Below, piece after piece: positions 1-64,000 of a stretch of DNA of 64,000 bases. Both the position numbers and the translations under genes were made by a program. Source of the stretch: Pseudonocardia ammonioxydans (GTDB lineage: Bacteria > Actinomycetota > Actinomycetes > Mycobacteriales > Pseudonocardiaceae); the NCBI RefSeq assembly GCF_900115005.1, contig NZ_FOUY01000032.1:1-64000 (forward strand). Reading direction: 5' to 3'. Position 1 is the first letter of the stretch. Each line of letters begins with the position of its first letter. The notes beneath the pieces were generated by a model, which saw nothing but the letters and a program-made list of their open reading frames with translations, was not told the DNA's origin and did no database searches.

Positions 1-500
1 GCCAGGATGCGGTTCTTGAAGTCCGGGCGGGGATGGGCCTCGACCACCGCAGCGCGCTGCTGCTCGGAGAGCGCGTGGTAGCCGATGCCGAGCACGTCGA
101 GCTCCACACCCCGGGTGAGCAGGGCGATCTCGGGTGCCATGTGCAGCGGGATCTCCGGGGTGGTGTGCAGCGCGATCGCGGTCCACACCCGGTCCGCGCT
201 GTCGCCGGTGATGCCGTGGCCGTGCAGGAAGCGGCGGGCCTCGTCGGCGCCGTCGATCTCGAAGCGCTGGTCGGTGCGCCGGAACCGCTCGGTCAGCCCG
301 AGGTCGTGGAACATCGCGCCGATGTAGAGCAGCTCGGGGTCGAACTCCAGGCCCTGCTCGCGTCCGCGCAGTGCCCCGAAGACGTAGACCCGCCGTGAGT
401 GGTCGAACAGCAGCGGTGACGCCGTGTCGCGGACCAGTTCCGTCGCCTCCCGCGCCACCGTGCTGTCCGGAATGGTGATGCCTGCAATGGACCGGCTCAT
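1..500 (-). CDS. HD-domain hydrolase, C-terminus cut by window edge
   Basis: Reading leftward from ATG at 498-500, an open frame of 166 codons runs off the left edge without a stop. It begins MSRSIAGITIPDSTVA and contains the HD-superfamily landmarks: an early His in DHSRRVYVFG, then IGAMFHDLGL (the His-Asp metal pair) and a later His in ALHTTPEIP. The order and spacing resemble cyanamide hydratase-like HD phosphohydrolases, a family assignment made by eye. A Shine-Dalgarno GGAGGG sits about 7 bases before the ATG. The gene is divergent from the GlxA-type regulator at 601, which may control it. The substrate cannot be told from the sequence. Confidence 0.8.
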   Translation of the reverse strand, partial: MSRSIAGITIPDSTVAREATELVRDTASPLLFDHSRRVYVFGALRGREQGLEFDPELLYIGAMFHDLGLTERFRRTDQRFEIDGADEARRFLHGHGITGDSADRVWTAIALHTTPEIPLHMAPEIALLTRGVELDVLGIGYHALSEQQRAAVVEAHPRPDFKNRIL

Positions 501-600
501 CCGATGTCCCTCCGACGTCTGATCGATGTGCCCTCGATCCTTCCTCCGTCGGCTACCGTGCAGCCATGTCCTTCCAGCCGTATACCACACAGTTCCGGAC

Positions 601-1548
601 ATGCACCGGATAGCGTTCGTCGTCTTCGACGGCGTGACGATGCTCGACGTGAGCGGCCCGGGCGAGGTGCTGCACCAGGCGTCCCGGGCCGGTCGTCCCT
701 ATGCCACGACGCTGGTCTCGCCGTGCGGCGGGACCGTGACGACGTCGTCGGGACTCGCGCTGGCGGGCACCGTCAGGGCAGCCGAGGCCGGTCCCGTGGA
801 CTCGCTGGTGGTCGCCGGCGGCGACCGGCTCGTCGACCTCCCCGTCGACACCGAACTGCTCGGCGTGGTGCGCGCCCTCGCCGAGCGGTCCGCACGGATC
901 GCGTCGGTGTGCACCGGCGCCTTCCTGCTGGCCGAGGCCGGGTTCCTCGACGGCAGGCGGGCCACGACGCACTGGCGGCACGCCCGCACGCTGGCCCGCC
1001 GCTATCCGCGGGTCCGGGTGGAGCCCGACGTCATCCACGTGCGCGACGGGCGGTGCATCACCTCGGCGGGGGTCACCGCCGGCATCGACCTCGCCCTGTC
1101 CCTGGTGGAGGACGACCACGGCGCGGACGTGACCCGCGAGATCGCCCGCGAGCTGGTGGTGTTCCTGCAGCGTCCGGGCGGCCAGTCCCAGTACTCCACG
1201 ACGACGGGGGTGCCGCCGGCCCGGAGCAGGCTGCTGCGTGCGGTGACCGACGCGGTCCTCGCCGACCCGGCAGGCGAGCACGACCTCCCCGCGATGGCGG
1301 CGACCGCGGCCGTCAGCCCGCGGCACCTGAGCCGCCTGTTCCAGGCCGAACTGGACACCACGCCGGCGCGGTGGGTCGAGGGCATCCGGCTCGACCGCGC
1401 CCAGCGGCTCCTGCTCGAGGGCCGGACGGTCTCGGCCGCGGCCCGGCACAGCGGCTTCGGCAACGACGAGACGCTGCGCCGGGTCTTCGCGCGGCACGTG
1501 GGCATCACGCCGACCGAGTACCGGAAGCGGTTCACCACGACCCGCTGA
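601..1548 (+). CDS. GlxA-family transcriptional regulator (DJ-1/PfpI plus AraC HTH)
   Basis: A 315-residue protein. Residues 1 to about 175 form a DJ-1/PfpI-like class I amidotransferase fold, with the nucleophile-elbow Cys near residue 104 (SVCTGAFLL). The C-terminal third is an AraC-type double helix-turn-helix (LSRLFQAELDTTPARWVEGIRL, then the second HTH ending GITPTEYRKRF). Such proteins regulate amino-acid-derivative or quaternary-amine catabolism in other bacteria; the ligand here is unknown. I chose ATG 601 because the DJ-1 fold starts immediately (MHRIAFVVFDG); an in-frame ATG at 526 would add 25 unrelated residues. No clear ribosome site precedes it. It is divergent from the HD-domain gene. 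Confidence 0.85.
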   Translation: MHRIAFVVFDGVTMLDVSGPGEVLHQASRAGRPYATTLVSPCGGTVTTSSGLALAGTVRAAEAGPVDSLVVAGGDRLVDLPVDTELLGVVRALAERSARIASVCTGAFLLAEAGFLDGRRATTHWRHARTLARRYPRVRVEPDVIHVRDGRCITSAGVTAGIDLALSLVEDDHGADVTREIARELVVFLQRPGGQSQYSTTTGVPPARSRLLRAVTDAVLADPAGEHDLPAMAATAAVSPRHLSRLFQAELDTTPARWVEGIRLDRAQRLLLEGRTVSAAARHSGFGNDETLRRVFARHVGITPTEYRKRFTTTR

Positions 1549-1728
1549 CCGTCCGCACCCGCTGACCGTCCGCGTCGCGCTCGGCGCGGACGGCGACCGG
1601 CCGGCGCCCACCGGCGTGCCGCAGCGGCGCGGGAATCCGCCGGTTATGCCGCCATCGCCCGGTGACGCACCGTCGGGCGCAGCTCGTCCACGTATTCGGC
1701 GAATGAGTCCGAAATGATGAGTAACCAC

Positions 1729-1795
1729 ACGGAAAGTAATGTCGCCGCACGATGGTGTTCCCGGGTTTGAGCGGACCGATTCGGCTCGATACGTT
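1729..1795 (+). promoter_or_regulatory. Promoter and bipartite upstream motif, copy A
   Basis: ACGGAAAGTAAT (1729-1740) and CGATGGTG (1750-1757) lie upstream of a sigma-70-like promoter TTGAGC (1767-1772), 17 bases, TACGTT (1790-1795). The same two motifs with identical spacing, followed by another 17-base-spacer promoter, recur before the paralogous gene at 2558, which supports function. The rest of 1549-1728 holds only a short direct repeat (CGCTGACCGTCCGC, 1558-1574 region) and no gene. Confidence 0.55.
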
Positions 1796-1808
1796 TGGCG
1801 CAGCCGGC

Positions 1809-1841
1809 GCGGGCTCCCCCCTTTTGTCAACGTGCCGGCAG
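1809..1841 (+). promoter_or_regulatory. Conserved 5' leader block, copy A
   Basis: GGGCTCCCCC, then CTTTTGTCA, then CGTGCCGGCAG are nearly identical to 2476-2509 before the paralogue. By the predicted promoter the transcript starts near 1802, so this lies in the first 40 bases of an untranslated leader of about 80 bases. Conservation exceeds that of surrounding DNA. It could be an RNA-level control element or an operator just downstream of the start point. It matches no RNA family I recognise. Confidence 0.45.
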
Positions 1842-1883
1842 ATGCCCGAGGCAACGGCCTCGTGACTCGTCAGGAGAAGAACT

Positions 1884-2237
1884 GTGCTGAAGAAGAAGGC
1901 TGGCATCCTCGCCGCGACGTCCGTCGCGGGCCTGCTCGCGCTGTCCCCGATCGCGTTCGCCGGCAACGACGGTGACGCCATCGACAAGAGCGCCGAGGGC
2001 GTCGTCGCGGGTGCCAACGGCAACAACGCCGAGGTCCCGGTCCAGGCGTGCAACAACAACGTCCCGGTCAACGTCCTGGGCGTCCAGGTCCCGGTCGAGG
2101 ACGCGGCCGCGGGCAACGGCCTGACCGGCGGCGCCGGCATCGCGGGCGAGGGCAAGGCCAAGTCGGGCGACTCGGTCAGCGACCAGTCCGACAACTGCGG
2201 CCAGGAGGCCGGCACCGGCGACGCGGTCAGCGACTGA
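1884..2237 (+). CDS. Small secreted chaplin-like protein 1
   Basis: A 117-residue precursor with a Lys-rich start (MLKKKAG), a hydrophobic core and a signal-peptidase site after SPIAFA near residue 28. The mature part is Gly/Asn/Asp rich and carries GNNAEVPVQACNNNVPVNVL, which resembles the core of the chaplin (DUF320) domain (VPV.VPVNVCGNT), with a second Cys near the C-terminus (DNCGQE), so one disulfide is possible. Chaplins coat aerial hyphae; the role here is inferred. The start is GTG at 1884, 8 bases after CAGGAGAAG. The gene at 2558 is a tandem paralogue with duplicated control regions. Confidence 0.7.
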   Translation: MLKKKAGILAATSVAGLLALSPIAFAGNDGDAIDKSAEGVVAGANGNNAEVPVQACNNNVPVNVLGVQVPVEDAAAGNGLTGGAGIAGEGKAKSGDSVSDQSDNCGQEAGTGDAVSD

Positions 2238-2255
2238 TCCTCGTCGAAGCTCGGC

Positions 2256-2292
2256 GTGCCCCCGCCGACCGTGCGCGGTCGGTCGGGGGCAC
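2256..2292 (+). terminator. Rho-independent-type hairpin after chaplin-like gene 1
   Basis: GTGCCCCCG.CGACCG pairs with CGGTCGG.CGGGGGCAC around a TGCG loop (about 16 pairs, one mismatch). There is no U-tract, as is usual in actinobacteria. It resembles the hairpin at 2980-3014, so terminators were duplicated with the genes. Confidence 0.65.
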
Positions 2293-2394
2293 GTCCGTGT
2301 CCGGCCCACCCGGGTGATCACCCGGCGTCGACCACGGGGCCGGATGCACCCGGTTCGGGTCATCGGAAGAAGACCCGATCGGACGAATAACGAA

Positions 2395-2461
2395 ACGGAA
2401 AGTAATTCTGCCACCCGATGGTGGTAGATAAATTGTTTCGCCCGGCCGTGGCAGCTAGATT
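2395..2461 (+). promoter_or_regulatory. Promoter and bipartite upstream motif, copy B
   Basis: ACGGAAAGTAAT (2395-2406) and CGATGGTG (2416-2423) are followed by TTGTTT (2433-2438), 17 bases, TAGATT (2456-2461). Distances between motif halves and between promoter hexamers equal those of copy A at 1729-1795, although the sequence in between has diverged. The 2238-2557 interval holds only this, the terminator and the leader block. Confidence 0.55.
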
Positions 2462-2475
2462 GCCGGGCAGTCGGT

Positions 2476-2509
2476 GCGGGCTCCCCCTTTTGTCAGCGTG
2501 CCGGCAGGT
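2476..2509 (+). promoter_or_regulatory. Conserved 5' leader block, copy B
   Basis: GCGGGCTCCCCC, TTTTGTCA and CGTGCCGGCAG repeat the block at 1809-1841 with one base length difference. It starts about 20 bases after the -10 hexamer TAGATT and about 80 bases before the GTG start, so it should lie in the mRNA leader. Confidence 0.45.
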
Positions 2510-2557
2510 ACCCGGGACCGTCCCTGCGCGGGCTCGACACTCATCAGGAGAAGAACT

Positions 2558-2962
2558 GTGCTGAAGAAGGCCGGAATCATCGTCGCGGCGTCTGCCGCAT
2601 CCCTGCTCGCCGCCTCCCCGCTCGCGTTCGCTGGCGACTACGCCGCGGAGAAGACCGACAAGTCCGACGGTGGCAAGCACCAGGGCGGCGACGACGGCGG
2701 CAAGATCGACAAGGGCGCCGAGGGCGGCCTCATCGGCGGCCTGAGCGGCAACAACGTCAACGTGCCGATCCAGGTCTGCAACAACAACATCCCGGTCAAC
2801 GTCCTGGGCGCGCAGGCCCCGATCGAGGACCTGGGCCTGCTGAACGGCCTCACCGGCGCCCTGAACATCGGCGGCGAGTCCAAGGCCAAGTCGGGCGACT
2901 CGACGACCGACCAGTCCGACAGCTGCGGCCAGGCCTCCGGCTCGGGCGACTCGATCGGCTGA
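2558..2962 (+). CDS. Small secreted chaplin-like protein 2
   Basis: A 134-residue paralogue of the 1884-2237 product. The signal peptide (MLKKAGIIVAASAASLLA, cleavage after PLAFA) is followed by an insertion rich in Lys, Asp and Gly that copy 1 lacks, then GNNVNVPIQVCNNNIPVNVL and a closing SCGQ Cys. The Cys pair and NNxPVNVLG core match copy 1. I chose GTG 2558 because CATCAGGAGAAGAACT ahead of it is the same ribosome site as in copy 1; the upstream in-frame ATG-side residues match nothing in copy 1. Secreted, possibly surface-associated; function inferred from the chaplin-like core only. Confidence 0.7.
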   Translation: MLKKAGIIVAASAASLLAASPLAFAGDYAAEKTDKSDGGKHQGGDDGGKIDKGAEGGLIGGLSGNNVNVPIQVCNNNIPVNVLGAQAPIEDLGLLNGLTGALNIGGESKAKSGDSTTDQSDSCGQASGSGDSIG

Positions 2963-2979
2963 TCACCGCCACTGCCGTC

Positions 2980-3014
2980 GTGCCCCCGTCGACCCCTCGG
3001 GTCGGCGGGGGCAC
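2980..3014 (+). terminator. Terminator hairpin after chaplin-like gene 2
   Basis: GTGCCCCCGTCGAC (2980-2993) pairs with GTCGGCGGGGGCAC (3001-3014), one mismatch, 7-base loop. It lies between convergent genes and may also stop the P-type ATPase transcript that ends at 3051. Confidence 0.65.
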
Positions 3015-3050
3015 ACGCATGTGGAGGTCCGTGCGGTGACCCCTGCCCGG

Positions 3051-5546
3051 TCACCGGGCGCCGGCCGCCCGCGCGCGGGCGAGCTTGCGCACCTCGATCC
3101 ACGACACCGCGACGACCGGGACCAGCACCGTCGCCGCCCACTGCGGCCCGGTGAGCGGCTCCAGCCGCAGCACCTCCCGCAGCACCGGCACGGTCATGAT
3201 GGCCACGGCGGCCAGCGCGGTGACCACCGTCCACACCGGAAGGAACCGGTTGGACAGCAGCCCCGCCCGCAGCAGCGGCGTGCGCTCGGTCCGCATCACC
3301 CAGGCCAGGGCGAGGTAGCCGGAGAGCCAGCCGAGGAACGCGACCGTCTGCGAGCCGGTCACCAGGTACAACCCGCCGACGGCGACGAGCAGCGACGCCC
3401 CGCCCGCCACCAGGTCCGCCACCAGGGGGCGGTCCAGGAAGCGTGCCGCCGGGTCGCGGGGCCGGCGGTCCATCGCGTCGCGCTCGGCGGGTTCCGCGGC
3501 GAACGTCGCGCTGCCGGCGATGTCCATGAACATCTCCAGCACGACGATGTGGATCGGGGCGAACGGGATCGCGGGCCCGGCGACGACCCCGGTCACCGCG
3601 GTCGCCACCAGACCGACCTTGCAGGCCAGGTAGTACCGGACGCCCTTGCGCAGGTTGTCGTGCAGGGTGCGGCCCTCGCGCAGTGCGCGGGTGAGGGTGG
3701 AGACGTCGTCGTCGGCGAGGACGAGGTCGGCGGCCTCCCGCGCGACGTCGGTCCCGGACGCTCCCATCGCGACGCCGACGTCGGCGCGCGCCAGTGCCGG
3801 CGCGTCGTTGACGCCGTCCCCGGTCACCGCGACGACCTCCCCGCGGGCCTGCAGCGCCTCGACCAGGCGCAGCTTGTTCTCGGGGGTGACCCGGGCGAAC
3901 AGCGACGTCCGGGCGACGGCAGTGGCCAGCGCGTCGTCGTCGAGCCGGTCCAGCTCCCGGCCGGTGAGCAGGTCCGCGCCGCCGATCCCGACCCGTGCGG
4001 CGAGCGCGCGGGCCGACGCCGGGTGGTCACCGGTCACCATCAGCACCCGGATCCCGGCCCGCTGTACGGCCGCCACCGCCTGCGCGGCACCGTCGCGGGG
4101 CGGGTCGGTCAGCCCGACGAGCCCGGCCGGGACGAGGTCGCGCTCGGCCTCGTCGGCGGTCTCCGGCACCCCGGACGCCCGCCGAGTCGCCACCGCGATC
4201 ACCCGCAGTCCCTGGCCCGCCATCCGTTCCGCGCGGTCGAGCAGGGGCCGGTCCGCGTCCCGGCAGCGGCCGAGCACCGACTCCGGTGACCCCGTGGTGA
4301 TCACCAGGCCGTCGGCGATCACCACCGTCATCGACTCGCGCACGGGGTCGAAGGCGAAGCGCTGCACCGGTTCCCCGGGCAGGACCAGCCCACGCTCGCG
4401 GGCAGCCACCAGGAACGCCACATCGGTCGGGTCGCCCGACCAGCCACCGCCCGGCTCGGCAACGGCCTCGGTGCAGGTCGCCCCGAGCGCGATCAGCTCG
4501 TCCGCGCCGACCCCGACCGGGACGGTCCGCGCGACCGCCATGCGGTTCTCGGTCAGCGTCCCGGTCTTGTCGGTCGCGAGCACCGTGACCGTGCCCAGCG
4601 TCTCCGCCGCCCGCAGCCGCCGGACCAGCCCGCGCCGCCGGGACAGCCGGTAGGCGCCCAGCCCGAGGACCAGGCTGATGATGATCGGGAGTTCCTCGGG
4701 GATCGTCGCGAACGCCAGGGTCAGCCCGGTCAGGACCATCTCGCGCCACGGCTGGCCGGTCAGCACGCCGATCAGCGGCACGAGCACGCTGAACCCGATC
4801 GCGAGCGTGGCCAGCGCCGCCGAGAGCTCGCGCATGGCCTGCTGCAGCGCGGTGCGCGGTGGCTTCGCGGCGAGGACGAGGCCGGTGATGCGGCCCAGCT
4901 CGGTGGCCGTCCCGGTGGCGACGACGACGCCGTGGCCGCGTCCGGCCATCACCGTCGTCCCGGCGAAGGCGAGGTTGTCCCGGTCGCCGAGGCCGGTGTC
5001 GGCGTCGAGGACCCGCCCGGCGTCCTTCGGGGCGGCGACGGGCTCGCCGGTGAGCGCGGCCTCGTCGACCCGCAGTCCCCAGGTCTCGGTGAGCCGGACG
5101 TCGGCGGGGACGCGTGCCCCGGCGGCCAGCGGGACGACGTCCCCCGGGACGATCTCCTCGACCGGGACCGACGTCACCCGCCCGTCGCGCAGCACCGGCG
5201 CCGTCGGCGCGGTCAGCCGGCCGAGCGCGGCGATCACCGACTTCGCCCGGAACTCGGCGAACACCTCGACCAGCACCACCGCGGCGATGATCACGACGAT
5301 GGCGACGGTGTCACTCGGCCGGCCCCAGACGCCGTAGAGCACCGCGACCGCGACCAGCAGCAGCATCATCGGCTCGGTGATCTCGTCGGCGAGCACGTGG
5401 CCGAAGGTCACCCGGCGCGGCGCGACCCGGCGGTTCGGGCCGTGGCGGGCCAGCCGGTCCGCGGCCTCGGCAGCGCCGAGGCCGCGGGTGAGGTCGGTGC
5501 CGTGGTGCTCCGCGACCGCGTCGGCGGGCGCGGAGTGCGCCTTCAT
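3051..5546 (-). CDS. Cation-transporting P-type ATPase
   Basis: An 831-residue P2-like transport ATPase. The N-terminal cation-ATPase domain is followed by two helices, the actuator domain with TGEP (about 166-169), a transmembrane pair bearing PEELP (283-287), the phosphorylation motif DKTGT with Asp near 326, the nucleotide-binding domain, the hinge MVTGDHPASA, GDGVNDAPAL, and four to six C-terminal helices. It couples ATP hydrolysis to cation export or uptake in the inner membrane; there is no CPx motif, so heavy-metal P1B type is unlikely and the ion is unknown. ATG 5546 is chosen because it overlaps the stop of the ChrB-like gene by 4 bases (ATGA), implying translational coupling. Confidence 0.88.
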   Translation of the reverse strand: MKAHSAPADAVAEHHGTDLTRGLGAAEAADRLARHGPNRRVAPRRVTFGHVLADEITEPMMLLLVAVAVLYGVWGRPSDTVAIVVIIAAVVLVEVFAEFRAKSVIAALGRLTAPTAPVLRDGRVTSVPVEEIVPGDVVPLAAGARVPADVRLTETWGLRVDEAALTGEPVAAPKDAGRVLDADTGLGDRDNLAFAGTTVMAGRGHGVVVATGTATELGRITGLVLAAKPPRTALQQAMRELSAALATLAIGFSVLVPLIGVLTGQPWREMVLTGLTLAFATIPEELPIIISLVLGLGAYRLSRRRGLVRRLRAAETLGTVTVLATDKTGTLTENRMAVARTVPVGVGADELIALGATCTEAVAEPGGGWSGDPTDVAFLVAARERGLVLPGEPVQRFAFDPVRESMTVVIADGLVITTGSPESVLGRCRDADRPLLDRAERMAGQGLRVIAVATRRASGVPETADEAERDLVPAGLVGLTDPPRDGAAQAVAAVQRAGIRVLMVTGDHPASARALAARVGIGGADLLTGRELDRLDDDALATAVARTSLFARVTPENKLRLVEALQARGEVVAVTGDGVNDAPALARADVGVAMGASGTDVAREAADLVLADDDVSTLTRALREGRTLHDNLRKGVRYYLACKVGLVATAVTGVVAGPAIPFAPIHIVVLEMFMDIAGSATFAAEPAERDAMDRRPRDPAARFLDRPLVADLVAGGASLLVAVGGLYLVTGSQTVAFLGWLSGYLALAWVMRTERTPLLRAGLLSNRFLPVWTVVTALAAVAIMTVPVLREVLRLEPLTGPQWAATVLVPVVAVSWIEVRKLARARAAGAR

Positions 5547-6106
5547 TCCGCCTGCGGGGGGACGTCGGGCGCGACGCCCTCGGCCCGGTAGACGCCCCCG
5601 GTGAACGCCTCGAGGGCGCGGACGCACCGGTCGAGCAGCTCCTCGGCGTCCTTGAGCCGCTCGTCCGGGAAGAAGTCGCGCGCGGTGATCTTGGCGAGCC
5701 AGCCGCGGAGCCGCTCGAGGTCCTGCTCGTTCTCCTCCAGCTCGGCGAAGGAGAAGTTGTCCCGTGCCGTCTCCTTCTCCAGCTCGGCGAGCAGCGCGTG
5801 GCCACGCTCGGCGAACTCGGCGAACTCCTTGCTCCGCTCGGCCCGGAAGCGGGCGACGATCTCGCCCTCGGTCTCCTCGTCCGCCCGGGTCACCTCGAGG
5901 GCGTACGCCGTCCCTCCGTGCCCGCGCACGTAGCCGACCAGCCCGTCGAAGAACTCCCGGTTCCCGGCGGTGCCGGGCAGCACCCAGGTGCCGTTCTGCA
6001 GGCCCACGGCGCCCGCCGCCTTGGCCCGCCGCCACAGCGTCACCCGCGGGCTCGACGGCGACGCCGGCAGCTGGGCGAGAAGCAGGACCCACCCCTCGGT
6101 TGGCAT
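5543..6106 (-). CDS. ChrB N-terminal-like protein
   Basis: A 187-residue protein beginning MPTEGWVLLLAQLPASPSSP. The pattern W.LLL..LP..PS..RV.LWRR.K..GA..L..G.W.LP, followed by a Gly-rich region and a basic helix (FRAERSKEFAEF), matches the N-terminal domain of chromate-resistance protein ChrB as I know it. The C-terminal half is acidic helix. ChrB can act as a chromate-responsive regulator next to chrA, but here the partner is a P-type ATPase whose start codon overlaps this stop codon. No chrA is present in the window. A palindrome at 6136-6149 just upstream is a plausible operator. Function in this setting is inferred. Confidence 0.7.
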   Translation of the reverse strand: MPTEGWVLLLAQLPASPSSPRVTLWRRAKAAGAVGLQNGTWVLPGTAGNREFFDGLVGYVRGHGGTAYALEVTRADEETEGEIVARFRAERSKEFAEFAERGHALLAELEKETARDNFSFAELEENEQDLERLRGWLAKITARDFFPDERLKDAEELLDRCVRALEAFTGGVYRAEGVAPDVPPQAE

Positions 6107-6135
6107 GCGGCGACGCTACACCGGATCGATCGGAT

Positions 6136-6149
6136 GCAACATGTGTTGC
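6136..6149. promoter_or_regulatory. Palindromic operator candidate between ChrB-like and AKR genes
   Basis: GCAACATGTGTTGC is a perfect inverted repeat (GCAACA, TG, TGTTGC) in the 95-base divergent promoter region. It could be bound by the ChrB-like protein or another regulator of the ATPase operon. Confidence 0.45.
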
Positions 6150-6201
6150 GCAGGAACGGCCCTGGTGGCCGGGTGCGCGGCGGGCGCGGGAGGCTGTGCC
6201 C

Positions 6202-7164
6202 ATGCCGCATCCCGTCTCCCGGCTCGGCCTCGGCCTGGCAGCGATCGCCCGCCCCGCCTACATCACCTCCGGGCGCGCGTCCGGGCTCGGTGCCGACCGC
6301 GACGTCGCCACGTTGCGCGCCCGCACCCGGGAGCTGCTCGACACCGGACACGCGGCGGGCATCCGCTACCTCGACGTCGCGCGCTCCTACGGGCGCGCCG
6401 AGGAGTTCCTGGCCGGCTGGCTGGCCGACCGCCCGGAGGTCGACGACGTCGAGATCGGCTCCAAGTGGGGCTACCGCTACGTGGGCGGCTGGCGGATGGA
6501 CGTCGAGAAGCACGAGGTCAAGGACCACTCGCTGGACGCGTTCACCGAGCAGTACGCGCAGAGCCGCGAGCTGCTCGGCGACCGGCTCGGCATCTACCAC
6601 GTGCACTCCGCGACGCTGGACACCGGCGTGCTCGACGACGTCCGCGTGCACCGCGCCCTGTCCCACCTGCGCGACGCCGGGGTCCGGGTCGGGGTCTCCA
6701 CGTCCGGCCCGGCCCAGGCCGAGGCCGTCCGGCGGGCACTCGAGGTCCGGGTCGACGGGGAGCCGCTGTTCACCTCGTTCCAGTCCACCTGGAACCCGCT
6801 GGAGCCCTCGGCCGGCCCGGCGCTCGCCGAGGCCGCGGACTCCGGCGCCCGGGTGATCCTCAAGGAGGTCTTCGCGAACGGGCGTCTGGCCCCCGGCGGC
6901 GACGACGGCACCCCCGGTGCCCGGGCCGCCGCGGACCTGGCCGACCGGGTCGGGGCGCCGCTGGACCGGGTCGCCGTCGCCGCCGCGCTGGCCAACCCGT
7001 GGGCGTGGCGGGTCCTGCTCGGACCGGTCGGGAAGGGACAGCTGGAGTCCAACGCGGCCGCCGCCGGGTGGACGTTGCCGTCCGGTGTGGAGGGCGAGCT
7101 GGCCCGACTCGCCGAGGAGCCGGAGCAGTACTGGGCGACCCGCTCGGCACGCCCCTGGGCCTGA
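6202..7164 (+). CDS. Aldo/keto reductase family oxidoreductase
   Basis: A 320-residue TIM-barrel protein. Visible family landmarks are the early Asp-Tyr region (YLDVARSYGRAEEFLAGWL, catalytic Asp and Tyr), Lys in EIGSKWGYRY, His in YHVHSAT, and late barrel strands (VSTSG, FQSTWNPLEP, ILKEVFANGR). It should reduce aldehydes or ketones with NADPH, or the reverse; substrate unknown. ATG 6202 follows GGGAGGCTGTGCCC. It is divergent from the ChrB-like operon and shares its short promoter region. Confidence 0.82.
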   Translation: MPHPVSRLGLGLAAIARPAYITSGRASGLGADRDVATLRARTRELLDTGHAAGIRYLDVARSYGRAEEFLAGWLADRPEVDDVEIGSKWGYRYVGGWRMDVEKHEVKDHSLDAFTEQYAQSRELLGDRLGIYHVHSATLDTGVLDDVRVHRALSHLRDAGVRVGVSTSGPAQAEAVRRALEVRVDGEPLFTSFQSTWNPLEPSAGPALAEAADSGARVILKEVFANGRLAPGGDDGTPGARAAADLADRVGAPLDRVAVAAALANPWAWRVLLGPVGKGQLESNAAAAGWTLPSGVEGELARLAEEPEQYWATRSARPWA

Positions 7165-7366
7165 TCGGACACCGGCGTTCGGGGGACCCTGGCGCGTTTC
7201 CCGGCGGAATACCGTTCCCCCGGACGCCCGCGCTCGTTTACCTTCCAGCCACCTGACGGTCGACGGCCCGACGCGCCCCCCTAGCCTTCCGTGGTGCCGA
7301 ACACGCGGAAACGCGGGGGCGCGGCCGATCGGATCGTCCGGCCCGGCCGCGCATGAGGAGGGGGAC

Positions 7367-8212
7367 ATGACCGCCCAGCACCACCTGGACCGGCAGCAGT
7401 CACGCAGTGCCGACGACGACCCCGCGACCGAGGTGATCCCGCGCGTCGAGCAGCCCGAGCCGGCGTCGGCCGCCACCCCGGCCCCGGTGGAGCCGTCACC
7501 CGAGCCCGAGGCGCCGGTCGGCGCGCCGCACCTGGCGCTGCTGCGCCCGTCGAGCGTCGTGAAGGTCGCGGCCGGGGTCACCGCGGTACTCGCGATCCTG
7601 CACTTCGCCGCCGCCGTCTACGGCATCGGCCGCCCGGGCTTCGAGATCCCGGGTCCGATCCGGCTCGGCAACGAGCTCAACATCTCGACCTGGTTCAGCT
7701 CGGCGATGCACCTGGGCAACGCGGGGCTCCTCGCGCTGATCGCGGCGAACTCGGTCCGCCGCGAGCGCTGGAAGTGGATCCTGCTCAGCCTGGCCTGCGC
7801 GGTCGTGGCGATGGACGAGACCGCAGCCAACCACGAGCAGGTCGGCTGGATCATCCACACCACGTTCGGGACCAGCGGCTTCCTGACCTACGCCTGGATC
7901 ATCCCGGCGGGGATCCTGGTGGCCGTGGTCGCGGCGCTGTGCCTCCCGATGATCCTGCGGCGCCCGGGCGCCTACATCGTCATCGCCGGTGCCGCGGTGT
8001 TCCTGTTCGGCGCGGTCGGGCTGGAGTCGGCAGGCGGCGCGGTCTTCGACCAGACCGGGGACGTCAACGCCTTCGGCTACAACGTGCTCGCCGGCTCCGA
8101 GGAGACCCTCGAGATGGCCGGTGTGGTGATCGCGATGGCCGGGCTGCTTCGGATGGCCGCCGGCAGCGGGCTGCGGATCGCCGGTACGAGGTTCGTCGAC
8201 AGCTCGCGCTGA
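7367..8212 (+). CDS. Integral membrane protein of unknown function
   Basis: A 281-residue protein. The first 60 residues are polar and Pro/Glu rich (cytoplasmic tail), followed by about six or seven hydrophobic spans (VAAGVTAVLAILHFAAAVYG, GNAGLLALIAANSV, WKWILLSLACAVVAMDE, IIPAGILVAVVAALCL, AYIVIAGAAVFLFGAVG, MAGVVIAMAGLL). Acidic residues occur in or near helices (MDETAANHEQ, EETLEMAG). I do not recognise the family. ATG 7367 follows GAGGAGGGGGAC. It stands alone; the 200 bases upstream carry no other gene. Confidence 0.75.
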   Translation: MTAQHHLDRQQSRSADDDPATEVIPRVEQPEPASAATPAPVEPSPEPEAPVGAPHLALLRPSSVVKVAAGVTAVLAILHFAAAVYGIGRPGFEIPGPIRLGNELNISTWFSSAMHLGNAGLLALIAANSVRRERWKWILLSLACAVVAMDETAANHEQVGWIIHTTFGTSGFLTYAWIIPAGILVAVVAALCLPMILRRPGAYIVIAGAAVFLFGAVGLESAGGAVFDQTGDVNAFGYNVLAGSEETLEMAGVVIAMAGLLRMAAGSGLRIAGTRFVDSSR

Positions 8213-8233
8213 CGGCGGCTCACCGGGACCGGC

Positions 8234-8470
8234 TCACCGGGACCGGCGGTCGCCGTCGCGGCCGCGACCGGTCAGGCCCGAGCGTTCGGCCAGCTCGGCG
8301 ACGTCGAGATCGCCGTCGAGCCAGCGGCCGACCGCCAGGCCGAGCGCGCCGAGCACGAGCGCGACGGCGAAGCCGCCGAACCCGCCCACCGCGGCGGCGA
8401 TCCCGAGGAGCAGGCCGGCGAACAGGCCGGTCCGTGCGTGGGACCGGGTGTCGGACGACATCGGGCTCAC
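8234..8470 (-). CDS. Small membrane protein coupled to Asp23-like gene
   Basis: A 78-residue protein with a hydrophobic Gly/Ala-rich hairpin (GLFAGLLLGIAAAVGGFGGF then AVALVLGALGLAVGRWLDG) and a charged tail. Its ATG at 8470 overlaps the stop of the Asp23-like gene by 4 bases, and its size and position match the DUF2273-type small membrane partners of Asp23/Gls24 proteins. A membrane anchor for the envelope-stress protein is a plausible role, inferred from context. ATG at 8461 is an alternative start. Confidence 0.65.
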   Translation of the reverse strand: MSPMSSDTRSHARTGLFAGLLLGIAAAVGGFGGFAVALVLGALGLAVGRWLDGDLDVAELAERSGLTGRGRDGDRRSR

Positions 8471-8934
8471 GCCACCCGGGACGGGTTCTCGAGCTTCTTC
8501 GGCTCCTCGTCCCTGCCGTCGTCGTCGCTGGGCAGGTGGACGTCGTCGACCGAGATGTTGACCTCGACGACCTCGAGCCCGGTCATCCGCTCCAGGGCGG
8601 AGATGACGTTGCGGCGCACCGCCTTCGCCAGGTCGGCGATGGAGACGCCGTACTCCACCACGACGTTGATGTCGACGGCGGCCTGCTTCTCGCCGACCTC
8701 GACCGCCACGCCCTGCGAGGCGTTGGTGGTGCCGCCGGGGATCCGCTCGCGCAGCGCGCCGAAGGCGCGGGCCGCGCCGCCGCCGAGGGCGTGGATGCCG
8801 TTGACCTCACGCGTGGCCAGGCCGGCGATCTTCGAGACGACGGTCTCGGCGATCCGGGTGCTGCCGTGCTCGGACTGCAGCGCGGAGGGGGTGCCGGTGG
8901 TGGCCGGGGTGGTCGCTTCGCTGCCGGTGCTCAT
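8467..8934 (-). CDS. Asp23/Gls24 family envelope stress protein
   Basis: A 155-residue protein with a polar N-terminus and the Asp23 core: TRIAETVVSKIAGLATREVN, GVAVEVGEKQAAVDINVVVE, YGVSIADLAKAVRRNVISAL and GLEVVEVNISVDDV. The acidic C-terminal tail is typical of actinobacterial members. In Gram-positive bacteria these proteins sit at the membrane and respond to alkaline or cell-wall stress. It starts a two-gene unit with the small membrane protein that overlaps its stop codon. Confidence 0.85.
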   Translation of the reverse strand: MSTGSEATTPATTGTPSALQSEHGSTRIAETVVSKIAGLATREVNGIHALGGGAARAFGALRERIPGGTTNASQGVAVEVGEKQAAVDINVVVEYGVSIADLAKAVRRNVISALERMTGLEVVEVNISVDDVHLPSDDDGRDEEPKKLENPSRVA

Positions 8935-9092
8935 GTGCTGCGCCTCCGAGATCGGGGCCCGGGCCTCCGGGCCGGTGTGCGGTTCCCGGATGCGGCGTGC
9001 CCCGCCGATCCGGTCGACACACGTGGGAGGCGCCGATCCGGCCGATCCTCACGCAGCGAGACGTGTGGCACTGGTCACAGCGCCTGGACGGG

Positions 9093-9210
9093 TGTTCGCT
9101 CCGCGGGCTCGCTCAGCGTCCATTGTTCGCTCCGCAGGCTCGCTCAGTGCCGATGTTCGCTCCGCAAGCTCCTCTCAGCGCCGATGTTCGCTCCGCAGGC
9201 TCGCTCAGCG
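9093..9210. repeat. Four tandem ~30-bp repeats
   Basis: Units start TGTTCGCTCCGC at 9093, 9124, 9154 and 9185 (periods 31, 30, 31) and continue AGGCTCGCTCAGCGCCGA with a few substitutions. Each unit is GC-rich and partly self-complementary, without unique spacers. Read on the minus strand each contains CTGAGCGAGC, and the TGA of the last unit is the stop codon of the 9205-9678 gene. The remaining bases 8935-9092 are the Asp23 promoter region with nothing else recognisable. A related segment occurs inside the thiolase gene at 49281-49320. Confidence 0.85.
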
Positions 9211-9678
9211 CGGCGGGAGGCCGATCGTCCAGCCCGTCACGTCCCGCAGCGCCACCTGCCAGCACGCCGGCTCGACGTAGTTCGGACCGGCCGCCGCGGT
9301 CGGGACGATCAACGCGTCGGTGAAGTAGATCCAGTGGATGTCCTTGGCCGGGATGTCCCGGCCCGGCTGCTCGTCACCACGCCCCTCGGCCATGTCGAAG
9401 AACATCTGCGTCATCGCGTCGACGGACTCGTTCCGTTCGTGCGCCGCGGTCAGGTGGCGGAGCTGCTCCCCGAGCCCGCGCAGCCACGTCGCGGGGTGCA
9501 CCGCGTTGCCGAAGACCAGCCCGGCCGGCGTGGCGACGGTCAACGGCACGCTGTTGCGCTCGTCGCGGTAGGCGACCGAGAGCACCGCCTGCAGGTAGCT
9601 GGGCGCGGCCAGCTCGGGGACCGTCACCACCCGCTGGGCGTTCGCCATCCCGGTGGGCCCGTCCGCGCTGACCGTCAT
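9205..9678 (-). CDS. Hypothetical protein
   Basis: A 157-residue soluble protein, no signal or membrane segment, beginning MTVSADGPTGMANAQRVVTV. It contains SVAYRDERNSVPLTVATPAG, TAAHERNESVDAMTQMFFDM and HWIYFTDALIVPTAAAGPNY. I do not recognise the family. The stop codon lies in the last unit of the adjacent 30-bp repeat array, so the C-terminal end was set by the repeat. ATG 9648 (MANAQ) is an alternative start. Confidence 0.6.
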   Translation of the reverse strand: MTVSADGPTGMANAQRVVTVPELAAPSYLQAVLSVAYRDERNSVPLTVATPAGLVFGNAVHPATWLRGLGEQLRHLTAAHERNESVDAMTQMFFDMAEGRGDEQPGRDIPAKDIHWIYFTDALIVPTAAAGPNYVEPACWQVALRDVTGWTIGLPPR

Positions 9679-9787
9679 GACCGGGGACGTTAGTCCGATC
9701 CCCCAGGTGCGGACAGGTCCACGTCGCCCTGACGAGGAGAGGCTGTACGGCCCAGTGCCGCGACCGCCGGCCGGTCGAGCGGAGTCC

Positions 9788-10624
9788 TCAGGTGCGCGGG
9801 ACGGGTGCGGGGCCGGCGACCTCCGGGCGGCGCGGGGCGGGCACGCCGTGCACCGGCCGGACCGGCGCCGGCAGCGGCGCCGCGACCACGTCGAACCGCG
9901 CGCCGGCCGCACCCGGGCCGACGCCGTCGCGGTGCGTGTGGACCTCGACGTCGAGGCCGCGCGCGCGGGCCGCGGCCCGCAGCTCGTCGTGCACCCGGTC
10001 GGCCGTGCCGGCCTGCCCGAAGTCGCCGCGGTAGTGGTAGGCCAGCAGCATCCCACCGGGACGCAGGCGGTCCAGCAGTGCCGCCGTGCCGACCCGGAAC
10101 GTGACCGGCTCCCAGTAGTAGAGGACGTCGGTGCAGACGATCAGGTCGAACGTGCCGTCCGGCATCTCGTGCGGCAGCGTCCGCCGGACGAACGTGCCGG
10201 CCGGCACCCGTGCCGCGGCCCGCTCGACGGCGGCCGCGCTGATGTCGACACCCAGCAGCACGTCGGTGTGTCCGGCCAGTCGCACGGAGAGGTCACCCTC
10301 CCCGCAGCCGACCTCCAGCGTGCGCGCGAACCGGCGCCCGGTCAGCGCGTCCATGACCGTGCCGTACTTCTGCTGCTCGTAGGTGCTCGCCCCGATCCGG
10401 TACGGGTCGGGCCTGCGGTAGAGCCGGTCGTGCGTACCGCGTCCCCAGCCCGGCTGCCACAGCCAGGTCGCCTCCGCCCAGCGCGGCTCGGTGTCGGCCC
10501 GGCCCGTCCGGGCGATCGCCCGCAGCGGGGCCGCGGTGGCGCGGACCGCCGCGCTGAGCGTCAGGCGCGCGGCCCGGCGGGCACGGTCGGCCACGGACGC
10601 ACGGGGGGTGGGGAACTCGGCCAT
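9788..10624 (-). CDS. SAM-dependent methyltransferase, class I
   Basis: A 278-residue protein. The class I SAM-binding core is clear: motif I LEVGCGEGDLSVRLA, acidic loop LLGVDISAAAVERA, motif III-like FDLIVCTDVLYYW, and LRPGGMLLAYHYRGDF. The arrangement resembles NodS-type and small-molecule methyltransferases. The N-terminal 100 residues contain WLWQPGWGRGTHDRLYRRPD, and the last 40 residues are Pro/Arg-rich. I chose ATG 10624 because GGAG lies about 8 bases upstream; ATG 10669 would extend the protein by 15 residues. Substrate unknown. Confidence 0.78.
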   Translation of the reverse strand: MAEFPTPRASVADRARRAARLTLSAAVRATAAPLRAIARTGRADTEPRWAEATWLWQPGWGRGTHDRLYRRPDPYRIGASTYEQQKYGTVMDALTGRRFARTLEVGCGEGDLSVRLAGHTDVLLGVDISAAAVERAAARVPAGTFVRRTLPHEMPDGTFDLIVCTDVLYYWEPVTFRVGTAALLDRLRPGGMLLAYHYRGDFGQAGTADRVHDELRAAARARGLDVEVHTHRDGVGPGAAGARFDVVAAPLPAPVRPVHGVPAPRRPEVAGPAPVPRT

Positions 10625-10760
10625 CGGGCTCTCCGGTCTGGGCGGAAGGGGCGCTGATGACCGCTTCATCGCCGCGGAGTGCCCAGTGCGTTACTCCACC
10701 CGACCGAGCAACCCCCGATGCGGTGAGGGTGGCGGGCGGTCGGGCACCGTCCGGACACAC

Positions 10761-10797
10761 CGACGCCGGTGGCCCCGGATCGGAGCCACCGGCGTCG
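10761..10797 (-). terminator. Terminator hairpin after the ABM gene
   Basis: CGACGCCGGTGGC (10761-10773) pairs perfectly with GCCACCGGCGTCG (10785-10797) across an 11-base loop, just past the stop of the leftward-reading monooxygenase gene at 10816. Confidence 0.7.
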
Positions 10798-10815
10798 GCG
10801 CTGTGGGAGCGGGCG

Positions 10816-11139
10816 CTACTGCGGGGTCACCTCGGCCATCTCGTTCCAGGCATCGCCGTCGATGTCCTGGTAGTTGATCTTCGGCTTCTCCGACACCACC
10901 GTCGACATGAACGGGAAGAAGTTCTGCGCGTGGTCGGTCTTGACGTGCTCCTCGCCGGCCTTGCCGTCGCGGAACACCTCCACGATCACGAACTCGTTCT
11001 CCTTCTCGAAGTTCTCGTGGTAGTCGAAGGAGATGTTGCCCGGCTCCGAGTTGACGTTCTTCTTGTACTCGGAGATGCCGGACAGCCACTTGTCGCGCTT
11101 GTCCGGGCGGATCTGGGCCTTCAGGACGATGAGGATCAC
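10816..11139 (-). CDS. Antibiotic biosynthesis monooxygenase (ABM) family protein
   Basis: A 107-residue protein of ferredoxin-like fold. ILIVLKAQIRPDKRDKWLSG, EPGNISFDYHENFEKENEFV, VEVFRDGKAGEEHVKTDHAQ and FFPFMSTVV are the standard ABM/YgiN landmarks (strand, helix, E-N pair, H...T.H helix). Family members are cofactor-free quinone or polyketide monooxygenases; the substrate here is unknown. GTG 11139 is used because GGAGG lies 5 bases upstream. Lys and Asn codons are more frequent than in neighbours, though third positions remain G/C. Confidence 0.8.
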   Translation of the reverse strand: MILIVLKAQIRPDKRDKWLSGISEYKKNVNSEPGNISFDYHENFEKENEFVIVEVFRDGKAGEEHVKTDHAQNFFPFMSTVVSEKPKINYQDIDGDAWNEMAEVTPQ

Positions 11140-11319
11140 GTAGGCCTCCGGTTCACGGTCGTCACCGAATGTCGGCGCGGATCTTTCCACGGACCCTGTC
11201 GGTCCGCGTGTCTCAATCCTGGACGCTTCCGCCGCGGCCGGGGGATCGTGACCGTTCGTCGTCCGGAACGAGCCGGAAGTGGGAGTCGCCGCGGGCACTG
11301 GGCCCTCTACCGTCGGGGC

Positions 11320-12315
11320 GTGCGCCCCCGTCGTCCGGTGTGGACGAGCGTGGGGTGGGCCCTGCACGGCCTGCTCCGGTTCGTCCTGATCGTCGCCCTG
11401 CTGCCCTACGCCTGGTCGAAGGTCTTCCTCGTCCAGATGGGGCTCGTCGATTACTCCGACGCGCTCTACACGGTCGGCGAGAAGAGCCCGATGGGTCTGC
11501 TGTGGACCTTCATGGCCTACTCGCCCGCGGTCCAGGTGCTGTCCGGGCTGGCCGAGCTGGCGGTGGCACTGCTGCTGGTGTTCCGGCGGACGGCGTGGCT
11601 CGGCGGCCTGCTGGGCACCGTCGCCCTCGGTGTGGTGTTCCTGCTCAACCTGACCTACGACGTCCCGGTGCGGGGCCTGGCACTGGCGCTGACCGTCGGG
11701 CTGTTGCTGGTCGCGGTGCCGGAGCTGCCGCGGGTCGGGCGCTTCGTCGCGGGACGGGCGACGGGCGGGCACCGCGCGGCGCCGGCACTGCTGCCCTGGC
11801 CGCGGGTGCGTGCCGTCACGCGGTGGCTCGTCCCGGTGCTGGGGCTGCTGCTCGTCCTGGCGCCGGGCGCGGGGTTCCCGCTCGTCGCCGGGCTGCCCCA
11901 GCAGTCGTCCTCGGCGCTGCCCGGGGTCTACCGGGTGGTCGCCGATCCGTCGGCCCCGGCCCCGACCCTCGCCGCGGACCGGCGCTGGCAGGAGGTCGCG
12001 TTCGGGCAGTGGGTCGGCGCCGGCGGTCGCTCGGGCCTGACGATCCGGCTGGCGAACGGCGATCTGGTGGAGGGGCGCTACCGCCCGGTCCGCGACGGTG
12101 TCGTCGCGGTCGAGGTCTACCCGGTGCTGGCCGGGGACCGTTCCCTGATCCGGGAGGTGCAACGGGGCTTCGAGCTGACCTGGACCGCGCGCCCGGACGG
12201 CACGGTGGCCGTCCGGGGTGACGGGCAGGACCTGGTCCTGGAGCCCGACCCCGAGCTGCGCTATCTGCTCGACCGCGGGTTCTCCTGGTCGCCGGGGATC
12301 CCGATCAACCGCTGA
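11320..12315 (+). CDS. DoxX-like membrane protein with extracytoplasmic C-domain
   Basis: A 331-residue protein. The first 200 residues contain about five hydrophobic spans (LRFVLIVALLPYAWSKVF, VLSGLAELAVALLLVF, LLGTVALGVVFLLNLTY, LALALTVGLLLVAVP, LVPVLGLLLVLAPGAG) in a DoxX-like arrangement. The last 130 residues form a soluble beta-rich domain (LTIRLANGDLVEGRYRPV, ELTWTARPDGTVAVRG). Substrate unknown. GTG 11320 is preceded by TACCGT and six bases, which fits a leaderless transcript. Its 3' end overlaps the convergent DoxX gene by 11 bases. Confidence 0.7.
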   Translation: MRPRRPVWTSVGWALHGLLRFVLIVALLPYAWSKVFLVQMGLVDYSDALYTVGEKSPMGLLWTFMAYSPAVQVLSGLAELAVALLLVFRRTAWLGGLLGTVALGVVFLLNLTYDVPVRGLALALTVGLLLVAVPELPRVGRFVAGRATGGHRAAPALLPWPRVRAVTRWLVPVLGLLLVLAPGAGFPLVAGLPQQSSSALPGVYRVVADPSAPAPTLAADRRWQEVAFGQWVGAGGRSGLTIRLANGDLVEGRYRPVRDGVVAVEVYPVLAGDRSLIREVQRGFELTWTARPDGTVAVRGDGQDLVLEPDPELRYLLDRGFSWSPGIPINR

Positions 12316-12778
12316 CGCCGACCTCGGTGCGGGCCCCGCGGCCCGCCAGGAGGCGGTCGACGGAGAACCGTCCCGGCCCGGCGGCGGCGAGGGCGAGCGC
12401 GCCGGCCGCGATCACCCCGACGAGCTCCCAGCCGCCGTCGTCGACGAACACGGTGGTGCCGAAGTGCGCGAACAGGAAGGCGCCTGCCATTGCGACGACG
12501 GTCGCCAGGCCGGCCACGGCGGTCGCGGCACCGGCGATCAGGAGCACCCCGCCCACGATCTCGACGCCGACGATGAACAGTGCCGAGACCAGTGGCAACG
12601 GGATGCCCATGCCGGCGAAGCCGTCGGCGACCCCGCCGACACCCTGGCCGAGCTTCTGCAGTCCGTGCGCGACGAGGACGGCGCCGATCAGCAGCCGGGT
12701 GGTCAGGAGGGCCACGTCGGACAGCGGGGCGGGGAGCCGGGAGGTGGTGGACCGAGTAATGGTTGAACGCTCATTCAT
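12305..12778 (-). CDS. DoxX family membrane protein
   Basis: A 157-residue protein with four hydrophobic segments in the DoxX pattern: LLTTRLLIGAVLVAHGLQKL, ALFIVGVEIVGGVLLIAGAA, GLATVVAMAGAFLFAHFG and ELVGVIAAGALALAAAG. DoxX proteins include parts of thiosulfate:quinone oxidoreductase and redox-stress complexes; the role here is unknown. It converges on, and overlaps by 11 bases, another DoxX-like gene, and is divergent from the PadR regulator at 12895, which may control it. Confidence 0.82.
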   Translation of the reverse strand: MNERSTITRSTTSRLPAPLSDVALLTTRLLIGAVLVAHGLQKLGQGVGGVADGFAGMGIPLPLVSALFIVGVEIVGGVLLIAGAATAVAGLATVVAMAGAFLFAHFGTTVFVDDGGWELVGVIAAGALALAAAGPGRFSVDRLLAGRGARTEVGVSG

Positions 12779-12894
12779 CGTCCGCCGAAGCTACCGGCCG
12801 CCGCTCCCGCACGCACCCGGAAGGGAGATTGGTCATGGTCCGGCCGCATGATCCGTTGCACGGGACCGCCGTTCGTCGGCACTAGGGTGGCCGG

Positions 12895-13422
12895 ATGCGA
12901 GACGCCGCGGATGGGGGCGGTCACCGGCTCGGGCTCGCCGAGTGGACGGTGCTGGCGGTGACGGGCGAGCGGCCGGTGCACGGGTTCGCGATCGCCGCGC
13001 TGACCGCCTCCGACGGCGAGCTGGGCCGGGTGTGGCAGATCCCGCGCCCGGTGGTCTACCGGGCGATCGGCCGGCTCGTCGACGTCGGCCTGATCACCGC
13101 CGAGGCCGTCGAGACCGGCGGCGGGCCACCGCGCACGCTGTACTCCTCGACCGCCACGGGTCGCGACCGGGTCGACGCCTGGCTGGTCACGCCGGTGCCG
13201 CACGTCCGGGATCTGCGGTCGGAGTTCCTGCTCAAGCTGGCGGTCCTGCACCGGCGCGGTGCCGACCCGGCGCCGCTGGTCACCGCGCAGCGCGGGGAGC
13301 TGGAGCCCATCGTGGCGGCGCTGCGGGCCGAGCAGGACGGCGCCGACGAGTTCGACCGGATGCTGGTCGCCTGGCGCCGGGTGTCCGCCGAGGCGGCCCT
13401 GGCCTTCCTCGACGAACTCTGA
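12895..13422 (+). CDS. PadR-family transcriptional regulator
   Basis: A 175-residue protein with the PadR winged helix (LGLAEWTVLAVTGERPVHGF, VWQIPRPVVYRAIGRLVDVG, YSSTATGRDRVDAWL) and a C-terminal helical dimerisation part (FDRMLVAWRRVSAEAALAF). TAGGGT lies 8 bases before the ATG, so the transcript may be leaderless. The inverted repeat at 13449-13469 after its stop, before the DUF1707 gene, is a possible target. Confidence 0.82.
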   Translation: MRDAADGGGHRLGLAEWTVLAVTGERPVHGFAIAALTASDGELGRVWQIPRPVVYRAIGRLVDVGLITAEAVETGGGPPRTLYSSTATGRDRVDAWLVTPVPHVRDLRSEFLLKLAVLHRRGADPAPLVTAQRGELEPIVAALRAEQDGADEFDRMLVAWRRVSAEAALAFLDEL

Positions 13423-13448
13423 CGGGCCTTGCGGCCACTCCTTGGATA

Positions 13449-13469
13449 GTGGATAGTTCTGGTATCCAC
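13449..13469. promoter_or_regulatory. Inverted repeat upstream of DUF1707 gene
   Basis: GTGGATA, 7 bases, TATCCAC, lying 14 bases before the ATG at 13484 and just after padR. It is the strongest operator candidate for the PadR-like protein, although classic PadR sites are ATGT-N8-ACAT, so the assignment is uncertain. Confidence 0.45.
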
Positions 13470-13483
13470 ACAAGGAGGCAGTC

Positions 13484-13900
13484 ATGACGGACATGCGGGT
13501 CGGGGACACCGAACGGGAACGCGCCCTCGCCACGCTCGGCCGGCACGTCGGGGACGGCCGGCTGGACCTGGCCGAGTTCACCGGCCGCAGCGAGCGGGTG
13601 ACCCTCGCGCGCACCCGGTCGGAGCTGGCCGCGGTGCTGGCCGACCTGCCCCGGCTGCCCGACCCGGAGCGCGAGCGGCGGGTCCGGCGGACCGTCACCG
13701 CCGCGACGTGGGGTCCGTGGGCGTTCACCGGGGTGCTCTGCTTGCTGATCTGGGCCGCGGTCGCCCTCGGCGGGGGCGGGGCCTACTTCTGGCCGATCTG
13801 GGTGATCGGCCCGTGGGGCGCGCTGCTGGTGCTCGGCACCCTCGTGGCCGGGGCGTGTCCGCGGTCGTCGCCGTTCGGCGGCGGGCGCAGGTCCGGATGA
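13484..13900 (+). CDS. DUF1707 domain plus 2TM protein
   Basis: A 138-residue protein. Residues 1-55 are a DUF1707/SHOCT-like domain (RVGDTERERALATLGRHVGD, GRLDLAEFTGRSERVTLART, ELAAVLADLP). Two hydrophobic spans follow (WAFTGVLCLLIWAAVALGGG, FWPIWVIGPWGALLVLGTLV). These small proteins are widespread in actinobacteria and thought to be membrane-anchored; function unknown. AGGAGG sits 6 bases before the ATG. A second protein of the same architecture is at 25280-25930. Confidence 0.8.
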   Translation: MTDMRVGDTERERALATLGRHVGDGRLDLAEFTGRSERVTLARTRSELAAVLADLPRLPDPERERRVRRTVTAATWGPWAFTGVLCLLIWAAVALGGGGAYFWPIWVIGPWGALLVLGTLVAGACPRSSPFGGGRRSG

Positions 13901-13951
13901 CTCCGCAGGTCCGGATGGCTCGGGCCCGGCCCCAGCGGGTATGACGGCGGC

Positions 13952-14356
13952 ATGGCCCGACGCGACACGACCTGGATCCCGCGCCTGCTCGGCGTGGCCA
14001 CCGCCGCCTACGGCGCGGCGATCACCGTCAAGCCCGACCTGTTCCTGCGGCCGACGAAGCTGGTCGCCGACGGTGAGCAGCCGTCGTCCGGGCTGCGGGC
14101 GCTCACCGCTGCGATCGGCGGGCGCGACGTCGTCTCGGGCCTGGCGATGCTGGTGGCGCCGGCCGGAACCCCGCTGAAGTCGGCGATCGCGGTCCGCGTG
14201 GGTGCGGACGTGGCCGACGTGGCGGGTCTCGGGTCACGGCTGCCGGACCGCGACGCCCGCGATAAGGCGACCATGGTCGCGGCCGGCTGGGGCGCACTCT
14301 GCGCGCTATCGATCCTGGCCGCCGACCGGCCGCGGCGGCGCAGCTCGCACCGGTGA
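13952..14356 (+). CDS. Small membrane protein (DUF4267-like)
   Basis: A 134-residue protein with a hydrophobic N-terminal span (LLGVATAAYGAAITVKPDLF), a central amphipathic part (LRALTAAIGGRDVVSGLAML), IAVRVGADVADVAGLGSRLP and a C-terminal span (TMVAAGWGALCALSILAADR). The pattern of an RD motif followed by a VRxxADxxD segment recalls DUF4267-type membrane proteins, by eye only. Function unknown. Confidence 0.65.
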   Translation: MARRDTTWIPRLLGVATAAYGAAITVKPDLFLRPTKLVADGEQPSSGLRALTAAIGGRDVVSGLAMLVAPAGTPLKSAIAVRVGADVADVAGLGSRLPDRDARDKATMVAAGWGALCALSILAADRPRRRSSHR

Positions 14357-14395
14357 GCATGTGACAGCCGCCGGTCGCTCGACGATGATCGGCGG

Positions 14396-15028
14396 ATGAC
14401 CACGAGCACCGGGGGCGACCCCCATCTGGAACGTGCGTACACCCTGAGCGGCCCGGACGACGCCCGCGCCCTCTACGACGAGTGGGCGGACACCTACGAC
14501 GCCGACCTCACCGGGGAGGCGCAGGGCTACGTCGCACCGTCGGCCACCGCGGACGCCGTCGTCGCGGCGGCCGGCACCGGCGGCGAGATCCTCGACGCCG
14601 GCTGCGGGACCGGACTGGTCGGCCTCGAGCTGCAGCGGCGCGGGGTCGGCACCATCGACGGCCTCGACCTGTCGCCGGGGATGCTTGAGCGGGCCCGGGC
14701 GACCGGTGCCTACCGGGACCTCCGCGAGGCGGACCTGACCGTGGCGCTGGACGTGGCCGACGACCGCTACGACGCCGTCGTCTGCGTCGGGACGCTCACC
14801 CACGGCCACGTCGGGCCGTCCGTGCTGTCGGAGTTCGTCCGGGTGGTCCGGCCGGGCGGGTTCCTCGTCGCGACCGTGCTGGACGACATCTGGGAGTCCG
14901 GCGGGTACCGCGCGGAGGTCGACCGGCTCTGTGCCGGAGACGTGCTGGAGGCGGTCTCGATCGAGATCGCGCCGTACCGCTCCGGGCAGCAGGTGGACTG
15001 CCGGCTGCTGGTGCTGCGGGTGCGGTAG
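14396..15028 (+). CDS. SAM-dependent methyltransferase, class I
   Basis: A 210-residue protein with YDEWADTYDADLTGE, motif I EILDAGCGTGLVGLELQRRG, DGLDLSPGMLERARATGAYR, YDAVVCVGTLTHGHVG and VRPGGFLVATVLDDIW. This layout matches WBSCR27/ubiquinone-type small methyltransferases. The substrate cannot be inferred. Only a weak ribosome site (GGCGG) precedes the ATG. Confidence 0.8.
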   Translation: MTTSTGGDPHLERAYTLSGPDDARALYDEWADTYDADLTGEAQGYVAPSATADAVVAAAGTGGEILDAGCGTGLVGLELQRRGVGTIDGLDLSPGMLERARATGAYRDLREADLTVALDVADDRYDAVVCVGTLTHGHVGPSVLSEFVRVVRPGGFLVATVLDDIWESGGYRAEVDRLCAGDVLEAVSIEIAPYRSGQQVDCRLLVLRVR

Positions 15029-15068
15029 CCCTCCCGGCGCCCGCCACCCGGCACGGCACACTCTGTCC

Positions 15069-15467
15069 ATGAGCAACCAGCGCGGCCCGGTCCTCGGGCG
15101 CCGGATCCTGATCGTGCTGCTCGCGCTGGCCGCGGCGGTGCACGCGCGGCTGGTGGCGGGCACCGGCTCCGGGGCCCCGCTGCTCGCGGTGCTCGACGGG
15201 CTGGTGGCGATCGCCGCGATCGCCGCACTGGTGCTGGTGGTGCGCCGGGCGGACGGCCCGGCGCTGCTGACATCGGCGATCGCCGGCGGGGTGGGCGTCG
15301 CGCTGTTCCTCGTGCCCGGCCTCGTCGCGCTGACCCAGGGGCAGAGCTGGATGGCGTGGCTGGACCCGTGGTCGTTCGGCGCGCTGCTGCTGGACGCGAT
15401 GGTCGTCCGGGTGGCGGTCTTCACCCTGCGCAAGACCGAGGAGGGGTCCTCCGGCGGGCGGCGCTGA
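15069..15467 (+). CDS. Small four-helix membrane protein
   Basis: A 132-residue protein, mostly hydrophobic: RRILIVLLALAAAVHARLVA, LDGLVAIAAIAALVLVV, LLTSAIAGGVGVALFLVPGL, FGALLLDAMVVRVAVFTL. No family recognised. ATG 15069 gives an immediate membrane span; the frame extends upstream without a better start. Confidence 0.6.
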   Translation: MSNQRGPVLGRRILIVLLALAAAVHARLVAGTGSGAPLLAVLDGLVAIAAIAALVLVVRRADGPALLTSAIAGGVGVALFLVPGLVALTQGQSWMAWLDPWSFGALLLDAMVVRVAVFTLRKTEEGSSGGRR

Positions 15468-15582
15468 GGCTCCTGCGGGCGGCGCCGGGGCCGTGCCGGG
15501 GTGCGTGGCGGGTTCCACGCCGGACGCCGAAACATCTCCGGATCGAAAACAACAAAGATCGACCTGGATTGATCGTAATCGG

Positions 15583-15824
15583 TTGAATCGCGCTTTGACC
15601 TGCGAATACATCTGTTACCGTTATCCTCGTGTGATAGGTCACCGACGCCTGGCTTGACCCGATCTCGCACTTTCGGCGACCTTCGATGGCGCTTCCGGCC
15701 GTCCATGGCCGGAGTGCGCACCGAAGCGCCGGAACCGCCACGCCAGGACGGCCCCGTCCCACGGTTTCCGGCCAGTCGACCTGCCTCGGGCGGGACGGGG
15801 CCGCGGGCCGCGAGCGATCTCGCG
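15583..15824 (+). promoter_or_regulatory. AT-rich promoter region and structured 5' leader of rpf gene
   Basis: The 430 bases between 15467 and 15898 hold no gene. 15535-15635 is AT-rich with promoter-like hexamers (TTGAAT at 15583; TTGACC at 15595). Downstream, stems can be drawn: CCTGGC/GCCAGG (15648-15653 with 15742-15747) enclosing GGCGCTTC/GAAGCGCC (15688-15695 with 15723-15730) capped by CGGCC/GGCCG; GGCCCCGTCCC/GGGACGGGGCC (15750-15760 with 15792-15802); and CGCGAG-CGAT-CTCGCG (15809-15824). Actinobacterial rpf genes often carry c-di-AMP (ydaO) riboswitches, but I do not see the ydaO core sequence, so this leader is unassigned. Confidence 0.55.
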
Positions 15825-15897
15825 ACAAACCGGACGGCGCTCCCCGCCGCAACCGGCCCGCCCGGAAAGCCGTGGGTCCGGAACCAGGTGAGAACAG

Positions 15898-16302
15898 ATG
15901 AGCAGCACGCGCATGTCCATCCGTGGGCGTTTTGTCGGGACTCTGACCGCAGGCATCCTCGCGTTCGGGGCTCCGCTCGCCCTGGCCGGGACCGCGAACG
16001 CCGCCCCCGAGACCAACGCCGCCGTCGCCCCGACCGCGGCCGTCGCCCCGACCCAGTCGGTGTCCACCTCGACGTGGGACAAGCTCGCCGAGTGCGAGTC
16101 CGGTGGCGACTGGAGCACCAACACCGGCAACGGCTTCTCCGGCGGCCTGCAGTTCACGCCGTCGACGTGGAAGGCCTTCGGCGGCGAGGGCAAGGCCCAC
16201 AACGCGAGCAAGTCCGAGCAGATCCAGGTCGCCGAGAAGGTGCTCGACGGCCAGGGCTGGGGCGCCTGGCCGGCCTGCGCCAGCAAGCTGGGCCTGCGGT
16301 AA
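15898..16302 (+). CDS. Resuscitation-promoting factor-like transglycosylase
   Basis: A 134-residue secreted protein. The Arg-rich start and hydrophobic core end in a signal-peptidase site (TANAA, about residue 36), then an Ala/Pro linker and a single Rpf domain: TWDKLAECESGGDWSTN, GGLQFTPSTWKAFGG and AEKVLDGQGWGAWPACASKL. The catalytic Glu is near residue 67 (CESG) and two Cys (about 66 and 129) can form the usual disulfide. Rpf domains cleave peptidoglycan and promote growth resumption. There is no LysM, G5 or other cell-wall domain, so this is a minimal Rpf. ATG 15898 follows AGGTGAG. Regulation is probably through the long structured leader. Confidence 0.9.
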   Translation: MSSTRMSIRGRFVGTLTAGILAFGAPLALAGTANAAPETNAAVAPTAAVAPTQSVSTSTWDKLAECESGGDWSTNTGNGFSGGLQFTPSTWKAFGGEGKAHNASKSEQIQVAEKVLDGQGWGAWPACASKLGLR

Positions 16303-16319
16303 GAACCCCCACGGGCTCG

Positions 16320-16355
16320 CGACGGCCGGTGACCGGAAGCGGTCACCGGCCGTCG
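16320..16355 (+). terminator. Strong terminator hairpin after rpf gene
   Basis: ACGGCCGGTGACCG and CGGTCACCGGCCGT form a perfect stem of 14 to 16 pairs with a GAAG loop. It lies between the convergent rpf-like and LLM genes and could work in both directions. Confidence 0.8.
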
Positions 16356-16375
16356 TCGTGTGTGGACAGCCCGGG

Positions 16376-17383
16376 TCAGGCGGCCCGCAGCCGGGTGGCG
16401 ACGTCGTGCACCAGGGCGGGGTCGGCCGCGTACGGCGTGTACAGCGAGACCCGGTCGACCAGGTCCCGGTAGCGCCCGGCGATCCCGGTCGCGACCTCCT
16501 CCGCCGAGCCCGCGACGGCGAAGACGTCCAGCACGTCGTCGTCGATCAGGCCGGCCATCTCGTCCCACGCCTGCTGCCGGGACAGCCGGTTGAGCCGGTC
16601 CGCCAGCTCCCCGCGGCCGTGGTGCTCGAGCACCGGCCGGTACGGCGGGGTCGAGGCGTAGAACGCGATCTGCCGGCGCACCCCCGCCTCGGCGGCGGCG
16701 CGGGCGTCGGTGTCGGCGCCGAGCACCGCGAACACCGGCAGGCAGACGTCGAAGCCGTCCAGGTCCCGCCCGCGCCCGCGGCGCAGGGCGGGCAGCGTCA
16801 CCTCGGCCAGGTACGACGGCGAGGTCAGCGAGTGCGCCAGCAGCCCGTCGGAGACCCGGCCGGCCACCTCGGTCATCCGCTCGCCGACCGCCGCGAGCAT
16901 CACCGGCGGCCTGCCGTGCGGGTTCGGCCCCGGCGAGAAGAACTCCGTCATCAGCGTGTGCGTGTAGAACTCGCCCTCGTAGCGCAGCCGTCCGCCGGTC
17001 TCCCAGGCGTCCCAGACGGCGTGCAGCGCCCGGACGAAGTCCTCCATCCGGGCCGCCGGACGGCTCCACGGCATCCCGAACCGGCGCTCGATGTGCGGCT
17101 TCACCTGGGACCCGAGGCCCAGGTCGAACCGGCCGCCGGAGATCAGGGAGATGTCGTTGGCCTGGTACGCCAGCGTCATCGGGTTGCGGGCGAACGCGAC
17201 CGCGATCGCCGACTGCAGCCGGACCCGGGTCGTGGCCCGGGCGGCCAGGCCGAGCGCGACGAACGCGTCGTGCGAGGTCTCCGGGACCGAGAGGGTGTCG
17301 TAGCCGTCCCGCTCCGCCTCGACCGCGGCCGCCTCGGTCTGCAGCGGATCGGCGGAGAACCCGCCGGTGGTGTCGACGCGCAT
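16376..17383 (-). CDS. LLM-class F420-dependent oxidoreductase
   Basis: A 335-residue luciferase-like barrel: MRVDTTGGFSADPLQTEAAA, GYDTLSVPETSHDAFVALGL, RVRLQSAIAVAFARNPMTLA, ISGGRFDLGLGSQVKPHIER, and GRPPVMLAAVGERMTEVAGR. The pattern is that of the TIGR03617-type F420-dependent LLM family in actinobacteria. It uses F420 or flavin; substrate unknown. Its start overlaps the stop of the upstream alpha/beta hydrolase by one base, so the two are probably made from one mRNA under the MarR protein further upstream. Confidence 0.85.
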   Translation of the reverse strand: MRVDTTGGFSADPLQTEAAAVEAERDGYDTLSVPETSHDAFVALGLAARATTRVRLQSAIAVAFARNPMTLAYQANDISLISGGRFDLGLGSQVKPHIERRFGMPWSRPAARMEDFVRALHAVWDAWETGGRLRYEGEFYTHTLMTEFFSPGPNPHGRPPVMLAAVGERMTEVAGRVSDGLLAHSLTSPSYLAEVTLPALRRGRGRDLDGFDVCLPVFAVLGADTDARAAAEAGVRRQIAFYASTPPYRPVLEHHGRGELADRLNRLSRQQAWDEMAGLIDDDVLDVFAVAGSAEEVATGIAGRYRDLVDRVSLYTPYAADPALVHDVATRLRAA

Positions 17384-18258
17384 CAGGACCGCACCTCCGG
17401 TACGACCCGGTCCAGCCAGGTCAGCAGGTCCGCGACGATCTCGTCGCGGTTGGACTCGTTGAACACCTCGTGCCGCGCGCCCGGCCAGATCTTCAGCGTG
17501 ACGTCGTGCAGCCCGGCCGCCGCGTACCGCTCGGTGAGCGGCCGCACGAGCTGCAGGCCGCCGTTGACCGGGTCCTGGTCGCCGACGACGACGTAGACCG
17601 GCAGGCCGCCGGGGATCCGCTTCAGCGTGCCGCCGTCGGCGAGCGGGCGGGCCGCGGCGAACATCGCCCGCGTCCCGGGCAGGTCGACGCCGAAGCCGCA
17701 GCGGGCGTCACCGACGTAGGCGTCGACCTGGGCGGGGTCGCGGGAGAGCCACTCGAAGCCGGTGCGCTGCTCGAACGGCTCGTTGAACGACGACAGGTCC
17801 ATCGGGCCGGACAGGTCCAGCCCCTGCTCCATCAGATCGAGCACGGCCGTCCCCGACAGGACGACCGCGGCCGGCGGCTCCGCGTCCGCGACCAGGTGCT
17901 GCTGGACGGCGAACGAGCCCATGCTGTGCCCGAGCAGGACCAGCGGCACTCCGGGGTGCTCGGTGCGGGCCAGCCCGGAGAGCACGGCGATGTCCGAGAC
18001 GAGCTGCTCCCAGCCGTCGTCGCCGAGGACGCCGTAGTTCTCGGGGCCGCCCGCGGTGGCACCGTGCCCCCGGTGGTCCTGGGCGTAGACGGCGAAGCCA
18101 CGTGCGGTGAGCGCCCCGGCCAGTGCCACGTAGCGCAGGGCGTGCTCGCCCATGCCGTGGGTGAGCTGGACGATCCCGCGGACCGGGTGGTCGGGGAGCC
18201 ATCGGTAGGCGGTGACGGCGGTGCCGTCGCGGCCCTCGAAGGTGAAGGTGTCGGTCAT
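17383..18258 (-). CDS. Alpha/beta hydrolase, monoacylglycerol lipase-like
   Basis: A 291-residue serine hydrolase: oxyanion region LTHGMGEHALRYVALAGALT, YAQDHRGHGATAG, nucleophile elbow VLLGHSMGSFAVQQHLV, acid near VVVGDQDPVNGG, His in WPGARHEVFNESNRDEI. The HGxxEHxxRY and late HE.FNE elements are typical of monoacylglycerol lipase-like hydrolases. ATG 18258 (MTDTFTFEGRDG) starts directly at the first strand. It lies 64 bases after the MarR gene and is coupled to the LLM gene. Confidence 0.82.
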   Translation of the reverse strand: MTDTFTFEGRDGTAVTAYRWLPDHPVRGIVQLTHGMGEHALRYVALAGALTARGFAVYAQDHRGHGATAGGPENYGVLGDDGWEQLVSDIAVLSGLARTEHPGVPLVLLGHSMGSFAVQQHLVADAEPPAAVVLSGTAVLDLMEQGLDLSGPMDLSSFNEPFEQRTGFEWLSRDPAQVDAYVGDARCGFGVDLPGTRAMFAAARPLADGGTLKRIPGGLPVYVVVGDQDPVNGGLQLVRPLTERYAAAGLHDVTLKIWPGARHEVFNESNRDEIVADLLTWLDRVVPEVRS

Positions 18259-18322
18259 GCGTGTGCACCGCCGGTGATGTCGATCGATCTCGGTCGGATC
18301 GTGCGCCACCGGTGATCGGCGG

Positions 18323-18793
18323 TCAATGCCCGGTGTCCGTGTCCGGCTCGATCTCCCCGAGGTCGTCGACCATCGCGGTGAGCACGCGGAGGGTGGCCGC
18401 CACGTCGCCGTCGCCGACCCGCTCGGCGACGCCGCGCAGCCGTGCGTGCTCCCGGCCGACGACGGCGTCGATGAGCGCCTGGCCCTCCTCGGTCGGGACG
18501 ATCAGCTTCGAGCGACGGTGTCGCGGGTTCTCCACACGCTCGACCAGGTTCGCGGCCAGCGCCTCGTCGACCATGCGCTGGACGAACTGCCGGCTCAGCG
18601 ACTGCGACCGGCCGATCTCCGGCACCGTCATCGGGCCGTGCCGGCGCAGCTGGTCGAGCACTGCCCGGACGCCGGCGGACACCCGGTTCTCGCCCGCTGC
18701 CTCCTCCACCTCGCGCAGCACGCGCCGGTAGAGGGGGCCGACCAGCAGGTAGACCTCGGCCAGCTTCTCGGCGATCGCATCCCGGTCGGTCAT
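18323..18793 (-). CDS. MarR-family transcriptional regulator
   Basis: A 156-residue protein with the MarR winged helix: GVRAVLDQLRRHGPMTVPEI, GRSQSLSRQFVQRMVDEALA, ANLVERVENPRHRRSKLIVP and TEEGQALIDAV, flanked by dimerisation helices. ATG 18793 is chosen over an upstream in-frame ATG because the MarR fold starts here and the longer form would run into the operators at 18805-18852. It probably represses itself, the downstream hydrolase/LLM pair and the divergent hydrolase at 18852. Confidence 0.85.
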   Translation of the reverse strand: MTDRDAIAEKLAEVYLLVGPLYRRVLREVEEAAGENRVSAGVRAVLDQLRRHGPMTVPEIGRSQSLSRQFVQRMVDEALAANLVERVENPRHRRSKLIVPTEEGQALIDAVVGREHARLRGVAERVGDGDVAATLRVLTAMVDDLGEIEPDTDTGH

Positions 18794-18804
18794 GACCGCC
18801 AGTA

Positions 18805-18852
18805 TGACACCCAGGTTGTCCAATCCTGCAGCCTATGACACCTTGGTTGTCA
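18805..18852. promoter_or_regulatory. Tandem MarR operator sites
   Basis: TGACACCCAGGTTGTCC (18805-18821) and TGACACCTTGGTTGTCA (18836-18852) are two copies of a near-palindrome, TGACACC-NN-GGTTGTCA, spaced 31 bases apart, about three helix turns. They fill the 58-base divergent region, and the second ends at the A of the ATG at 18852. Confidence 0.75.
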
Positions 18853-19694
18853 TGTTTCTTCCACTCGCGCACATGGGTGCTCCCGCGTTCCTGCCGGTGC
18901 CCGGTGGACGTCTCGCCTACCGCGACACCGGTCCGCGCGCCGACGGCCCGCCCGTGGTGCTGCTCCACGGTGGCGGGCTGGACGGACGGATGTGGGCCCG
19001 GCAGGTGGCGGCGTTGTCCGAGCGGCGCGTGATCGTCCCGGACACCCGGGGGCACGGTGGATCGTCGACGCCGGACGGTCCGTTCCGGCCGTGCGAGGAC
19101 CTGGTGGCGCTGCTGGAACACCTCGACACCGCTCCGGCCGTGCTCGTCGGGCTCTCGATGGGCGGACGGATCGCCGCCGACACGGCGCTGGTCCGGCCGG
19201 ACCTGGTGGACCGGGTGGCGGTCAGCGGGGTCGGGGTCGGGGCGCCGGACTTCCGTGACCCGTGGACGCTCGGAGTGTTCGCCGAGTGGGCGCGTGCCCA
19301 GCAGGAGCTCGACGCGGACGCCTGGGTGGAGGCGTTCCTGCAGTTCGTCCGTGGGCCGTACCGTTCCGATGACGAGGTGGCCCCGCTGGTCCTGGACGAG
19401 GTGCGGTTGATGGTGGTCGACGTGCTGACCCACCACCTGCCCGACGATGTGACGGCGGCGGGCCCGCCGATGGAGTTCCTCGACGGAGCCGCCGACCGCG
19501 CCGCGGAGTTCCCGGTCCCGTTGCTCGGGATCGTCGGCGCGCTCGACGGCGACGACCACCGGCGCGAGGTCGCCGACGCCGTGGCCGCGGTACCGGACGG
19601 GCAGTTGGTCACGATCCCGGACACTGCCCACTACCCGAACATGGAGCGGCCGGTGGAGTTCACCGACGCCCTGCTGACGTTCCTCGCCCGGTAG
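18852..19694 (+). CDS. Alpha/beta hydrolase
   Basis: A 280-residue hydrolase: VVLLHGGGLDGRMWARQVAA (oxyanion), VIVPDTRGHGGSSTPDGPFR, AVLVGLSMGGRIAADTALVR (Ser elbow), GIVGALDGDDHRREVADAV (acid region) and TIPDTAHYPNMERPVEF (His). The architecture fits 3-oxoadipate enol-lactonase-like or related hydrolases. Its ATG overlaps the second MarR operator, so repression should be tight. Substrate unknown. Confidence 0.8.
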   Translation: MFLPLAHMGAPAFLPVPGGRLAYRDTGPRADGPPVVLLHGGGLDGRMWARQVAALSERRVIVPDTRGHGGSSTPDGPFRPCEDLVALLEHLDTAPAVLVGLSMGGRIAADTALVRPDLVDRVAVSGVGVGAPDFRDPWTLGVFAEWARAQQELDADAWVEAFLQFVRGPYRSDDEVAPLVLDEVRLMVVDVLTHHLPDDVTAAGPPMEFLDGAADRAAEFPVPLLGIVGALDGDDHRREVADAVAAVPDGQLVTIPDTAHYPNMERPVEFTDALLTFLAR

Positions 19695-19809
19695 CGGGTG
19701 GGGCCGTGGCGCTCCGGATCAGATCGCTCGCCGGGGTGGCTGCTGCGACGCGTCCGATCACCTCAGGGCCAGCCCGGTTCACCGGGCGATCGGACGGCGA
19801 GCCGGTGGG

Positions 19810-21954
19810 TCAGTGGGCGAGCCGGGTGGCGAGCCGGCGGGTCAGCGGGTCCGGGGTGTCCCAGCGGGCGACGAGAGCGCCGCCGTCGTGCACCTCGCGC
19901 ACCCACTGGATCCCGCGCAGGGCGTTGACCAGGAAGAGCCCGTCGGTATCGGCCAGCTCACCGACCGGCAGCGGGGCGATGCGGACCGCGTCGGGCCCGA
20001 GCAGGTCCAGCACCGCGCGGCGACCGGTGCCGGGCAGGATGCGGCCGTCGAGCGGCGGTGTCCACAGCCGTCCACAGTGGACGGCCGCGAGGGAGGACCG
20101 GGTGCCCTCGAGCAGCGCGCCGGTGAGGTCGGCGAGCACCGGGGTCCGGTCCGGACCGGTCGCGGCCTCGTGGGCGTCCAGCCACCGCCGGTCGGCGAAC
20201 TTGTGGCACTCGGCGTCGGTACCGCGCCGGACGTCGAGGACCAGGCCGGGCTGCTCGGCGAGCGGGACCGGTCCGGGCCAGGCGGCCACCCGCACGTCCA
20301 CACGGGACGGGTCGTGCAGGTCCGCCTCGACCCGCATCCGGTGGTGCCCGGTCCGGCCGGCGGCGGCGTTCGCGACCACGGTCTCCACGGGTGCCGTGAG
20401 CACGGTGCCGGTCACCGCGAGGTACGAGCGCCGAAGCCGGGCCGCGTGCTCACCGACCCGAGCGGCGACCCCGTCGGTGCAGGCCACGGTCTCGAACAGG
20501 CCGGCGGCCCGGTCGGCGGGCCGGGTCCGGGCCGGCGCAGGCTGCGGGGTCGGCCCGTCCAGCGCGGCGAGTACCGGTGCGGCCTTGGTCAGGCACTCGG
20601 CGTACTCCTCGGCGGGGTCGGAGTCCACGGTGATCCCGCCGCCGACACCCAGCCGCCCGGCGCGGGATCCGTCCGGGTCTGCCGGGCCGAGGTCGAGGGT
20701 GCGGATGGCGACGTTGAGCTCCAGCCCGGCCAGCGGGCTCACCCCGCCGACGGCGCCGGTGAACAGGCCCCGGTCGCGGCCCTCGCACTCGGCGATCACC
20801 GCGCACGCCCGGACCTTCGGCGCGCCGGTGACCGACCCGGGCGGGTACGCGGCGGCGAGCAGATCGCCGTCGCCGACGTCGTCGCGCAGCGTGGCGTGCA
20901 CCCGGGAGACGAGGTGCCAGACACCCGGGTGCGGTTCGACCGCGAGCAGCCGGCCGACCTGCACGCCGCCCGGTACCGCGACCCGGGCCAGGTCATTGCG
21001 CATCAGGTCGACGATCATGACGTTCTCCGCGGCGTCCTTCACCGAGACCGTCAGCCGCTGCCGTTCGTGCTCGTCGCGGTCCGGTACGCCGGTGCGAGGG
21101 CGGGTCCCCTTGATCGGTGCGGTGTCGACCCGGTCGCCGCTGCGGCGCAGGAACAGCTCCGGGCTGGCGCTGACCGCGACCCGGTCCGGGCCGGCGACGA
21201 GCGCGGCCCGCGCCGGCGGGGTGTCCCCGGTCAGCCGGGCCCACGCCTCGTGCACGTCGCCGTGCAACCGCACGTCGAGGCCGGTGGCGATGTTGGCCTG
21301 GAAGATCTCACCGCGCCGGATCTCGCCGATGCAGCGTTCCACCGCGGCGAGGTGGGCGTCCCGGTCCGGCCACCGCACCACCTCCAGCCGTGCGGTCCGC
21401 GCGGGTGCCGGGTGCTGCAGGTCCCGTTGCAGCTCGGCGAGCCGCTGCTCGGCCGAACCGACGTCGGGGTGCACCGGCAGGTCCCAGGGGCGGTCGGTCG
21501 ACTCCTCGCCGGCGACCAGGGCCTCGAACCACCAGCGCTCCCCGTCGTGCCGCAGGACGTCGCGGTACCAGGCCAGCACCGCGTCCGGGCGTGCCTGCGG
21601 CGGCGCGTGGTCGAGGAACCCGAACCAGCCGCCGCCGACCGCGTCCGGGTGCGCGGGGTCGGCCGGTAGCCGCGGGACCGCCGCGAGCAGGGTGAACGGG
21701 TCGGTCCCGGGCGGCGCGACCAGCATCGGGTCGCAGGCCACCAGCGCTCCCCACGACCAGCCGCCGGCGAACGCGGCCACCCGGTCGCGGTCCGCGAGCC
21801 GGCGCACGATCTCCCCGGCCTCCCCGGGCGGTGCGTCCGTCTCCCCACCGGGCACGCCGGGAGCTGCAAGAGGCGCACCGCGCCGCCCGGTGGGCACGTC
21901 GAGGACGAGCGGGACCGAGACCAGCCGGGGCCGGACCGAGGCGAGCGACGTCAC
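19810..21954 (-). CDS. pabBC: Fused aminodeoxychorismate synthase component I / ADC lyase
   Basis: A 714-residue two-domain enzyme. Residues about 20-470 are PabB-like: GEIFQANIATGLDVRL, ASPELFLRR, IKGTRPRTGVPDRDEHERQR, DAAENVMIVDLMRNDLARV, HLVSRVHATLR and YPPGSVTGAPKVRACAVI. Residues about 490-714 are class IV aminotransferase-like (AGLFETVACTDGVAARVGEH, ECHKFADRRWL with the PLP Lys, LFLVNALRGIQWV). Together they convert chorismate to 4-aminobenzoate for folate; no glutaminase PabA is in the window. GTG 21954 is used because it overlaps the stop of a small upstream frame (GTGA). Confidence 0.85.
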   Translation of the reverse strand: MTSLASVRPRLVSVPLVLDVPTGRRGAPLAAPGVPGGETDAPPGEAGEIVRRLADRDRVAAFAGGWSWGALVACDPMLVAPPGTDPFTLLAAVPRLPADPAHPDAVGGGWFGFLDHAPPQARPDAVLAWYRDVLRHDGERWWFEALVAGEESTDRPWDLPVHPDVGSAEQRLAELQRDLQHPAPARTARLEVVRWPDRDAHLAAVERCIGEIRRGEIFQANIATGLDVRLHGDVHEAWARLTGDTPPARAALVAGPDRVAVSASPELFLRRSGDRVDTAPIKGTRPRTGVPDRDEHERQRLTVSVKDAAENVMIVDLMRNDLARVAVPGGVQVGRLLAVEPHPGVWHLVSRVHATLRDDVGDGDLLAAAYPPGSVTGAPKVRACAVIAECEGRDRGLFTGAVGGVSPLAGLELNVAIRTLDLGPADPDGSRAGRLGVGGGITVDSDPAEEYAECLTKAAPVLAALDGPTPQPAPARTRPADRAAGLFETVACTDGVAARVGEHAARLRRSYLAVTGTVLTAPVETVVANAAAGRTGHHRMRVEADLHDPSRVDVRVAAWPGPVPLAEQPGLVLDVRRGTDAECHKFADRRWLDAHEAATGPDRTPVLADLTGALLEGTRSSLAAVHCGRLWTPPLDGRILPGTGRRAVLDLLGPDAVRIAPLPVGELADTDGLFLVNALRGIQWVREVHDGGALVARWDTPDPLTRRLATRLAH

Positions 21955-22138
21955 CGGCCGAGCATGCTGACCCGTTCCGCGGCCGGGAAGGTCCCGGTGG
22001 CGTAGTGCACGTCCAGCCATCGGTGGTGAGTTCGCTGCGCAGGACGAGGTCGTCGTCGTAGTCCGCCCGCCGACCGGCCACGCGGCCGTCGCCGTGGCGC
22101 CGGGTCCGGCGCGCCGAGCCCGGGAAGCCCGTAGCCAC
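21951..22138 (-). pseudogene. Small frameshifted gene upstream of pabBC
   Basis: From GTG 22138, preceded by GGGCAGG, one frame reads ATGFPGSARR ... RRADYDDDLVLRSELTTDG, and a second frame then continues DVHYATGTFPAAERVSMLGR and stops at 21951, its TGA overlapping the GTG of pabBC (GTGA). Both parts look protein-like, and a single missing base near TGGACGTG (about 22014) would join them into a 62-residue protein. The family is unknown. It lies 14 bases after the NERD gene. This could be a genuine decayed gene, a sequencing error, or coincidence. Confidence 0.4.
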
Positions 22139-22152
22139 ATCCTGCCCGGGTG

Positions 22153-22851
22153 TCACGCCCAGCTCGCCGGACGACGGGCGACCTCGTGGATCCGCCCGAC
22201 CGCGGCCGGTCCCAGCACGGGGGCCATCCCGCGCAGCGCGGACACCAGCGCTCCTTCGGTGGCGACCACGACGTCGTCGGGCCAGCGCCGGACCCGCATC
22301 GGCGTGCCGACGACCGCGATCACCGGCCGGACCGGCACCGCGCTGTCGTCGCCGAGGTGGGGCAGGAGCAGTGAGCGCACCCGGCGTGCCTCGTCGCGGG
22401 CCCGCGGTACCGCGTCGGTGGCCACGCCGGACACGACCAGCCGGTCGTTGTCGAGCAGGACGGTGCGGTGCAGGTGGTGCCTCGAGTTGATCACGCAGAT
22501 GCCCGGTGGCCCGATCAGGACGTGGTCGAGGTCGGCGGCGCCGCCGTCGAGCGGGACGGAGTGGAGCACCCGCCAGCGCGGTGGCCTGCCGAGCAGCCGG
22601 TCCCGGCGGGTGCGGCCGGTCAGCCGTTCCAGCAGCTCGGCGGTGCGTCGCTCGCCGTCGGCACCGAGGCGCCAGTTGCGGTCCGGGTGCCCGGCCTCCC
22701 GCACGTGGGCGGCCACGTGCCCGGCCCGCCGGCCCGGGTAGTGCCGGGCCAGGTCGATCGTGCGGGAGCGGTCGACGGTGCCGTGTGCCGGTGCCCCGGC
22801 CGGGCCCACCGGGACCGGGTTCGCGGACGCGTTCATGGGGGTCGGGTTCAT
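22153..22851 (-). CDS. NERD-domain (nuclease-related) protein
   Basis: A 232-residue protein. The NERD core is visible: NWRLGADGERRTAELLERLT, WRVLHSVPLDGGAADLDHVL, IGPPGICVINSRHHLHRTVL. It resembles restriction-like nuclease folds (acidic residues in ADLDH, then a strand and the basic residues after VINSR). The usual Lys of the catalytic motif appears replaced (NSRHH), so activity is uncertain. The C-terminal part has AVPVRPVIAVVGTPMRVRRW. Function unknown; it is upstream of the small frameshifted gene and pabBC. Confidence 0.75.
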   Translation of the reverse strand: MNPTPMNASANPVPVGPAGAPAHGTVDRSRTIDLARHYPGRRAGHVAAHVREAGHPDRNWRLGADGERRTAELLERLTGRTRRDRLLGRPPRWRVLHSVPLDGGAADLDHVLIGPPGICVINSRHHLHRTVLLDNDRLVVSGVATDAVPRARDEARRVRSLLLPHLGDDSAVPVRPVIAVVGTPMRVRRWPDDVVVATEGALVSALRGMAPVLGPAAVGRIHEVARRPASWA

Positions 22852-22934
22852 GCGCGGAGTGTGGACCGGACCCCTGACAGAATCCGGTGCGCGCGTCGCC
22901 GTCGCCGGTATCGTCGGGAGCGGGGTGAGCGGTC

Positions 22935-23444
22935 ATGAGCAGGGTGGACCCACGTTTCGAGTCCCCGGTCGACCGGGCGATCCGGGAGGCCGTCGAGCGC
23001 GGCGACTTCGACGACCTGCCGGGCAAGGGCAAGCCGCTGCCGGGCGCCGGGACCACCGGCCCGATCGACGAGAACTGGTGGATCCGCGGCTATCTCGAGC
23101 GCGAGGGGGTCTCCGGCGACGCGCTGCTGCCGCCGTCGATCCAGCTGCGCAAGGAGCTCGACGGGATCGACGTCGCCGTCGCCCGGTTCACCGACGAGCG
23201 CCGGGTCCGCGAGCACGTCGAGGAGGTGAACTCCCGGGTCGTGGACTACATGCGGCACCCGATGGGTCCGCGGGTGCCGGTCCGGAAGCTGGACGTCGAC
23301 GAGGTCGTCGCACGCTGGCGGACGGTCCGGGAGAGTCGGCGGGCCCGGGCGTCGACCGGCCCGGTGTCCCCGGCCCCGGCGCCGCGGTCGTCCGGCGCGC
23401 ACCCCCGCCGCAGCTGGTGGGCCCGCCTCCTGCGCCGATCCTGA
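22935..23444 (+). CDS. DUF1992 / DnaJ-homologue subfamily C28-like protein
   Basis: A 169-residue protein with the DUF1992 signature: SPVDRAIREAVERGDFDDLP, GKGKPLP, DENWWIRGYLEREGVSGDAL, LPPSIQLRKELDGID. The C-terminal 40 residues are Arg/Pro-rich. The domain is conserved from bacteria to the human DNAJC28 protein but has no settled function. It faces away from the NERD gene and is followed by the 61-bp repeat array. Confidence 0.85.
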   Translation: MSRVDPRFESPVDRAIREAVERGDFDDLPGKGKPLPGAGTTGPIDENWWIRGYLEREGVSGDALLPPSIQLRKELDGIDVAVARFTDERRVREHVEEVNSRVVDYMRHPMGPRVPVRKLDVDEVVARWRTVRESRRARASTGPVSPAPAPRSSGAHPRRSWWARLLRRS

Positions 23445-23482
23445 GCCCGCGCCGCAGCAGGCCCGGTCGCGAGCCCGGGTCA

Positions 23483-23963
23483 CCGATCGGCACGTTGCCG
23501 CCCGCAGCAGGGCGTTGCCGTGCATCTCGGCGACAGTGCAGTGTCGATCAGCACGGTGCAGCCCGTGCCGGGGCGTCAGCGTGCAGCTCGGCCGCCGTCG
23601 CCGGGTCGATCAGCACGCTGTGGTCCGTGACGGGGCATCGGCGTGCATCTCGAGTGTGACCGGACGTCGAGCAGCGCAGTGTCGCCCCGAGGTCGCGGTG
23701 CCGCTCGCGACAGGTCCCGCGAATGCACAGCCGCGTGCCCTGCGGCGGGCGCCCCGCCCACACTCCGGCGGGGCGCTACCGTGCTTCTCGGCGACCCCGC
23801 ACTGTTGATCAGCACGTTGCCGCCCGGGGTAGGGCGCTGCCGTGCGTCTCGGCGGCCTTCGCAGTGCCGATCAGCACGGTGCAGCCCCTGTCGGGACCTC
23901 GGCGTGCATATCGGAGCTGCCGCGATGTCGATCAGCACGATCGCGCCCGGCGCCGGCGGCGGG
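23483..23963. repeat. Seven-unit 61-62-bp tandem repeat array
   Basis: Units begin YCGATCAGCACG or close variants at 23483, 23544, 23606, 23667, 23805, 23867 and 23928. Spacing is 61, 62, 61, 138, 62 and 61, the 138 being one unit plus about 77 extra bases. Within each unit CCGTGCATCTCGGCG recurs near position 35-50. The last unit is cut short by the stop of the SRPBCC gene at 23964. There are no unique spacers and no convincing coding frame on either strand. The whole 519-base gap between 23445 and 23963 is occupied by this array. Confidence 0.85.
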
Positions 23964-24452
23964 TCAGGCGCGGGCCGGGGTGCGCGGCGCGTAGTGCCCC
24001 GGCCCGGCCAGCGGCCGATCGGTCTCCAGCAGCGTCTTCAGCGCCGCGAGGATCGCCGGCCAGCCCTCGCCGACGTCGCGGATGTCCTGCTCGCCCTGCT
24101 CGTCGGCGGTGAACCCGGTGTGCAGGACCTGCAGCTTCACGGCCTCGTCGCCGAACGGGGAGATCGTGAAATCGACGACCGTCGGCGGTCGCCCGGCGGC
24201 CTCCTCGGCCCGCCCGGTGAAGGTGTAGGACAACCGGTGCGGCGGCTCGACGGCGAGGATCTTCCCGATGAAGTCCTCGCGGTCCGGGTGGACGGCTTCG
24301 AGCGGGCTGCCGACCTGCCAGTCGGAGGTCAGCTCGGCACCGCCCCAGTACTGCATGGTGAACTCGGGCGTGGTGAGCGCGCGGAACACCTGCTCGGCAG
24401 TGCTGCGGATGTAGGTCGTGTAGACGTAGCTGCGGTCATTCGTCGAGGTCAT
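23964..24452 (-). CDS. SRPBCC (AHSA1-like) domain protein
   Basis: A 162-residue START/AHSA1-type protein: YVYTTYIRSTAEQVFRALTT, EFTMQYWGGAELTSDWQVGS, VEPPHRLSYTFTG, TVVDFTISPFGDEAVKLQVL and GWPAILAALKTLLET. Such proteins bind hydrophobic ligands and are often co-expressed with ArsR-like regulators. Its start overlaps the arsR-like gene by 17 bases, and its stop abuts the 61-bp repeat array. Confidence 0.85.
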   Translation of the reverse strand: MTSTNDRSYVYTTYIRSTAEQVFRALTTPEFTMQYWGGAELTSDWQVGSPLEAVHPDREDFIGKILAVEPPHRLSYTFTGRAEEAAGRPPTVVDFTISPFGDEAVKLQVLHTGFTADEQGEQDIRDVGEGWPAILAALKTLLETDRPLAGPGHYAPRTPARA

Positions 24453-24768
24453 CGCGGTCCTCCAGCGCGGCGCGCAGGGTGGTGATCGCCTGCACCCGGC
24501 TGCGCTCGAACTTCCCGATCCACCGGTCGTGGATCTCCTGGATGGGCACCGGGTCGAGATGGTGGAGCTTCTCCCGGCCGCGGCGGACGGCGGACACGAG
24601 CCCGGCCGACTCCAGCTGGGCCAGGTGCTTGGAGACGGCCTGCCGGCTCATCCCCATCCCCTCGCACAGCTCGCCGAGCGTCTGCCCGCCGCGTTCGTGC
24701 AACCGGTCGAGGACGCGCCGCCGGGTCGGGTCGGCGAGGGCCCGGAAGACGGCGTCGACGTCGGTCAC
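24436..24768 (-). CDS. ArsR-family regulator
   Basis: A 110-residue winged-helix protein: VDAVFRALADPTRRRVLDRL, ERGGQTLGELCEGMGMSRQA, VSKHLAQLESAGLVSAVRRG and REKLHHLDPVPIQEIHDRWI. It belongs to the metal-independent ArsR subgroup paired with SRPBCC proteins. GTG 24768 is the start that begins at the fold; the perfect palindrome at 24781-24796 lies 13 bases upstream and should be its operator. Confidence 0.85.
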   Translation of the reverse strand: MTDVDAVFRALADPTRRRVLDRLHERGGQTLGELCEGMGMSRQAVSKHLAQLESAGLVSAVRRGREKLHHLDPVPIQEIHDRWIGKFERSRVQAITTLRAALEDRDDLDE

Positions 24769-24776
24769 GCCGGCAA

Positions 24777-25283
24777 TTATGCAACCAATTGGTTGCTCGT
24801 CAAGCGCCGGATCCGTCCCCACGGCTTCTCGCTCGACAGCACCGAGGCGCTCAGCAGCATGACCTGGTGCAGGACCGAGCTGGTGACCAGCGGCCACAGC
24901 AGTGACGGGTCCTGCGCGGCGGCGTCGATCCAGCCCGTGTTCAGCACGACCGAACCGACGATCATGGCCAGCGCCAGCACCGTCTTCACGACCACCCAGT
25001 AGTGGCGGAACAGTCCCCACGCCGTCCCGAGCCCCAGCGCCGCCCCGGTCAGCACCGTGCCGACCGCGAAGATCGGGATGATCCCGCCGCCGACCACGGC
25101 CATGGCCGGCGCGACGAACGCCGCGCCGGCCCCCTGCACCAGCGCGGCAGCCGGGAGCACCAGCATCACCGCGGACAGCCCGGTCCAGCCGACCGCCAGC
25201 ACGACGTGCGTGCTGCGTACCCAGGACCGGGCCGTCCGCCCGAGCCGGCGCACGGGTGCGGCCCGGCCGGCGACGGTGGTCAT
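24777..25283 (-). CDS. Small membrane protein (DUF2269-like)
   Basis: A 168-residue protein with four hydrophobic spans: VLAVGWTGLSAVMLVLPAAA, FVAPAMAVVGGGIIPIFAVG, LTGAALGLGTAWGLFRHYWV and VVKTVLALAMIVGSVVLNTG, then a polar tail. The HYWVVVKTVLAL element is typical of DUF2269-type membrane proteins as I recall them. It overlaps the upstream DUF1707 gene by 4 bases and ends inside the ArsR operator 8 bases before the arsR-like start, so all four genes could be one operon. Confidence 0.7.
   Translation of the reverse strand: MTTVAGRAAPVRRLGRTARSWVRSTHVVLAVGWTGLSAVMLVLPAAALVQGAGAAFVAPAMAVVGGGIIPIFAVGTVLTGAALGLGTAWGLFRHYWVVVKTVLALAMIVGSVVLNTGWIDAAAQDPSLLWPLVTSSVLHQVMLLSASVLSSEKPWGRIRRLTSNQLVA
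24781..24796. promoter_or_regulatory. Perfect palindromic ArsR operator
   Basis: GCAACCAATTGGTTGC is a 16-base perfect palindrome just upstream of the arsR-like start. On the minus strand the same bases also encode the final residues (SNQLVA) of the upstream membrane protein, whose stop is at 24777. Confidence 0.8.
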
Positions 25284-25930
25284 CGCAGCTCGTCCGGCAC
25301 GGCGTCGTCCGGTGACGGCTCGCGCTCGGCCCGTCGCGAGTGGACGAACAGGATCAGTCCGAGCCAGAACGCCGGCCCGATCGGCATGAACAACGGCGCC
25401 GGCCCGAACACGGCCGCCGTCAGCAGGAACAGCAGGACGGCCGCGGTGACGCCGGCGTGCACGCCGAGGATCCGCCGGGCCCGTGGGGTGAGCGGCCCGC
25501 GCGGTGGACGGCGCGGCCGCGGCGGGGTGGGCAGGCCGGACAGTAGGGGGACGAGTTCGGCGCGGGTGCGTGCGGCGTACGCGGCGGCCTGGCGCTCGTC
25601 GGCCTCGTCGAGGGTCAGCCGGCCCTCGGCGGCCGCCTCGCGGATCCGGTTCGTGACGTGCTCGCGCTCGGAGTCCGACGCGAGCACCGCGTCGTCGCCG
25701 GGCGGGACCGTCCGCCGCTCCGGGACCGCGGTGGCGATCGGATCGGTCATGGCCGCCACGGTGGGCCGCGCGGACGCAGCAGGGTCGGTGTCGGCCCGGT
25801 CGGTGTCGGCCCGGCTGGTGTCGCCGCGGACAGTGTCGGTCTCGTCGGTACCGCGCCGAACGCCGTCGGCTCGTGCGGCGGTGGTCGGGTCGGTGTCGGT
25901 CCGGTGGGTGGTCTCGGGTGTCGTCGTCAT
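25280..25930 (-). CDS. DUF1707 and 2TM protein with Thr/Asp-rich N-terminus
   Basis: A 216-residue protein. Residues 1-60 are low-complexity, with repeats around RADTDRADTDP and GTDETDTVRGDTS, from a GTGTCGGCCCGGTCG direct repeat in the DNA. Residues 85-130 are DUF1707 (LASDSEREHVTNRIREAAAE, GRLTLDEADERQAAAYAART). Two membrane spans follow (VHAGVTAAVLLFLLTAAVFG, MPIGPAFWLGLILFVH). ATG at 25747 (MTDPIA) could be the true start, removing the repeats. Related to the protein at 13484-13900. Confidence 0.7.
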   Translation of the reverse strand: MTTTPETTHRTDTDPTTAARADGVRRGTDETDTVRGDTSRADTDRADTDPAASARPTVAAMTDPIATAVPERRTVPPGDDAVLASDSEREHVTNRIREAAAEGRLTLDEADERQAAAYAARTRAELVPLLSGLPTPPRPRRPPRGPLTPRARRILGVHAGVTAAVLLFLLTAAVFGPAPLFMPIGPAFWLGLILFVHSRRAEREPSPDDAVPDELR

Positions 25931-26124
25931 GCCGTCGAGCGTGTCCGCCCGGACCTGCCCGGCGCGTCCGTCCGCGGTCGCCGATCCCGCTGCCGCCCGG
26001 ATGGCAGCACGGCACCCCGGCGTACTCCCCGGGGCGTACGTGACCGGCCTCCCCGCGGAGGGCGCTCGGTGTCGGTGTCCCGGTCTACCGTGACGCCCGT
26101 GCTCACCGACCGGCGTCCGGGCTG

Positions 26125-27348
26125 GTGGGGCGGGTCGTGCGAACCCTCGTCCTGCCGGCGGTCGTCGCGCTGCTCACCGCGGGCGGCACCGCGTTCGCCC
26201 AGGGCCGCCGCTGGGGCCCGCCGGACGCGGTGCCACCGGCCGGGATCCCGCTCGACGGCGTGGCCGTCGCGCTGCTGGCGATCGGGCCGCTCGCGCTGGT
26301 GTTCCGCCGGGCGAACCGGGTTGCGGCTCTGGCGGTGACGGCCGGCGCCGCCGTCGTCTACCTGGGGCTCGGCTATCCGCCGACGGGCCCGGTCGGGCTC
26401 GCGGTCGCCGTCACGATCGTGTCCACCGTCGCCGCGGGGCGCCACCACCGGGCGCTCGTGGTGGTGGTCGCGGCGGCCGTCGTGCTGCTCGGCTGGATGC
26501 TGCTGTCCGGGCGGGAGGTGCCGTGGGCGGCGACCGGCCCGGTGCTGGCCTGGCTGGCCGCGCTGTTCGCCGTCGGTGCGCTGTGGCGGGTCCGCCGGGA
26601 GCGGATCGAGCAGGCCCGCCGTGCGGCCGAGGAGGAACGGCGTCGCCGTGCCGGGGAGGAGCGGCTGCGGATCGCCCAGGAACTGCACGACGTCCTCGGT
26701 CACCACGTCTCCCTGATCAACGTGCAGGCGGGGGTGGCGCTGTTCCTGATGGACGACGACCCGGAGCAGGCCCGCACCGCCCTCACCGAGATCAAGCGGG
26801 CCAGCCGTGACCTGCTCCGCGAGATGCGCTCCACCCTGGGCGTGCTGCGGGGGGTGGACGAGCAGGCGCCGCGGCTGCCCACACCGGGCCTGGACCGCCT
26901 CGACGCGTTGCTCGACGAGGTCCGGGCGGCCGGGCTGCCGGTGCGGCGCCGGACCGACGGTGCGCCGTGGCCGCTGCCGACGGGCGTGGACCTGGCGGCG
27001 TACCGGATCGTGCAGGAGTCGCTGACCAACACCCGCCGGCACGCGGGGGCGGCGGCCGCCGTCGTCACCCTGCGGTACACCCCGGACGGGCTGGAGCTGA
27101 CCGTGGACGACGACGGGGCAGGCCCGGCCGGGGAGACCGTCGACGGCACCGGGCTGACCGGCATGCGGGAGCGCGCCCGCTCGGCGGGCGGCACCCTGGA
27201 TGCGGGCCCCGGACCGGAGCAGGGGTTCCGGGTGCGCGCGTGGCTGCCGGTGTCCGGGCCTGTGTCCGGGCCCGGGAACGGACACGAGGAGACGGAACCG
27301 GCCCCGCCCCGCGCGACGGCCCCGGAGAACGGGAGGGTGGACCGGTGA
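26125..27348 (+). CDS. Sensor histidine kinase, NarL/DesK-like
   Basis: A 407-residue membrane kinase: about five hydrophobic spans in residues 1-150, a charged coiled coil (RRERIEQARRAAEEERRRRA), the HisKA_3 box with the phospho-His (RIAQELHDVLGHHVSLINVQ), and an HATPase domain (RIVQESLTNTRRHAGAAAAV, VDDDGAGPAGETVDGTGLTG). No extracytoplasmic sensor domain is visible. The start is uncertain: GTG 26125 is in frame, but a leaderless-type promoter (TACCGT plus 7 bases) points to GTG 26099, which is in another frame. Its stop overlaps the response regulator start by 4 bases. Confidence 0.8.
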   Translation: MGRVVRTLVLPAVVALLTAGGTAFAQGRRWGPPDAVPPAGIPLDGVAVALLAIGPLALVFRRANRVAALAVTAGAAVVYLGLGYPPTGPVGLAVAVTIVSTVAAGRHHRALVVVVAAAVVLLGWMLLSGREVPWAATGPVLAWLAALFAVGALWRVRRERIEQARRAAEEERRRRAGEERLRIAQELHDVLGHHVSLINVQAGVALFLMDDDPEQARTALTEIKRASRDLLREMRSTLGVLRGVDEQAPRLPTPGLDRLDALLDEVRAAGLPVRRRTDGAPWPLPTGVDLAAYRIVQESLTNTRRHAGAAAAVVTLRYTPDGLELTVDDDGAGPAGETVDGTGLTGMRERARSAGGTLDAGPGPEQGFRVRAWLPVSGPVSGPGNGHEETEPAPPRATAPENGRVDR

Positions 27349-28034
27349 TCCGTGTGCTGCTCGCCGACGACCAGGCGCTGGTCCGGTCCGGGTTCCGGGC
27401 GCTGCTCGGCTCCCAGTCCGATCTCGAGGTCGTCGCCGAGGCCGCCGACGGCGCCGAGGCCGTCGCCGCGGCCCGCCGGCACGCGCCGGACGTGGTGCTC
27501 ATGGACATCCGGATGCCGGGCACCGACGGGCTCACCGCCACCCGGGAGATCACCGACGATCCCGCCCTGAACGGCACGAAGGTCGTCGTGCTGACCACCT
27601 TCACCGACGACTCGTACGTGTTCGACGCGATCCGGGGCGGTGCGAGCGGGTTCCTGGTGAAGGATTCCGAACCGGCCGACCTGATCCACGCCATCCGGGT
27701 GGTGCACGGCGGTGAGGCGCTGCTCGCGCCGGGTGTCACCCGCACGCTGATCGCCGAGTTCGCGGCCCGCTCCCGGGGTGGCCCACCCGGCTCGACCCGG
27801 CTGGACGTGCTCACCGACCGGGAACGCGAGGTCCTCGCCGAGGTGGCCGCGGGCCTGTCCAACGACGAGATCGCCGCCCGCCTGCACATGAGCCCGACCA
27901 CGGCGAAGACGCACGTCAGCCGCACGATGACCAAGCTGGACGCCCGGGACCGTGCCCAGCTGGTGGTGCTGGCCTACGAGTCCGGCCTGGTCCGGCCGGG
28001 CTGGACCGGACGGGTGGGAGGATCCGGCGGGTGA
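27345..28034 (+). CDS. NarL/FixJ-type response regulator
   Basis: A 229-residue protein: receiver domain IRVLLADDQALVRSGFRALL, phospho-Asp in DVVLMDIRMPGTDG, VVVLTTFTDDSYVFDAIRGG and the Lys of GFLVKDSEP; then a LuxR-type HTH (LTDREREVLAEVAAGLSNDE, AARLHMSPTTAKTHVSRTMT). GTG 27345 overlaps the kinase stop (GTGA), and its own stop overlaps the aroQ start, so the three are translationally coupled. Confidence 0.88.
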   Translation: MIRVLLADDQALVRSGFRALLGSQSDLEVVAEAADGAEAVAAARRHAPDVVLMDIRMPGTDGLTATREITDDPALNGTKVVVLTTFTDDSYVFDAIRGGASGFLVKDSEPADLIHAIRVVHGGEALLAPGVTRTLIAEFAARSRGGPPGSTRLDVLTDREREVLAEVAAGLSNDEIAARLHMSPTTAKTHVSRTMTKLDARDRAQLVVLAYESGLVRPGWTGRVGGSGG

Positions 28035-28495
28035 CGACCGTCTTCGTGTTCAACGGCCCGAACCTCAACCTGCTCGGCACCCGCAAGCCCGAGGTGTACG
28101 GCACCACGGTGCTCGCCGACGTCGAGGCGATGTGCCGGGACTCCGCCGCGGCGCACGGCCTCGACCTGGACTTCCGGCAGACCAACCACGAGGGCGCGCT
28201 GGTCGACTGGATCCACGAGGCCGGGGCGGCGGTGAAGCGGGGCGACGCGCTCGGTCTCGTGCTGAACGCGGCCGCCTACACCCACACCTCGGTCGCACTG
28301 CACGACGCGATCGAGGGCGCGGAACTCCCCACCGTCGAGGTGCACATCTCCAACGTGCACGGCCGGGAGACGTTCCGGCACCACTCGTACGTCTCCCCGG
28401 TGGCAGCCGGGATCGTGGTCGGGTTCGGGGTCGACGGCTACGCCCTGGCGATCGACGGGCTCGTCCGGAGGTTCCGGCCGCTCCGCTCGGTCTGA
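28031..28495 (+). CDS. aroQ: 3-dehydroquinate dehydratase, type II
   Basis: A 154-residue enzyme. FVFNGPNLNLLGTRKPEVYG (with the catalytic Tyr near 23), RQTNHEGALVDWIHEAG, GLVLNAAAYTHTSVALHDAI, PTVEVHISNVHGRETFRHHS and the closing GYALAIDGL are the type II dehydroquinase signatures. It dehydrates 3-dehydroquinate in the shikimate pathway. Starting with GTG overlapping the response regulator stop is unusual for aroQ and suggests it is expressed from the kinase promoter. Confidence 0.92.
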   Translation: MTTVFVFNGPNLNLLGTRKPEVYGTTVLADVEAMCRDSAAAHGLDLDFRQTNHEGALVDWIHEAGAAVKRGDALGLVLNAAAYTHTSVALHDAIEGAELPTVEVHISNVHGRETFRHHSYVSPVAAGIVVGFGVDGYALAIDGLVRRFRPLRSV

Positions 28496-28522
28496 CGGCG
28501 GCCACGGCCGGAACACCCGGGC

Positions 28523-28831
28523 CTATCCCGCGCGGTTCGCGGGGTCGTTCGGCGGCTCGGCACGCTCAGTGTCGGCGTTCCAGCTCCGGGCGAGCGCGCC
28601 GATCTTCTCGGTGAAGTCCTGCGCGGCCACCGGCGGTTCCTCGGCCCGCCCGGCGGCGGCACCGATCAGGAACGCTGTGCGGCCGGCCGCCGCGGGACCG
28701 ACCCGGTCGGCGACGAGCTCGGTGATCCGTGCGACGGCGTCGAGCCCTTGGCTGCTCTCGACCGTCCCGTGCAGGCCGAGCTCCCGCTCGACCGCGTCCA
28801 ACCAGGTCTCGATCTGCTCGTGGGTTGCCAT
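28523..28831 (-). CDS. DUF6457 protein
   Basis: A 102-residue helical protein: MATHEQIETWLDAVERELGL, SQGLDAVARITELVADRVGP, AAGRTAFLIGAAAGRAEEPP, AAQDFTEKIGALARSWN. This matches the small domain (DUF6457) found alone or fused to MobA-like molybdopterin guanylyltransferases in actinobacteria, an assignment from memory. A molybdenum-cofactor link would suit the YdeP-like molybdoenzyme at 42114, but no mo-co gene is adjacent. Confidence 0.65.
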   Translation of the reverse strand: MATHEQIETWLDAVERELGLHGTVESSQGLDAVARITELVADRVGPAAAGRTAFLIGAAAGRAEEPPVAAQDFTEKIGALARSWNADTERAEPPNDPANRAG

Positions 28832-28915
28832 ACGGACCGGGTTCCCACGATCCGCCGTCCCACTCGTCACCGGACCGCCGCGCACCCCTCGTGCACGGCG
28901 GTCCGGGAGGTCCGG

Positions 28916-29323
28916 TCAGCCCCCGATGGCCGACGGGTCCATCCAGACGAACTCCCAGCGGTGCCCGTCCGGGTCGTCGACGCTGCGGCCGTACATGAAG
29001 CCGTGGTCCTGGGTGTCGCCACCCTGGCTGCCGCCGGCGGCCAGACCGGCGTCGGCGAGCCGGTCGACCTCCTCGCGGCTGTCGGCGCTCAGCGCGTTGA
29101 TCACCTCGCGTGCGGTGCCCGGCGCGGCGACCGAGCCCTGCGTGGTGAACTCGGTGAACCGCTTCTCCGTCATGACCATGGCCACGATCGCGTCGCTGAC
29201 GACGAACGACGCCGTCTGCTCGTCGGAGAACTGCTCGTTGAGGGTGAAGCCGAGGCCCGAGTAGAACGCCTTGGCGACGTCGAGGTCGGCGACCGGCAGG
29301 TTCACGAAGATCATCTTCGGCAT
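28916..29323 (-). CDS. VOC (glyoxalase-fold) family protein
   Basis: A 135-residue protein. MIFVNLPVADLDVAKAFYSG, LGFTLNEQFSDEQTASFVVS, and the C-terminal MYGRSVDDPDGHRWEFVWMD give the paired beta-alpha-beta-beta-beta modules of the VOC fold with D..G..WE metal-site residues. It resembles PhnB/lactoylglutathione-lyase-like proteins. Function unknown. It is divergent from the Gfo/Idh gene at 29451. Confidence 0.83.
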   Translation of the reverse strand: MPKMIFVNLPVADLDVAKAFYSGLGFTLNEQFSDEQTASFVVSDAIVAMVMTEKRFTEFTTQGSVAAPGTAREVINALSADSREEVDRLADAGLAAGGSQGGDTQDHGFMYGRSVDDPDGHRWEFVWMDPSAIGG

Positions 29324-29450
29324 CGCGGGCTCCTGGTTCCGTCGGTGCACCGGGCTCTCCGGCGCCGTTCGAGAGGGGAGACCGCGGGCATCCGCGGAAC
29401 TCATCGCCCACCCGGGAATCCAGCCCCGGCGTCGGGCAGGATCAGCCGCC

Positions 29451-30440
29451 ATGACCGTGAAGTGGGGAGTCATCGGACCGGGCCGGATCGCCGACAGCGT
29501 CGTGCCGGACTTCGCGCACGTCCCGGACGCCGAGCTGGTCGCCGTCGCCTCCCGGTCCGCGGAGCGCGGCGCGGCCTTCGCGGCGAAGCACGGCATCGGG
29601 CGCGTGCACACCGGCTACCGGGCGATCCTCGAGGACCCGGAGGTCGACGTGCTCTACGTCGCGACCCCGCACCCGCAGCACCGCGGGATCGCCCTGGCCG
29701 CCCTGGCAGCCGGCAAGGCGATCATGGTGGAGAAGTCGTTCACGGTGAGCTCGGTGGCCACCCGGGAGGTCGCGACGGCCGCGCGCCGGCACGGGGTCTT
29801 CGCGATGGAGGCCATGTGGACGCGGTTCTTCCCGGCCGTCGTCCGCCTCCGCGAACTGGTGGCCGAGGGGGCGATCGGTGAGCTCCGCTCGGTGCAGGCC
29901 GACCTCGGCGTCCGCAACCGGACGGCGCCCGACGACCGCTTCTACTCCGCCGAGCTCGGCGGCGGCGCGCTGTTCGACCTCGGCGTCTACGTGATCTCGT
30001 TCGCCCAGATGCTGCTCGGCGCCCCGTCGACGGTCGCCGCGGCCGGTGCGCTCGCGCCGTCCGGGGTGGACCTGGAGGAGTCGATCGTGCTCGGCTGGCC
30101 CGACGGGCGCAGCGCCGCGCTGCAGGTCAGCCTGCAGTGCGCGATGCCCGGCTCGGCCCGGGTGATCGGCACCGAGGGCTGGATCGAGGTGCCGCCGCGC
30201 TTCCACCACCCGGACCGGATCGTGCTGCACCGGCACGGCGCCGACCCCGAGGAGATCGTGCTCCCGGCGACCGGGCGCGGCTACGCCCACGAGCTCGCCG
30301 AGGTCACGCACCGGGTCGCCGCCGGGGAGGTGGAGAGCCCGGTGATGCCGCTGGCCGACACGGTCGCCGTCCAGGACGTGATGGCCGCGGTCGCCGACCG
30401 GATCGGGATGATCCCGGAGGAGGGACCGGCCACCCTGTGA
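29451..30440 (+). CDS. Gfo/Idh/MocA family oxidoreductase
   Basis: A 329-residue NAD(P)-dependent dehydrogenase: KWGVIGPGRIADSVVPDFAH (Rossmann GxGxxA variant), DVLYVATPHPQHRGIALAAL, KAIMVEKSFTVSSVATREVA (catalytic Lys in EKS), FAMEAMWTRFFPAVVRLREL and DLGVYVISFAQMLLGAPSTV (the D.G.Y element). The MEAMWTRF segment is characteristic of the dihydrodiol-dehydrogenase-like branch. Substrate probably a sugar or cyclitol; not determinable. Confidence 0.85.
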   Translation: MTVKWGVIGPGRIADSVVPDFAHVPDAELVAVASRSAERGAAFAAKHGIGRVHTGYRAILEDPEVDVLYVATPHPQHRGIALAALAAGKAIMVEKSFTVSSVATREVATAARRHGVFAMEAMWTRFFPAVVRLRELVAEGAIGELRSVQADLGVRNRTAPDDRFYSAELGGGALFDLGVYVISFAQMLLGAPSTVAAAGALAPSGVDLEESIVLGWPDGRSAALQVSLQCAMPGSARVIGTEGWIEVPPRFHHPDRIVLHRHGADPEEIVLPATGRGYAHELAEVTHRVAAGEVESPVMPLADTVAVQDVMAAVADRIGMIPEEGPATL

Positions 30441-30465
30441 GGTGGTCGCAATCCGGTGAAGTGTG

Positions 30466-30510
30466 AGCTACTGATCGGTAGCTTGCTCTTTACCTGGCGC
30501 AACGTCAGGT
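30466..30510. promoter_or_regulatory. Two inverted repeats upstream of POT transporter
   Basis: AGCTAC-N6-GTAGCT (30466-30483) and ACCTG-N9-CAGGT (30492-30510) lie within 60 bases of the GTG at 30524. They are candidate operators; no regulator gene is adjacent. Confidence 0.45.
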
Positions 30511-30523
30511 GTAGACCGGGCCG

Positions 30524-31990
30524 GTGACCGATCTCACTGACTCATCCCCACGCCGGGAGAAGACCTTTCTCGGCCATCCCACCCAGCTCGGGACGCTGTT
30601 CGGCGTCGAGATGTGGGAACGCTTCTCGTTCTACGGCATGCAGGCGATCCTGCTGTACTACATGTACACGGTCGTCACCGAGGGTGGCCTCGGCTACGAC
30701 CCGGGCGTCGCCGCCGGCGTCGTCGGTGCCTACGGCGGGACCGTCTACCTCTCCACGATCCTCGCCGCCTGGGCCGGGGACCGGCTGTTCGGCCCGGAAC
30801 GGGTGCTGTTCGGCAGCGCGCTCTCCGTCATGGCCGGGCACATCTCGCTGGCCCTGCTCCCCGGGAGCACCGGGCTGGCCATCGGCCTGGTCCTGGTCGC
30901 GCTGGGCAGCGGCGGCATCAAGGCGAACGCCTCGACGATGATCGCGATGCTCTACGGCGAGGGCGACGACCGTCGCGACGCCGGGTTCTCCATCTTCTAC
31001 CTGGGCGTGAACATCGGTGCCCTGGTCGGTCAGCTCCTCACCCCGGTCCTGCAGGAGAACGCCGGATTCCACTGGGGCTTCGGCCTCGCCGCCGTCGGCA
31101 TGGCGCTCGGTCTGATCCAGTACACGTTCTTCCGGAAGAACCTGCCGCCCGAGGGCAGGATCGTTCCCAACCCGCTGCCGCAGCAGCAGAAGGCACGCTT
31201 CGGGGCGATCGGTGCCGTCGCACTCGTCGTGGTGCTGGTGCTGGTGTTCACCGATGTGATCACCGCCGGGCGGCTCGACCTGATCGTCACCGCGATCGTC
31301 GCCGTCGCCACCGTCGCGTACTTCTCCCTGATGCTCACCAGCCCGAAGGTGAGCCGGATCGAGCGCCGCCGGGTGCTCGCGTTCCTGCCGATGTGGGTCG
31401 CCAGCGCGATGTTCTGGGCGATCTTCCAGCAGATCTTCACGGTGCTGGCGATCTACGCCAAGGAACGGACGGACCGGTCCGTGTTCGGCCTGTTCGAGAT
31501 CCCGGCCGGGTCGGTGCAGGCGATCGAGCCGTTCTTCGTGGTGCTGCTGGCGGGCGTCTTCGCCACGGTGTGGACGAAGCTGGGGCCGCGCCAGCCGTCG
31601 TCGCCGCTGAAGATGGCCATCGGCACGATCATCATCGGGCTCGGCTTCCTGCTGTTCGTCCCGCTGGCCGGTACCGGCGCCAACGGCACTCCGCTGCTCG
31701 CGCTGGCCGGCATCCTGCTGATCTTCTGCATCGGCGAGCTGTTCACCTCGCCGGTGGGGCAGTCGCTGTCCACGAAGCTGGCCCCGGAGGCGTTCCGCAC
31801 CCAGATGGTGGCGCTGTTCTACCTGTCGGTGTCGATGGGCACGGTGCTCGCGGGCGTGCTCGCCGCCTTCTACAGCGCCGAGAACGAGGCGGCGTACTTC
31901 GGGATCACCGGCGCCGTGGCGATCGTCGTCGGTCTCGTCGTCGTTGCGATCGTGCCCAAGCTGAAGGTGCTCATGGAGGGCGTCCGCTAG
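30524..31990 (+). CDS. POT/PTR-family peptide transporter
   Basis: A 488-residue MFS protein with about 14 hydrophobic spans. GTLFGVEMWERFSFYGMQAI carries the ExxERF-type motif of proton-coupled oligopeptide transporters, and FSIFYLGVNIGALVGQLLTP and GELFTSPVGQSLSTKLAPEA are also family hallmarks. It imports di- and tripeptides with protons across the inner membrane. GTG 30524 is the start with GGGCCG ahead; two inverted repeats lie just upstream. Confidence 0.9.
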   Translation: MTDLTDSSPRREKTFLGHPTQLGTLFGVEMWERFSFYGMQAILLYYMYTVVTEGGLGYDPGVAAGVVGAYGGTVYLSTILAAWAGDRLFGPERVLFGSALSVMAGHISLALLPGSTGLAIGLVLVALGSGGIKANASTMIAMLYGEGDDRRDAGFSIFYLGVNIGALVGQLLTPVLQENAGFHWGFGLAAVGMALGLIQYTFFRKNLPPEGRIVPNPLPQQQKARFGAIGAVALVVVLVLVFTDVITAGRLDLIVTAIVAVATVAYFSLMLTSPKVSRIERRRVLAFLPMWVASAMFWAIFQQIFTVLAIYAKERTDRSVFGLFEIPAGSVQAIEPFFVVLLAGVFATVWTKLGPRQPSSPLKMAIGTIIIGLGFLLFVPLAGTGANGTPLLALAGILLIFCIGELFTSPVGQSLSTKLAPEAFRTQMVALFYLSVSMGTVLAGVLAAFYSAENEAAYFGITGAVAIVVGLVVVAIVPKLKVLMEGVR

Positions 31991-32086
31991 TCCGCGCGAC
32001 CTCCGTCCAGGGGAAACGCCTGTGGCGTCGAACACGGGTTCGAGGTGTCCCCAGGTGTGCACGCCCCTGTGGACAACTCGTGTGGA

Positions 32087-32368
32087 TCACCGGCGACGGG
32101 TGCGCCGGACCGTGGGCCGGTCCATCCCGTCGCCGGTCATCTCCCGGGCGATCCGTACGACGTGCGCGCGGACGTCCGGGTCCAGGTCCGCCGTGCGCAG
32201 GGCCAGCAGCTCGAGGATCGATGCCATGCCGAACGCGTACTCGGGGCGGGGCAACACCCCGGCGTAGTGCGCCTGGACCGCGTCGTGCCGCAGTGCCGCC
32301 GCGGCGCCGAGCACCGTCTCGCGGTCGGTGCGCAGGGCGGAGAGCCGGCGGCGTTCGTGGGTGTTCAT
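32087..32368 (-). CDS. Hypothetical small helical protein
   Basis: A 93-residue Arg-rich soluble protein: MNTHERRRLSALRTDRETVL, LRHDAVQAHYAGVLPRPEYA, GMASILELLALRTADLDPDV, VVRIAREMTGDGMDRP. No recognised family. It stands alone, after the POT gene in the opposite direction; 32369-32499 downstream of the DUF1772 gene holds no other gene. Confidence 0.6.
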   Translation of the reverse strand: MNTHERRRLSALRTDRETVLGAAAALRHDAVQAHYAGVLPRPEYAFGMASILELLALRTADLDPDVRAHVVRIAREMTGDGMDRPTVRRTRRR

Positions 32369-32499
32369 GCTCCCCCGGGGGTCGGGCGGTCGGTACGGGC
32401 TCGCCCGGGGGAGCGGGCGCGGGACCAGCGTGCACTCCCGCACCGTCCGGGGCCAGTGGTGTCCCCGAGATGTCGCACACACGTTCGACGTCGTGCGCC

Positions 32500-32919
32500 C
32501 TACAGGGACAGCAGCACCACGGTGAGTACCGACGTCATCGCCCGGCCGTGGTTCGCGACCGTCCACCGGGGTGCGAGCGGGCCCCAGTCCCCGCCGCGCT
32601 CGAGGGCCGTGTTGAGCGGGATGTTGACCACGAAGGTCACCACGAAGCCCGCCAGCCCGGCCAGCGCGCCGGCGAGCCGCAACGGGTCCCCGGCGAGCAC
32701 GGCCGCGACCAGCAGCGCCAGGCACGCGAGGGCGGTCCCGCCGAACAGCAGCCCGAAGACGGGGTTCAGGATCGCCCGGTTCCCCTCCCGCATGGTCGCG
32801 GTGGCCTCGTCGGGCGGACGCCGGCGCAGCGCGGGCAGCACCGCGACGGAGAACGCCAGGTAGACCCCGCCGAGCAGGCCGGAGCCGAGGGCGGCGACGG
32901 GGGCGAGCACCCCGATCAC
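32500..32919 (-). CDS. DUF1772 (anthrone oxygenase-like) membrane protein
   Basis: A 139-residue protein with four spans: VLAPVAALGSGLLGGVYLAF, NPVFGLLFGGTALACLALLV, ALAGLAGFVVTFVVNIPLNT and HGRAMTSVLTVVLLSL, and the N.PLN..L...W....ANH.R pattern of DUF1772. GTG 32919 overlaps the stop of the NmrA-like gene by 4 bases (GTGA), so they form one unit. Confidence 0.8.
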   Translation of the reverse strand: MIGVLAPVAALGSGLLGGVYLAFSVAVLPALRRRPPDEATATMREGNRAILNPVFGLLFGGTALACLALLVAAVLAGDPLRLAGALAGLAGFVVTFVVNIPLNTALERGGDWGPLAPRWTVANHGRAMTSVLTVVLLSL

Positions 32920-33776
32920 GACGCGACCCCCGCGGCCCACTCCTCCACGGTCAGGGTGCCGGTGGCGTCCCCGCGCGGGTCGTGCGCGCGCACCCGGCCC
33001 GCGTTGAACGCCCGGTTCATCGCCACGTGCAGCCGCGCGGTGTCCGCCGGCATCCCGGCCTGCTGCAGCACCTGCTCCATCTCGGCGTCCGGGAGGCGGA
33101 CGTAGGACAGGTCCGGGAGGCCCAGTGCCGGGCCGAGCGCGGCGACGACCTCGGGCACCGTCCGGTCGGCCGGCCCCGGGACCTCGACGATCCCCGGTGC
33201 GGACGGGGCGAGCAGCGCGGCCGCGGCGGCCCGGCCGACGTCGCGGGTGGCCACCATCGGCAGCGCGACGTGCGGGTCGATCGAGTCCGCATGCACCCCG
33301 TGCGCGCGCATGGCCTCGGCGGCCTGCAGGAAGGACTCGAGGAACATGCCCGGCCGCACGGCGGTGACCCGGGCGTCGAGCGTCGCGAGCCGGGCCTCCT
33401 GCTCGTGCAGGCTGCCCAGGTACCCGGTCACCGACAGGTCCGGTCCGCCGGGGACCTCGGCGCCGAGCGAGCTCAGCGCGACCACCCGCGGTACCCCCGC
33501 CTCGCGCAACGCCGTCACGACCGAGCTCCCCAGCCGGGCCTGGGACGCCGCGTAGCCGGGTGTCGTGGCGTCCAGCGGCAGCAGGACGAACGCGGCGTCC
33601 GCGCCGTCGAACGCGCGGCGCAGGAACGCCGTGTCGCCCATGTCGCCGGGCCACGGCTCGGCGCCGTCGATCCGGCCGATGGTGCGGGCGACCGCGCGGA
33701 CCGGTGTCCCGGTGGCGCGCAGCTCCCGGACGACCTGGCTGCCCACGTTCCCGGTCGCACCCAGAACGGTGATCAT
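32916..33776 (-). CDS. NmrA-like NAD(P)-binding protein
   Basis: A 286-residue atypical SDR: MITVLGATGNVGSQVVRELR (GxxGxxG), VRAVARTIGRIDG, DAAFVLLPLDATTPGYAASQ, RVVALSSLGAEVPGGPDLSV and VRPGMFLESFLQAAEAM. NmrA-type proteins act as redox sensors or quinone/NAD(P)H oxidoreductases. ATG 33776 has GAGGGGAG upstream. It is divergent from an AraC-type regulator at 33913 that probably controls it. Confidence 0.85.
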   Translation of the reverse strand: MITVLGATGNVGSQVVRELRATGTPVRAVARTIGRIDGAEPWPGDMGDTAFLRRAFDGADAAFVLLPLDATTPGYAASQARLGSSVVTALREAGVPRVVALSSLGAEVPGGPDLSVTGYLGSLHEQEARLATLDARVTAVRPGMFLESFLQAAEAMRAHGVHADSIDPHVALPMVATRDVGRAAAAALLAPSAPGIVEVPGPADRTVPEVVAALGPALGLPDLSYVRLPDAEMEQVLQQAGMPADTARLHVAMNRAFNAGRVRAHDPRGDATGTLTVEEWAAGVAS

Positions 33777-33912
33777 GTCGAGCTCCCCTCGTCGGTGTGT
33801 GCGATCCATGCTCGACCGACTCCGCAGGACGCAGAAGCACCATCAGTCCACATCTGTTGCTCAATCGTCCACAGCTGGGGATGATCTGTGGACGGCCTGT
33901 CATGCTGTCCCC

Positions 33913-34914
33913 ATGCCCGCCGCGCCGCCGTTCCCGGTCGCCGATCCGCTCGGCGAGGCGCTGCACGTGCTGCGGATGGACGGCGTCTTCTACTGCCGCT
34001 CCGAGCTCGGCGAGCCGTGGGGGATGACGCTGCCCGCGACACCCGGCTGTCTCTGGTTCCACGTCGTCACCTCGGGTGGCTGCCGGCTGACGGTGGAGAG
34101 CGGGGACGGCGGCCGGGGCACCGAGCACGTCCTGCGGCCGGGCGAGCTGGCGCTCGTCCCGCACGGGGCCGGGCACGTGCTGCGCCACGCGCCGGACGCG
34201 TTCGCCCCGGACATCCGGTCGATCCCGCACTCGATGCTCGACGGTCGCTACGCCCTGCTGCGGCACGGCGGCGACGGTCCGGTGACCCGGATGGTGTGCG
34301 GCGCCGTCCGCTTCGGGCACCCGGCGGCCCGTGAGCTCGTCGAGCGGTTGCCCGGCCTGATCCGGGTCGAGCCCTCACCACGGGGCGACCGCGTCCAGGA
34401 CACGCTGCGGCTGATCGCGGCCGAGATCGAGGACGGACGGCCGGGCAGCGAGGCGGTGATCACCCGGCTGGCCGACGTGCTGGTCATCCAGGCCGTCCGC
34501 GACCGGCTGGAACAGGACGCGGACGCCCGCACCGGCTGGCTCGGCGCGCTGGCCGACGAGCGCATCGGCCACGCGCTCGCCGCGGTGCACCGTGCGCCGG
34601 AACGGGCGTGGACGGTCGCGACCCTCGCGGCGACGGCGGCGATGTCCCGTTCGGCGTTCGCGGCCCGGTTCACCGACCTCGTCGGCGAGCCCGCGATGAC
34701 CTACGTGACGCGGTGGCGGATGCACGCGGCCGTCGACGTCCTGTCGGGGGGCGATGCGACAGTGGCCGAGGTCGCGTACCGGTTCGGCTACCGGTCCGAG
34801 GCGGCCTTCGCCCGGGCCTTCGTCCGCGTGGTCGGTGAGCCGGCGGGGCGGGTGCGCCGGCGGGCCGCCGGGCGTGGCCCGGCCGGGCTGGAGGCGTTCG
34901 CGACGCCCGGCTGA
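33913..34914 (+). CDS. AraC-family regulator with cupin (AraC_binding-like) domain
   Basis: A 333-residue protein. The N-terminal cupin-like part (WFHVVTSGGCRLTVESGDGG, LRPGELALVPHGAGHVL, MVCGAVRFGHPAARELVERL) is of the AraC_binding_2/6 type. The C-terminal double HTH is clear: TVATLAATAAMSRSAFAARF, VTRWRMHAAVDVLSGGDATV, AEVAYRFGYRSEAAFARAFV. It faces the nmrA/DUF1772 pair across a 136-base AT-richer spacer. Confidence 0.85.
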   Translation: MPAAPPFPVADPLGEALHVLRMDGVFYCRSELGEPWGMTLPATPGCLWFHVVTSGGCRLTVESGDGGRGTEHVLRPGELALVPHGAGHVLRHAPDAFAPDIRSIPHSMLDGRYALLRHGGDGPVTRMVCGAVRFGHPAARELVERLPGLIRVEPSPRGDRVQDTLRLIAAEIEDGRPGSEAVITRLADVLVIQAVRDRLEQDADARTGWLGALADERIGHALAAVHRAPERAWTVATLAATAAMSRSAFAARFTDLVGEPAMTYVTRWRMHAAVDVLSGGDATVAEVAYRFGYRSEAAFARAFVRVVGEPAGRVRRRAAGRGPAGLEAFATPG

Positions 34915-34974
34915 CGACATGCCGGGGGGTCGTACGCATGTTCGACGCAGGGGTGCTACGCTGCATCGACACGT

Positions 34975-35300
34975 CAGGGGAAGGAGTCGATCCGCTCGTA
35001 TCGAGCGGTATCGCATCGGAGCTAGACGGCGGTAGGCGACCTCATCGAGCGTGCTCGATGACGGGGTATCGCGCTGTCTCGGTGGAGGGTTAGAAAGTCG
35101 TATATACGGCGATCGGACGCCGTTGATGCGTGAGTATCGGTCTGTATCGGATCAGTCCGATACTCCGGTAGAGAGTCGCATCGACGAGTGCCGATCGCTG
35201 TATGCCGGTTTCTAGCGCGAACCCGAGACGGCCCGATGTACCGCGATCACCGGGTCCGCTCGGGTTCTCTGCTGCGCTCTACCCGTAGCCGTAGACGCCG
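34975..35300. other. Low-GC, hairpin-rich intergenic locus, candidate structured RNA
   Basis: The gap 34915-35344 has no credible gene. 35041-35220 is about 57% G+C, far below its neighbours. Perfect short inverted repeats are packed in it: CCGCTCG-TAT-CGAGCGG (34992-35008), CATCGAGC-GT-GCTCGATG (35043-35060), CGTATATACG (35099-35108), GGCG-N6-CGCC (35108-35121), AGTATCGG/CCGATACT (35133-35140 with 35157-35164, competing with a second GTATCGG at 35144), and AACCCGAG/CTCGGGTT (35220-35227 with 35259-35266). GTATCG recurs throughout. It matches no tRNA, tmRNA, RNase P, 4.5S or riboswitch that I recognise. It may be a regulatory RNA or a multi-site protein-binding region. Confidence 0.45.
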
Positions 35301-35344
35301 GTATGGACCGGAAGCGACGCACCGGGGGTCCGCCGGGCGCGGCG

Positions 35345-36292
35345 TCACAGATGAGCGAGCTTGTCCGGGTTCCGCACGGCGTAGACGGCGGTGACCAGGT
35401 CGGCGTCGTCGACCTCGGCGATCTCCAGCAGGATCGCGGTGTGGACGGTGCCGTCCTCGCGCAGCAGCACGGCAGGCATCCCGTTGAGCACCCCGAACTC
35501 CGGCCCGGCGGCGGGCAGCGGCCACCGCGTGAGCCCCACGAGCAGCCGGGCGACCTTGTCCCGTCCGTGGATCGGCCGGAGTGCCGCCGAGGCCTTCCCG
35601 CCGCCGTCGGCCAGCTGGACCGCGTCCGGCGCGAGCAGGGCGGCCACGCCCTCGATGTCGCCGCCGAGTGTCGCCTCGACGAACGCCTCGGCGACCCGCC
35701 GGGCCCGGTCCGGCGGGACGGTGAACCGCGGCCGCCGCGCCCGCACGTGCTCCCGGGCCCGGTGGGCGATCTGGCGGACGGTGGCCACCGGCCGGCCGAG
35801 GGTCCGCCCGATCTCGTCGTAGTCGACGTCGAACGCCTCCCGCAGCACGAAGACCGCCCGCTCGTCCGGCGACAGCGTCTCCAGCACGAGCAGCATCGCC
35901 ACCGTCATGTCGTCGGTGCGCAGCGCCCGGTCCGAGGCGTCCTCCCCGGTCGGCAGCGGCTCCGGCAGCCACGGGCCCGGGTAGGTCTCGCGGGTCCGGG
36001 CGGTGCTGCGCAGCCGGTTCAGCGCCTGCCGGGTGACGGTGCGGGCCAGGTAGGCCCGCGGGTTCGCCACGTCGTCGCGGTCCACGGCGGACCAGCGCAG
36101 CCAGCTGTCCTGCAGGACGTCCTCGACGTCGGCGACGCTGCCGAGGATCTCGTAGGCCAGCCGGAACAGCAGCCCGCGGTGCCGGTGGAACTCGGCGAGC
36201 GGGTCGGCCGGGGCGTCGGCCGCGGCAACGCCGTCGAGCCGGTCCGGCCCGGCAGCTCCCTCGTGCCGGTCGTGCCCACCCGTGCCGGTCAT
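35345..36292 (-). CDS. ECF41-type RNA polymerase sigma factor (SigJ-like)
   Basis: A 315-residue sigma factor. Sigma region 2 (LLFRLAYEILGSVADVEDVL, QDSWLRWSAV), region 4 (LSPDERAVFVLREAFDVDYD, GRPVATVRQIAHRAREH), and a SnoaL-like C-terminal extension. The diagnostic ECF41 motifs are all present: WLPEP between regions 2 and 4, DGGGK in the extension, and NPDKL at the end. In ECF41 factors the extension replaces an anti-sigma factor. The start ATG 36292 overlaps the stop of the FAD oxidoreductase gene by 4 bases. Confidence 0.92.
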   Translation of the reverse strand: MTGTGGHDRHEGAAGPDRLDGVAAADAPADPLAEFHRHRGLLFRLAYEILGSVADVEDVLQDSWLRWSAVDRDDVANPRAYLARTVTRQALNRLRSTARTRETYPGPWLPEPLPTGEDASDRALRTDDMTVAMLLVLETLSPDERAVFVLREAFDVDYDEIGRTLGRPVATVRQIAHRAREHVRARRPRFTVPPDRARRVAEAFVEATLGGDIEGVAALLAPDAVQLADGGGKASAALRPIHGRDKVARLLVGLTRWPLPAAGPEFGVLNGMPAVLLREDGTVHTAILLEIAEVDDADLVTAVYAVRNPDKLAHL

Positions 36293-37338
36293 GCCGCGCG
36301 CCCCCGCACCGCTCGCAGCGTGTACCGGACGACCTGCTCCTTGACCAGCGCGCCGGCCCGGCCGCCGACCGTGAGCCGGCGCGGCGCGTCGTGGCTGTCG
36401 ACGAACTGCACGAGCGCGGCGCCCGGCCCGAGGGCCAGGCACTGGGCCTGGTAGGCGATCGACGCGGCCGGTGCGGTCCGGCCGGCGAGCCCCGCGGTGA
36501 CCGTCCGCGCCGCCGCCGTACCGAGCGGGACCGCGGCCTGGCAGCTCGCCCGGACGAAGCCGACCCCGGGCGGGGCGGTGATCGCATCCCCGGCACCGAC
36601 GATCCGCGGATCCCCGACGCTGGTGAGCGTGTCGTCCACGCGCAGCCGGCCCGCGTCGTCGACCGGCAGGCCGCTGCGGCGGGCCAGGTCCGGGACCGCG
36701 GGCGGGGTCGCCCAGACCACCAGGTCCGCGCCCAGGTCGGCGGGGCCGGTGACGGTGGTGTGCTCGCGCAGCGAGATCCCCAGCTCGCGCAGGCGGGCCC
36801 GGACCCGCTCGCGTCCCCGATCGCCGATCCCGGCGGCGACGTCGGCGTCGGTCACCAGCCGCACCGCGAGCCGCGGCCGGGCGACGGCGATCTCGGTCGC
36901 CGTCTCCAGCCCGGTCAGCCCGCCCCCGACGACGGCGACGACCGCGCCGTCGGCCAGCCCGCCGACCGCCGCCCGCAACCGGGTGGCGTCCTCCAGCGTG
37001 TCCACCCGGTGACCGCCGTCCGGGGCCGGACCGCCACCGCTGCCCACCGCGTACACCAGGCGATCGAAACGCATCACGTCGCCGTCGTCGAGGGTCACCT
37101 CGCCGTCGCCGATCGCGGTGACCCGGGCGGCCCGGGTCCGCACCCGCCGGTCGAGCACGCGGTCCAGCGGGACCGTCGCCGGACCGCTGCCCGCGGCGAG
37201 GCGGTGCAACCGGATCCGCTCGACGAACTCCTCCCGCGGGTCGAGCACCGTCACCTCCGCCGCGCCCGTCGCCGCGATCCGGTTCGCCGCGGTCGCGCCC
37301 GCGTAGCCCGCGCCGATGACCAGCACCGTCGTTCCCAT
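36289..37338 (-). CDS. NDH-2-like FAD-dependent oxidoreductase
   Basis: A 349-residue two-dinucleotide-binding flavoprotein: TVLVIGAGYAGATAANRIAA (FAD), RFDRLVYAVGSGGGPAPDGG, VVAVVGGGLTGLETATEIAV (NAD(P)H), and RIVGAGDAITAPPGVGFVRA (FAD-contacting GD). It resembles NADH dehydrogenase-like/AIF-type proteins without a membrane anchor. As the overlapping partner of ECF41 it fits the known association of ECF41 with oxidoreductase genes and is probably in its regulon. Confidence 0.85.
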   Translation of the reverse strand: MGTTVLVIGAGYAGATAANRIAATGAAEVTVLDPREEFVERIRLHRLAAGSGPATVPLDRVLDRRVRTRAARVTAIGDGEVTLDDGDVMRFDRLVYAVGSGGGPAPDGGHRVDTLEDATRLRAAVGGLADGAVVAVVGGGLTGLETATEIAVARPRLAVRLVTDADVAAGIGDRGRERVRARLRELGISLREHTTVTGPADLGADLVVWATPPAVPDLARRSGLPVDDAGRLRVDDTLTSVGDPRIVGAGDAITAPPGVGFVRASCQAAVPLGTAAARTVTAGLAGRTAPAASIAYQAQCLALGPGAALVQFVDSHDAPRRLTVGGRAGALVKEQVVRYTLRAVRGRAA

Positions 37339-37448
37339 GATCGTGTCCTCTCCGTCGTCCGTGCGTGTGGGATGAGGACACCGGCCACCGCGGTGGGCGT
37401 GACCGCGTGTGCCGTGGCTCACAGCGCGGCGCGTGCCAGGGTGGGCGG

Positions 37449-38186
37449 ATGAGCGGCGTGGCGGTGGTGACCGGGGCGGGATCGGGCATCGGCGAGGCGG
37501 TGACCCGGTCACTGCTCGACGCCGGCTGGCGGGTCGCGCTGGCCGGGCGGCGGGCGGACCGGCTCGACGCCGTCGCCGGCGGGCACCCCGGCACGCTGAC
37601 CGTGGCCACCGACGTGGCCGAGCCGGCGTCGGTGGCGGCACTGTTCGCCGCCGTGCAGGCGCGCTGGGGGCGGCTGGACCTGCTGGTCAACAACGCCGGC
37701 ACGTTCGGCCCGGGCGGCACCGTCGACGAGATCGCGGTCGAGGACTGGCAGGACACGGTCGCGGTCAACCTGACCGGCTCGTTCCTCTGCGCGCGGGAGG
37801 CCTTCGCCGCGATGCGCGCCCAGGAGCCGCAGGGCGGGCGGATCATCAACAACGGCTCGGTCTCCGCGCACGTGCCCCGCCCGGGCAGCGTCGCCTACAC
37901 CGCGACCAAGCACGCGGTCACCGGGCTCACCCGGTCGCTGTCGCTGGACGGGCGGCCGTTCGGCATCGCCTGTGGACAGATCGACATCGGCAACGCGGCG
38001 ACCGACATGACCGCCGGTGTCGCGGCCGGGGCCCGGCAGGCCGACGGGTCGGTGCGGCCGGAGGCGACGTTCGACGTGGCGCACGTGGGCGAGGCCGTCC
38101 GCTACATGGCGGCGCTGCCGCTGGAGGCGAACGTCCAGTTCCTCACGCTCACCGCGACGACGATGCCGTGGCTGGCCCGCGGCTGA
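37449..38186 (+). CDS. Short-chain dehydrogenase/reductase
   Basis: A 245-residue classical [23 protein letters not shown] (TGxxxGxG), [20 protein letters not shown] (NNAG), [20 protein letters not shown] (Ser) and [20 protein letters not shown] (YxxxK). Coenzyme use and substrate are unknown. ATG 37449 is taken over an ATG at 37365 because the Rossmann fold starts at once. Confidence 0.87.
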
Positions 38187-38268
38187 GCGACGGCGTCTCG
38201 TTGTGAGACGCGATCACTGCCGCGGAGTGAGAGAATGCCGTGACCCACATCACCCGGGAGGGGCGCGG

Positions 38269-38808
38269 ATGACCCGGACGATGCACGTCCTCCGACTGAT
38301 CGTGCATGCCCGCTCGCGGCAGCCGGTGCTGCTGCTCGGCGAGGCGGGTGGCGAGCGGTGCGTTCCGGTGTTCCTGCGACCCCCGCAGGCCGAGGTGATC
38401 GCGGCGGGCCGCCGGGACGACTCCAGCACCGCCCTCACCCAGGACGTGCTGCTCCCCGTGGTGGAGGCGCTCGGCCGCACCCTGGACGCGGTGGAGATCA
38501 GCGATCTCACCGACGGCGTCTACACCGCGGAGCTGGTCTTCGACGACGACACCCGGCTCGCGGTGAAGCCGTCGGACGCGCTGTCCCTGGCCGTGCGGGA
38601 GGGCCTGTCGATCGGCATGGCCGAGCACGTGCTCGACGAGGTCGGCCAGCCCATCGAGGAGGTCCTGCCGCCGGACACGACCGACGAGCGCGGGATCGCC
38701 GCGCAGGCCCGCGCCGCGACCGGCGGCGTGCCGGCGGAACCACCGGAGGAGCAGCTCCAGCAGTTCCGCGACTTCATCGACGAGGTCTCCCCGGACGACT
38801 TCCGGTAG
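38269..38808 (+). CDS. Bifunctional nuclease (DUF151) family protein
   Basis: A 179-residue protein: MHVLRLIVHARSRQPVLLLG, CVPVFLRPPQAEVIAAGRRD, TQDVLLPVVEALGRTLDAVE, VYTAELVFDDDTRLAVKPSD and DALSLAVREGLSIGMAEHVL. The I...E..AI and PSDA.ALA elements define DUF151 (BFN); the mycobacterial member is Rv1829-like. Nuclease activity is reported for plant members; the bacterial role is unclear. GGGAGGGG precedes the ATG. The 42-bp palindrome follows its stop by two bases. Confidence 0.85.
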   Translation: MTRTMHVLRLIVHARSRQPVLLLGEAGGERCVPVFLRPPQAEVIAAGRRDDSSTALTQDVLLPVVEALGRTLDAVEISDLTDGVYTAELVFDDDTRLAVKPSDALSLAVREGLSIGMAEHVLDEVGQPIEEVLPPDTTDERGIAAQARAATGGVPAEPPEEQLQQFRDFIDEVSPDDFR

Positions 38809-38810
38809 CG

Positions 38811-38852
38811 CGTGCGTGGTTGTCGCGGCCCGGACCGCGACAACCACTCACG
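38811..38852. repeat. 42-bp palindromic repeat, copy 1
   Basis: CGTGCGTGGTTGTCGCGG and CCGCGACAACCACTCACG (one mismatch) flank a 6-base centre. It sits between the convergent DUF151 and ABC genes, and the ABC stop codon (38848-38850) is inside it. Related copies are at 55127, 61025 and 61868. Confidence 0.9.
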
Positions 38853-40698
38853 AGCGCGTAGCGCCCTCCAGCTCCGCGTAGCGCCCGTCCCGGGCCAGCA
38901 GCGTGGCGTGGTCGCCGCGCTCGACGATCCGTCCGTGCTCCAGCACGAGAATCTCGTCGGCGTCGCGCACGGTCGAGAGCCGGTGCGCGATCACGATCGC
39001 CGTCCGCCCGTCGAGGGCCTCGGCCAGCGCGGCCTGCACCGCGGCCTCGGAGGTCGTGTCCAGGCTGGCGGTCGCCTCGTCGAGCACCACCACCCGTGGC
39101 CGGGCCAGCAGCACCCGGGCCACCGTCAGCCGCTGCCGCTCGCCACCGGAGAGCCGGTACCCGCGTTCCCCGACGACGGTGCCGAGCCCGTCCGGCAGCG
39201 AGGCGACCAGCCCGTCGAGCCGGGCCCGGCGCAGCGCGTCCCACAACTCGGTGTCCGGCGCCTGCGGGGCCCCGATCCGCAGGTTCGCCGCGACCGTGTC
39301 GTGCAGCAGGTGCCCGTCCTGGGTCACGAACCCGACCGTGCGGTGCACCGACTCGGCGCTCAGCTCCCGCACGTCCGCGCCGCCGATCCGGACGGCGCCG
39401 GTGCCGGTGTCGTAGAGCCGGGCGACCAGCTGCGCGACCGTGGACTTGCCGGCCCCCGAGGAGCCGACCAGTGCGACGGTCCGCCCGGCCGGGACGGTGA
39501 ACGACACGTCGTGCAGCACCTGCTCGCCGCCGCGGGTGTCCAGCGTCGCGACCTCCTCGAGCGAGGCGAGCGAGACCTGGTCCGCGGTCGGGTAGGCGAA
39601 CGAGACGCCGTCGAACTCGACGCCCACCGGCCCGTCCGGCACCGCCCGTGCCCCGGGTGCATCGGAGATCATCGGTTTCAGGTCCAGCACCTCGAAGACC
39701 CGCTCGAAGCTGACCAGCACGGTCATGATCTCCATCCGGGCCCCGGCGAGCGCGGTCAGTGGCTGGTAGAGCCGGGTCAGCAGCATCGCCAGCGACACGA
39801 CGTCGCCCGCGGACAGCGCACCGGACAGGGCGAACCCGCCGCCGACGCCGTAGACCAGCGCCACCGCCAGCGAGGACGCCAGCGTCAGCGCCGTCACGAA
39901 GACCCACTGCAGCATCGCCGAGCGCACCCCGATCGCCCGCACCCGGCCGGCCCGCTCGGCGAACTCCGCGGACTCCTGGGCCGGACGCCCGAACAGCTTG
40001 ATCAGCGTGGCGCCGGGGGCGGAGAACCGCTCGGTCATCCGGGTGCTCATGGCCGCGTTGTGGTCGGCGGCCTCGCGTTCCAGCGCGGCCAGCCGGCGTC
40101 CCATCAGCCGGGCCGGGACGAGGAACACCGGCAGCAGCAGCGCCGCCAGCACCGTGACCTGCCACGAGATCGCCAGCATCACGCCGAGCGTGAGCAGCAG
40201 GGTGACCAGGTTGGACACCACCCCGGCGAGGGTGTCGGAGAACGCCCGCTGGGCCCCGAGCACGTCGGAGTTGAGCCGGGAGACCAGCGCACCGGTGCGG
40301 GTGCGGGTGAAGAACGCGACCGGCATCCGCTGCACGTGGTCGAACACCGTCGTCCGGAGCTGGTGGATCAGGCCCTCGCCCAGGTTCGCCGACAGCCACC
40401 GGCTCACCAGGCCGAGCCCCGCCTCCAGGACGGCCGCGCCCGCGATCAGTCCGGCGACGGCCGCGAGCACCGGCAGCGGGGCCCCCGAGGTGATCGCGTC
40501 GGTGGCGCGCCCGGCCAGGACCGGGGTGACGACGGTGAGGACGGCCCCCGCGGTGCTCGCGACGAGGAACCAGCCCATCCGTCTGCGGTGCGGACGGGCG
40601 AGCCGGAGTATCCGGCGGGCCGTCTCGCCCGCGGGCCGGCGCTGCCGACCCGGTTCGTGGGTGGCGCTGTGCATGGCCCGGTAGATGCTCGCGTCCAT
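38848..40698 (-). CDS. ABC exporter half-transporter (membrane plus ATPase)
   Basis: A 616-residue protein: six-helix ABC membrane domain in residues 35-330 (GWFLVASTAGAVLTVVTPVL, FFTRTRTGALVSRLNSDVLG) and a nucleotide-binding domain with Walker A (ALVGSSGAGKSTVAQ), Q-loop (GFVTQDG), signature (LSGGERQR), Walker B (VVVLDEATAS) and H-loop (IAHRLS). It would work as a homodimer or with a partner to export lipids or drugs. ATG 40698 is supported by TAGGGT 7 bases upstream. Its promoter has a SoxR/MerR-like 19-base spacer. The stop lies in a palindromic repeat. Confidence 0.9.
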   Translation of the reverse strand: MDASIYRAMHSATHEPGRQRRPAGETARRILRLARPHRRRMGWFLVASTAGAVLTVVTPVLAGRATDAITSGAPLPVLAAVAGLIAGAAVLEAGLGLVSRWLSANLGEGLIHQLRTTVFDHVQRMPVAFFTRTRTGALVSRLNSDVLGAQRAFSDTLAGVVSNLVTLLLTLGVMLAISWQVTVLAALLLPVFLVPARLMGRRLAALEREAADHNAAMSTRMTERFSAPGATLIKLFGRPAQESAEFAERAGRVRAIGVRSAMLQWVFVTALTLASSLAVALVYGVGGGFALSGALSAGDVVSLAMLLTRLYQPLTALAGARMEIMTVLVSFERVFEVLDLKPMISDAPGARAVPDGPVGVEFDGVSFAYPTADQVSLASLEEVATLDTRGGEQVLHDVSFTVPAGRTVALVGSSGAGKSTVAQLVARLYDTGTGAVRIGGADVRELSAESVHRTVGFVTQDGHLLHDTVAANLRIGAPQAPDTELWDALRRARLDGLVASLPDGLGTVVGERGYRLSGGERQRLTVARVLLARPRVVVLDEATASLDTTSEAAVQAALAEALDGRTAIVIAHRLSTVRDADEILVLEHGRIVERGDHATLLARDGRYAELEGATRS

Positions 40699-40705
40699 GT
40701 GCCGG

Positions 40706-40736
40706 ACCCTAAGAACTCACGTTCACTTCAGGTCAA
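40706..40736 (-). promoter_or_regulatory. SoxR/MerR-type promoter of the ABC exporter
   Basis: On the minus strand TTGACC (40736-40731), a 19-base spacer, TAGGGT (40711-40706), then 7 bases to ATG 40698. The spacer with the end of the -35 reads CCTGAAGTGAACGTGAGT, matching 14 of 18 bases of the known SoxR site CCTCAAGTTAACTTGAGG at the same position relative to the hexamers. A 19-base spacer is typical of MerR-family control. The -35 overlaps the stop codon of the Bcr/CflA gene. Confidence 0.7.
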
Positions 40737-41995
40737 GCAGAAGCGGGGGGCTCGTTGAGATCGGGCAGCGTCCACGGCCGGACGACCAGCACCAGCGACA
40801 GCCCGGAGAGCCCGATCGCGGCGAACATCGCGGTCCCCATGGCGGTCGCGTCGTTGCCGAGCAGCCCGACCAGCGGCGAGGTCACGGCGCCCAGGCCGAA
40901 CTGCAGGCAGCCGAGCAGTGCGGCCGCCGTCCCGGCCGTCTCGCCGTGCCGGGCCAGCGCCAGGGCGGGCGCGTTCGGCATGACGAAGCCGGCCGAGAGC
41001 AGCAGCGTCCAGACGCCCGCGAGGACGGCCGGGAGCCCGCCGGTCCCGGTCGCCGTCAGCACCGCCAGCGCCAGCCCGGCCAGCACGCCCACGGCGACCG
41101 CGCCGCTCATCACCCGGCGCGGCTCCAGGTAGCGCAGCAGCACCGGGTTCAGCTGCGTGCCCACGACCAGCCAGATCGCCCCGGCGCCGAAGGCCACCCC
41201 GAACGTCTGCTGGTCCATCCCGAACTGGTCCTGGAAGACGTACGCGGCGCCCGAGACGTAGGAGAACAGCGCACCCATCGCGAGGCCCGCGACGAGGACC
41301 AGACCGACGAACGTCCGGTCCCGCAGCAGCATCCCGTAGGTCCGCACGGTGGCGCCGACGCGTGCGCTGCGCCGGCGGGCCGGGGGCAGCGTCTCCGGCA
41401 GCCCGGCCGTCACCACGGCCAGCATCACCAGGCCGTATCCGGCGAGGAACAGGAACACCCCGCGCCAGGACACCCAGGTCAGCAAGCCGGCACCGAGCGT
41501 CGGCGCCAGCACCGGGGCGGCGCCCATCACGAGCATCAGCCGGGACAGCATGGTCGCGGCCGCACGGCCGGTGAACAGGTCGCGCACGATCGCCAGCCCG
41601 ACGACCGCACCGGCCGACGCGCCGATGCCCTGCAGCACCCGCAGCACCGTCAGCACCTCGATCGACGGCGCCACCGCCACCAGCGCCGAGGCCAGCACGT
41701 GCAGCCCGGTGCCGAGCAGCAGCGGCAGGCGGCGACCGTAGGCGTCGGACAGCGGGCCGATCAGCACCTGGCCCAGCGCGAGGCCGACCAGGGTCCCGGT
41801 CAGGGTCAGCTGCACCGTGGTCCCGGAGGCCCCCAGCTCGCTGCCCACCTCCGGCAGCGCGGGCAGGTAGGTGTCGATCGTCAGCGGACCGAGCGCGATC
41901 AGCGCACCCAGCACCAGCGCGAGCCGGACCCGGCTCGGCGCCCCGGCACCGGTGTTCGCGGTGTTCCCAGTGCCGACGGTGTTCGCAGTGCTCAC
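40733..41995 (-). CDS. Bcr/CflA-family MFS drug exporter
   Basis: A 420-residue transporter with 12 hydrophobic spans. LALVLGALIALGPLTIDTYL and PALPEVGSELGASGTTVQLT are the Bcr/CflA start signature; GQVLIGPLSDAYGRRLPLLL is motif A; RVLQGIGASAGAVVGLAIVR follows. Family members export drugs and dipeptides by proton antiport. GTG 41995 is chosen for the GAGGGGGG 6 bases upstream; an ATG at 42064 would add 23 polar residues. It is followed directly by the ABC exporter promoter. Confidence 0.88.
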   Translation of the reverse strand: MSTANTVGTGNTANTGAGAPSRVRLALVLGALIALGPLTIDTYLPALPEVGSELGASGTTVQLTLTGTLVGLALGQVLIGPLSDAYGRRLPLLLGTGLHVLASALVAVAPSIEVLTVLRVLQGIGASAGAVVGLAIVRDLFTGRAAATMLSRLMLVMGAAPVLAPTLGAGLLTWVSWRGVFLFLAGYGLVMLAVVTAGLPETLPPARRRSARVGATVRTYGMLLRDRTFVGLVLVAGLAMGALFSYVSGAAYVFQDQFGMDQQTFGVAFGAGAIWLVVGTQLNPVLLRYLEPRRVMSGAVAVGVLAGLALAVLTATGTGGLPAVLAGVWTLLLSAGFVMPNAPALALARHGETAGTAAALLGCLQFGLGAVTSPLVGLLGNDATAMGTAMFAAIGLSGLSLVLVVRPWTLPDLNEPPASA

Positions 41996-42113
41996 CGGTT
42001 CCCCCCTCGTGTGGACACGCTCCCGTGCAACCTCACGAGGGGTGACCGGCATTCCGATCCGCACCCACCGATGCGGTGACCGGCCTCACGCGGCCGGTCT
42101 CCGGCGGGCGGCG

Positions 42114-44438
42114 TCAGGCTCCGGCACGGGCGGGCTCGAGCCGCACCTGCACCCACTTCGAGGTCGGGCAGCGGGAGCCCTCGGCGAACGAGTCCAGCGG
42201 GACCAGCGGGTTGGTCTCCGGGTAGTACGCCGCGACGCAGCCCTTCGGCGTCGCGTAGGAGACCAGCCGGAAGTCGTCGGCCCGGCGCTCCGAACCGTCG
42301 ACCCACTCGCTGACCAGGTTCACCCGGTCGCCGTCGGCGAAGCCGAGCTCGCGCAGGTCGGCGGGGGAGATGAACACCACCCGGCGTCCGGAGTGGATAC
42401 CGCGGTAGCGGTCGTCCAGGCCGTAGATCGTGGTGTTGAACTGGTCGTGGCTGCGCAGGCTCTGCAGCACCAGCCGCCCGGCGGGCAGGGTCGCGACCTG
42501 GATCGGGCTGACGGTGAACTCCGCCCGGCCGGACGCCGTCGGGAAGCTGCGGCTGTCCCGCGGGGGGTGCGGCAGCGTGAAGCCCCCGGAACGGGCGACC
42601 TTCTCGGCGTAGGCCTCGCAGCCCGGGACGACGCGGCCGATCGACTCCCGGATGCGGCCGTAGTCGCCGGCGAACTCCGCCCACGGCACGGCGTGGTCGT
42701 CGCCGAAGGTCGCCCGGGCGATGCCGCAGACGACGTCGACCTCGGAGCGCAACAGCTCGCCGGCCGGCTGCGAGCGGCCGTGCGAGGCGTGCACGGCCGA
42801 CATCGAGTCCTCCACCGTGACCTGCTGGAGCCGGCCGCCGGTCAGGTCCTTCTCGGTGCGGCCCAGCGCGGGCAGGATCAGCGCGTCGGTGCCGGCGACC
42901 GCGTGCGAGCGGTTGAGCTTGGTCGAGACCTGGACGGTGAGCGCGCAGTTCTCCAGCGCCCGCTCGGTGACGCCGGTGTCCGACATGGCCTGCGCGAAGT
43001 TGCCACCGAGCCCGACGAAGACCTTCCCGGGGGCGGCGTCCATCGCCTTGACCGCGGCGATCGAGTCGTGGCCGTGCTCGCGGGGCGGCTCGAAGCCGAA
43101 CTCGTCGCGCAGCGCGTCGAGGAAGCTGTCCGGCATCTGCTCCCAGATGCCCATCGTGCGGTCGCCCTGCACGTTGGAGTGGCCGCGGACCGGGCACAGC
43201 CCCGCGCCCGGCTTGCCGATCATCCCCTGCAGCAGCGCGACGTTCACCATCTCCTTGATGGTGTTCACCGCGTTGCGGTGCTGGGTGATGCCCATCGCCC
43301 AGCAGTTCACGACCCGCTTCGAGCCGGCGATCATGTCCGCGGCCCGCTCGATCTGCGCCCAGTCCAGACCGGTGGCGCGGACGACGGCGTCGCGGTCGAG
43401 GTCCGCGACGTGGGCCGCGTACTCGGCGAAGCCGTGGGTGTGCCGGTCGATGAACTCGCGGTCCAGCACGGTGCCGGGGTCGCGCTCCTCGGCGGCCAGC
43501 AGCAGGTGACCGAACGCCTGCCACAGCGCGAGGTCGCCGTCCGAGCGGATCTGGAGGAACTCGTCGGCGATCCGGGTGCCGATCCCGGCCATGCCGCGCG
43601 CCGTCTGCGGGTTGTCGAACCGGATCAGGCCGGCCTCGGGCAGCGGGTTGATCGCGATGATCCGGGCGCCGTTGCGCTTGGCGATCTCCAGCGCCGAGAG
43701 CATCCGCGGGTGGTTGGTGCCCGGGTTCTGCCCGGAGATCACGATCAGGTCGGCCTCGTGGATGTCGCGCAGCGACACCGTGCCCTTGCCGACGCCGATC
43801 GACTCCGCGAGCCCGACCCCGGTCGACTCGTGGCACATGTTCGAGCAGTCGGGGAGGTTGTTCGTGCCGAAGGCGCGGACCAGGAGCTGGTAGACGAACG
43901 CGGCCTCGTTGGACGCGCGCCCGGAGGTGTAGAAGATCGCGTCGTCCGGCGAGGCGAGCGCCGTGAGGTGCTCGGCGACCAGCTCGAACGCGCTCTCCCA
44001 GCTGATCGGCTCGTAGTGCGTGCCGCCGCCCCGGCGGACCATCGGGTGCAGCAGGCGGCCCTGGCTCTCCAGCCAGTGCCCGGTGCGGGTCTTCAGGTCC
44101 TCGATCGAGTGCTGGGCGAAGAACTCCGGGGTGACCTGCCTGCGGTCGCCCTCCCAGGCGACGGCCTTGGCGCCGTTCTCGCAGAACTCCGCGGTGTGCC
44201 GCTCGCCCGGCGCGGGGTCCGGCCAGGCGCAGCTCATGCAGTCGAAGCCGTCGACCTGGTTGAGCGAGAGCAGGTTGCGGGCGGTCTTGACCAGGCCCTG
44301 CTCGGCGAGCGAGCGGCGCATCGAGATCGCGACGGCCTTCGCTCCGGCCGCGGACGTCTTCCGGTCGGTGACGCGGAGCTCGGACTCCGCGTGATCGACG
44401 GAGTGGTCGACCGAGTGGGGGATCGGGGACACGGGCAC
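42114..44438 (-). CDS. FdhF/YdeP-type molybdopterin oxidoreductase
   Basis: A 774-residue enzyme of the formate-dehydrogenase-H-like YdeP family. Near residue 70 FDCMSCAWPDPAPGERHTAE has the CxxC that with a later Cys (EFCENGAK) binds an Fe-S cluster. FYTSGRASNEAAFVYQLLVR, VISGQNPGTNHPRMLSALEI, NCWAMGITQHRNAVNTIKEM, LLQGMIGKPGAGLCPVRGHS and a C-terminal molydop-binding barrel (LRSHDQFNTTIYGLDDRYRG) follow. E. coli YdeP is tied to acid resistance; the substrate is unsettled. No fdhD or electron partner is adjacent. Confidence 0.88.
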   Translation of the reverse strand: MPVSPIPHSVDHSVDHAESELRVTDRKTSAAGAKAVAISMRRSLAEQGLVKTARNLLSLNQVDGFDCMSCAWPDPAPGERHTAEFCENGAKAVAWEGDRRQVTPEFFAQHSIEDLKTRTGHWLESQGRLLHPMVRRGGGTHYEPISWESAFELVAEHLTALASPDDAIFYTSGRASNEAAFVYQLLVRAFGTNNLPDCSNMCHESTGVGLAESIGVGKGTVSLRDIHEADLIVISGQNPGTNHPRMLSALEIAKRNGARIIAINPLPEAGLIRFDNPQTARGMAGIGTRIADEFLQIRSDGDLALWQAFGHLLLAAEERDPGTVLDREFIDRHTHGFAEYAAHVADLDRDAVVRATGLDWAQIERAADMIAGSKRVVNCWAMGITQHRNAVNTIKEMVNVALLQGMIGKPGAGLCPVRGHSNVQGDRTMGIWEQMPDSFLDALRDEFGFEPPREHGHDSIAAVKAMDAAPGKVFVGLGGNFAQAMSDTGVTERALENCALTVQVSTKLNRSHAVAGTDALILPALGRTEKDLTGGRLQQVTVEDSMSAVHASHGRSQPAGELLRSEVDVVCGIARATFGDDHAVPWAEFAGDYGRIRESIGRVVPGCEAYAEKVARSGGFTLPHPPRDSRSFPTASGRAEFTVSPIQVATLPAGRLVLQSLRSHDQFNTTIYGLDDRYRGIHSGRRVVFISPADLRELGFADGDRVNLVSEWVDGSERRADDFRLVSYATPKGCVAAYYPETNPLVPLDSFAEGSRCPTSKWVQVRLEPARAGA

Positions 44439-44568
44439 CTCACCTGCGCTGGCATCGCCGTCGGGGAACGGCCTTCGACACGATCGAGCCTAGGCAGGTC
44501 GCGACGTGGACGTCCGCCCGACCGGCGGTGGATCGGCTCACACCGGGATGCCACCGCCGGTGCGGTGC

Positions 44569-45036
44569 TCAGGCCGCGCCGCGGTGGCTGCCCGCGATCT
44601 GGCGGGTGGCGACGCTGATCCGGTTCCAGGCGTTGATGGTGGCCACGGTGGTCACGAGCAGGGCCAGCGCGTGCTCGTCGAACACGGCGGCGGCCTCGTC
44701 CCACACCTCGTCGGGTACCGCGTCGGCGCGGTCGGCCAGCCGGGTCATCGACTCGGTCAGTGCGAGCGCGGCCCGTTCCTCGCGGGTGAACCACGGCGCC
44801 TCCCGCCAGGCAGCGACCGCCATCAGGCGCTCGGTGCGCTCCCCGTGCTCGAGCGCGTCGTGCGAGTGCATGTCCACGCAGAACCCGCACCCGTTGATCT
44901 GGCTGGCACGCAGCCGGACGATCTCCTGGATCGGGACCGGGAGGACGTCGGGGTCGCGGGTGGACCGCTCCAGTGCGGACAGTGCCCGGTAGCTCTCCGG
45001 CACGTGCGAGTACGGCTTCGGCATGCGCGGTTCCAT
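44569..45036 (-). CDS. Carboxymuconolactone decarboxylase family (AhpD-like) protein
   Basis: A 155-residue protein: LSALERSTRDPDVLPVPIQE, VRLRASQINGCGFCVDMHSH (CxxC redox pair and His), WFTREERAALALTESMTRLA, VTTVATINAWNRISVATRQI. The CxxCxxxH motif indicates alkylhydroperoxidase D-like peroxidase activity. ATG 45036 has AGAGGA 8 bases upstream. It follows the Rrf2 regulator by 43 bases in the same direction and is its likely target. Confidence 0.88.
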   Translation of the reverse strand: MEPRMPKPYSHVPESYRALSALERSTRDPDVLPVPIQEIVRLRASQINGCGFCVDMHSHDALEHGERTERLMAVAAWREAPWFTREERAALALTESMTRLADRADAVPDEVWDEAAAVFDEHALALLVTTVATINAWNRISVATRQIAGSHRGAA

Positions 45037-45079
45037 GGGCGGTTCCTCTCGGTCGGGATGGGCGCTGGTCGCGCTCCGC

Positions 45080-45550
45080 TCAGGCGGTGAGTGCGTCCCG
45101 GACGCGGTCGGCCGCGCCGGGGGTGTGCCGGAGGACGTCGTCGGAGACGTCGGCGAGCGATCGTGCGGCGAGCTCGCGGCGCCAGGCCAGCTCGGCCCGG
45201 CGCATGCTCAGCGAGATCGCACAGGTGTCCGGATAGTCCGCCCCGGGGTCGCCGCCGGGGCCGGCGGCGAGGATCGAGGTGCAGCGGAACGCGTCCTCCG
45301 GGCCCTCCAGGGCGACGACGACGTCGAGCAGCGACACCTCACCCGGCGGGCGGGCCAGCCGGAAGCCGCCCCGCGGGCCCGGGACGGACTCGCAGAGCCC
45401 GGCCCGGACCAGGGCCTGCAGCTGCTTGTTCAGGTAGGCGGGCGGCAGGTCGTACAGTGCGGCGAGCCGGGACGCCGGGACCGGCGTGCCGGTCCAGGCG
45501 AGGTTGAGACAGCAGTGCAGCGCCCACTCGACGCCCTGGCCCATCCGCAT
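45080..45550 (-). CDS. Rrf2-family transcriptional regulator
   Basis: A 156-residue protein: GVEWALHCCLNLAWTGTPVP, ASRLAALYDLPPAYLNKQLQ, ALVRAGLCESVPGPRGGFRL and ARPPGEVSLLDVVVALEGPE are standard Rrf2. Cys residues occur in FRCTS and DTCAIS rather than the three-Cys cluster of IscR, so it may sense redox through thiols. A long inverted repeat at 45554-45588 directly upstream should be its operator. Confidence 0.87.
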   Translation of the reverse strand: MRMGQGVEWALHCCLNLAWTGTPVPASRLAALYDLPPAYLNKQLQALVRAGLCESVPGPRGGFRLARPPGEVSLLDVVVALEGPEDAFRCTSILAAGPGGDPGADYPDTCAISLSMRRAELAWRRELAARSLADVSDDVLRHTPGAADRVRDALTA

Positions 45551-45553
45551 GAT

Positions 45554-45588
45554 CTGGACACTACATATCCAGGATGTCTGGTGTCCAG
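45554..45588. promoter_or_regulatory. Rrf2 operator and promoter region
   Basis: CTGGACAC (45554-45561) and GTGTCCAG (45581-45588) are perfect inverted 8-mers 19 bases apart, with ATCCAGGAT inside. They lie 3 bases before the rrf2 ATG and end one base before the stop of the upstream acyl-CoA dehydrogenase gene. Confidence 0.65.
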
Positions 45589-45589
45589 G

Positions 45590-47536
45590 TTATTTCCCGG
45601 GTGCGGGGGCCCACGCCTCGTCGTCGAGCATCGGGCAGGCCAGCCGGTTCTCCGGGATGCCGAACGCGTCGACCAGCGTCCGCGCATACGGCCGCAGCTC
45701 GCCGCACAGCTCGTTCACCAGCGGCCGGACCGACCGGGCCTCGGCCGCGGTGAGCCGGCCGGTCTGCAGGTACCAGGCACGCTCGCGGTCGATCACCGAG
45801 AGCACGTGCAGGTCGTACACGCGTTCCAGCAGCGCCCGCACCCCCGGCTCGCGCACCGCCTCGACCGCCTCCCGGAACGACGTCTCGACCAGCACGTCGA
45901 CGTGCGCGCGGGCGGCGACCAGCAGCAGGTCCTGCGCGTCGTTGAACACCGCGAACTCGTCGTTGCCGGTGCGCAGGGCCGGGGCGAGGTGCCGGACCGC
46001 GGTGGCCAGGGTGTCGGCGCGCCGGGTCTCGAGCAGCGTGCGACGGCGCCCGCGGTCGGTCAGGTCGAGCCCGCGCCACGGCAGGCGCCGGGCCAGCGAG
46101 GCCGCGCCGGTGCGCTCGGCGAGCACCCCGGCCAGCTGGCGCCCCGCCAGCGGCGCGATCTGCAGCGGGTTCCCCTTCTTGATCGTCCGGCCGTAGTCGG
46201 CCAGCAGCTCCTTGGCCAGCAGCTGCAGCAGCACGGTGTTGTCGCCCTCGAAGGTGGTGAACACGTCGGTGTCCGCCTTCAGTGCGGGCAGCAGGTTCTC
46301 CTCCAGGTAGCCCGCGCCGCCGCAGGCCTCCCGGCAGGTCTGGATGGTGTGCGTGGCGTGCCAGGTGGCGACCGCCTTGATCCCGGCCGCCGACTGCTCC
46401 AGGGTCCGCTGCTCGCGGGCGCCCGCCGGGCCGGAGCCGGGGGCCTGGATCGCGTGCATCCGCGCCACCAGGTCGTCCTGGGTGAAGTGCAGCGCGAACG
46501 TCGTCGCCAGTGCGGGCAGCAGCTTGCGCTGGTGGGCGAGGTAGTCGAGGACGGCGATCTCCTCGCCGGTGGACGGGTCGGAGAACTGGCGGCGCCGCTC
46601 GCCGAACCGGACGGCGAGGGCCAGCGCCTTCTGCGCCGCCCCGCCCGCACCACCCGCGACGCTGATCCGGCCGCGGACCAGCGTGCCCAGCATGGTGAAG
46701 AACCGCGCGGTCCCGTTCTCGATCGGCGAGGAGTACGTGCCGTCCTCGGCGACGCCGGCGAACCGGTCGAGCAGGTTCTCGCGCGGGATCCGCACCTGCT
46801 CGAAGCTCAGTCGTCCGTTGTCGACGCCGTTGAGGCCGGCCTTGCGGCCGTCGTCGCCGATGATGACGCCGGGCGCCGGGCGGCCGTCGGCGTCGCGGAT
46901 CGGGACGAGGAACGCGTGCACTCCGGGCCGGTGCTCGCCGGTGATCAGCTGGGCGAACACCACCGCCATCCGCCCGTCGCGGGCGGCGTTGCCGATGTAG
47001 GTCTTGCGGGCCTGCGGGTACGGCGTGTGTACGACGAACTCGCGGGTCGCGGGGTCGTAGGTCGCGGTGGTGTGCAGGTGCTGCACGTCCGACCCGTGCC
47101 CGGCCTCGGTCATCGCGAAGCAGCCGAGCAGGTCGCCGTCGATGATCGGGCGCAGGTACCGCTCGTGGTGCCGCTCGGTGCCCAGTACCTGCACCGCGCC
47201 ACCGAACAGTCCCCACTGGACCCCGGCCTTGACCAGCAGCGACAGGTCGCCGTAGGCGAGCATGGCGAACGCGGTGACCACACCGCCGACGTCGCCGTCG
47301 CCGCCGACGGACGGGTCGAAGCCGCTCTGCGGGCGCCCGGACGCGGTGAGGACCTTGAGCGCGTCGGTGATGCGCGCGCGGTACTCGGCCGAGGACAGGT
47401 CCGGGTCCGGGTGCAGCTCGGCCGCGGCGAGCTGCTCGCGGGTCTCCTGGCGGACGTGGGCCCACCGGCCGTCGACGACGGTCCGCAGGGCGTCCGCGGG
47501 GATCGCGCCGGGAGCGGGCAGGGTGTGCCGGGTCAT
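45590..47536 (-). CDS. fadE5: Acyl-CoA dehydrogenase (FadE5-like)
   Basis: A 648-residue flavoprotein longer than standard acyl-CoA dehydrogenases, like mycobacterial FadE5 (about 611). LLVKAGVQWGLFGGAVQVLG, LGCFAMTEAGHGSDVQHLHT (FAD/substrate loop), KAGLNGVDNGRLSFEQVRIP, VRGRISVAGGAGGAAQKALA, REACGGAGYLEENLLPALKA (GGxGY) and DVFTTFEGDNTVLLQLLAKE (TFEG, catalytic Glu region) are visible. It starts fatty acyl-CoA oxidation. Its start overlaps the TetR stop by 4 bases; thiolase, reductase and hydratase genes lie divergent beyond. The symbol rests on architecture and gene order. Confidence 0.85.
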   Translation of the reverse strand: MTRHTLPAPGAIPADALRTVVDGRWAHVRQETREQLAAAELHPDPDLSSAEYRARITDALKVLTASGRPQSGFDPSVGGDGDVGGVVTAFAMLAYGDLSLLVKAGVQWGLFGGAVQVLGTERHHERYLRPIIDGDLLGCFAMTEAGHGSDVQHLHTTATYDPATREFVVHTPYPQARKTYIGNAARDGRMAVVFAQLITGEHRPGVHAFLVPIRDADGRPAPGVIIGDDGRKAGLNGVDNGRLSFEQVRIPRENLLDRFAGVAEDGTYSSPIENGTARFFTMLGTLVRGRISVAGGAGGAAQKALALAVRFGERRRQFSDPSTGEEIAVLDYLAHQRKLLPALATTFALHFTQDDLVARMHAIQAPGSGPAGAREQRTLEQSAAGIKAVATWHATHTIQTCREACGGAGYLEENLLPALKADTDVFTTFEGDNTVLLQLLAKELLADYGRTIKKGNPLQIAPLAGRQLAGVLAERTGAASLARRLPWRGLDLTDRGRRRTLLETRRADTLATAVRHLAPALRTGNDEFAVFNDAQDLLLVAARAHVDVLVETSFREAVEAVREPGVRALLERVYDLHVLSVIDRERAWYLQTGRLTAAEARSVRPLVNELCGELRPYARTLVDAFGIPENRLACPMLDDEAWAPAPGK

Positions 47537-48231
47537 GATCGAACCTCCTGCGCGTGCGGGGCCAGTCCGGACAGCCCGGACCAGGCCAGATCGGTGAGGT
47601 GGGCGGTGAGCCGGTCGCGGGAGGTGCCGTCCGGGCGGGCCAGCCAGTCGTCGGCGGCACCCCGGACCAGGCCGACGATCGCGTGCCCCCAGATCCGGGC
47701 GACCGGTGTCCCGCCGGCGCCGGACGGCGCGGGCAGGTAGCCGGCGATCGCCCCGGCGACCTCGTCGCCGATCACCGTGACCAGGTCGTTGACCGGGTCG
47801 GTGCCGGAATCGGCGGCGTCACCGGTGCCCCGGCGCCCGCCGTGGCCCTGGGCGAGCAGCGGCCGGTGCACGACGAAGCGGTACAGCTCGGGATCGCTCT
47901 CGATCAGCTGCAGGTAGGCGTCGATGCCGGCGGCGACGGCGGCCCGCGGTCCGTGTGCGGGGTCGGCGAGCGCGTCCGCGGTGGCGCGGCGCACCTCGGC
48001 GAGCAGGACCCCGGCCACCGACTCGCAGATCGCGGTGTAGAGGCCGGTCCGGTCGCCGAAGTGCCGGTAGATCACGGTCTTGCTGGTGCCCGCCGCGGCG
48101 GCGATCTCGTCCATGCCGAGTCCGGCGCCCTGGCGGCGGATCGCCCCGATGGCGGAGCCGACGAGCTGGACCCGCCGCTGCTCACGGTGCGCGTCCCACC
48201 GGCTGTCGCGCCTGTCCCGTCCCACCTTCAC
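47533..48231 (-). CDS. TetR-family regulator of fatty-acid locus
   Basis: A 232-residue protein: QLVGSAIGAIRRQGAGLGMD, EIAAAAGTSKTVIYRHFGDR (HTH with Y.HF) and a C-terminal ligand domain (IDAYLQLIESDPELYRFVVH). It is translationally coupled to fadE5-like and divergent from the thiolase operon, a position from which it could repress both in response to acyl-CoA. Confidence 0.87.
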   Translation of the reverse strand: MKVGRDRRDSRWDAHREQRRVQLVGSAIGAIRRQGAGLGMDEIAAAAGTSKTVIYRHFGDRTGLYTAICESVAGVLLAEVRRATADALADPAHGPRAAVAAGIDAYLQLIESDPELYRFVVHRPLLAQGHGGRRGTGDAADSGTDPVNDLVTVIGDEVAGAIAGYLPAPSGAGGTPVARIWGHAIVGLVRGAADDWLARPDGTSRDRLTAHLTDLAWSGLSGLAPHAQEVRS

Positions 48232-48240
48232 GGCACCAAC

Positions 48241-48276
48241 AGTACCGTGTACCTTGGGTATCGGCTACTCGGTGGT
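48241..48276. promoter_or_regulatory. TetR operator candidates
   Basis: GTACCGTGTAC (48242-48252), TACC-TTG-GGTA (48250-48260) and CTACT-CGGT-GGTAG (about 48265-48278) are overlapping or adjacent inverted repeats 10-45 bases upstream of the TetR start, in the divergent promoter region. Confidence 0.5.
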
Positions 48277-48376
48277 AGTGCCGGACCGCAGGAACCATGC
48301 TCCGCCCGCCGGCGACCGCGCGCAGCGTCGTCGTCGCCGGTGCTCCGGAGCGGGACCGACCCCAGGAGGACGACCC

Positions 48377-49711
48377 ATGCCAGCCAGTCCCCGGCGCGCC
48401 GCCGTCATCGGCGGCAACCGGATCCCGTTCGCGCGGGCGAACCGGGCCTACGCGAACGCGACCGACCTCGACATGCTCACCACCACACTGGACGGTCTGG
48501 TCGCCCGCTTCGGCCTGGCCGGTGAGCGGCTCGGCGAGGTCGTGGCCGGAGCGGTCCTCAAGCACTCGCGCGACTTCAACCTCACCCGCGAGGCCGTCCT
48601 CGGCTCCCGGCTGGCCCCGGCGACCGCGGCCTACGACGTGCAGCAGGCCTGCGGCACCGGCCTGCAGGCCACGATCGCGGTGGCCAACAAGATCGCCCTC
48701 GGGCAGATCGAGTCCGGAGTGGCCGGTGGGGTGGACAGCGCGTCCGACGCCCCGATCGCGCTGAACGACGACCTGCGCCGGGTGCTGGTCAAGCTGAACG
48801 CGGCCCGGAGCACGACCGAGCGGCTCGCGCTCGTCGGGCAGCTGCGGCCGGGCCAGATCGTCCCGGAGATCCCGCGGAACGCGGAGCCGCGCACCGGGCT
48901 GTCGATGGGCGAGCACGCGGCGCGCACCGCGCTCGAGTGGGGCATCGGCCGCACCGAGCAGGACGAGCTCGCCGCGCGCAGCCACCGCAACCTGGCCGCC
49001 GCCTACGACCGCGGCTTCTTCGACGACCTGCTCACCCCGTACCTCGGGCTCACCCGCGACGACAACCTGCGTCCGGACTCGTCGGCGGACAAGCTCGCGA
49101 CGCTGAAGCCGGTGTTCGGCAAGGGACCGGACGCGACGATGACGGCCGGCAACTCCACCCCGCTGACCGACGGTGCCGCGCTGGTGCTGCTCGGGTCCGA
49201 CGAGTGGGCCGCCGAGCACCGGTTGCCGGTGCTGGCGCACGTGGTGGACGCGGAGACCGCGGCGGTCGACTACGTGCACGGAGGCGGAGCTCGCGGAGCC
49301 GACCATCGGCACAGCACTGACGGTCTTCTGACTGCCGGGGTGTTCGCGGTGCCGCGGCTGCTGGAGCGCCACGGCCTGTCGCTGCAGGACTTCGACCTCT
49401 ACGAGATCCACGAGGCGTTCGCCTCGGTCGTGCAGGTGCAGCGCCGGGCCTGGGAGGACGCACGGTTCTGCCGGGAGCGGCTGGGCCGCGACGGCGCCCT
49501 CGGAGCGATCGACGACGGCCGGCTCAACGTCGCCGGTTCCTCGCTCGCCGCCGGGCACCCGTTCGCCGCGACCGGCGGGCGGATCGTCGCGACCCTGGCG
49601 ACGCTGCTGCGCGAGAGGGCCGACTCCGAGAAGACCGACCAGCGCGGGCTCATCTCGATCTGTGCCGCCGGCGGCCAGGGCGTCGTCGCGATCCTGGAGA
49701 CGAAGGCATGA
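48377..49711 (+). CDS. fadA2: Acetyl-CoA acyltransferase (FadA2/FadI-like thiolase)
   Basis: A 444-residue thiolase: IGGNRIPFARANRAYANATD, AYDVQQACGTGLQATIAVAN (nucleophile Cys near 92), NSEP-like NAEPRTGLSMGEHAA, MTAGNSTPLTDGAALVLLGS, LYEIHEAFASVVQ, SSLAAGHPFAATGGRIVATL (His) and SICAAGGQGVVAI (second Cys). Compared with mycobacterial relatives, about 11 extra residues (around GGARGADHRHS) sit between AAVDYVHG and DGLL; the DNA there resembles the 30-bp repeat at 9093. ATG 48377 follows AGGAGG. First gene of a three-gene operon. Confidence 0.88.
   Translation: MPASPRRAAVIGGNRIPFARANRAYANATDLDMLTTTLDGLVARFGLAGERLGEVVAGAVLKHSRDFNLTREAVLGSRLAPATAAYDVQQACGTGLQATIAVANKIALGQIESGVAGGVDSASDAPIALNDDLRRVLVKLNAARSTTERLALVGQLRPGQIVPEIPRNAEPRTGLSMGEHAARTALEWGIGRTEQDELAARSHRNLAAAYDRGFFDDLLTPYLGLTRDDNLRPDSSADKLATLKPVFGKGPDATMTAGNSTPLTDGAALVLLGSDEWAAEHRLPVLAHVVDAETAAVDYVHGGGARGADHRHSTDGLLTAGVFAVPRLLERHGLSLQDFDLYEIHEAFASVVQVQRRAWEDARFCRERLGRDGALGAIDDGRLNVAGSSLAAGHPFAATGGRIVATLATLLRERADSEKTDQRGLISICAAGGQGVVAILETKA
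49281..49320 (-). repeat. 30-bp repeat-like insertion inside thiolase gene
   Basis: GCTCGCGGAGCCGACCATCG with flanks resembles the minus-strand form of the 9093-9210 repeat (AGCTTGCGGAGCGAACATCG, then GCGCTGA). GCGGAGC and CATCGGC match exactly, about one base apart in spacing. The extra DNA is near 33 bases, close to one repeat unit, and keeps the reading frame. Confidence 0.55.
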
Positions 49712-51075
49712 CCGGCAACGATCTTCTGGCGACCCTGTCCAACACCCCGATCGCCCGGCAGCTCGGCGTGCCGACGGTGCCGGCCCTGCGCCGGCACCGC
49801 CCCGGCGACCCGCTGCTGGCCGGCCCCGTCCTCGTCGCGTCCGCCGGGACGGGCCGGTTCGCGACGCCGGTCGCGGCGTTCGTCGAGGAGCACGGGCAAC
49901 CGGCGGTGAGCGAGCCGGCGGAGGAGACGCTGCACGGCGTCGTCGTCGACCTGTCCGGCGCGACCACGCTGGCCGACCTCGCGGCGGCCCAGCAGATCCT
50001 CACCCCCGCCGTGCGCCGGCTCGGGCCGTCCGGCCGGCTGCTGCTCATCGGGGCCGAGCCGGCCGAGGCCGTGGCCTCGGCCGGTGCCGAGGCGGCGGCG
50101 GTAGCCCAGGGGCTCGACGGGCTGGTCCGTTCGATCGGCAAGGAGCTGCGGGCCGGGGCGACGGCGAACCTGCTCGTCGCGGCGGAGGCCACCCCGCCCG
50201 CCGCCCTCGACTCGTCGCTGCGGTTCTTCCTGTCCGCCCGCTCGGCCTACGTCGACGGCCAGGTCGTGCACGTCGGGACGCCGGTCGGCACCCCGCAGGA
50301 GCCGGCCGAGGTCGACGACCCCCGTGCCGAGGAGCGCCCGCTCGCGGGGCGGACCGCCGTGGTCACCGGCGCCGCCCGCGGGATCGGTGCCGCGGTCGCC
50401 GACACCCTCGCCCGGGACGGCGCGACGATCGTCGCCGTCGACGTCCCGGCGGCCGGGGAGGGCCTGGCGGCGACCGCCAACCGCACCGGCGGGACCGCGC
50501 TGCAGCTCGACATCACCGCCGACGACGCACCGGAGCGGCTGCTGAGGCACCTGGCCGAGCGGCACGGCGGCGTCGACCTCGTGGTGCACAACGCCGGCAT
50601 CACGCGGGACAAGCTGCTCGCCAACATGACCGAGGACCGCTGGAACGCGGTGCTCGCGGTCAACCTGGGCGCCCAGCTGCGGATCAACGAGGCACTGCTC
50701 GCCGCGGGCTCCCCGCTGCACGACGCCGGCCGGATCGTCTGCGTCTCGTCGCAGTCCGGGATCGCGGGCAACCGCGGCCAGACCAACTACGCCGCCTCCA
50801 AGGCCGGGGTGATCGGGATGGTCCGGGCGCTCGCACCGCGGTTCGCCGGGCGCGGGGCCACGATCAACGCTGTCGCGCCCGGGTTCATCGAGACCGAGAT
50901 GACGCAGACGATGCCGCTGGGCACCCGCGAGGCCGGGCGCCGGGTCAACTCGCTGCGCCAGGGCGGGCTCCCGGTCGACGTCGCCGAGACCATCGGCTGG
51001 CTCGGCCGGGCCGAGTCCGGCGGGCTGAACGGGCAGGTCGTGCGGGTGTGCGGCCAGTCGATGCTGGGGGCCTGA
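49708..51075 (+). CDS. fabG4: 3-oxoacyl-ACP/CoA reductase, FabG4-like
   Basis: A 455-residue SDR. Residues 1-200 are a degenerate flavodoxin-like N-domain and residues 210-455 the active SDR: AVVTGAARGIGAAVADTLAR, VDLVVHNAGITRDKLLANMT, CVSSQSGIAGNRGQTNYAAS (Ser, Tyr) and SKAGVIGMVRALAPRFAGRG (Lys), VAPGFIETEM. Length and two-domain layout match high-molecular-weight FabG4 of mycobacteria (454 residues), which prefers NADH. ATG overlaps the thiolase stop by 4 bases. Confidence 0.9.
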   Translation: MTGNDLLATLSNTPIARQLGVPTVPALRRHRPGDPLLAGPVLVASAGTGRFATPVAAFVEEHGQPAVSEPAEETLHGVVVDLSGATTLADLAAAQQILTPAVRRLGPSGRLLLIGAEPAEAVASAGAEAAAVAQGLDGLVRSIGKELRAGATANLLVAAEATPPAALDSSLRFFLSARSAYVDGQVVHVGTPVGTPQEPAEVDDPRAEERPLAGRTAVVTGAARGIGAAVADTLARDGATIVAVDVPAAGEGLAATANRTGGTALQLDITADDAPERLLRHLAERHGGVDLVVHNAGITRDKLLANMTEDRWNAVLAVNLGAQLRINEALLAAGSPLHDAGRIVCVSSQSGIAGNRGQTNYAASKAGVIGMVRALAPRFAGRGATINAVAPGFIETEMTQTMPLGTREAGRRVNSLRQGGLPVDVAETIGWLGRAESGGLNGQVVRVCGQSMLGA

Positions 51076-51076
51076 G

Positions 51077-51973
51077 ATGGCGGTCACCGAACTGCACGGC
51101 GCCCCGTCGCTGGGCCCGCTCTACGCCTCGGCCGCCGTCGGGGCCGTGCTCCCGGGGCGGGCGACGACCCTGCCGGACACCGAGCTGGTCCGCCGCGGGG
51201 TCACCGTCGACCCGGGACACTTCGCCGACTACGCCCGCGTCTGCGGGTTCCGGGTCGGGGCCGCGCTGCCGGTGACCTACCCGCACCTGCTCACGTTCGG
51301 CCTCCAGGTCGTGCTCATGGCCGGCCGGTCGTTCCCGCTGCCGCTGCCCGGGCTCGTGCACCTGGCGAACCGGATCACCGTGCACCGGGCGATCGCGCCG
51401 TCGGAGAACCTCGACGTGCGGGTGTGGGCGGAGCGCTTCACCGCGCACCCGAAGGGTGCCCGGGTCGACCTGGTCGGCGAGGTGGCGGCGTCCGGCGAGC
51501 CGGTGTGGGAGGGGCGCAGCACCTACCTCGCCCGCGGGGCGTCCGCGCCCGGCGATCCCGGCGGCGGCAGTGGCGACGGTGACGGCGGTGACGAGGTTGC
51601 CGAGCCCTCCGAGCCCGCCGTGCCGACCGGACCGGCGAGCGCGCTGTGGCGGCTCCCGGGCGACCTCGGTCGCCGCTACGCCGCCGTCTCCGGGGACGTG
51701 AACCCGATCCACCTGTACCCGCTGACGGCGAAGGCGATGGGCTTCCCGCGGGCGATCGCGCACGGCATGTGGACCGCGGCCCGGGCCGTCGCGGCCCTCG
51801 AGGGGCGCCTCCCCGACGCGTTCACCTACGACGTCGTGTTCCGCAAGCCGCTGCTGCTGCCCTCGACCGCGGAGCTGGTCACCGCGCGCGACGACGACGG
51901 CGGGTGGCGGGTCGCCGTCCGCGGTGCCCGCGACGCGGAGCGGATCCATCTCGTCGGCCACGCCGGTCGATAG
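51077..51973 (+). CDS. htdX: MaoC-like (R)-specific hydratase, HtdX-like
   Basis: A 298-residue double hot-dog protein. The C-terminal MaoC half holds the hydratase motif YAAVSGDVNPIHLYPLTAKA with Asp and His of D..N..H, and GFPRAIAHGMWTAARAVAAL. The N-terminal half is a degenerate hot dog (FADYARVCGFRVGAALPVTY). A Gly/Asp linker (PGGGSGDGDGGDE) joins them. It hydrates trans-2-enoyl-CoA/ACP to the 3-hydroxy form used by FabG4-type reductases. One base separates it from the fabG4-like stop. Confidence 0.88.
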   Translation: MAVTELHGAPSLGPLYASAAVGAVLPGRATTLPDTELVRRGVTVDPGHFADYARVCGFRVGAALPVTYPHLLTFGLQVVLMAGRSFPLPLPGLVHLANRITVHRAIAPSENLDVRVWAERFTAHPKGARVDLVGEVAASGEPVWEGRSTYLARGASAPGDPGGGSGDGDGGDEVAEPSEPAVPTGPASALWRLPGDLGRRYAAVSGDVNPIHLYPLTAKAMGFPRAIAHGMWTAARAVAALEGRLPDAFTYDVVFRKPLLLPSTAELVTARDDDGGWRVAVRGARDAERIHLVGHAGR

Positions 51974-52127
51974 CAGTGCGCACGACCCGGCCGGGTGGAC
52001 AGGGTCCGATCGCCCGGTCGGGTGGTTCTGAATCGGTTCGCGTGCCGGTACAGCAACGCCGGGGCGGTGACGGACGTCCACCCCTGTGTCCACCATTCGT
52101 CATCCGACAGTCGAGAGGGGGTCACGC

Positions 52128-52214
52128 ATGAACGCCACGACCGACGACACCGCCGTCTCCGCCGAGGTGGAGGAGCACGAGGACGAGTCGCACATCGTCC
52201 GCGGGCTGGACTGA
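52128..52214 (+). CDS. 28-residue acidic peptide gene
   Basis: A short gene of 28 codons plus TGA. GAGAGGGGG lies about 6 bases before the ATG. All sense codons after ATG end in G or C, the coding pattern of this genome. The peptide (MNATTDDTAVSAEVEEHEDE then SHIVRGLD) has nine acidic residues, one Arg and two His, no Cys, no signal and no membrane span. I do not recognise it. No modifying enzyme is adjacent, so a precursor-peptide role is not supported beyond size. 52215-52423 holds no other gene. Confidence 0.6.
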   Translation: MNATTDDTAVSAEVEEHEDESHIVRGLD

Positions 52215-52423
52215 CCGGCGGGCCGGGCCGACCGCGGACCGATCGCGGGCCGGACCGGAAGGCCGCACCACGCAGGCTCGCCCGGCGACGGTGGAACCCC
52301 ACCGGGCCCGGGGCAGGCACGGGGTAGCGCAGAACCTCGATCAGGCGCTGCGCCGCCCGTCGTCGTGGGGTGCCGACCGGCTCACGGCCGCACGCACCGG
52401 CCGGACGCCTAGGGTGACCGACC

Positions 52424-53590
52424 ATGCTGGTCGAACGCATGCGCCCGTTCACCTCCACGATCTTCACCGAGATCTCCCGGCTCGCCGCCGAGACCGGGGC
52501 GATCAATCTCGGTCAGGGGTTCCCGGACACCGACGGGCCCGCGTCCCTGCTCGCGGACGCCGCCGCGAACATCACCGAGCGCGGGGTGAACCAGTACCCG
52601 CCCGGCCCGGGCGCGCCGTCGCTGCGCCGGGCCGTCGCCGACCACCAGCGCCGCTTCTACGGGCTCGACGTCGACCCGGCCGACGTCGTCGTCACCACGG
52701 GCGCCACCGAGGCCATCGCGGCCACCCTGCTCGGGCTCTGCGAACCGGGCGACGAGGTCGTGGCCTTCGAACCGACCTACGACTCCTACGCCGCATCGGT
52801 CGCGCTGGCCGGCGCGACCCTGCGGCCGGTGACCCTGCACCCGCCGCACTTCGGGTTCGACGACGACGAGCTCGCCGCCGCCTTCTCCGACCGCACCCGG
52901 GTGGTGCTGGTCAACACCCCGCACAACCCGACCGGGGCCGTGTTCACCCGCGCGCAGCTGACCCGGATCGGGGAGCTCGCGGTCGCGCATGACGCCGTCG
53001 TCGTGACCGACGAGGTCTACGAGCACATGACGTTCGACGACGCCGAGCACATCCCCATGGCAACGCTGCCGGTGCCCGGGCTGGCCGAGCGCACGCTGAC
53101 GATCTCCTCGGCCGGCAAGACGTTCTCGGTGACCGGCTGGAAGGTGGGGTGGGTGCACGGCCCGCCCGAGCTGGTCGCCGCCCCGCGGGCGGTGAAGCAG
53201 TTCCTCACCTTCCACGGCGGGGCCCCGCTGCAGCCGGCCGTGGCGAACGCGCTGGCCCTCGGCGACGACTTCTACGCCACGGCCGCCGCCGACCTGACCC
53301 GCAAGCGCGACCTGCTCTCGGCCGGCCTGCGCTCGGCCGGGTTCGACGTGCTCACCGCCCGCGGCACCTACTTCGTCGTGGCCGACCCGCGCCCGCTCGG
53401 CTTCGACGACGGGGTCGATCTCGCCTGGAAACTGCCCGAGCTGTGCGGGGTCGCGGCCGTGCCGGTGTCGGTGTTCTGCCAGTCCGCCGCGGCGGTGGCG
53501 GCGACCCGGCCGCTGGTGCGTTTCGCGTTCTGCAAGCGCGACGAGGTGCTCGCCGAGGCGGCCGACCGGCTGACCGGGCTGCGCGGCTGA
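52424..53590 (+). CDS. dapC: PLP aminotransferase, DapC-like
   Basis: A 388-residue class I/II aminotransferase: INLGQGFPDTDGPASLLADA, NQYPPGPGAPSLRRAVADHQ, TTGATEAIAATLLGLCEPGD, NTPHNPTGAVFTRAQLTRIG (PHNPTG), VVTDEVYEHMTFDD and SSAGKTFSVTGWKVGWVHGP with the PLP Lys (AGKTFS). This subgroup includes actinobacterial N-succinyldiaminopimelate aminotransferase (Rv0858c-like) and methionine aminotransferases; the symbol is tentative. TAGGGT 8 bases before the ATG suggests a leaderless transcript. Confidence 0.82.
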   Translation: MLVERMRPFTSTIFTEISRLAAETGAINLGQGFPDTDGPASLLADAAANITERGVNQYPPGPGAPSLRRAVADHQRRFYGLDVDPADVVVTTGATEAIAATLLGLCEPGDEVVAFEPTYDSYAASVALAGATLRPVTLHPPHFGFDDDELAAAFSDRTRVVLVNTPHNPTGAVFTRAQLTRIGELAVAHDAVVVTDEVYEHMTFDDAEHIPMATLPVPGLAERTLTISSAGKTFSVTGWKVGWVHGPPELVAAPRAVKQFLTFHGGAPLQPAVANALALGDDFYATAAADLTRKRDLLSAGLRSAGFDVLTARGTYFVVADPRPLGFDDGVDLAWKLPELCGVAAVPVSVFCQSAAAVAATRPLVRFAFCKRDEVLAEAADRLTGLRG

Positions 53591-53629
53591 GCGGCCTGCC
53601 CTCACCCGTCCGGCCTAGAATCCGCGATC

Positions 53630-55207
53630 ATGACGGAGGAGCGGCAGGCCCGGCCGGGACGCCCGGTCGTCGGCCTGCCGGCGCGGGCCCTGATCGCGTC
53701 CGTGGTCGTCACCGCGAACGTGGGCGGGGCGTCGGTCGTGCTGGCGATCGCGGCGTTCGTGCTGCCCCGCGGGCAGCTGCTCGACGCCGCCGGGATCCGG
53801 CTGGTCAACCTGGCCGTGCTGGGGGGCTACCTGCTGGTGGCGATCCCGCTCGGCATCGGGCTCGGGCGGCGCACGCTCACCCTGCGCCGCTCGACGTCCG
53901 ACGTGGACCAGGCGCAGCGACACCTGGTGCTCGCCGCGCCGGCGCGGATCAGCCGGATGATCGCCGTCCTGTGGCTGCTGGCCGCGGTGCTGTTCTGCCT
54001 GCTCAACCTGCGCTACTCCGGGCGGCTGGCGTTCTCGGTGACCGCGACGGTCGCGATCGGCGGCGTCACCACGTGCGCGCTGTCCTACCTGCTCGTCGAG
54101 CGGATGCTGCGCCGGGCCGCGGCCCGGGTGCTGTCCGGCCGCCCGCCCCGGCGGCGCCGGCTGGTCACCGGCGTGATGCTGCGCTCGGTCGGGTTCTGGG
54201 TGGTCGGGACCGCGGTCCCGCTGTCCGGGGTGATGCTGGCCGGGCTGGTCGCGCTGGTCTACGGCGACACCTCCCCGACCCAGCTCGCGGTGGCGATGCT
54301 GGTGCTGGGCGGTGCGGCGCTCGGCTCCGGGCTGCTCACCACGATCGGCGCCGCCCGGGCCATCGCCGACCCGGTGCTGGCCGTGCGCCGCGCGCTCGCC
54401 CGGGTGCAGGACGGCGACCTCGACGTGCGCGTGCCCGTCTACGACAACACCGAGCTCGGTCAGCTGCAGGCCGGGACGAACGGCATGGTCGAGGGCCTGC
54501 GCGAGCGGGACCGGCTGCGGGACCTGTTCGGCAGGCACGTCGGCCGCGACGTCGCCGAGGCCGCCGCCGCGCGGTCCGGGGAGATCCGGCTCGGTGGTGA
54601 GGTGCGCCCGGTCGCGGTGCTGTTCGTCGATCTCGTCGGGTCGACGATGATGGCCGCCCGCCGCCCGCCGGAGGAGGTCGTCGCCCTGCTCAACCGGTTC
54701 TTCGGCGTGGTCGTCGAGTGCGTCGAGCAGTCCGGCGGGTGGATCAACAAGTTCGAGGGCGACGCCGCCCTGGCGATCTTCGGGGCGCCGCTGGACCTGG
54801 ACGGCGCCCCCGCCGCCGCGCTCGCCGCCGCCCGCCGTGCCGGGCACCGCCTCGCCGCGGAGATGCCCGAGATCGAGGCCGGGATCGGTGTCTCGGCGGG
54901 CGACGCCGTCGCCGGCAACCTCGGTGACCCGCGCCGGTACGAGTACACCGTCATCGGCGACCCGGTGAACGAGGCCGCCCGGCTCACCGACGTCGCCAAG
55001 TCGGTGCCCGGCCGGGTCGTCGCCGCCCAGCGTGCGGTCGACGCCGCCGGCGCCGAGGCGGCCCACTGGCGTGCCGACGACACGGTCACGCTGCGCGGCC
55101 GGGACGAGCCCACCGCGGTCTGGGTGCCCGTGAGTGGTTACCGCGGCCCTGACCGCGATAACCACTCACGGGCGGGTGACGGGATCGGCGGGGGTCGGGC
55201 AGGATGA
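53630..55207 (+). CDS. Membrane adenylate/guanylate cyclase (class III)
   Basis: A 525-residue protein: six hydrophobic spans in residues 20-230, a HAMP domain (RAIADPVLAVRRALARVQDG, VYDNTELGQLQAGTNGMVEG), then a class III cyclase domain (VRPVAVLFVDLVGSTMMAAR and NKFEGDAALAIFGAPLDLDG carry the two metal Asp; RRYEYTVIGDPVNEAARLTD carries the transition-state residues). It resembles mycobacterial Rv1318c-Rv1320c. TAGAAT 8 bases before ATG suggests leaderless mRNA. The last 25 residues (from VSGYRGPDRDN) are translated from the palindrome at 55127-55172, which has no stop in this frame. Confidence 0.9.
   Translation: MTEERQARPGRPVVGLPARALIASVVVTANVGGASVVLAIAAFVLPRGQLLDAAGIRLVNLAVLGGYLLVAIPLGIGLGRRTLTLRRSTSDVDQAQRHLVLAAPARISRMIAVLWLLAAVLFCLLNLRYSGRLAFSVTATVAIGGVTTCALSYLLVERMLRRAAARVLSGRPPRRRRLVTGVMLRSVGFWVVGTAVPLSGVMLAGLVALVYGDTSPTQLAVAMLVLGGAALGSGLLTTIGAARAIADPVLAVRRALARVQDGDLDVRVPVYDNTELGQLQAGTNGMVEGLRERDRLRDLFGRHVGRDVAEAAAARSGEIRLGGEVRPVAVLFVDLVGSTMMAARRPPEEVVALLNRFFGVVVECVEQSGGWINKFEGDAALAIFGAPLDLDGAPAAALAAARRAGHRLAAEMPEIEAGIGVSAGDAVAGNLGDPRRYEYTVIGDPVNEAARLTDVAKSVPGRVVAAQRAVDAAGAEAAHWRADDTVTLRGRDEPTAVWVPVSGYRGPDRDNHSRAGDGIGGGRAG
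55127..55172. repeat. 46-bp palindromic repeat, copy 2
   Basis: CCCGTGAGTGGTTACCGCGG and CCGCGATAACCACTCACGGG, one mismatch, 6-base centre. It lies inside the 3' end of the cyclase gene, 40 bases before the acyl-CoA synthetase start. Confidence 0.9.
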
Positions 55208-55211
55208 CGCC

Positions 55212-56828
55212 ATGAGCAGCGCCGCCTCCGGGTTCAGCGAGCAGACGACCGCCGCGATCACGCGGGCCCGCCGGCATTCGATCGGTGACCTGCTGCACCG
55301 CACGGCGAAGCGGTACCCGGGCAAGGTCGCGGTCGTCGACGCCGGTGCGCGGTGGAGCTTCGCCGAGTTCGACGCCGCGGTGAACCGCTGCGCGGCCGCG
55401 CTGGCGGGGCAGGGCCTGGTCAAGGGGGACCGGCTTGCGCTGCTGTCGCACAACTGCCGCCAGTTCGGCGTCCTGACGTTCGCGACCGCGCGTCTGGGCG
55501 TCGTGCTCGTGCCGGTGAACTTCATGCTCGGGCCGGAGGAGATCGCCTACATCCTCGACCACTCGGGGGCGAAGGCGTTCGTCGCCGAGGACGCGCTGGT
55601 GCCGGTCGCGGAGAAGGCGCTGGCCCAGTCCGCGGACCCCGCGACGATCCGCGGGTCGATCGCGCTGTCCGGGCAGGCCCCGGCCGGCGGCTGGGCCGAC
55701 GTCGACACCTGGATCGACGGGGAGGGCGACCCGGGCCAGCCCGACGTGCACGTCGGCGACGACGACCCGCTGCGCCTGATGTACACCTCCGGCACCGAGT
55801 CGCGGCCCAAGGGCGTCATGCTGCCGTCGCGTTCGCTGATCACCCAGTACGTCAGCTGCATCGTCGACGGCGGGATGACCCACGACGACGTCGAGCTGCA
55901 CTCGCTGCCGATGTACCACTGCGCGCAGCTGGACTGCTTCTTCTCCGTCGACGTCTACCTGGGCGCGACCAGCATCATCCTGCCCGCCCCGGACCCGGCG
56001 ACGGTGCTGGCGACGATCGAGCGGGAGAAGGTCACCAAGCTGTTCTGCCCGCCGACGGTGTGGATCTCGCTGCTGCGCCACCCGGACTTCGACTCGACCG
56101 ACCTGTCCAGCCTGCGCAAGGGCTACTACGGCGCCGCCGCGATGCCGGTGGAGGTGCTGCAGGAGCTGTCCCGGCGGCTGCCGAACGTGTCGCTGTGGAA
56201 CTTCTACGGCCAGACGGAGATGTCACCGCTGGCCACGATCCTGCGGCCGGAGGAGCAGATCGAGCGGGCCGGGTCGGCGGGCCGCGCCTCGCTCAACGTC
56301 GAGACCCGGGTGGTCGACGAGGCCGGCGAGGAGCTCCCGCCCGGCGAGATCGGTGAGATCGTGCACCGTTCCCCGCAGGCGACGCTGGGCTACTACAACG
56401 ACGAGGAGAAGACCGCGGACGCGTTCGCGGGCGGCTGGTTCCACTCCGGCGACCTGGGTGTGATGACCGAGGACGGCTACCTGTCGGTCGTCGACCGCAA
56501 GAAGGACATGATCAAGACCGGTGGGGAGAACGTCGCCTCCCGCGAGGTCGAGGAGGCCGTCTACCTGCTCGAGGGCGTCGCCGAGGTGGCGGTGTTCGGG
56601 GTCAGCCACCCGCACTGGATCGAGGCGGTGACCGCGGTCGTCGTCCCGAAGGAGGGGGTGACGCTCACCGAGGAGCAGGTGCACGCCCACGCCCGGGAGA
56701 AGCTGGCCGGTTACAAGCGGCCCAAGTACGTCGTGTTCGCCGAGGCGCTGCCGAAGAACCCGAGCGGCAAGATCCTCAAGCGGGAGCTGCGCACCGAGCA
56801 CGCCGGCATCGCCGACCGGGAGGCCTGA
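55212..56828 (+). CDS. Acyl-CoA synthetase (AMP-forming)
   Basis: A 538-residue ANL-superfamily ligase: DDPLRLMYTSGTESRPKGVM (P-loop), SLWNFYGQTEMSPLATILRP (YGQTE), GGWFHSGDLGVMTEDGYLSV (HSGD), DRKKDMIKTGGENVASREVE (hinge and K.GGENV) and PKNPSGKILKRELR with the catalytic Lys. It activates a fatty or aromatic acid as CoA thioester. It starts 4 bases after the cyclase stop, beyond the palindromic repeat that could terminate the cyclase transcript. Confidence 0.9.
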   Translation: MSSAASGFSEQTTAAITRARRHSIGDLLHRTAKRYPGKVAVVDAGARWSFAEFDAAVNRCAAALAGQGLVKGDRLALLSHNCRQFGVLTFATARLGVVLVPVNFMLGPEEIAYILDHSGAKAFVAEDALVPVAEKALAQSADPATIRGSIALSGQAPAGGWADVDTWIDGEGDPGQPDVHVGDDDPLRLMYTSGTESRPKGVMLPSRSLITQYVSCIVDGGMTHDDVELHSLPMYHCAQLDCFFSVDVYLGATSIILPAPDPATVLATIEREKVTKLFCPPTVWISLLRHPDFDSTDLSSLRKGYYGAAAMPVEVLQELSRRLPNVSLWNFYGQTEMSPLATILRPEEQIERAGSAGRASLNVETRVVDEAGEELPPGEIGEIVHRSPQATLGYYNDEEKTADAFAGGWFHSGDLGVMTEDGYLSVVDRKKDMIKTGGENVASREVEEAVYLLEGVAEVAVFGVSHPHWIEAVTAVVVPKEGVTLTEEQVHAHAREKLAGYKRPKYVVFAEALPKNPSGKILKRELRTEHAGIADREA

Positions 56829-56839
56829 GCGGGGCCCGC

Positions 56840-57517
56840 TCAGGCCGGCGCGACGACGAACTCGGCCTCGACGGCGGCCCGGACGGTGATGTCGTCGGGG
56901 GCGAGCAGCGCGCCCAGCCCGTCGTCGGACTCGGGTGCGGCGCCGGCGGGCGCGGCGGCGAAGGCTCGCGCCGCGACCGGGGCGGGCCGCGTGTCGAGCA
57001 GCCCGACGTCGGCGATCGACCGGGCCGAGACGGTGCCGAGGTCCAGGGCGTCGGCGTAGTCCTGGGCCCGGGCGAGGGCCTGCCGCAGTGCCTCCTGCCG
57101 GGCCACCCGCTCGACCTCGCGGCGGTGCTCGCCGGACAGGTCCCAGTCGATCCCGCGGACCCCGACGTTCTCCAGCGCTCCCAGCTGGGACAGCCAGCCG
57201 CCGAGCCGGGCGACGTCGTCGAACTCCACCGCCAGCGACACCGACGCGTGGTGCACCGGCGGCCGCGGGCGGCCCTTGTGCGAGGGGTGCTGCACCGACG
57301 TGCGGACCTGGTCGACGACGTAGCGGCGCACCGGCCCGGCGTCCGGGTCGTGCCAGGCCCGGACGTCGGCGAGCACCGTGCCGCAGTCGGCCTCGACCCG
57401 CGCCCGCACCGGCCCGGGCTCGGACCCCTGCGCGCGCACCACCACCCGGGCGGTGCCGCGCTCGGCGGGGACCTCGCGCTCGTACTCGCCCCGGACCCGG
57501 ATCACGACCTCGTTCAC
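56840..57517 (-). CDS. SIMPL-domain (DUF541) protein
   Basis: A 225-residue protein: VVIRVRGEYEREVPAERGTA, ASVSLAVEFDDVARLGGWLS, GIDWDLSGEHRREVERVARQ, EALRQALARAQDYADALDLG. These match the SIMPL/YggE family (E.......A...A...A..YA..LG). There is no signal peptide, unlike periplasmic YggE. Function unknown. GTG 57517 is the most likely start; upstream ribosome site is weak. Confidence 0.75.
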   Translation of the reverse strand: MNEVVIRVRGEYEREVPAERGTARVVVRAQGSEPGPVRARVEADCGTVLADVRAWHDPDAGPVRRYVVDQVRTSVQHPSHKGRPRPPVHHASVSLAVEFDDVARLGGWLSQLGALENVGVRGIDWDLSGEHRREVERVARQEALRQALARAQDYADALDLGTVSARSIADVGLLDTRPAPVAARAFAAAPAGAAPESDDGLGALLAPDDITVRAAVEAEFVVAPA

Positions 57518-57545
57518 ACCGACGACGCTAACCCGTGAGCGCCGG

Positions 57546-59381
57546 TCAGTCGGTGATCCCGTACAGACGGATCTTGCGGTAGAGGGTGGAGCGGGCCAGC
57601 CCGAGCGCACCGGCCGCGGCCACCCGGTTGCCGCCGGCGTCGCGCAGCGCCGCGACGATCGTGTCCCGCTCCGCCTGGTCGACCGCGCGCAGCGAGCTCC
57701 GCGGGACGCTCTGGCAGGACTCGGGCAGGTCGGAGGGCTCGATGCTCCCGACCGGGCGCCGGGCGAGCGCACCGGTCAGTGCCTCGCGCAGCTCGGCGAC
57801 GTTGCCCGGCCAGGTGTGGCGGGCCAGCACCCGGTGCGCGGCCGGGGACAGCCGGACCTCGCGCTGCGGGGCCAGCTCGGCCAGCAGGGACTCGGCCAGC
57901 TCGGGCAGGTCCGCGGAACGGTGGCGCACCGGGGGCACCGTCGCCGACCACCGGAACCGGTCGAGCAGCGCGCCGTACGCGGGCCCACCCACGGCGTCGT
58001 CGGAGGCGGTCGCCGCGATCCGCAGCGGCCGGCCGGGCGGCCGCGGGTCGTCGAGCGCCGCGCTCAGGGTCTCGAGCGCCGCATCCGGCAGCCGGTCGAC
58101 GTCGCGCAGCACGAGCAACCGGTCCGGGTCCGGGTTGCGGATCACGTCCGCCACCGGCCCGGGCGCGTCCGTCAGCTGCTCCGAGCCGACAGCCAGGACG
58201 TTCCCGGGGCCGTGCAGCTCGCCGTCGGTGTCGGTCAGCATCCGGCAGCGGCCCGACCCCGGCTCGCCGAGGACCAGCACCGCCGTCGGCGACTCCGCCA
58301 GTGCCCCGGCAACCGTGGCCCGGGCCGCCCGCCACGCCGGGGCACGGCTGGCGGCGGCGGGCCCGCGCGCGCCCGGCACCGGCCCCGCGGTGTGCTCGGC
58401 CGGCCGGCCCGCGGTGCGCGCCCGGGAGCGGGCGACGAGCACGACCCCCGCGTCGTCCTGCGGAACCGTGACCGTCCCGACCATCCCGGCGACCGAGTCG
58501 CCGACCGCGACCACCGTCCCGCGCAGCCGTACCCGGGTCCCGGACGGCAGGTCGACGCCCTCGTCGGTCGACGCGGTCCGGAACATCACGAACCGCATGT
58601 GGTCCTGCAGCGCGAGCAGGTCCCCGGCATCGAGCAGGCTCTGGGTGAGCGCGTTGGTCAGCACCGTGCGCCGGCCGACGGCCAGCACGGCCCGCCGGCC
58701 GCGGGCATCGGCCCGGGCGTCGGCCCGGGAGTAGGCACTGAGCAGGGCCTGTTGCCCGGGGTCGCGGTCGAGCAGCAGCGCCTCCTGGATCTGCGCCGCC
58801 GCGGACCGGACGAGCGAGTGCAGCACCGGTGAGGAGTGCTCGGACCGGCAGCTGATGTCGAGGACCCCCTCGATCCGGCGGGTGAGCGGGTCGCGCACCG
58901 GGGCGCCGGCGCAGGCGTAGCTCTGCAGCCGTTCCACGAAGTGCTCGGCGCCGACGATGTGGACCGACTCGCCGGACTCCAGGACCGTCCCGACGCCGTT
59001 GGTGCCGACCTCCCCCTCGCCGTAGCCGAACCCGGTGGCGAAGTTGTTCCCGTCGGCGAGCACACCGATCCCGCGCTGGGTGTCGCGCCGCGCGACGAGC
59101 CGCGCGTGGTCGTCGGTCAGCGCGATGCACACGGGGACGTCCGCGACCTGCTCGGCCAGCCGGTCGATGACCGGCTGCGCGCACCGCACGAGCCGGGAGT
59201 CGAGCTCGAGGTCCGGGTGGTAGCGGTTGGCGATCGTCCCGGGATCGACGCCCAGGGCGAGGCTGCGCCGCCAGGACGCCGCCACGTGGTCCCGGACCCC
59301 GAGCAGGTCCACGTCGCTCCGGTCCAGGTGCCCCACCCGGGCTCGGGTGAGCGGTGTCCGTCCGACCGGGGTGTGTGTCAT
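57546..59381 (-). CDS. AcoR-like GAF/AAA/Fis transcriptional regulator (degenerate AAA+)
   Basis: A 611-residue regulator. An N-terminal GAF-like sensor (VADVPVCIALTDDHARLVAR, FATGFGYGEGEVGTNGVGTV, EGVLDISCRSEHSSPVLHSL), a PAS-like middle, then an AAA+ remnant with Walker A-like GEPGSGRC, LLVLRDVDRLPDAALETLSA and VRHRSADLPELAESLLAELA, and a C-terminal Fis HTH (AALRDAGGNRVAAAGALGLA, RSTLYRKIRLYGI). It lacks the GAFTGA loop needed to contact sigma-54, as in other actinobacterial members. It faces the Baeyer-Villiger monooxygenase gene and probably activates it. Confidence 0.88.
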   Translation of the reverse strand: MTHTPVGRTPLTRARVGHLDRSDVDLLGVRDHVAASWRRSLALGVDPGTIANRYHPDLELDSRLVRCAQPVIDRLAEQVADVPVCIALTDDHARLVARRDTQRGIGVLADGNNFATGFGYGEGEVGTNGVGTVLESGESVHIVGAEHFVERLQSYACAGAPVRDPLTRRIEGVLDISCRSEHSSPVLHSLVRSAAAQIQEALLLDRDPGQQALLSAYSRADARADARGRRAVLAVGRRTVLTNALTQSLLDAGDLLALQDHMRFVMFRTASTDEGVDLPSGTRVRLRGTVVAVGDSVAGMVGTVTVPQDDAGVVLVARSRARTAGRPAEHTAGPVPGARGPAAASRAPAWRAARATVAGALAESPTAVLVLGEPGSGRCRMLTDTDGELHGPGNVLAVGSEQLTDAPGPVADVIRNPDPDRLLVLRDVDRLPDAALETLSAALDDPRPPGRPLRIAATASDDAVGGPAYGALLDRFRWSATVPPVRHRSADLPELAESLLAELAPQREVRLSPAAHRVLARHTWPGNVAELREALTGALARRPVGSIEPSDLPESCQSVPRSSLRAVDQAERDTIVAALRDAGGNRVAAAGALGLARSTLYRKIRLYGITD

Positions 59382-59438
59382 CGACCACTCCTGTAGTGCG
59401 CTCCCTCACATCATGCGGGCGTGGTCAAGTCCGCGCGC

Positions 59439-59455
59439 TGTCCGAGATTGGGACA
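59439..59455. promoter_or_regulatory. Inverted repeat between AcoR-like regulator and BVMO
   Basis: TGTCCGAGATTGGGACA has 5-base inverted arms (TGTCC/GGACA) around 7 bases, 68 bases before the BVMO start. It is the best candidate for the AcoR-like binding site in the 141-base divergent region. Confidence 0.5.
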
Positions 59456-59522
59456 CCCGTGGGCGCGCCACCCGGGCCTACGTTCGGCCCGGATCCCTTC
59501 ATCGTCGAACGGAGGACGTGGC

Positions 59523-61031
59523 ATGACCGCCATGACCGGTGCCACCACGACCGAACGCGACCGGCAGGACACCGAGCACGTCGACGTCCTCATCGTGGGA
59601 GCCGGTGTCTCCGGCATCGGTGCCGCCCACCACCTGCGCGAACGGTTCCCGGACCGCACGTTCACGATCCTGGAGGCCCAGGACGACCGCGGCGGGACGT
59701 GGTGGACCCACCAGTACCCGGGTGCGCGCTCGGACAGCGACCTGTTCACCTACGGCTACCGGCACAAGCCGTGGCGCGGGCCGTCGATCGCCGGTGGCGG
59801 CCAGATCCTGTCCTACCTCGACGAGGTCATCGAGGAGGACGATCTCGCCGGCCACATCCGCTACCACCACCGCGTCACCGACCTGGCCTGGTCGTCGGAG
59901 GAGCGCCGGTGGACCGCCGAGGTCACCCGCACCGACACCGGTGAACGGCTGCGCCTGACGACCGACTTCCTGTGGATGTGCCAGGGCTACTACAACCACG
60001 ACGACCCCTACACCCCCGAGTGGCCGGGCACCGACCGGTTCGAGGGCCGGATGGTGCACCCGCAGGCCTGGCCGGACGACCTCGACTGCACGGGGAAGAA
60101 GGTGTTGGTCATCGGGTCCGGCGCGACGGCGGCGACCGTGGTCCCGGCGGTGGCCGGCACCGCCGAGCACGTGACGATGCTGCAGCGCTCGCCGTCGTAC
60201 TGGTTCCCCGCGCCGACGGTGCACGAGCTCGCCACGATGCTCGAACCGCTGGACCTGCCCGACGAGTGGACGCACGAGATCCTGCGCCGGACCTACGTCC
60301 AGCAGCTCGACTGGCTGGCCACGACCGGGCGCGACGATCCCGATCAGCTGCACGAGTTCCTGGTCGAGACGATCCGCCCGCTGCTGCCCGAGGGCACCGA
60401 CGTCGAGAAGCACTTCGTCCCGCGCTACCGGCCGTGGCAGCAGCGGATCGCGTTCGTGCCCGACGGCGACTTCTTCACGGCCATGCGCGAGGGCCAGGCC
60501 TCGGTCGTCACCGACGAGATCGCCGAGTTCACCGAGAAGGGTGTGCAGCTCGCGTCGGGCGAGGTGATCGAGGCGGACGTCGTCGTCACCGCGACCGGGT
60601 TCAACCTCTCGGTGCTCGGTGACATCCCGTTCCGGGTCGACGGCGAGCCGGTCGACTTCACCGGGCGCGTCACCTGGCGCGGGATGATGATCAGCGGTGT
60701 GCCGAACATGGCGTACTCGTTCGGCTACTTCCGGCACAGCTGGACGCTGCGGGTGGACCTGATCAACGACGTCGTCGCGCGGATCTTCGAGCGGATGGCC
60801 GAGCGCGGCGCGAGCACGGTGGTGCCCGAGCTGCGCCTCGGTGACGAGGACATGCCGCTGCTGCCGTGGAGCGACCCGGCGAACTTCAACCCCGGCTACG
60901 TCATGCGCTCGCAGGACAAGATGTTCCGCCAGGGCGACCGGGAGCCGTGGACCCACATGCACGAGCACGACCACGAGCGGGCGTCGCTGCCCGCCGCCGA
61001 CCTCGACAACGGTTTGAACTTTCGCCCGTGA
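59523..61031 (+). CDS. Baeyer-Villiger-type flavin monooxygenase
   Basis: A 502-residue FAD/NADPH monooxygenase: VDVLIVGAGVSGIGAAHHLR (FAD), the fingerprint FEGRMVHPQAWP at about residue 173 (FxGxxxHxxxWP), KVLVIGSGATAATVVPAVAG (NADPH) and EADVVVTATGFNLSVL. It inserts oxygen next to a ketone to give an ester or lactone, or acts on related substrates; the next gene encodes a likely ester hydrolase. The stop codon is inside the 61025-61070 palindromic repeat. Divergent AcoR-like regulator. Confidence 0.9.
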   Translation: MTAMTGATTTERDRQDTEHVDVLIVGAGVSGIGAAHHLRERFPDRTFTILEAQDDRGGTWWTHQYPGARSDSDLFTYGYRHKPWRGPSIAGGGQILSYLDEVIEEDDLAGHIRYHHRVTDLAWSSEERRWTAEVTRTDTGERLRLTTDFLWMCQGYYNHDDPYTPEWPGTDRFEGRMVHPQAWPDDLDCTGKKVLVIGSGATAATVVPAVAGTAEHVTMLQRSPSYWFPAPTVHELATMLEPLDLPDEWTHEILRRTYVQQLDWLATTGRDDPDQLHEFLVETIRPLLPEGTDVEKHFVPRYRPWQQRIAFVPDGDFFTAMREGQASVVTDEIAEFTEKGVQLASGEVIEADVVVTATGFNLSVLGDIPFRVDGEPVDFTGRVTWRGMMISGVPNMAYSFGYFRHSWTLRVDLINDVVARIFERMAERGASTVVPELRLGDEDMPLLPWSDPANFNPGYVMRSQDKMFRQGDREPWTHMHEHDHERASLPAADLDNGLNFRP

Positions 61032-61070
61032 GTGGTTGTCGCGGCCCTGACCGCGATAACCACTCACGGG
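61025..61070. repeat. 46-bp palindromic repeat, copy 3
   Basis: CCCGTGAGTGGTTGTCGCGG and CCGCGATAACCACTCACGGG around CCCTGA. It contains the BVMO stop (61029-61031) and precedes the GAAGGAG ribosome site of the hydrolase gene by a few bases, so it separates the two genes of the cluster. Confidence 0.9.
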
Positions 61071-61087
61071 CTCCGAAGGAGCCCCCC

Positions 61088-61900
61088 ATGCCCCAGACGA
61101 GAATCCGCACCGGCATCACGGTGAACCACGAGACCACCGGCAGCGGCGAGCCGTTGCTGCTGATCATGGGAACGTCCGGCTCGATCCCGCTGTGGGGCGA
61201 GCTGACCGCCCGGCTCGCCGAGGACCATCAGGTGATCACCTATGACCTGCGCGGTCTCGGTGGCACCGAGCGCGGCGACGGGCCGATGACCGTCGCGTCG
61301 CTGGCCGAGGACGCCGCGGCCCTGCTCGAGGCGCTGGACGTGCCGCGGGCGCACGTCCTGGGCTGGTCGCTCGGGTCGGCGATCGCGCAGGAGCTCGCGC
61401 TGGCCTACCCGGACCGCGTCGCCTCCACGGTGATGTACGGGACCTGGGCGCGCTGTGACGGGTTCCAGCGCTCTGTGCTCTCCGCGCTCCGGCTGCCCTA
61501 CGTGCACCGGGACATGGAGGCGGCGCTGGCCGCGTCCGGCATCGCGTTCTCCCCGGAGCTGCTCGACCGGCCCGACTTCGAGGAGCTGCTGGGGCCGCTG
61601 ATCCCGGCCTTCCCGCAGAACGAGGCGCAGATGCAGGCGACCGTCGAGCAGTGGGACGCCGACCTGGCCCACGACACGCTCGACCGGCTCGGATCGATCA
61701 CCGCACCGACCCTGGTCCTGGTCGGCGAGCAGGACCTGCTGACGCCGCCGTGGCAGTCCCGCAAGGTCGCCGACGCGATCCCCGGGGCCCGGTTCGAGCT
61801 CGTCACCGGGCCCGGGTCGAGCCACGGCATGCACATCGAGCGCCCCGAGGACGTGGTGAAAATGGCTCGTGAGTGGTTTTCGCGGTCGGAGCCGCGATAA
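61088..61900 (+). CDS. Alpha/beta hydrolase (ester hydrolase)
   Basis: A 270-residue hydrolase: PLLLIMGTSGSIPLWGELTA (oxyanion), VITYDLRGLGGTERGDGPMT, AHVLGWSLGSAIAQELALAY (Ser), LVLVGEQDLLTPPWQSRKVA (Asp) and GPGSSHGMHIERPEDVVKMA (His). The stop codon TAA (61898-61900) and the last nine or so residues are encoded by the palindromic repeat at 61868. Next to a Baeyer-Villiger enzyme, hydrolysis of its ester product is the likely job. Confidence 0.87.
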   Translation: MPQTRIRTGITVNHETTGSGEPLLLIMGTSGSIPLWGELTARLAEDHQVITYDLRGLGGTERGDGPMTVASLAEDAAALLEALDVPRAHVLGWSLGSAIAQELALAYPDRVASTVMYGTWARCDGFQRSVLSALRLPYVHRDMEAALAASGIAFSPELLDRPDFEELLGPLIPAFPQNEAQMQATVEQWDADLAHDTLDRLGSITAPTLVLVGEQDLLTPPWQSRKVADAIPGARFELVTGPGSSHGMHIERPEDVVKMAREWFSRSEPR

Positions 61901-61909
61901 CCACTCACG
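61868..61909. repeat. 42-bp palindromic repeat, copy 4
   Basis: CGTGAGTGGTTTTCGCGG and CCGCGATAACCACTCACG flank TCGGAG, two mismatches. It contains the stop codons of both convergent genes: TAA of the hydrolase at 61898-61900 and TGA of the peptidase at 61905-61907. Confidence 0.9.
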
Positions 61910-63923
61910 GGCGGCGAAGCCGCTCCAGGAAGGTGTAGGCCAGCGCCGCCATCTTCGCGGCCTGCGCGTTGTCCGCGGCGCCGCCGTGGCCGCCCTCGAT
62001 GTTCTCGTAGTAGGTGACGTCGTGGCCGGCCGCGGCGAGTGCCGCGGCGAACTTGCGGGCGTGGCCGGGGTGCACCCGGTCGTCGCGGGTCGAGGTCAAC
62101 AGGATCACCGGCGGGTACGTGGCCGCCGGGTCGATCAGGTGGTACGGCGAGAACGTCCGGATGAACTCCCAGTCCTCGGTGTCCGGGTCGCCGTACTCGG
62201 CCATCCAGGACGCCCCGGCGAGCAGGTGGCTGTAGCGCTTCATGTCCAGCAGCGGCACCTGGATGACGACCGCGCCGAACAGCTCCGGGTAGCGGACCAG
62301 CATGTTCCCGGCCATCAGCCCGCCGTTGCTGCCGCCCTGCACGGCCAGGTGGGCCGGGGCGGTGATCCCGCGGTCCACCAGGTCGCGGGCGACGGCGGCC
62401 ATGTCCTCGTAGGCCCGCGGCCGGTTCTCGCGCAGCGCGGCGCGGTGCCAGCGCGGGCCGTACTCGCCGCCGCCGCGCAGGTTGGCGACCGCGTACACGC
62501 CACCGCGCTCCAGCCAGGACCGGCCGATGCCGCCGGAGTAGCCGGGGGTCAGCGCGATCTCGAAGCCGCCGTAGCCGTAGAGCAGGGTCGGTGCGGTGCT
62601 GTCGAACGCCAGATCCTTCGGGCGGACCAGGAAGTACGGGACGCGGGTGCCGTCGTCGCTGGTCACGAAGTGCTGCTCGATGACGTGCCCGGAGGCGTCG
62701 AAGAAGGCGGGTGAGCTCTTGAGCGTCTGCGGCTGCTCGCCCGGGCGCGCGATCGCCAGCGAGGACGGGGTGAGGTAGTCGGTGACGACGAGCCACACGT
62801 CGTCGGACTCGTCGGAATCCACGGCGGACACGTCGACGCTGCCGAACTCGGGCGCCCCGGTGAACGCCGACCGCGCCCAGCCGTCCTCGCCCGGGGTGAG
62901 CACGGACAGCCGGTTGGCGACGTCCTCCAGCACGTTCAGCACCAGGTGGTGCCGGGTCCAGGTGTAACCCGCCAGCGACGACGACGCGCTCGGTGCGAAC
63001 AGCACCTCCCAGCGCGCGGTGCCGGCCAGGACGTCGTCGAACCGGGCGGCGAGCAGGGACCCGGCGGCGAAGCGCCCCCAGTCCTCGCGCAGCTCGAGCA
63101 CCAGCCACTCGCGCTGGACGTCGGCGATCGCCGAGTCCGGCACGTCGACCTTGCGCAGTGTCGTGCCCTCGACCAGGTACAGCTCGTCGGAGTAGAAGTC
63201 GATCGCCCGGCGGACGAAGTCGCGCGGGTAGCCGGGCGTCTGGTCGTGGTGGGCGCTCACCGACAGGTCCTCGGTGCCACCCTCGAAGATCACCGGGGCG
63301 TCGGCGAGGGCGGTGCCGCGGGACCAGCGGCGCACGGTCCGCGGGTAGCCGGAGCTCGTCGTCGTCCCGGGGCCGAAGTCGCTGGAGACCCACAGGGTGT
63401 CGCGGTCGATCCAGCTCACCCCGCCCTTCGCCTCCGGGCGGACGAACCCGGACGCGGCCCCGTCCGGTGCGACCCAGTCCTTCGTGCCGAGGTCGAACTC
63501 GCGGGTGACGTCGGCGTCCGCACCGCCGCGGGACAGGTCGATCAGGGCGCGGTCGAGGTCCGGGCGCAGGAACCGGGCACCGTGCCAGACCCAGTTCTCG
63601 CCCTCGGCCTCGTTGAGCGCGTCGAGGTCGAGCAGGACCTCCCACTCGGGATCGTCGGTGCGGTACTGCTCGGGTGTGGTGCGCCGCCACAGGCCGCGCG
63701 GGTTCTGCTCGTCGGTCCAGAAGTTGTAGTACAGCCCGCCGCGCTGCACGACCCACGGGATGCGGGCGCGGGCGTCGAGCACCTCGCGGATGCCGGACTC
63801 CAGCCCGGCGAACAGCTCGGTACCGGTCAGCCGTTCCTCGGTGCCGGCGTTGTGCCCGGCCACCCAGCGCAGGGCCTCCTCACCGGTGACGTCCTCGAGC
63901 CAGGCGTGCGGGTCGTCCGTCAT
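61905..63923 (-). CDS. Prolyl oligopeptidase family serine peptidase (S9A)
   Basis: A 672-residue enzyme. An N-terminal seven-bladed propeller (about 70-400) is followed by a peptidase domain: LYGYGGFEIALTPGYSGGIG, YAVANLRGGGEYGPRWHRAA, HLAVQGGSNGGLMAGNMLVR (nucleophile Ser in GGSNGG), LLTSTRDDRVHPGHARKFAA (Asp) and ENIEGGHGGAADNAQAAKMA (His). No signal peptide, so cytoplasmic cleavage of short proline peptides is expected. Its stop is shared with a palindromic repeat. Confidence 0.92.
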   Translation of the reverse strand: MTDDPHAWLEDVTGEEALRWVAGHNAGTEERLTGTELFAGLESGIREVLDARARIPWVVQRGGLYYNFWTDEQNPRGLWRRTTPEQYRTDDPEWEVLLDLDALNEAEGENWVWHGARFLRPDLDRALIDLSRGGADADVTREFDLGTKDWVAPDGAASGFVRPEAKGGVSWIDRDTLWVSSDFGPGTTTSSGYPRTVRRWSRGTALADAPVIFEGGTEDLSVSAHHDQTPGYPRDFVRRAIDFYSDELYLVEGTTLRKVDVPDSAIADVQREWLVLELREDWGRFAAGSLLAARFDDVLAGTARWEVLFAPSASSSLAGYTWTRHHLVLNVLEDVANRLSVLTPGEDGWARSAFTGAPEFGSVDVSAVDSDESDDVWLVVTDYLTPSSLAIARPGEQPQTLKSSPAFFDASGHVIEQHFVTSDDGTRVPYFLVRPKDLAFDSTAPTLLYGYGGFEIALTPGYSGGIGRSWLERGGVYAVANLRGGGEYGPRWHRAALRENRPRAYEDMAAVARDLVDRGITAPAHLAVQGGSNGGLMAGNMLVRYPELFGAVVIQVPLLDMKRYSHLLAGASWMAEYGDPDTEDWEFIRTFSPYHLIDPAATYPPVILLTSTRDDRVHPGHARKFAAALAAAGHDVTYYENIEGGHGGAADNAQAAKMAALAYTFLERLRRP

Positions 63924-63937
63924 GCCACGATCATGAC

Positions 63938-64000
63938 TCAGATCCGGTAGTCGGTGTCCCGGGCATCGGTGATCAGCATCCGGCCGGGCTCGTGGGTGAT
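63938..64000 (-). CDS. C-terminus of a gene cut by the right window edge
   Basis: Reading leftward from the edge, a frame encodes ITHEPGRMLITDARDTDYRI and stops at 63938-63940. It reads codirectionally with the peptidase, 14 bases upstream of that gene's start. Too short to assign a family. Confidence 0.5.
   Translation of the reverse strand: MTHEPGRMLITDARDTDYRI

Follow-up and report, generated by a model that had tools for sequence, protein, structure and literature searches.

A hairpin-rich intergenic stretch of Pseudonocardia ammonioxydans is most likely a tandem array of DNA sites linked to a conserved AAA+ protein

The hairpin-rich feature between two convergent genes in the window (the whole 64,000-nucleotide stretch of DNA that was analysed) is real. 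It constitutes a DNA element with multiple sites and is connected with a widespread, uncharacterised AAA+ protein, and its reading as an RNA is unsupported on present evidence. Most likely, the stretch consists of five tandem copies of a DNA docking site and is not an RNA gene. From sequence comparison, the copies are probably operator-like duplex sites for the ATPase encoded by a gene that we call D0, the candidate binder, which would control its own gene and load onto the arrays.

Results

Five tandem 60-bp units make up the hairpin-rich stretch

The features of the locus are given below (window coordinates, strand, description).

ends at 34,914; plus strand; Cupin_6/AraC-type gene, left flank of the array
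34930..34945; plus strand; LexA/SOS-box-like inverted repeat TCGTACGCATGTTCGA, 42 bp 5' of unit 1
34954..34962; plus strand; extended -10-like element TGCTACGCT, in a conserved block
34988..35047; plus strand; unit 1, T/A pattern 9/10, profile 44.8 bits, E 9.6e-11
35056..35115; plus strand; unit 2, pattern 10/10, profile E 1.2e-8
35124..35183; plus strand; unit 3, centre formed by GTATCGG/GTATCGG/CCGATAC, pattern 10/10, profile E 1.1e-7
35190..35249; minus strand (the better profile score); unit 4, quasi-palindromic, pattern 8/10, profile E 3.2e-9
35257..35316; plus strand; unit 5, degenerate, in register, without a profile call, pattern 9/10
stop codon at 35,345-35,347; minus strand; sigma-70-type (ECF) gene with a sub-threshold SnoaL_2 match, convergent right flank

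A sequence-only reading of this DNA had placed a low-GC locus packed with hairpins at 34,975-35,300, between an AraC-type gene and an ECF gene, and the flanking genes are indeed a Cupin_6/AraC-type gene on the plus strand and an ECF gene on the minus strand. The G+C content of this interval is low (61.3% versus 73.9% for the window), and a value as low was found in 11 of 3184 sliding 326-bp windows, but the 57% originally given is too low a figure; positions 35,000-35,199 have 58.5%. The excess of inverted repeats also holds, with four perfect repeats (arms of at least 7, loops of 3-30) against 0.91 ± 0.94 expected from 300 shuffles, five of which reach four, but the 'at least six' that had been counted would require shorter arms. 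The true extent of the element is larger than that interval, since the five units span 34,988-35,316.

Each unit is a 60-bp dyad composed of three half-sites with a T-x-T core in exact 10-bp steps, a 13-bp centre and three inverted half-sites (CGATC ..GTATC ..GTCTCG ..centre.. CGCTAGA ..GTAGA ..CGATC), and 32 units from arrays and single sites align gap-free over the 60 columns. In a ten-letter test for this pattern (T at 0, 8, 10, 18 and 20; A at 33, 35, 43, 45 and 53), matches of at least 8/10 were found only at the five array positions on either strand of the 64-kb window. Unit 5 ends 28 bp from the ECF stop codon, and the fifth unit of another array (G014) was called by the profile. Among 128 non-redundant units the half-sites are kept and the letters between them are free, with a tendency for one half-site of a unit to read TCTCG and another TCTAG, and the A+T letters of the array stretches of seven genomes of the genus show a 10-nt period (lag-10 z 8.1). 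The GTATCGG at 35,134 and 35,144 and the CCGATAC at 35,157, previously described as competing arms of a switching RNA, are present in the sequence; they are the central half-sites and the inverted central half-site of unit 3, i.e. a tandem pair of half-sites in a 10-bp step opposite an inverted one. Near-perfect inverted repeats that include the spacers, with above-average symmetry, were observed at L191:7768-7843, L182:8073-8148 and L224:7201-7244 (18-nt arms in L224).

Units are widespread in the family and lie near the origin in the genomes measured

Via a conserved upstream block the locus was recovered in six further genomes of the genus, and a DNA search matched short, solitary forms in a sister genus (probably Actinomycetospora, judging from identical motifs in named contigs), which exposed the unit. 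Using a profile of the unit built on sequence only, units were found in at least 55 of 62 genomes of the genus (E ≤ 0.01), in all 18 sister-genus genomes, and in at least 118 of 297 genomes and 24 of 46 genera of the family (E ≤ 0.001; the weak hits may include chance matches). Several copies per genome are present in the sister genus, where three of 11 pattern matches (L049, L051 and L054) resemble chance matches in coding DNA. Among the matches listed, the units of one genome mostly lie within about 10-140 kb, with the exception of G275, in which groups are 540 kb apart. The units occur in two gene contexts, the window type (8 genomes) and around the D0 gene.

Taking one unit or array per genome, the distance to dnaA was 68-424 kb, or 1.1-5.8% of the chromosome, in 14 of the 20 genomes in which dnaA was located (excluding G062, G063, G071, G009, G000 and G001), and the unit was upstream of dnaA in 13 of these 14. 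The unit is about 273 and 116 kb from dnaA on the same contig in G062 and G063, respectively, and dnaA is on a different contig from the unit in the source genome (G000) and in G001. The origin proximity of a ram-, parS- or datA-like array was found in the genomes measured; the number of independent events behind it is small, given the conserved synteny of D0 and the restriction of the window-type array to one clade. In G002 (C1), the position of the array and D0 relative to dnaA is reversed compared with the other genomes measured, which suggests that the region around the origin was rearranged; the same genome has about 30 near-identical weak hits to the DnaA model, perhaps a transposon ATPase. 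An association with the replication terminus was rejected, since dif-like sites (located in 17 of 20 genomes) and units are mostly separated by megabases; G067 has a single dif-like hit, at a distance of 354 kb, yet this hit is not opposite dnaA.

A unit precedes the gene of a conserved AAA+ ATPase

D0 codes for an AAA_16 ATPase that is about 396 residues long and carries a winged helix at its C-terminus. It is the only gene cluster common to all 16 unit loci from other genera, 13 of which have a profile-called unit at the D0 start (the remaining loci were covered by the ten-letter test), and it is also found among units in the genus's other context and in the sister genus (cluster C1). The gene was present in all 26 genomes searched, with a mean column identity of 83% (18 sequences), and at least 8000 candidates were scored, all with E ≤ 0.001. 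With the D0 start set from a conserved N-terminal motif, the ten-letter pattern upstream of D0 scored 6-10 in 43 of 43 loci, many of them congeneric and non-independent, and was significant in 42 (p ≤ 0.04); it ends 0-3 bp 5' of the start codon in 42 loci and 18 bp 5' of it in G126. The D0 gene of the source genome lies outside the window (G000:C81:157,655-158,878) and its operator is half decayed, with the centre and right half kept (6/10, p 0.03), which is typical of the window-type clade. In this clade the array is 150-320 kb from D0 (seven genomes measured; on different contigs in G000), indicating that the link is in trans there.

No named family was assigned to D0 at the NCBIfam cut-off, PADLOC gave weak hits only, and no PDB chain was found by sequence. 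Against the Orc1/Cdc6 family TIGR02928 (cut-off 181.3 bits), two of four D0 proteins scored 15.8 and 21.1 bits and the others gave no match. The predicted structure has the architecture of Orc1/Cdc6, an AAA+ core followed by a C-terminal winged helix, and in a comparison covering the folds present in the structure lists the modelled fold corresponded to SSO1545/PABY2304-type archaeal ATPases over most of the chain. A first model, built from 18 closely similar sequences, had low confidence over the AAA+ part (pLDDT 52).

Outside the family, Nonomuraea shows a 10/10 pattern at the D0 start and units directly 3' of the stop codon, and Nocardia 8/10 (p 0.013) at the D0 start with weak units after the stop. 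D0 relatives that are 37-46% identical are encoded on plasmids of Actinomycetota, Pseudomonadota and Chlamydiota. From 116 plasmid records, 20 were picked for diversity; 10 of these carry the 10/13 geometry (10-bp period, 13-bp centre) at p ≤ 0.02 (8 Actinomycetota, 2 Pseudomonadota), five of them matching 10/10, and the other 10 showed no significant site at D0. Two of the non-significant cases (M. gordonae and Gordonia) look by eye as if they had a 14-bp centre, and the Chlamydiota case scored 8/10 (p 0.15). When periods of 8-12 and centres of 9-18 were scanned, the excess over shuffles was largest at 10/13. The first four plasmid records were viewed by eye before the test was written, the geometry having already been fixed on chromosomal units; without these four the result is 8 of 16. 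Since the geometry is kept and the letters change as the protein diverges, D0 itself would be best explained as the reader of the site.

Several database records touch on this comparison. L223 (NZ_LN868939.1) and L224 (NZ_LT559118.1) are entered as plasmids (2.7 and 11.9 Mb), are almost unannotated in PLSDB and look chromosomal; L228 (MT837995.1, labelled Bacteriophage sp.) has a chromosomal-type D0 (69% identity) with a unit at the D0 start and is possibly a misfiled actinobacterial contig. On R. opacus pROB01 (L226), a D0 paralogue with a 10/10 operator-like site adjoins a TnsA/DDE/TniB-type transposon module.

Model for the action of D0 on its sites, and alternatives

In the mechanism that we propose, the winged helices of D0 would read the T-x-T half-sites in successive turns on one face of the DNA, 10 bp apart, with three D0 molecules per half-unit, such that two opposed oligomers (trimers) meet at the 13-bp centre and six winged helices occupy each unit. 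Assembly on the unit would be governed by ATP. At the D0 promoter, the bound unit would cover the region just 5' of the start codon and thereby repress D0, while a run of several array units would seed a larger complex that may titrate D0 or anchor and organise the origin-proximal region.

The operator-like pattern at the D0 start in every one of the 43 loci, significant in all but one, would also be expected if the sites were purely autoregulatory operators and the array an incidental decoy with no function at the level of the chromosome. We regard this as unlikely, given that eight divergent window-type arrays have 3-5 called units in register and sit where genes end, without an obvious target gene, and that both the sister genus and other genera have additional single units at the ends of genes close by. 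More doubtful still is the idea that a different DNA-binding protein binds the units and regulates D0 and a few neighbours, with the array as a site for that regulator. Some neighbouring genes code for TetR-type regulators, and AAA+ proteins of the size of D0 need not bind DNA specifically; however, none of these neighbours shares with D0 its presence at all 16 other-genus loci, and a host regulator would not explain the geometry, because distant plasmid relatives of D0 in Actinomycetota and Pseudomonadota carry it with altered letters.

Units probably behave as duplex DNA sites and not as RNA hairpins

The sequence-only reading had offered a new RNA or a multi-site element; the latter is borne out by the five tandem 60-bp units, and the former, including the switching RNA, found no footing in covariation, spacing or the folds predicted for relatives. 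If the conserved extended -10-like element at 34,954 drove transcription of a structured or switching non-coding RNA, this would account for the strong folding potential of the array and for the conserved promoter-like block 23 or 35 bp 5' of unit 1. The self-complementarity exceeds that of dinucleotide shuffles on both strands (z -7.06 on the plus and -7.05 on the minus strand), and the G000 and G061 arrays reach a greater folding stability (z about -7.5; seven-array mean -4.8) than chimeras of units from different genomes (-3.6 ± 1.6), with arrays sampled from the PWM at -1.5. Part of the folding excess of the real arrays is thus unexplained.

In an RNA hairpin, paired letters are expected to change together and the loop length may vary. 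Among the 128 non-redundant units (the 382 profile hits repeat places from overlapping loci, the 128 do not), the highest covariation z of 29 dyad pairs was +2.3 and two pairs were anti-complementary (24/35, z -4.3; 14/45, z -2.8), and the length of unit and loop is constant. This combination fits duplex DNA and not hairpins. The compensatory changes among relatives that had been named as a check were absent from the unit-level dyad tests: pairing of spacers within a unit was not above that between units (142 versus 137 ± 7.4, 35 units), and the right half of a unit did not covary with the next left half (21 junctions, z -1.2). Moreover, inverted half-sites are as similar between the arrays of different genomes as within one array (0.433 and 0.433), predicted folds differ among relatives, the sister genus has single units without the promoter-like block, and the array has neither a terminator nor a sigma-70 consensus match. 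Together, these data make an RNA very unlikely. An RNAalifold consensus of seven sequences, in which 24 of 68 pairs had double changes, did not survive the unit-level tests; a Ms1/6S-like RNA was without Rfam support; and a presumed terminator at 35,220-35,268 is part of units 4 and 5 and shows no terminator pattern. The earlier statement that no structural RNA is recognisable agrees with Rfam, which gave no family at its gathering score in the window (one chance hit with E 9.5, 12.1 bits versus a cut-off of 88).

A dispersed mobile repeat (MITE/REP-like) that landed at the locus would also be palindromic, intergenic and present in several copies per genome, as in the sister genus, but is the least probable of all these explanations, given the mostly clustered copies among the matches listed (G275 excepted), the fixed spacing with free letters between half-sites, and the tie of the pattern to the D0 start over many genera.

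LexA-like boxes and a promoter-like block accompany the window-type array

The inverted repeat TCGTACGCATGTTCGA, which resembles a LexA/SOS box, shows zero substitutions relative to TCGNACNNNNGTTCGA beside the array in all eight window-type genomes. Each of these genomes has three perfect TCGNACNNNNGTTCGA boxes in a fixed order (here 32,028-32,043, 32,473-32,488 and 34,930-34,945); the middle box is upstream of a small minus-strand ORF (about 93 aa, 32,087-32,368) without a significant Pfam match. The third box is 42 bp from unit 1 in five genomes and 54 bp in three, and is followed by an extended -10-like TGNTACGCT in seven of the eight. The block GTTCGACNCANGNNTGNTACGCTGC (at most one mismatch) has a single match in each of seven genomes among the 62 of the genus, with no control hits, and is replaced by TGCTGCGCT in the eighth window-type genome (G073). 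We presume that TGCTACGCT is an extended -10 element; a sigma-70 consensus scan gave no promoter at 34954..34962. The LexA-like box beside the array is left unexplained by the D0-site model.

Discussion

The closest working analogies to the array may be ram/RacA, BldC filaments and datA. The datA locus of E. coli, which titrates DnaA, is non-coding, linked to the origin and composed of clustered sites for an AAA+ protein; the array resembles it in these respects, with D0 as the candidate AAA+ binder, and differs in site geometry, and titration by the array would be by analogy. Archaeal Orc1/Cdc6 proteins with their origin recognition boxes are also among the closest known systems. ParB-parS has a shorter palindrome and a protein of a different family. 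It shares with the array origin-proximal sites for a DNA-binding protein (PMC4852455, PMC7022226). Among the Orc1/Cdc6 proteins, Orc1-2 is described as a regulator (PMC9738581). RacA of Bacillus subtilis is an oligomerising helix-turn-helix protein that binds short, centromere-like ram motifs dense near the origin (PMC6593407). The density of protein-binding motifs near the replication origin is common to both systems (PMC6593407); our sites differ in sequence, in the 60-bp unit with its six half-sites, in their arrangement as tandem arrays and in having an AAA+ candidate binder whose gene carries an operator. BldC of Streptomyces binds head to tail on tandem direct repeats with 9 bp per protomer and, like the candidate binder here, is an actinobacterial winged-HTH protein on tandem direct repeats (PMC5859096); unlike D0, BldC is MerR-like with a wHTH domain only, and our sites have a 10-bp step with three repeats followed by three inverted ones. 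Among the matches listed from the open-access literature (most subscription papers lie outside this scope), no title or opening of an abstract described the site or its pairing with D0.

As a speculation that we consider improbable at present, D0 might found a widespread bacterial Orc/Cdc6-like AAA+ family with its own six-half-site unit. This family would work alongside DnaA and ParB as a system near the origin for the maintenance of chromosomes and plasmids or for control of initiation, in which the array of the window would be a centromere- or titration-like locus. The present analysis ties a hairpin-rich gap to one uncharacterised, highly conserved ATPase and provides a precise candidate DNA target for it, and relatives of this ATPase are found on plasmids of at least three phyla. 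If the model is true, the biology of bacterial origins would gain a new participant, namely an AAA+ protein that recognises specific sites, has a winged helix and is served by arrays close to oriC.
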